A stretch of 14,589 nt of DNA, from the NCBI GenBank assembly GCA_946007445.1, contig CAMGAL010000017.1, positions 1 to 14,589 on the forward strand, read 5' to 3'. The notes below the pieces were generated by a model that did not search any database, had not been told where the DNA came from, and was given only the letters and a program-made list of their open reading frames with translations. Below are positions 1 through 14,589 of this stretch, in pieces. A program made the translations under genes and the position numbers. The stretch is from an uncultured Mediterranea sp. (GTDB taxonomy: Bacteria > Bacteroidota > Bacteroidia > Bacteroidales > Bacteroidaceae). The number at the start of each line of letters is the position of its first letter. Position 1 is the stretch's first letter.

Positions 1-326
1 AGCCAGGCGCACTGACGGGTCTGCTGGAAGTCGAGCGCATAGTCCTGGGGTGCGGCCGGCTCGAGGCAGAACACCTCGATGAGGGCTCCCGTCTCCTTGT
101 GAAAGTGGAGGCGGGCCTGGATGACCTTGGTATTGTTGAACACCATCAGCGACCCTGTGGGCAGGTAGGAGGGGAGGGAGGTGAAGATGTCCTCGCTCAC
201 CTCTCCCTGTCGGAACACCAACAGCTTCGACTGGTCGCGCTGGGCTAAGGGGAACTTGGCGATGCGCTCGTCGGGCAAGGGGTAGTTGAACTCACTGATG
301 TGGATGTGCTTGGGCGATTCGTTCAT
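1..326 (-). CDS. queA: S-adenosylmethionine:tRNA ribosyltransferase-isomerase-type protein, 5' part
   Basis: The reverse strand from an ATG at 326 encodes 108 residues and runs off the left edge. The N-terminus contains HISEFNYPLPDERIAKFPL and then RDQSKLL, the usual QueA opening (F-x-Y-x-LP-x-x-RIA-x-x-P...RDxSKLL). The later LMVFNNTKVIQARL matches the QueA 'FNNT(K/R)VIxARL' signature. QueA transfers and isomerises the ribosyl group of SAM onto 7-aminomethyl-7-deazaguanine in tRNA, making epoxyqueuosine. Bacteroidetes often carry a longer, more divergent paralog besides canonical QueA, and this N-terminus may belong to that version, so the exact substrate is less certain than the family. It is a housekeeping chromosomal gene that marks the flank outside the mobile element. 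No promoter is evident between the terminator at 349-383 and the start. Confidence 0.87.
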   Translation of the reverse strand, partial: MNESPKHIHISEFNYPLPDERIAKFPLAQRDQSKLLVFRQGEVSEDIFTSLPSYLPTGSLMVFNNTKVIQARLHFHKETGALIEVFCLEPAAPQDYALDFQQTRQCAW

Positions 327-348
327 GCGGTTGCTTCTTTGATTCAAT

Positions 349-383
349 AAAAAAGCCCCTTCAGGGTATTCCTGAAGAGGCTT
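349..383 (-). terminator. Rho-independent terminator on the minus strand
   Basis: A 13-bp stem with one mismatch pairs 353-365 with 371-383 around the loop GTATT. Read on the minus strand it is followed by TTTTTT (354-349). It begins five bases past the tRNA-like 3' end at 388, the normal layout of a tRNA gene and its terminator, and lies just before queA. It was probably the terminator of the tRNA gene that the element interrupted, and would now stop transcripts from the repressor gene. Confidence 0.8.
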
Positions 384-387
384 GCTG

Positions 388-406
388 TGGGAGGTGCCTG
401 GCGGAA
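388..406 (-). other. Possible tRNA 3'-end fragment; candidate attachment site and left element boundary
   Basis: On the minus strand, positions 406 to 388 read TTCCGCCAGGCACCTCCCA. This could be a T-arm 3' strand (CCGCC), an acceptor 3' strand (AGGCACC) and a discriminator base. The matching 5' acceptor GGTGCCT is absent upstream, and the bases before TTCCGCC do not fit a T-loop, so no complete tRNA is here. A terminator follows immediately. The picture fits a tRNA 3' end displaced by integration of an element lying to the right. It is an inference from a short motif; a chance match or a decayed tRNA is possible. Confidence 0.35.
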
Positions 407-484
407 ACTGCTCGGCACTCATAATAAAAAATCTCTTCAGTCGTCGGTCTTCAATCGGTCTACTTTTTTGTAAATCATTATAAA

Positions 485-838
485 TCAGTGGGGTACGGTG
501 TTGACGCTATTTTGTTCAATAAATTCAAACTCATGGCTCTTGAATAGCATGTCCATCACTTTGTCTCGCTGCTCACGCCGCAGCTTGAACTGCACGATGG
601 TCTCAATCTCCTCGTTCTTCGAATCGTACGGAATGTACTTCTTCGGATAGGTGAAGAGGTCGATTACGTCAACACCGAGGCAATTTGCGATTATCGCAAG
701 TTCGCTTACCTTCAACTCGCGCTTCCCATTCTCCACATTGCTGATGGCGGAGATGTCCACACCGAGTGAATCTGCCAGTACCTTTTGAGAGATACCCTTC
801 TCAAGGCGGATAGTCTTAATGTTCTCTACTACGTTCAT
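485..838 (-). CDS. XRE-family (Cro/CI-like) transcriptional repressor
   Basis: This 117-residue protein has a standard HTH_3 domain over about residues 4-60: an IKTIRLEKGISQ helix, then QKVLADSLGVDISAISNVEN (helix-turn-helix) and a closing LAIIANCLGVDVIDLF. The C-terminal half is charged and helical, with no S24/LexA-type peptidase motif. If it is an immunity repressor, it is not the RecA-cleaved type. ATG at 838 was chosen over an in-frame TTG at 847 because the former begins directly at the HTH domain. A TAAATTTG box at 851-844 (minus) resembles a Bacteroides -7 element and would give a leaderless or nearly leaderless message, but no clear -33 box is seen. The gene diverges from the early operon, the usual place for the lysogeny repressor, and it is the best candidate to bind the palindromes at 895-995 and 5829-5865. 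Confidence 0.88.
   Translation of the reverse strand: MNVVENIKTIRLEKGISQKVLADSLGVDISAISNVENGKRELKVSELAIIANCLGVDVIDLFTYPKKYIPYDSKNEEIETIVQFKLRREQRDKVMDMLFKSHEFEFIEQNSVNTVPH
685..699. promoter_or_regulatory. Perfect operator-like palindrome inside the repressor gene
   Basis: TTGCGA-TTA-TCGCAA is a perfect 6-3-6 inverted repeat of the same form as the one at 5829-5843. It lies in the coding sequence for the LAIIAN segment of the HTH domain, so codon constraint could explain it. An alternative is an internal autoregulatory (roadblock) operator. Confidence 0.4.
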
Positions 839-894
839 AACATACAAATTTAATCGTTAATTTTCTATTTCTATTTATGATTTTTGCCGATGAT

Positions 895-995
895 TTGAGA
901 AAATCACAAATTATATTTGCTTATTTCGCAAGATGCGATTATATTTGCACCGTTGTTGTCGGTGATAATCGCAAACAAAGTTGTGATATCTACAA
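895..995. promoter_or_regulatory. Operator cluster in the divergent early control region
   Basis: Four sites resemble the palindrome TTGYGA-N3-TCRCAA: 895-909 (TTGAGA/TCACAA), 917-931 (TTGCTT/TCGCAA), 960-974 (CGGTGA/TCGCAA, good right half only) and 981-995 (TTGTGA/CTACAA). Start-to-start distances are 22, 43 and 21 bases, or about two or four helical turns, so all sites would face the same side of the helix. The second site lies between the -33 and -7 boxes of the rightward promoter. The likely ligand is the adjacent XRE repressor, possibly in competition with the small HTH protein encoded at 1033. Confidence 0.6.
916..947 (+). promoter_or_regulatory. Early rightward promoter, Bacteroides consensus
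   Basis: TTTG (916-919), 20 bases, then TATATTTG (940-947) match the Bacteroidetes primary sigma factor consensus (TTTG-N19-21-TAnnTTTG) exactly. Transcription should start near 953-955, giving a leader of about 80 bases before the ATG at 1033. A second TATATTTG at 912-919 has no well-spaced -33 box. Confidence 0.75.
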
Positions 996-1032
996 GAATA
1001 ATAGCGTATTGTCTAACTTAATCCGAGTAAAA

Positions 1033-1242
1033 ATGGTATTTACTGACTACATGAACACACTGCCCAACGAGAAGCAGGAGACCATCAAGAGGATATCCGA
1101 GGTGACGATGACCTCCGTCTCTTCGGTCTATCGCTGGATCTCAGGAGAGATTGACCCGCCTGCCATCAAGAAGAATGCCATCGCGGCACTGCTGAAGATG
1201 GATGTGAATGAACTATTCCCTGCGGATCATGGAAAACGTTGA
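1033..1242 (+). CDS. Small HTH DNA-binding protein (Cro/early-regulator-like)
   Basis: A 69-residue protein. The frame is open from 877, but the promoter at 916-947 lies inside that extension, so ATG 1033 is taken as the start; ATG 1051 is a close alternative. A helix-turn-helix is visible at about residues 16-40 (IKRISEVTMTSVSSVYRWISG), followed by helices ending in LLKMDVNELFP, the ending typical of XRE-type proteins. It is the first gene of the rightward early operon and overlaps the next gene by 14 bases. Position and size suggest a Cro-like antagonist of the repressor, or an activator; the sequence does not decide between them. Confidence 0.72.
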   Translation: MVFTDYMNTLPNEKQETIKRISEVTMTSVSSVYRWISGEIDPPAIKKNAIAALLKMDVNELFPADHGKR

Positions 1243-1789
1243 GTTCTACAACACACCGGACGGTGATGTGATGTACAAGATGCAGGGCCGTGAGGTGAGG
1301 GTGCTGCGCGAGAGTGACCGCGATGTGATAAGAGATGTGCTGGCCATCATTCGCGACAGATATCCACAGGCGCATGAGGCACTGATGAAACTCTACTCCG
1401 TGAGCGAGCTGAATCGCGTCTATTTCGAATACCGTGTGGTGCATCGGTTCATCCGCTGTAACTTCGGCGAGTACGACCAGCTGCATCCGGACATCGATGG
1501 ATTGGGCCGATTCTGCATGGAGGAGGTGCGTTGCCCGCTCCGCGGTGAGTGCAAGCACGAGGGCGTGATATGCCGCCCGAAACTCTTCTCCAGGCTGACG
1601 GAGCGTGAACTGGAGGTGATGCGTCTGGTGGTGTGCGACCACCTTACATCGCAAGAGATTGCAGACGAATTGTGTATTTCACCCTGTACCGTGCAGCGCC
1701 ATCGGGACAATATCAAGGCCAAGTTGGGCCTGCGTACGACGGCCGACATGGTGGAGTGGTGGATGAAGAACCACCCGGAAGGAGTATAA
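1229..1789 (+). CDS. LuxR-type HTH transcriptional regulator with cysteine cluster
   Basis: A 186-residue protein. Residues 123 to about 176 form a canonical GerE/LuxR HTH: LTERELEVMRLV, then SQEIADELCISPCTVQRH, then IKAKLGL. Just before it are four cysteines at residues 96, 102, 108 and 115 with His110, a possible metal-binding knuckle. The N-terminal part is helical and matches no sensor domain I recognise (no receiver or autoinducer-binding domain). ATG 1229 overlaps the stop of the preceding gene, suggesting translational coupling; the frame continues 21 bases upstream without a better start. It probably activates later promoters of the element, since it sits in the early operon and has an activator-type HTH. 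That role is inferred from position. Confidence 0.82.
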   Translation: MENVEFYNTPDGDVMYKMQGREVRVLRESDRDVIRDVLAIIRDRYPQAHEALMKLYSVSELNRVYFEYRVVHRFIRCNFGEYDQLHPDIDGLGRFCMEEVRCPLRGECKHEGVICRPKLFSRLTERELEVMRLVVCDHLTSQEIADELCISPCTVQRHRDNIKAKLGLRTTADMVEWWMKNHPEGV

Positions 1790-1800
1790 AACATAAGACT

Positions 1801-2226
1801 ATGATACTGAAGCGGATAATCATTCATTCCCGGTCATTGGACGAGTTTGTCAGGCTCTCCCACATGTATGTATATAAAGTCCGGCTTATCGGTTTCATCG
1901 ACCGACAGAGCGGGATGCTGGCGGAGGTGGAGATAGAATACTCCGATTACTTCGACTTGGATAAACTGATAGACGATCTGAGTAAGTATAGTGTAGAGAG
2001 TCCTGTCGTGGAGAAGATGTACGCCATAGACAAGAGAGTGGCTGGACGAGTGATAGACAAGGTCAGCTTCGAGGCACTTCCCTTCGAGGTTAGAGTGAGT
2101 AAACCCTATACCGTGAATGTGCTGGGCGAAGAGCGCAAGGTGGTGGAGATGAAAATTAGTACGATGTTCCCCCATTTGGCGGATTTGATTGTATTTGGCG
2201 AGGACTATTCCCTCCGTAACGAATAA
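1801..2226 (+). CDS. Conserved-looking protein of unknown function in early operon
   Basis: A 141-residue protein that I do not recognise. It starts at an ATG (context actATG) 11 bases after the LuxR-type gene, with the primase starting 4 bases after its stop. The sequence alternates beta-rich and charged stretches (IIIHSRSLDEFVRL, EVEIEYSDYFDLDKLIDDL, KVVEMKISTMFPHLADLIVFG) and has no transmembrane segment, cysteine cluster or obvious HTH. It looks like a compact alpha/beta domain. The tight spacing suggests a role with the primase in replication or its control, but nothing in the sequence shows this directly. Confidence 0.72.
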   Translation: MILKRIIIHSRSLDEFVRLSHMYVYKVRLIGFIDRQSGMLAEVEIEYSDYFDLDKLIDDLSKYSVESPVVEKMYAIDKRVAGRVIDKVSFEALPFEVRVSKPYTVNVLGEERKVVEMKISTMFPHLADLIVFGEDYSLRNE

Positions 2227-2230
2227 GCGT

Positions 2231-5098
2231 ATGATCGACATCAATGACATATACCGGGCCACGAACCACGGACTGGACATCATCCTATACTACTACCCGC
2301 AGGCAGAGGGGTGTGTGGACAACAAGAAGAAATTCAAGTGCCGCCCTGAAGAGGACGACGCATCTGCTTGCCTGAAACGGTATGACGACTGCTACAAGGT
2401 GACGGACTTCGGAGACAGCGCACGGGCCATGAGCCCCATCGACATCTGCATGAAGGAGGAGCGGGTCAAGTTCGCCGAAGCCATCATCATGCTGGCAGGC
2501 CGGTACAACGTGACGGACGAGCTGCGGCGTGAGGTCAACAAACCAATCTTCGAGAAGCGTCCGGCCACACCCGACGAAGAGGAGGGCAAACGGTGGTTCG
2601 AACTGGCCGAGGAGTTCACTCCTGGACAGCTGGCCGTACTGGGTCCCAAGGTGAAGGCCGAGCACTGCAAGCGGCTGAACTGGCACGCGGCACGCAGCGT
2701 GAGCTACGTCAAGAACCGCGAGGTCATCACCCGCACGGCTACAGAGACCTATCCCATCTTCATCCGTCAATGCGTCATCGACGAGAAGGATCGCAAGAAC
2801 CCCGACGTGACCTGCTTCTATAAGGTCTATGAACCGCTCAACCCTGATAAGAAGTACCGGTTCAGCTACCTGCCCGAGGGGGCCAAGCCCAGGAGCTACA
2901 CCAACGGCCTGGCCGAGCTTCGCAAGGCCTATACTGACCTGAACAACACGTTGGAGCGAGAGTTCCGCAATGACCCCGCCAACGAGAACAAGCCCTATCT
3001 CTACTCCAAGCTCCCGGAGGTGTTCATCTGTTCCGGCGAGCGCGACGCCCTCTGCTGTGCCGCCATGGGCAGGCATCCGGTTTGGTTCAACTCCGAGACC
3101 TACGAGGTGACCCAGCAGGAGATCAATCAGCTGGCCAAGTATGCCGAGGTCATCTACAACATCCCCGACATCGACGAGACCGGCCTCCGACGGGGCAAGG
3201 AGTTGGCCCTGCGCTATCTCGACATCCATACCGTCTGGTTACCAGACTGGCTGCGCAACTACCGAGACCGACGGGGTGGACGGCGCAAGGATCTGCGCGA
3301 TTTCGTCGAGGTGCGCCCTGAGCCACGCGAGTTCGACAACCTGCTGGCCTTGGCTATGCCGGCCAAGTTCTGGACGCAGACCTACGTCAAGAGCCGCGAT
3401 TATTACAAGTATGACATCAACACCTCCTACCTCCACTACTTCCTCACCCTAAATGGATTCTACACCCTGCGAGACGAGACCAGCGACGAGGTACGCTACA
3501 TCCGCAAGCGCGGTTTCGTGGTACAGCGCATCAAGGCGCAAGACATCCGCAACTTCCTCCGCTCCTGGGCGGAGGAGCGGTTCTTGCCCGTGGATATTCG
3601 CAACCTCATTCTCAACTCGCCCCGTACCAACGACACGACACTGGCGCTGCTCAACGAGATAGAACTCAACTTTGAGTCATACACCCCTGACAAGCAGTAT
3701 CTCTACTTCCGCGACTGCGTCTGGCAGGTGTGCCGTGAGGGGGTGAAGGATGTCACCACGCAGCGAGTCAACGACAATTGCGTTTGGCAGGAGAACATCA
3801 TCGACCACCGGGTCAAGCTGCTGCCTCGCATGTTCGACTGGCAGGTTCGCACCACCCTGGATGGAGAGCGTAAGGTCGATCTGGAGGTGACAGACACCCG
3901 TAGCAAGTTCTTCGGATACCTCATCAACACCTCACGCATCTACTGGCGCAAGGAACTGGAGGAGCTGTGGCAGGATCGCGGAGCCGATGAGATGGAGACC
4001 TATCGCAACGCCCACCGCTTCGACATAGCCGGACCCCTGCTCAACGCCGACGAGGTGGCCGAGCAGAAGCAGAACCTGCTGAACAAACTCTTTGCCATCG
4101 GCTATAACCTGCACCGCTACAAGTCGCCCTCACGGGCTTGGGCCATCTTCGCCATGGACAACAAGGTAGGCGACGAGAACGAGTGCAACGGACGAAGCGG
4201 CAAGTCTTTTTTCTTCAACGCATTCCGGTACTTCACCGACATGGTGACACTCTCCGGTCGCAACCCCAAGCTCCTGGACAATCCGCACGTATTCGACCGC
4301 GTGGACAGGCACACCGGCGTGCTCTACATCGACGACTGCTCCAAGTATCTCCCCGTCGAGCAGTTCTACGACGTCATTACCGGAGGCATGACCGTCAACC
4401 CAAAGAACAACCGCTCCTTCTACATCGACTTCGACCACTCGCCCAAACTCTGCTTCTCGACCAACTACGCCCCGCGGGAGTTCAACCAGAGCACGGCTGC
4501 CCGTATGCTATACCTCGTATTCTCGGACTACTACCACGAGAAGACCGAGGAGAATGACTACCACGAGTCGCGCCGCATCTTCGACGACTTCGGACAGAAC
4601 CTCATGACCTCGCCCGACTACACCGAGGATGACTGGTCGGCCGACTTCAATTTCCTGGCGCAGTGCCTCACTTTCTACCTCGACATGACCGCCATCAACC
4701 TCAAGATCCAGCCGCCCATGGGCAACATCCTGCTACGCAAGTACCGTTCCGACATGGGTGACGCGTTCGAGGATTGGGCGTTCGGCTACTTCGCGCAGCA
4801 GGGTGAGAACGTCAACTGCTTCATCCCACGCAAGAAGGCTTACGACGAATTCCTCGACTTCTCCAAGCTCAGCAAGTCATTCTGGACGATGAACCGCTTC
4901 ACCAAGGCGCTGAAGGGGTTTGCCATGTACTGCCCCTACATCAGCGAGTACAATCCCGCGGACCTGGCAGACAGCACAGGCCGCTTGCAGCGCAAGATTG
5001 ACGGAAAGACAGAGGATGTCATCTACATGCGCACCCTCCTGCCGGACGGTACGGCGGCTCCTCCCTCTGAACCGAACGAAGTCAAACTTCCATTCTGA
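2231..5098 (+). CDS. Phage primase-helicase (toprim plus SF3 helicase)
   Basis: A 955-residue replication protein. Residues ~20-85 resemble the core of a primase N-terminal domain (ASACLKRYDDCYKVTDFGD...MSPIDIC) but lack a clear CHC2 zinc motif. A toprim domain follows, with Glu270 in CSGERDALCC and Asp313/Asp315 in NIPDIDETG. The C-terminal part is a superfamily 3 helicase: Walker A NGRSGKS at 653-659 (Lys658), Walker B VLYIDD at 697-702, and motif C-like FSTNY at 742-746. The domain order matches D5-type and plasmid/phage primase-helicases that prime and unwind at the element's own origin. ATG 2231 was chosen over an upstream TTG that overlaps the preceding gene. The repeat array at 5485-5728, about 390 bases downstream, is the natural candidate for its origin. 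Confidence 0.92.
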   Translation: MIDINDIYRATNHGLDIILYYYPQAEGCVDNKKKFKCRPEEDDASACLKRYDDCYKVTDFGDSARAMSPIDICMKEERVKFAEAIIMLAGRYNVTDELRREVNKPIFEKRPATPDEEEGKRWFELAEEFTPGQLAVLGPKVKAEHCKRLNWHAARSVSYVKNREVITRTATETYPIFIRQCVIDEKDRKNPDVTCFYKVYEPLNPDKKYRFSYLPEGAKPRSYTNGLAELRKAYTDLNNTLEREFRNDPANENKPYLYSKLPEVFICSGERDALCCAAMGRHPVWFNSETYEVTQQEINQLAKYAEVIYNIPDIDETGLRRGKELALRYLDIHTVWLPDWLRNYRDRRGGRRKDLRDFVEVRPEPREFDNLLALAMPAKFWTQTYVKSRDYYKYDINTSYLHYFLTLNGFYTLRDETSDEVRYIRKRGFVVQRIKAQDIRNFLRSWAEERFLPVDIRNLILNSPRTNDTTLALLNEIELNFESYTPDKQYLYFRDCVWQVCREGVKDVTTQRVNDNCVWQENIIDHRVKLLPRMFDWQVRTTLDGERKVDLEVTDTRSKFFGYLINTSRIYWRKELEELWQDRGADEMETYRNAHRFDIAGPLLNADEVAEQKQNLLNKLFAIGYNLHRYKSPSRAWAIFAMDNKVGDENECNGRSGKSFFFNAFRYFTDMVTLSGRNPKLLDNPHVFDRVDRHTGVLYIDDCSKYLPVEQFYDVITGGMTVNPKNNRSFYIDFDHSPKLCFSTNYAPREFNQSTAARMLYLVFSDYYHEKTEENDYHESRRIFDDFGQNLMTSPDYTEDDWSADFNFLAQCLTFYLDMTAINLKIQPPMGNILLRKYRSDMGDAFEDWAFGYFAQQGENVNCFIPRKKAYDEFLDFSKLSKSFWTMNRFTKALKGFAMYCPYISEYNPADLADSTGRLQRKIDGKTEDVIYMRTLLPDGTAAPPSEPNEVKLPF

Positions 5099-5103
5099 GC
5101 ACC

Positions 5104-5364
5104 ATGGACGAGAGGCACGACTACATAGTGAACTGGCGGGAGTATCTGCACGGATTGATGGACGACCCCGAGGCGGTGGCCTACATGAATCGCGTGCGCG
5201 ACTTCTTCGAGCTGATGCAACCCGGCCAGAAGGTACGTCTGCAAGCAGCTGCCCCCAAACAGACTTGGCTGTGGGTAGCAACAGGAGCATTCCTCTGCGA
5301 GGGCGACCACGGGAACCGCTACGAACTGGACGACGACTATCTATTCCTCTGTTGCTTCGCCTGA
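5104..5364 (+). CDS. Small protein of unknown function after the primase
   Basis: An 86-residue acidic protein, not recognised. It starts five bases after the primase stop and is the last gene before the early terminator, so it is almost certainly in the early operon. Its N-terminal half is helical and charged (IVNWREYLHGLMDD, AYMNRVRDFFELM); the C-terminal half looks like short beta strands (KVRLQAA, WLWVATGAFLC, YLFLCCF). It could be a small accessory to replication or an antirepressor, but nothing specific supports either. Confidence 0.62.
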   Translation: MDERHDYIVNWREYLHGLMDDPEAVAYMNRVRDFFELMQPGQKVRLQAAAPKQTWLWVATGAFLCEGDHGNRYELDDDYLFLCCFA

Positions 5365-5386
5365 GAGCGAGGCATTTCTGGCACGG

Positions 5387-5426
5387 AAATGGCTGGCAAC
5401 CAAAAGTTGTCAGCCATTTTCTTTTT
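5387..5426 (+). terminator. Rho-independent terminator of the early operon
   Basis: A 14-bp stem pairs 5387-5400 with 5406-5419 (one G-T pair) around the loop CAAAA and is followed by a T-rich tail to 5426. It lies 22 bases past the stop of the last early gene. Confidence 0.88.
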
Positions 5427-5484
5427 CGGGCCGTCCGACGGCATCCGCTTCTCTCTCACTCTTATTCTATTTTCTACTAAAAAA

Positions 5485-5728
5485 GTGTGACTTTGTGACG
5501 GAAGGAGAAAAGGTGTATAAAAATAGTTAATAATCAAAGGGATAACTCCGTCACAATTTTGGTCACAATTGTCACAACTCGCAAAATAAAGTGTGACGGC
5601 GGAGAAAAGTGTGACCGCCGTCACAAAGTCACAGAATCGTTTTCAGGGCTCCGCTCCTTTTTGTGACTTTGCTATATTTTTGTGATTCAGATAGATAGGT
5701 CACACCGGTCACAGAGTCACACGGTCAC
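5485..5728. repeat. GTGAC/GTCAC repeat array, candidate replication origin (iterons)
   Basis: Fourteen exact GTGAC or GTCAC pentamers lie in 244 bases, most extended to GTGTGAC or GTCACA. GTGAC copies start at 5487, 5495, 5593, 5611 and 5663; GTCAC copies at 5550, 5562, 5571, 5620, 5628, 5699, 5708, 5716 and 5724. The last four are tandem at 8-9 base spacing. Inverted pairs occur: TTGTGACGGA (5493-5502) with TCCGTCACAA (5547-5556), and TGTGACGGCGG (5592-5602) with CCGCCGTCACA (5615-5625). The stretch 5506-5546 is very AT-rich, like an unwinding element. No gene is present from 5365 to 5905. Position after the primase suggests iterons of an origin. A multi-site regulatory array is the alternative. 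Confidence 0.65.
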
Positions 5729-5828
5729 ACTTTTTTTGGGCAAAATCAGGCTTACAGAAAAATTCGGTGAATTATTCACGCTTCCAGGCTGTTCAGCGGA
5801 TTTATGCTGTAAAAATTTATAGTTTAAT

Positions 5829-5865
5829 TTGCGAATTTCGCAACCTAATGATGTGATATTCACAA
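5829..5865. promoter_or_regulatory. Paired operator palindromes upstream of the gene at 5906
   Basis: Two 6-3-6 palindromes: TTGCGA-ATT-TCGCAA (5829-5843, perfect) and ATGTGA-TAT-TCACAA (5851-5865, five of six pairs). Their starts are 22 bases apart, the same distance as the first pair in the early control region. The first shares 13 of 15 bases with the site at 917-931. The second covers the -33 position of the promoter at 5852-5881, so bound protein would block it. Confidence 0.65.
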
Positions 5866-5881
5866 ATTATTTCTATATTTG
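5852..5881 (+). promoter_or_regulatory. Promoter for the gene at 5906
   Basis: TATATTTG at 5874-5881 is a perfect Bacteroides -7 box. The best -33 match is TGTG (5852-5855) at an 18-base spacing, so the promoter is weaker than consensus, or activator-dependent, and overlaps an operator palindrome. Confidence 0.55.
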
Positions 5882-5905
5882 CATGATTATCAAAACATTA
5901 AATAC

Positions 5906-6409
5906 ATGGAGAAGGAGAGACCAAGTGTAATAATAGAGCTGGACCCCATGCTGCAGGATTACCTGTACCACGAGTTCGGCAAGACCACCGACGAGGGGGT
6001 CTACATCAACTGCAAGCATGATATCGGACAGTTCATCCAGTCGATGATCACACTCAGCGACCGGCCACCCAAACAGGAGCTGAAGGATTTCCCCATCAGG
6101 ATATACCTGCCGGTGCAACAATGGAACCATCATATCCTACGGGAGAACTTCATCTATATTCCTGGCTGGAAGCAGGACTTCATACGCAAGTATATCGAAG
6201 CGAGCTTCCACCTCAAACAGCGGGAGTTCTTCGTGACGGGGTACGAGAAGGGTTTCACACAGGATATGATCGTCAAGTCGTTCCTCGATGCCTACAACAT
6301 CAAGCATAACCAATGCAATTATGATGCCGTGAAGAAGTACGACTACCGTTGCCGGAAACGTACGGTCCAAGAGGTGCGAAAAGCTATCCAGATGTCCCTG
6401 TTTGATTAA
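5906..6409 (+). CDS. Protein of unknown function, operator-controlled
   Basis: A 167-residue protein, not recognised. ATG 5906 lies about 18 bases after the expected transcription start; an upstream TTG in the same frame overlaps the promoter and was rejected. The C-terminal third is basic and helical (KGFTQDMIVKSFLDAYNIK, YDAVKKYDYRCRKR) and could hold a DNA-binding helix-turn-helix; the N-terminal part is acidic with several aromatic residues. No transmembrane segment or catalytic motif is seen. Two palindromes matching the early-region operators sit in its promoter. It probably belongs to the lytic switch or early-late transition, for example as a late-gene regulator. That is inference from context. 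Confidence 0.68.
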   Translation: MEKERPSVIIELDPMLQDYLYHEFGKTTDEGVYINCKHDIGQFIQSMITLSDRPPKQELKDFPIRIYLPVQQWNHHILRENFIYIPGWKQDFIRKYIEASFHLKQREFFVTGYEKGFTQDMIVKSFLDAYNIKHNQCNYDAVKKYDYRCRKRTVQEVRKAIQMSLFD

Positions 6410-6439
6410 GTTTGTTTAACGGATTAAATTTTAATCAAA
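6401..6439. promoter_or_regulatory. Weak promoter and inverted repeat before the gene at 6483
   Basis: TTTG (6401-6404), 20 bases and TAAATTTT (6425-6432) match the Bacteroides promoter at all but the last base. The same stretch holds the inverted repeat TTTGATTAA (6401-6409) / TTAATCAAA (6431-6439) and an inner palindrome GATTAAA-T-TTTAATC (6422-6436). Either a promoter with an operator or a weak AT-rich hairpin could be meant. Confidence 0.3.
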
Positions 6440-6482
6440 TATCTATGGTTCACGAATTTACGATATAATTTTTTATAGTTTT

Positions 6483-6887
6483 ATGAACAATAACAGCAAA
6501 CATAGACAAATCAAAAGTGTAGGTTTCACTTGGACGGAAAATGCGCAAGTGCTCCATCACCCCGGGGAGCCGAAGGCCGAAGTCGAGGCAGTATGGACGC
6601 TTCTCCCTGTCACGAAGGCAACCTGCTCGGACAAGGTTGAAGATACGGGCTTGCATACCGTGGAGTTCTCGGCGTTAATCACCGACACCAGCTGCTTGGA
6701 ATATATCCTGTTAGTCGAATTGTTCGACCGTCCGGGCATCCTGCGGCTGAACTATACCGACGGCAGCCAGTGCATCGTAGGTGACGACGAATTCCCGGTG
6801 TGGGTGACCACTCACCAGTCAGATTCACCGTCTGTATTCCAACTCAGCTTCAAGCGGACGGCACCCCATGGCATCCTATTCATATAG
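6483..6887 (+). CDS. Phage-type beta-rich protein of unknown function
   Basis: A 134-residue protein. The C-terminal half (ILRLNYTDGSQCIVGDDEFPVWV and QLSFKRTAPHGILFI) recalls small beta-sandwich proteins found in Bacteroides phage and contractile-tail clusters, with a strand-forming 'YTDG...VVG.ddfP' element and a final 'LSFkRtaP'. I cannot name the family with certainty. There is no signal peptide or membrane segment. The gene is followed directly by the promoter of the head operon, so it is transcribed separately from the protease and capsid. A virion component such as a decoration or adaptor protein is plausible. Confidence 0.62.
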   Translation: MNNNSKHRQIKSVGFTWTENAQVLHHPGEPKAEVEAVWTLLPVTKATCSDKVEDTGLHTVEFSALITDTSCLEYILLVELFDRPGILRLNYTDGSQCIVGDDEFPVWVTTHQSDSPSVFQLSFKRTAPHGILFI

Positions 6888-6889
6888 TC

Positions 6890-6921
6890 CTTGTTGACAG
6901 AGGATTCCAACCCTACTTTTG
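6890..6921 (+). promoter_or_regulatory. Head-operon promoter
   Basis: CTTG (6890-6893), exactly 20 bases, then TACTTTTG (6914-6921) fit the TTTG-N20-TAnnTTTG consensus with one mismatch. The protease ATG lies 20 bases after the -7 box. Confidence 0.65.
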
Positions 6922-6941
6922 CACAAAAATAGTGATTCGAT

Positions 6942-7856
6942 ATGGCTTTTTCTGTTTTGTTATCAACGATATTGCGCGGCAAGTGGCTCATCGCTCCACG
7001 AGAGGTCGAAGCCAACAGCGTCATCCTGCAAAAGTTGCTGGATGGCTCCACACCGGGCAGCAACAAGAGATTGAGCGAAGAGCAGCCGCTTCCTTACTCC
7101 TTCGCTGACGCTTCCGGCAAGATGAGCCGCTCCAAGGGTCGGTTCGCTGATGCACCCGAAGGGAGCACGGCCATCATCCCGATTCGGGGGACCCTCATCA
7201 AGTATGGCACCCTCTGCAGCTACGGTACGGAGGAATATGCTGAGATGATCCGCGAGGCGGCCAACGAGCCGAACATCTCCAGCATCGTGCTGGATTGTGA
7301 TAGCGGTGGGGGAGCCGTCGATGCCATCGCGCCGCTGGTGGATGCCATCGCCGACTGCAAGCGCAAGAACAAGGGTTGTGTGGCAGCCGTTGACCTCTGC
7401 GCGTCGGCCATGTACTATGTGGCCTGTCACTGCGACTCGATTATCTGCACCAACAACATCAGCTCAGAGTTGGGCAGCATCGGGGTGATGATGAGCTTCC
7501 CCGACTACGCCAAGTACTACGAGAACATGGGCATCAAGATGCACACCATCTACTCCAATCTCTCCGAATACAAGAATGCTCCCTACGAAGCTGCGCTCAA
7601 GGGCGAATACGACAAGATCAAGACGGAGGAGCTGGATCCGCTGGCTCGTCAGTTCCAGGAGACGGTCAAGCGACGCCGCTGCAACCTGAAACTCGACACC
7701 GAAGGCATCCTATCCGGAAGGATGTTCTATGCGGACGAGGCGGTACGGGTGGGTTTGGCCGACGAGGTGGGTACCATCCAGACTGCCATCCAGCGCAGCC
7801 GGGAGATAGAGGCGACTACTTTAATCCATAATTATATCAATCTTAAAACCAAGTGA
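6942..7856 (+). CDS. S49-family serine peptidase, probable prohead maturation protease
   Basis: A 304-residue ClpP/crotonase-fold protease of the SppA/S49 type. Visible are IVLDCDSGGGAVDA (the 'DSPGG' loop, ~residues 114-127), the nucleophile Ser155 in DLCASAMYYVA, ELGSIGVMMSF after it, and the general-base Lys211 in SEYKNAPYEA. The 56-residue Ser-Lys spacing is close to that in SppA. Phage members (like lambda gpC) cleave scaffold and capsid subunits during prohead maturation. No signal peptide is obvious, as expected for a cytoplasmic phage protease. It is followed immediately by the capsid gene, whose ATG lies two bases after this stop; the capsid's N-terminal scaffold region is its likely substrate. 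Confidence 0.9.
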   Translation: MAFSVLLSTILRGKWLIAPREVEANSVILQKLLDGSTPGSNKRLSEEQPLPYSFADASGKMSRSKGRFADAPEGSTAIIPIRGTLIKYGTLCSYGTEEYAEMIREAANEPNISSIVLDCDSGGGAVDAIAPLVDAIADCKRKNKGCVAAVDLCASAMYYVACHCDSIICTNNISSELGSIGVMMSFPDYAKYYENMGIKMHTIYSNLSEYKNAPYEAALKGEYDKIKTEELDPLARQFQETVKRRRCNLKLDTEGILSGRMFYADEAVRVGLADEVGTIQTAIQRSREIEATTLIHNYINLKTK

Positions 7857-7858
7857 CT

Positions 7859-9319
7859 ATGTTTGCAAAAGTATTGAACGTGGTTCTGGCATTTCTGGGC
7901 ATCTCGGCTTTCGCGAAGGACGAGAATGGCAAGTCTGTGCTGCTCGACGCACAGCAAGAGATGCTGAAGAACAAGTATGGTGACCTCTTCCTCACCAACT
8001 TCATGAAGGACTTGCAGGAGTTCGAGAAGGATGGACAGGCCGCCGAGTCTGTCGTGACCTCGCAGACCCAACAGGAGCTGGAGGCCGAACGGAGCAAGAA
8101 TGCCAAGGAACTGGCCGACCTGCGCAAGCAGCTGGACGAACTCAGGCAGCTGGCCAATGCACAAAAACAAGCCATCGACAAGATGGCCAAGGAGCCTGCA
8201 TCCGAGCAGGCTGACGAAACAACAGGCAGTATGGAGGACAAGAAATTCCGCATCGACATGAGCCTGGCCCACAACCAGGCCATCGTGGCAGCTTTCAAGG
8301 GAGCTGCCTACAGTGGCAACTCTACCATTGAAACCACCGAACTGCAGAAGGAGTTCGGCAAGTATGTCAGCGGCGAACGTATGGAGATCATGAAACGACT
8401 GACCGGTGTGACCGAGTCAACGGCTTACATGACCACCGTCATGACTGACAAGACCGAGGTGCGTGCCCAGCAGGCATACATCGACTCGGTGCTCCAGCAG
8501 TTCGTACCGAAGTGGACGCCCAAGGGCAAATCCACCTTCCGACCGCTCACCATCAAGAACTACAAGCACAAAATCAATGTGCCCATCACACCGGCTGACA
8601 TCATGGAGGATGTGCTGGGCTACCTCTACGACGAGAATCTCAAGCCCGAGGATATGCCCATCGTCAAGTATATCCTCTTCCAGCTCATCTTCCCCAAGTT
8701 GGACGAGGAGCGTGAACAGGCATTGGCCATCGGCAAGTTCAAGGAGACCGAGGCTACCAAAGATGGTGACGCTGCCACCGCTGCCCTCGATACCATGGAT
8801 GGCTATGTCACCCAGCTGAAGGCGCTGAAGAAGGGCAACAACCAGGAGATTACCTGGCTGCTTGACGGAGAGACACTGAACGACGAAACGCTGGTCGAAC
8901 AGATTGACCGCGCTGTCAACGAGGTGGCTCCACTCTACAAGAAGAAGACCATGTTCATCCACGCTGACCCCTCTCTCGTGACTCGCTATGGCAAGGCCTA
9001 CCGCAAGAAGTATCCCTGGCTCAAGAACGAGGACGGCGAGAAGATCAAGGTGGACTTCTCGCGCTTCACCTTCGCTCCGCTGGAGGGTATGCGCGGCACG
9101 GGTGTCTTCTTCATCACGCCCAAGGAGAACTTCCGCCACCTCCTCTCCAAGAACCCGCAGAACACCAAGGTCTGGATGCAGACCGACAACTACGACGTGA
9201 AGGTGTTCGCCGAGTGGTGGGAGGCTTGCGGCTTCTGGCTGGCTGAAGCCATCTTCGCCTATCTGCCTCCGGTGGATGGTGGAAGCTCGGTCTCTGAGAA
9301 CCATGAAGACGGTGTCTAA
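7859..9319 (+). CDS. Major capsid protein with N-terminal scaffold-like domain
   Basis: A 486-residue protein. Residues 1-20 are hydrophobic, ~60-115 form a strong charged coiled coil (LEAERSKNAKELADLRKQLDELRQL), and from about residue 125 (SMEDKKFRIDMSLA) a globular domain follows. The globular part has features usual for phage capsid subunits: YMTTVMTDKTEVRAQQAYIDSV near its start, a long helical stretch with EEREQALAIGKF, a Thr/Ala-rich loop, and late FAPLEGMRGTGVFFITPKEN and VKVFAEWWEACGFW. Position directly after the protease and length support the call. ATG 7859 is preferred over an in-frame GTG at 7853 that overlaps the protease stop; the same TGACTATG context starts the next gene. Met125 (ATG 8231) could be an internal start for capsid alone. 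Confidence 0.82.
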   Translation: MFAKVLNVVLAFLGISAFAKDENGKSVLLDAQQEMLKNKYGDLFLTNFMKDLQEFEKDGQAAESVVTSQTQQELEAERSKNAKELADLRKQLDELRQLANAQKQAIDKMAKEPASEQADETTGSMEDKKFRIDMSLAHNQAIVAAFKGAAYSGNSTIETTELQKEFGKYVSGERMEIMKRLTGVTESTAYMTTVMTDKTEVRAQQAYIDSVLQQFVPKWTPKGKSTFRPLTIKNYKHKINVPITPADIMEDVLGYLYDENLKPEDMPIVKYILFQLIFPKLDEEREQALAIGKFKETEATKDGDAATAALDTMDGYVTQLKALKKGNNQEITWLLDGETLNDETLVEQIDRAVNEVAPLYKKKTMFIHADPSLVTRYGKAYRKKYPWLKNEDGEKIKVDFSRFTFAPLEGMRGTGVFFITPKENFRHLLSKNPQNTKVWMQTDNYDVKVFAEWWEACGFWLAEAIFAYLPPVDGGSSVSENHEDGV

Positions 9320-9337
9320 CCCTCAATATGAATGACT

Positions 9338-9910
9338 ATGGCTGAAGAATATAGCTTTGTATCGGTGCCGAAGGCCGGTTCCAATGCCGGCACACCGAAA
9401 GGAAAGAAGAAGTATGTCGTCATCTTCCGCTGGATGGATGTCAAGACCTACAAGCGCGACTCGAAGGGTGTGCGGGTGACGGACTTTGCCATGCAGGATG
9501 GCAAAAAACCTATCGCGGTGTACGCCACTCCATCCACGCTCAACGTCTACCACACCTCCGAAGGTGATGACGACGCTCGCGGCTACATCCACCACCTGGA
9601 TGGTGAGGTGCCGGGCAGCTCCGTAGAGTTCTCCGAATTCCTCCAGAACAACATCAACGAGGAGCTGGGTGCCATCGTGATGAACTGCGCAGGCGATGAT
9701 GCCAAGGTGGCTGGCACCCCTTGCACGCCGCTCTACATCGCCAAGGCTGACTCGCAGGACAACAAGGAGGGTGACAAGAGCACGCTCAACCTCACCTCCT
9801 CGTTGCGTGGTCCGGTCATCGGCGTCATGGCCAAGAGCCTGGTTCCTGCGACCGACAACGCGGAGATCAACGCCGAGCTTGGGTTGACGGTGAGTGATTC
9901 CGGGGTTTGA
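9338..9910 (+). CDS. Probable virion protein of unknown function
   Basis: A 190-residue protein, last in the head operon. It has no recognised motif. The sequence is beta-rich: KKKYVVIFRWMDVKTY, IAVYATPSTLNVYHT, a Gly/Asp-rich middle and a C-terminal GPVIGVMAKSLVP. There are no membrane segments. The lysine/glycine-rich N-terminus (KAGSNAGTPKGKKK) could be a flexible arm. Position directly behind the capsid gene is typical of decoration (head-stabilising) or head-completion proteins, but a tail-tube-like role cannot be excluded. ATG 9338 shares the GACTATGG context with the capsid start; ATG 9332, two codons earlier, is an equal possibility. Confidence 0.68.
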   Translation: MAEEYSFVSVPKAGSNAGTPKGKKKYVVIFRWMDVKTYKRDSKGVRVTDFAMQDGKKPIAVYATPSTLNVYHTSEGDDDARGYIHHLDGEVPGSSVEFSEFLQNNINEELGAIVMNCAGDDAKVAGTPCTPLYIAKADSQDNKEGDKSTLNLTSSLRGPVIGVMAKSLVPATDNAEINAELGLTVSDSGV

Positions 9911-9941
9911 CATGATTTTCTATAAGTAGGTTTATGGGGGT

Positions 9942-9975
9942 GAGGGCGCTGCATGTCGGCGCCCTCTCTCTTTGT
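9942..9975 (+). terminator. GC-rich hairpin terminator after the head operon
   Basis: A perfect 8-bp stem pairs GAGGGCGC (9942-9949) with GCGCCCTC (9959-9966) around a 9-base loop, followed by the pyrimidine-rich tail TCTCTTTGT. The T tract is interrupted, so termination may be partial. Confidence 0.62.
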
Positions 9976-9977
9976 CC

Positions 9978-10008
9978 TTTGACGGACTTGCGATTGCAAC
10001 TACCTTTG
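9978..10008 (+). promoter_or_regulatory. Promoter of the packaging-type operon
   Basis: TTTG (9978-9981), 19 bases and TACCTTTG (10001-10008) match the Bacteroides consensus. The spacer contains TTGC-GATT-GCAA (9988-9999), which carries a perfect TTGCGA half-site of the early operators but at a different arm spacing. The start codon is 25 bases past the -7 box. Confidence 0.7.
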
Positions 10009-10033
10009 TGCAGGTTTTTTTATTACAACAGAT

Positions 10034-10645
10034 ATGGTTATTCTCATTTACCACAGACAACACCATTCGGGCAGACAGGTCATGCTCGAAGCTGCCATCC
10101 AGTCATGGCAGGACCACCTGAAGGGTGACAACTCCATGCACATCGTCGTAGTAGGCGACAAGGTACCTGATAATATCGCTGTACAGAACATCGTCGTATC
10201 GCAGGAGGAGAACACCGACGACCTGCTCCGCTGCATCCAGGCAGCGATGGGCGAAGAGCTCACCAATCCGATTCTGGCAGACTCCCGCACCATCCTCTGC
10301 AACGACTTGTATCCGGGTCACCTGCTGGTGCCGATGGCGGATTTGCACATCCCCCACCTCTACCGCTTGGACGAACTAATCAGGTCTTGTACCGGTTCAT
10401 CCTTCCTCGAACAGGTCAACAGCTACCGTGAGCGGTGCGAGCCGGGCATGGTCATGCCGACCGACTGGCGCAAGGATAACTGGCTGCTTCCGGTCGTATC
10501 CAAGAACCCGCCGGCCTCGCTCATCAAGCAGCTCATCAAGGGGAAGCTCTTCATTCGGTTCGCGCCCTCCTCGGACTCTTCGCAGACGGAGCTGTTCATC
10601 GAGGGGCTCTTTGTCCGTCAGCGACCCACAGAGGACAGCCACTGA
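10034..10645 (+). CDS. Phage protein resembling a GT-A glycosyltransferase (tentative)
   Basis: A 203-residue protein. The opening (VILIYHRQHHSGRQVMLEAAIQSWQDH, then HIVVVGDKVP) resembles phage GT-A/Stealth-like transferases: a first beta strand, a helix of the 'LR.SLRSlekh' type, and a second strand with VGD(K/R)xP. LADSRTILCNDLYPG lies where such enzymes carry their metal-binding 'NDD' strand, but the paired aspartates are not intact, so activity is doubtful. LLPVVSKNPPASLIKQLI follows in the C-terminal third. It is the first gene of its operon, behind its own promoter, ahead of genes leading to the large terminase. It may modify host or virion surfaces, or be a degenerate fold reused in packaging. 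The gene is clear; the function is a guess. Confidence 0.6.
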   Translation: MVILIYHRQHHSGRQVMLEAAIQSWQDHLKGDNSMHIVVVGDKVPDNIAVQNIVVSQEENTDDLLRCIQAAMGEELTNPILADSRTILCNDLYPGHLLVPMADLHIPHLYRLDELIRSCTGSSFLEQVNSYRERCEPGMVMPTDWRKDNWLLPVVSKNPPASLIKQLIKGKLFIRFAPSSDSSQTELFIEGLFVRQRPTEDSH

Positions 10646-10708
10646 AGGACCGCAGAAGCGAGGCGATTCCGCGATGAGTTCCCCTTCCTCAACGATCCAG
10701 ATTGCCCG

Positions 10709-11125
10709 ATGGAGCTGCAGGCATTGGCCACCCGCAAGATAACGGCCTATCGCACCTACCGGGAGCTGCATCAGCAGTTGTCTGGATGCACCTCGCTGCA
10801 GCAATGTGCACAGCTCTCCGGGCAGCTGCTCGATGCCTACCAGGATAATCGGATGATATGGCAGGAGCTGGAGTACTACCAGAAGCACCACACCATCTTG
10901 GGCAAGCACCCGATTTTCTCGGAGTTCCTGCGTCGCAAGGCGTTGAACAAGATGTCGGTTAAAGAACTCATGCAGCGCAAGCGACAGGTCGAAGGCAACA
11001 TCTGGAGGGCCAAGTCGGAGATGGCCAAGGGCGACAAACCGCACCTCGATGCCATACGACAGGCGCGACTCAAGGGCTACCAATCGGAGTTAGACGACAT
11101 CAACAGACTGCTGGAGGATGAGTGA
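10709..11125 (+). CDS. Helical protein of unknown function, start uncertain
   Basis: 138 residues from ATG 10709. Almost entirely helical and charged, with LLDAYQDNRMIWQELEYYQK and TILGKHPIFSEFLRRK in the middle and a basic-acidic coiled coil at the C-terminus. No catalytic motif. The frame stays open upstream to the TGA of the preceding gene at 10643. That extra stretch (FRDEFPFLNDPDCP before the Met) looks like real protein, yet contains no ATG, GTG or TTG. Either translation begins at 10709 and the extension is fortuitous, or the true N-terminus arises by readthrough, or a mutation removed the start. The gene overlaps the next by 8 bases (ATGAGTGA). It resembles proteins often seen near small terminase genes, but I cannot assign it. 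Confidence 0.7.
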   Translation: MELQALATRKITAYRTYRELHQQLSGCTSLQQCAQLSGQLLDAYQDNRMIWQELEYYQKHHTILGKHPIFSEFLRRKALNKMSVKELMQRKRQVEGNIWRAKSEMAKGDKPHLDAIRQARLKGYQSELDDINRLLEDE

Positions 11126-11684
11126 ACGGTACTATTTTGACATCATGTCGCTCTGCGACGAGGTGAGCGACGCACGGATGAGGGCCGAACGGTTTGACGA
11201 GTTGCAGACCCTGAAGCTCAGACGGCTCAAGGAGCTCTGCGGACGGTTGCCGGAACCGTCCGAAGCGTTCTTCATCGAGACGCAGAAGAGCTTCAGCGCA
11301 TTCACCTTCGTCGTCTACCTGATGCGGACTGCCGGACGAATCCGACACCTCTATATAGCGACGTACTCCACCAACGAGCGCATCATCAATGCGCTGCTGC
11401 GGTGGCAGTCGCAGGGCATGATTGGCTCCATCCACCTGCATGTGTCAGAGACCATGCAGTATCGGATTCCAGCCGTCTGGCAACGGCTGATGCAGCTCCA
11501 TCAGGGCGGGGTGCTCCGACTTACCTCGGCCTGGAGCCACCAGAAGGTGGCCTGCATCGATACCGAGATAGGGCGGTTTGTCGTCGAGGGCTCCGGCAAC
11601 TACGGCGAGAACGCCATGTATGAGAATTATGTGTTTCTCCGCTCCGAATCGGTCTACCGGTTCCGGGCGGGTTTGGATGAGTAG
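11118..11684 (+). CDS. PLD-superfamily (HKD) protein, probable phage nuclease
   Basis: A 188-residue protein. The PLD signature is present once: His141-x-Lys143-(x4)-Asp148 in SHQKVACID, followed by GSGN (158-161) and Glu169 in MYENYVF, the arrangement of HKD nucleases such as Nuc and related restriction or tyrosyl-DNA phosphodiesterase folds. Upstream, IRHLYIATYSTNERIINALL matches the 'i.iatysls...l..L' strand-helix of the same fold. One HKD motif per chain means it should act as a dimer. It starts at ATG 11118 overlapping the previous stop by 8 bases and ends overlapping the next start by 8 bases. Placement two genes before the terminase suggests DNA processing during packaging; a role in degrading rival DNA is an alternative. 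Confidence 0.8.
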   Translation: MSERYYFDIMSLCDEVSDARMRAERFDELQTLKLRRLKELCGRLPEPSEAFFIETQKSFSAFTFVVYLMRTAGRIRHLYIATYSTNERIINALLRWQSQGMIGSIHLHVSETMQYRIPAVWQRLMQLHQGGVLRLTSAWSHQKVACIDTEIGRFVVEGSGNYGENAMYENYVFLRSESVYRFRAGLDE

Positions 11685-12048
11685 AGATATGAACAACGAA
11701 GTAGCGAAAGCATTAGAGTGGTCGGAGGCACCGGACTGGTTTGCACGCATTCCGACCGACGAGTACGAGACACTGGCAGGCATCGGCTACACGCCGGAGA
11801 AGATTGCCATGTACTACCGCATCAATGCGAAGGATTTTCTCTGGTACTTCCACCTCATCGGCTCACCGCTCAAGTATCACTACGAGCGCGGACAGCTGCT
11901 GCAGCAGGCTCGCGAGGGCGTGGTGCTGGCGCGTGCGGCCGAACGGGGCGACAACGCCACCCAGGCGCAGCGCTTCGACAAGATGCGAGCGTCCATCGCC
12001 TACAAGAATAGCATCAGCAAGGTATTTTTCGAGGATATAGGCGTATGA
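11677..12048 (+). CDS. Small HTH-containing protein, candidate small terminase subunit
   Basis: 123 residues from ATG 11677, which overlaps the HKD gene stop as ATGAGTAG, mirroring the ATGAGTGA junction one gene earlier; ATG 11689 is the alternative. About residues 30-60 form a helix-turn-helix (LAGIGYTPEKIAMYYRINAKDFLWYF), like the 'GyspeeIA..l.i....f...f' domain of phage small terminases and homeodomain-like HTH proteins. A helical, charged remainder follows (LLQQAREGVVLARAAERGD...RFDKMRAS), suitable for oligomerisation. Small terminase subunits recognise the packaging site and recruit the large subunit, encoded two genes downstream. The assignment rests on the HTH, size and position. Confidence 0.68.
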   Translation: MSRDMNNEVAKALEWSEAPDWFARIPTDEYETLAGIGYTPEKIAMYYRINAKDFLWYFHLIGSPLKYHYERGQLLQQAREGVVLARAAERGDNATQAQRFDKMRASIAYKNSISKVFFEDIGV

Positions 12049-12674
12049 GCAGGGCATTCAAGACATCACACTACGACGTGCTCCAGGACTACATCGCAGG
12101 CGGATGCACGATGGATCTGACGGACGAGGAGCAGGAGTACTACAACGCCCTCTATGCCGTACTGGGCATCTCCCGCAAGTATGGCAAGGAGGCGGCTGTC
12201 TCGTTCCTTATGCACGACCCGTTCCGGGTGGAGCGGTCACGAGCCAGACAGATGTATGCCGAAGCGCTCAACCTCTTCTACGTCAATGACAACATAGAGA
12301 ATGAGGCGCATCGGAATATGCTCTTCGACAACTTGCAGAAGGCCGCGCTCGTGGTGCTCCAGAACGCCACCTCCTCCAAGGACATGGAGGTCTACGGCAA
12401 CCTGCTCACGCAGGCAGCGCGCATCAAACAGCTCGACAAGCCTGACCCCGTCAAGCCTATCGAGCCGGACGAGAAACCCATCAAGGTCTACGACCTGCAC
12501 ACCGAGGCGGTGGGATTGCCCTCCTCCAACCGCAACGAGCTGGCCAAACTCATCGACAACCTGCAAGTCAGCGAGAAGGAGAAGGTACGCCTGCGACGCG
12601 ATGCAGGCGTGATTGACGTAGATATAGAGGAGATGATCAATGACCAGGAAGACAAAACTAAAGACTTCGGATGA
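12045..12674 (+). CDS. Packaging-operon protein of unknown function
   Basis: A 209-residue protein starting in an ATGA overlap with the preceding gene; its 3' end overlaps the terminase by 35 bases. The N-terminal ~130 residues are helical (EEQEYYNALYAVLGISRKYGKEAAVSFL, RARQMYAEALNLFYVN, MEVYGNLLTQAARIKQL). A Pro/Asp/Glu-rich linker follows (PDPVKPIEPDEKPIKVYDL), then a short helical C-terminus ending in acidic residues. Overlap with the terminase suggests coupled translation and perhaps complex formation. It may be the second half of a bipartite small-terminase system, or a terminase accessory; no motif decides. Confidence 0.7.
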   Translation: MSRAFKTSHYDVLQDYIAGGCTMDLTDEEQEYYNALYAVLGISRKYGKEAAVSFLMHDPFRVERSRARQMYAEALNLFYVNDNIENEAHRNMLFDNLQKAALVVLQNATSSKDMEVYGNLLTQAARIKQLDKPDPVKPIEPDEKPIKVYDLHTEAVGLPSSNRNELAKLIDNLQVSEKEKVRLRRDAGVIDVDIEEMINDQEDKTKDFG

Positions 12675-14391
12675 GGTGGAGGTGCGCTACTCCAACTGGA
12701 TGGCGCAGCTCATTGCCGTTCTCTGCCCCTGGTCGCTTTACTGGGTGGCCGGTCGTGCTTCGGCCAAGACGGTGCAGGTGCTCTCCGAACGGGTGCAGGA
12801 TATTGCCTACGACTGCCCGGGGGCTCCCTTCGCCTGGGTGTCGGACACCTACAGCGACCTGCATAAGAACGTCATCCCCTCGCTCGTCGATGGACTCATG
12901 CTGCTGGGGTGGCAGCCCGATGTGCACTACGTCATCAACAAGGAGCCGCCCCGTGAATGGCGGGACCGTATGTACAACGTTTGTACGGACTGGAAGAACA
13001 CGATGGTCTTCTTCACCGGATTCAACTTCACCTTCATCTCGCTCGACCGGCCGGCCATCGGTGCGGGCCGCTCCTATGTAGGGGTGTTCGGTGACGAGGT
13101 CAAGTACTTCCCGGAGGAGAAGTTCACCAACCTGCTCAAGGCGGTGCGCGGATTCCGGGTCAAGTATGGAAACTCGGTCTGGTACCGCTCGCGCACACTG
13201 ACTACCGACATGCCCAATCCCAACCACCTGGGCGAATACGACTGGATACTCAAGCTGTTCAAACAGAACGACAAGCAGCGCATCCTCCTGGCCCTGCGGG
13301 CCGGGTTTGTCTATAACGACACCAAACGAGAGTATGTGGCGGCCAAGCAGCACTACGACGAGCTGCTTGGTCAGTACCGCCTGGACCACTCCCTGCAGGA
13401 GGAGCTGTCCAAGGCCGAGCGCTCGATGCGCTCCTGCCGCAACACGATGGAGCGATGGCGCATCCGATGGGAGCAGACGCGCCGCGGACTCTCCTTTGCC
13501 TTCATTTCCTCGAGCTTCGTCAATGTGGATATCCTCGGGGTCGATTGGTTCTCCGACGAGTTCGCCGAAGGGCTGGAGGGCGTTTCGTGCAACATCCTCT
13601 CCATCATCCCCAAACTGGAGGCAGACCGCATGTTCTACACCAACCTCACGCTGAAGAACTTCTACGCCGACGGCTACCTGAACGAGGTCATCGAGCAGCA
13701 CCCCTTCGGGTGGGAGCAGGATTGCACCGCGCTCCGCTATCTCGATGCCTCCATTCCCCTGGAGGCCGGCATGGACTCGGGCAATATGCTCTCCATGGTA
13801 TTCGCCCAGCGCAAGGGGCACCTCATGCGCGTGCTCAAGGAGCTGTACACGCTGCCACCATCGGGCGTGCGCGAACTGGCCGACCAGTTCCTCCGCTACT
13901 TCGCCCCGCACAGGCGCAAGGTGTTGCGCCTCTACTACGACCGCAGCATGAACAACTACAAGCGCGTCCACGCCGACATGGCCACGCAGATCAAGAAGGC
14001 CATCGAGGTGGATGCCGACGGCAAACGCACCGGATGGACGGTGCAGCTCATGTCGCTCGGACAGGGCAACATCGGCAGCAACCTCGAGTACCGCTTCTTC
14101 ATGGAGCTGCTGGCCGGACACCTGGAGCGTACCCTGTTTTCGCTGCTCATCGACCAGCACAACTGCCCCAACCTCAAGAATGAGATGGAGGTGACAGAGA
14201 CCGTCCAGAAGAGTCTGGGCGCATCGGGTGGTAGCATCACGGTCAAGAAGAAGACGGGCGACAAGCTGCCCACCGCCCGCCTGCCCAAGGAGTCCACCAA
14301 CCTCACCGATGCCCTCAAGTATCTCGTGCTGCGACGCGAGGTGGTCCGCACGTGGGAAACAGGTCGGGCATCCTCCTCCTCCCTGGTGTGA
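12640..14391 (+). CDS. Terminase large subunit (packaging ATPase/nuclease)
   Basis: A 583-residue protein. ATPase motifs: Walker A GRASAKT (residues 38-44, Lys43), a variant seen in phage terminases, and Walker B VGVFGDE (147-153, Asp152/Glu153). Nuclease (RNase H-like) motifs: Asp369 in RYLDASIPLEAGMDSG, Asp434 in LYYDRSMNNY, and Asp557 in NLTDALKYL. The usual terminase length and domain order support the call. The enzyme pumps DNA into the prohead and cuts it. ATG 12640 lies inside the preceding gene, and the N-terminal TRKTKLKTSDEVEVRYSNW leads directly into the ATPase domain. Unusually, it comes last, after capsid and protease, with no portal gene before it or in the 198 bases after it. 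Confidence 0.9.
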   Translation: MTRKTKLKTSDEVEVRYSNWMAQLIAVLCPWSLYWVAGRASAKTVQVLSERVQDIAYDCPGAPFAWVSDTYSDLHKNVIPSLVDGLMLLGWQPDVHYVINKEPPREWRDRMYNVCTDWKNTMVFFTGFNFTFISLDRPAIGAGRSYVGVFGDEVKYFPEEKFTNLLKAVRGFRVKYGNSVWYRSRTLTTDMPNPNHLGEYDWILKLFKQNDKQRILLALRAGFVYNDTKREYVAAKQHYDELLGQYRLDHSLQEELSKAERSMRSCRNTMERWRIRWEQTRRGLSFAFISSSFVNVDILGVDWFSDEFAEGLEGVSCNILSIIPKLEADRMFYTNLTLKNFYADGYLNEVIEQHPFGWEQDCTALRYLDASIPLEAGMDSGNMLSMVFAQRKGHLMRVLKELYTLPPSGVRELADQFLRYFAPHRRKVLRLYYDRSMNNYKRVHADMATQIKKAIEVDADGKRTGWTVQLMSLGQGNIGSNLEYRFFMELLAGHLERTLFSLLIDQHNCPNLKNEMEVTETVQKSLGASGGSITVKKKTGDKLPTARLPKESTNLTDALKYLVLRREVVRTWETGRASSSSLV

Positions 14392-14589
14392 TTGTCACAT
14401 CTATGTAAAGAAATAGTCATATTTCCGAAATCTTAAAAAGTAAGCAATCGCAACAGATAGGCGGCGCGGCTCGGGCATCATCGGGAGAAAAACCTCGATA
14501 AAACGAGGATGGAAGAGGTAAAATGTCACAAAATGACCCCCAACACGGCGCACACAACCAATAAAAAGCAAAAAAACAAAACAACAACA
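14392..14589. other. Gene-free right end with opposing terminator
   Basis: No convincing reading frame lies in these 198 bases. GTCACA occurs at 14394-14399 and again at 14525-14530. TTGCGATTGC on the minus strand (14453-14444) repeats ten bases of the spacer in the promoter at 9978-10008; such a match is not significant by itself. The last 50 bases are rich in A and C. A minus-strand terminator is listed separately. Confidence 0.6.
14488..14508 (-). terminator. Short minus-strand terminator
   Basis: Read on the minus strand, CCTCG (14508-14504), the loop TTTTAT and CGAGG (14497-14493) form a 5-bp stem followed by TTTTT (14492-14488). It would stop a leftward transcript from beyond the window, implying that the next gene is convergent with the terminase operon. 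The stem is short. Confidence 0.45.

Follow-up and report, generated by a model that had tools for sequence, protein, structure and literature searches.

The window analysed here, a stretch of 14,589 nucleotides, contains five copies of a 15-bp palindrome that match the operators at related repressor loci. Four of them form two pairs that stand at the same distances before the -7 boxes of two promoters, and the fifth lies inside the reading frame of a 117-residue repressor, where it is conserved at the level of the DNA. We consider it likely that this repressor, acting from the paired operators, would silence both promoters and that the intragenic site would steady its own expression. The core idea of the initial annotation, a single repressor acting through phased operators on the early region and on the gene at 5906, fits this phage as far as its sequence goes, and one of the two perfect sites appears to be an operator embedded in the repressor gene itself; the annotation had listed this site without noting its place within that gene. 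The features are as follows, with scores in bits from the weight matrix described below.

485–838, minus strand: repressor gene, 117 aa, HTH_3 (XRE/Cro-CI type; Pfam HTH_3 E 2.9e-14; PHROG transcriptional repressors)
685–699: candidate operator within the repressor reading frame, +139 from the ATG, codons 47–51; perfect palindrome, 18.1 bits
845–852, minus strand: predicted repressor promoter, -7 box TAAATTTG, 14 bp before the ATG
895–909: candidate operator, distal member of the early pair, in the -71 slot counted from the repressor gene; 17.7 bits (0.005 expected per window)
916–947, plus strand: predicted early promoter, -33 TTTG at 916–919, gap 20, -7 box TATATTTG at 940–947
917–931: candidate operator, proximal member of the early pair, -93 slot, between the -33 and -7 boxes; 12.4 bits (0.32 expected per window)
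1033–5364, plus strand: early operon, with an HTH-like gene at 1033, a LuxR-type gene at 1229, a gene at 1801, the replication protein at 2231–5098 and a gene at 5104
5385–5421, plus strand: terminator-like hairpin 3' of the early operon, 16 pairs and a T run, from a consensus scan
5829–5843: candidate operator, distal of the second pair; perfect palindrome, 18.1 bits
5851–5865: candidate operator, proximal member of the second pair, covering the -33 position; 11.0 bits by itself (0.75 expected per window), 29.2 jointly with 5829 and the -7 box
5874–5881, plus strand: predicted second promoter, -7 box TATATTTG
5906–6409, plus strand: gene under the predicted second promoter; conserved 167-aa protein with no assigned function

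The window is contig C17 of a 2.43-Mb assembly (394 contigs, 73% complete) and holds the left part of a Bacteroides prophage, immunity region included. Structural genes are represented by a head maturation protease PHROG at 6942–7856, and the gene order is that of BT-TP2, the one record returned by blastn against phages; the early-operon replication protein shows 54% identity to a BT-TP2 protein. No integrase was seen within the window. The repressor gene is divergent from the early operon, with shared operators between them, an arrangement of the lysogeny-switch type, and over its 117 residues only HTH families were matched in Pfam, with no C-terminal peptidase domain of the lambda CI type among them. 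Past the hairpin at 5385–5421 come a repeat array, gene 5906 and the head maturation protease. The consensus scan of 5300–7000 found two terminator-like hairpins against 1.5 expected; the one at 5385–5421 would part the early operon from the 5906 unit, in keeping with two separate units. The 5906 product has 71 homologues at E <= 0.001 and a structure model with a pLDDT of 84, which found no match in the PDB at E <= 0.001 (best E 1.9).

Relatives of the repressor were collected by homologue alignment searches, which gave 7 loci in viral contigs and 20 in genome contigs; scans of viral contigs that used a single repressor or 5906 sequence as query gave no relative, and tblastn of 5906 against phages gave no match. 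In whole genomes the repressor was found in 6 of 158 at the genus level, 9 of 393 at the order level and 1 of 395 at the scale of the phylum, the window's own genome being counted each time. As proteins encoded on metagenome contigs, the closest relatives have 78–95% identity for the repressor (P0072–P0076) and 81–93% for 5906 (P0001–P0003). After removal of duplicates there were 34 distinct loci, from which clade A was defined as the 17 loci, window included, with at least 43% identity; L058 (44.6% over a short stretch, without the FTYP motif) was removed from it. L084 and L085 (38–41%) and eight other distant loci belong to neither clade A nor its sister clade B, in which the upstream sites are of the TTTCAA type, and were used in a permutation over 40 loci.

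All seven sites of the pattern TTGYGA-N3-TCRCAA listed in the initial annotation, with their start distances, are present at its coordinates, with no mismatch at 685 and 5829, one at 895 and 5851 and two at 917, 960 and 981. Loose matches (up to three mismatches) are not enriched: the window has 15 where 17.2 are expected, and at least as many arose in 145 of 200 shuffled sequences, so that only the quality and the position of the sites count; the strong sites, however, are beyond chance. In the window's own assembly the pattern with at most one mismatch occurs at nine places, four of them in this 14.6-kb contig (reversed control, two), and the only two perfect sites of the assembly are both in this contig. 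The assembly has three exact copies of TTGHGA-N3-TCDCAA, and each of them falls within the window (685, 895 and 5829; control, none). Exact operator matches are also found in G127 and G1218, in stretches where reading in six frames gave no recognisable repressor homologue.

The weight matrix was built from 26 operator slots at 10 relatives' repressor loci with the window left out; L075, L081, L082 and L083 and unclear slots in L074, L077, L078 and L079 were omitted by hand. The five highest-scoring positions in the window are 685, 895, 917, 5829 and 5851, and the score shared by 685 and 5829 was reached in none of 200 shuffles. The sites at 960 (2.2 bits, 29.6 expected) and 981 (6.9 bits, 5.1 expected) score at the level of chance and were rejected as members of the operator family, so that five of the seven sites first proposed are retained. 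At L065 there is a 14.7-bit site at -134, near the window's -136, and a weak site downstream of the early promoter is therefore possible in some phages. A site at 5879 (10.8 bits, 0.82 expected per window) lies 28 bp from 5851 and out of phase, and is not claimed. The sites at 917 and 5851 are weak by themselves, and it is their position that supports them as probable operators.

Bacteroides promoters are of the -33/-7 type. At the predicted early promoter the -7 box at 940 is preceded by the operators 917, which starts 23 bp before it, and 895, which starts 45 bp before it. The -7 box at 5874 has operators at the same two distances, 5851 at 23 bp and 5829 at 45 bp; in both pairs the distal operator is stronger than the proximal one. 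The paired phasing of about two helical turns noted earlier holds, and is tighter than had been described, the distances to TATATTTG being the same at both promoters. When the matrix was applied at both offsets before each TANNTTTG (up to one mismatch) in the window, the joint score was 30.2 bits at 940 and 29.2 at 5874, the next place in the window scored -11.8, and the maximum in 1000 shuffles was 9.8. The offsets were derived from the early promoter, so the second promoter constitutes the real test. Together, the matrix and the joint score support a single repressor family behind both pairs of sites, with one operator/-7 arrangement shared by the early promoter and the promoter before 5906. 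TTTG was not found at the -33 place of the second promoter (GATG stands at gap 20), and the promoter assignment there thus rests on the -7 box and the operators. There is also no TTTG at the -33 place of the repressor promoter, and the repressor -7 box (up to one mismatch) starts at -12 to -14 in 16 of the 17 clade A loci, from which the repressor mRNA is probably leaderless or nearly leaderless.

Around the repressor genes of clade A the operator slots are kept. With up to two mismatches, the -93 slot (-92 to -94 from the repressor ATG) is occupied in 15 of the 17 loci, the -71 slot (-70 to -72) in 11 and the -50 slot (-48 to -51) in 7; the window has no recognisable -50 operator and uses -93, -71 and +139. 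The +139 operator is present with at most one mismatch in 15 of the 17 loci, and by this comparison no other site of the set is conserved as widely as 685–699. That the 117-residue repressor controls the early operon is a well-supported prediction, because the early -7 box lies 23–24 bp from the fixed -93 slot in 15 of the 17 loci (23–25 bp when measured from each locus's own operator); the two loci that depart from this geometry, L076 and L080, have no upstream operators altogether. The joint score, allowing 1 bp of slack, is at least 25 bits at 8 of the 10 distinct relatives' repressor loci scanned, and falls below this at L074 (15.6) and at L077 (-13.1 at the exact 23/45 geometry, its operators being one to two bp off).

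We propose that a dimer of the HTH_3 repressor would bind 15-bp operators of the form TTGMGA-N3-TCKCAA. The operators at 895 and 917, 22 bp apart and on one face of the DNA, would cover the core of the early promoter, and the identically placed pair at 5829 and 5851 would cover a promoter that restarts transcription after the early-operon terminator and serves gene 5906, probably together with the head genes that follow. Repressor dimers in the lysogen, perhaps binding cooperatively, would occlude the -33/-7 regions of both promoters and keep both units off; should the early transcript stop at 5421, silencing of 5906 and the genes after it would depend on the second pair. Through the intragenic operator, 210 and 232 bp from the early pair, the repressor may limit or steady its own expression, either as a roadblock to RNA polymerase during elongation or through a DNA loop to the operators at the promoter.

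That the intragenic operator acts by looping with the promoter operators, and not as a roadblock, is a serious possibility that we place a little short of an even chance. The two distances in the window correspond to about 20 and 22 turns of 10.5 bp, and the best upstream match lies 231–233 bp away in 12 of the 17 clade A loci. In clade B, however, the spacing is 254–258 bp, or about 24.4 turns, in 7 of 13 loci, those in which the first slot is the best match, so a strict helical phase is not common to both clades and a shared looping phase was not upheld; the spacing may also follow simply from the length of the protein and the promoter.

Conservation of the sites in related elements, offered earlier as a check on the whole proposal, is seen around the homologous repressor genes and not before the homologues of 5906. 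Both genes were seen together in two relatives, L114 (repressor 59% and 5906 homologue 61% identity) and L102/L065 (54% and 50%), and in both the operators before the 5906 homologue are absent and the only high joint score is at the early promoter. Among seven phages compared, that of the window is the only one with a 6-3-6 near-palindrome common to both promoters (2 mismatches of 12), with 0 of the 6 others sharing one in a comparison that other operator shapes would escape; BT-TP2, which showed none, was compared over only 68 bp of its early region. In the material covered, the two-promoter link is therefore confined to this phage. The repressor might then control only the divergent early region, the 5829/5851 pair being a by-product or bound by another regulator. 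We regard this as unlikely: one of the only two perfect sites of the assembly is located there, its partner follows at 22 bp, the distances to TATATTTG repeat those of the early promoter, and the early region of L114, where the repressor is of the same family, differs from the window's second region at just 1 of 12 positions. Control of 5906 by the repressor, for which the case comes from this phage's own sequence, is the reading we prefer, and the operator pair before 5906 looks like a phage-specific recruitment.

The intragenic operator falls on codons that encode L-x-x-I-A, a motif of HTH_3 proteins in a conserved part of the HTH domain, and protein conservation could for this reason mimic an operator. 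Constraint was measured as uniformity of synonymous codons beyond pooled codon usage. Among 83 columns in clade A, codons 47, 48, 50 and 51 rank 1, 6, 3 and 2, respectively, and none of 100,000 random four-column sets reached their mean constraint; codon 52, just outside the operator, ranks 77 of 78 in a run of 18 rows in which L058 was still counted. In clade B, where the +139 place has TTTCAA-N3-TTGCAA or a near form, the same codons are constrained (2 of 100,000 random sets; 12 sequences and 53 columns, L117 having been dropped because it nearly duplicates L116). At codon 50, clade A has ATC in 16 of its 17 loci, and in clade B all 12 codons end in TT, a choice that fits each clade's own operator. 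By this strong synonymous constraint, 685–699 is conserved as DNA.

Agreement between the intragenic word and the upstream operators follows the clades. Over the 40 loci the word shows 2.30 mismatches of 12 to its own upstream region against 3.32 (sd 0.18) to randomly paired regions, and none of 20,000 pairings was as good; the shuffle ignores kinship, and the result accordingly shows agreement at the level of clades, not independent events. Pairings between clades with at most one mismatch number 0 of 442, against 9 of 17 own pairs in clade A and 5 of 13 in clade B. Within clade A, own pairs (1.88 mismatches) do about as well as clade-mates (1.91), which is what a single operator type shared by the whole clade would give; the correspondence thus holds at the level of clades and does not extend to individual loci. 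The exceptions at +139 are L082, which lacks the site, L081, in which it has two mismatches, and L076 and L080, which have the site in spite of lacking upstream operators. That 685–699 is no operator and the LxxIA motif in common codons merely resembles one could draw on the conserved domain encoded there, on L076 and L080 and on the equal fit of clade-mates, but is improbable given that, in both clades, these codons are much more uniform than the remainder of the gene, a codon 50 that changes as each clade's operator demands, and the lack of close pairings between clades.

Taking 685–699 as an operator, we lean, with less confidence than for the switch itself, towards a broader view in which small phage-type repressors across Bacteroidota would have one of their own operators written into the frame, in codons that follow the recognition helix. 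This operator would be a permanent component of a complex of three or four operators by which the repressor level is set. Binding specificity and the dual-coded operator would then change together, so that a new specificity would need synonymous and spacer-codon changes in the same gene. Here one stretch of DNA contains both the operator and the protein that would read it, and the two vary in step from clade to clade, a case relevant to the divergence of immunity specificities among repressors. For a Bacteroides phage, the sites also provide an explicit operator code that can be tested, together with its geometry to -33/-7 promoters. No description of the repressor family or of the sites was found among titles and abstract openings, a weak indication that they are unpublished, as subscription papers lay mostly outside this reach.

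Among known systems, the phage BT-TP2 (PQ571279) has the same order of genes, with a divergent repressor and HTH gene, a replication protein, a regulator-named gene and a head maturation protease; both it and the hankyphage have repressors other than that of the window. RepCHP is the master repressor of the Bacteroides hankyphage and was tested by silencing, and the available part of that account describes no phage operators (PMC12135933). TP901-1 CI acts at three sites, OL, OR and OD, and lambda CI by long-range OL–OR looping (PMC11149083). Like TP901-1 CI/Mor and lambda CI, the window appears to have one repressor with several related palindromes near divergent promoters; unlike them, its repressor has 117 residues and matches only an HTH family, and the accessible portion of the TP901-1 and lambda account describes no operator inside the repressor gene (PMC11149083). 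In a profile search of the repressor family against solved structures, the nearest were controller proteins of restriction-modification systems (3clc and others, E about 1e-9). One such controller, the HTH protein C.Kpn2I, has a binding site inside its own coding region that acts as an elongation roadblock, a position called unique among known C-proteins in the part of the paper available (PMC6237814). The window repressor, judged by sequence alone, resembles it in having a candidate site inside its own coding region (PMC6237814). C.Kpn2I belongs to a restriction-modification system, unlike the repressor described here, which belongs to a phage (PMC6237814): the window gave no sign of control of such a system, no restriction-modification family was found among its proteins scanned, and the neighbouring genes are phage genes. 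The two differ further in that the intragenic site of the window's repressor family is kept across many loci and stands beside promoter operators.

The -7 box of the repressor promoter (845–852, minus strand, in the window) is situated 12–14 bp upstream of the ATG in 16 of the 17 clade A repressor loci, counted at up to one mismatch. Because the box lies only this short distance 5' of the start codon, the repressor mRNA probably has no leader or almost none. At its left end, the contig carries a minus-strand coding region (3–422) whose product looks like a host queA-type protein, and the prophage boundary probably falls between this region and the repressor gene. Within the window, no integrase was noticed. 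A tandem pair of repressor-like genes (50% and 24% identity) occupies positions 2950–3620 of the related locus L076, where they occur without a divergent operator region.

The 301 bp from 5440 to 5740 of the window contain 14 TGTGAC/GTCACA words, versus 3 in the other 14,288 bp. This array, flanked by the early terminator on one side and the second promoter on the other, possibly represents replication-origin iterons. Relatives also carry arrays at the equivalent position, but these are built from different short words, namely GTTACA/GTTACG in loci L043 and L044 and in Bacteroides phage BT-TP2, TTGTAC/TTGCAC in L102, and GTTGTA in L114.
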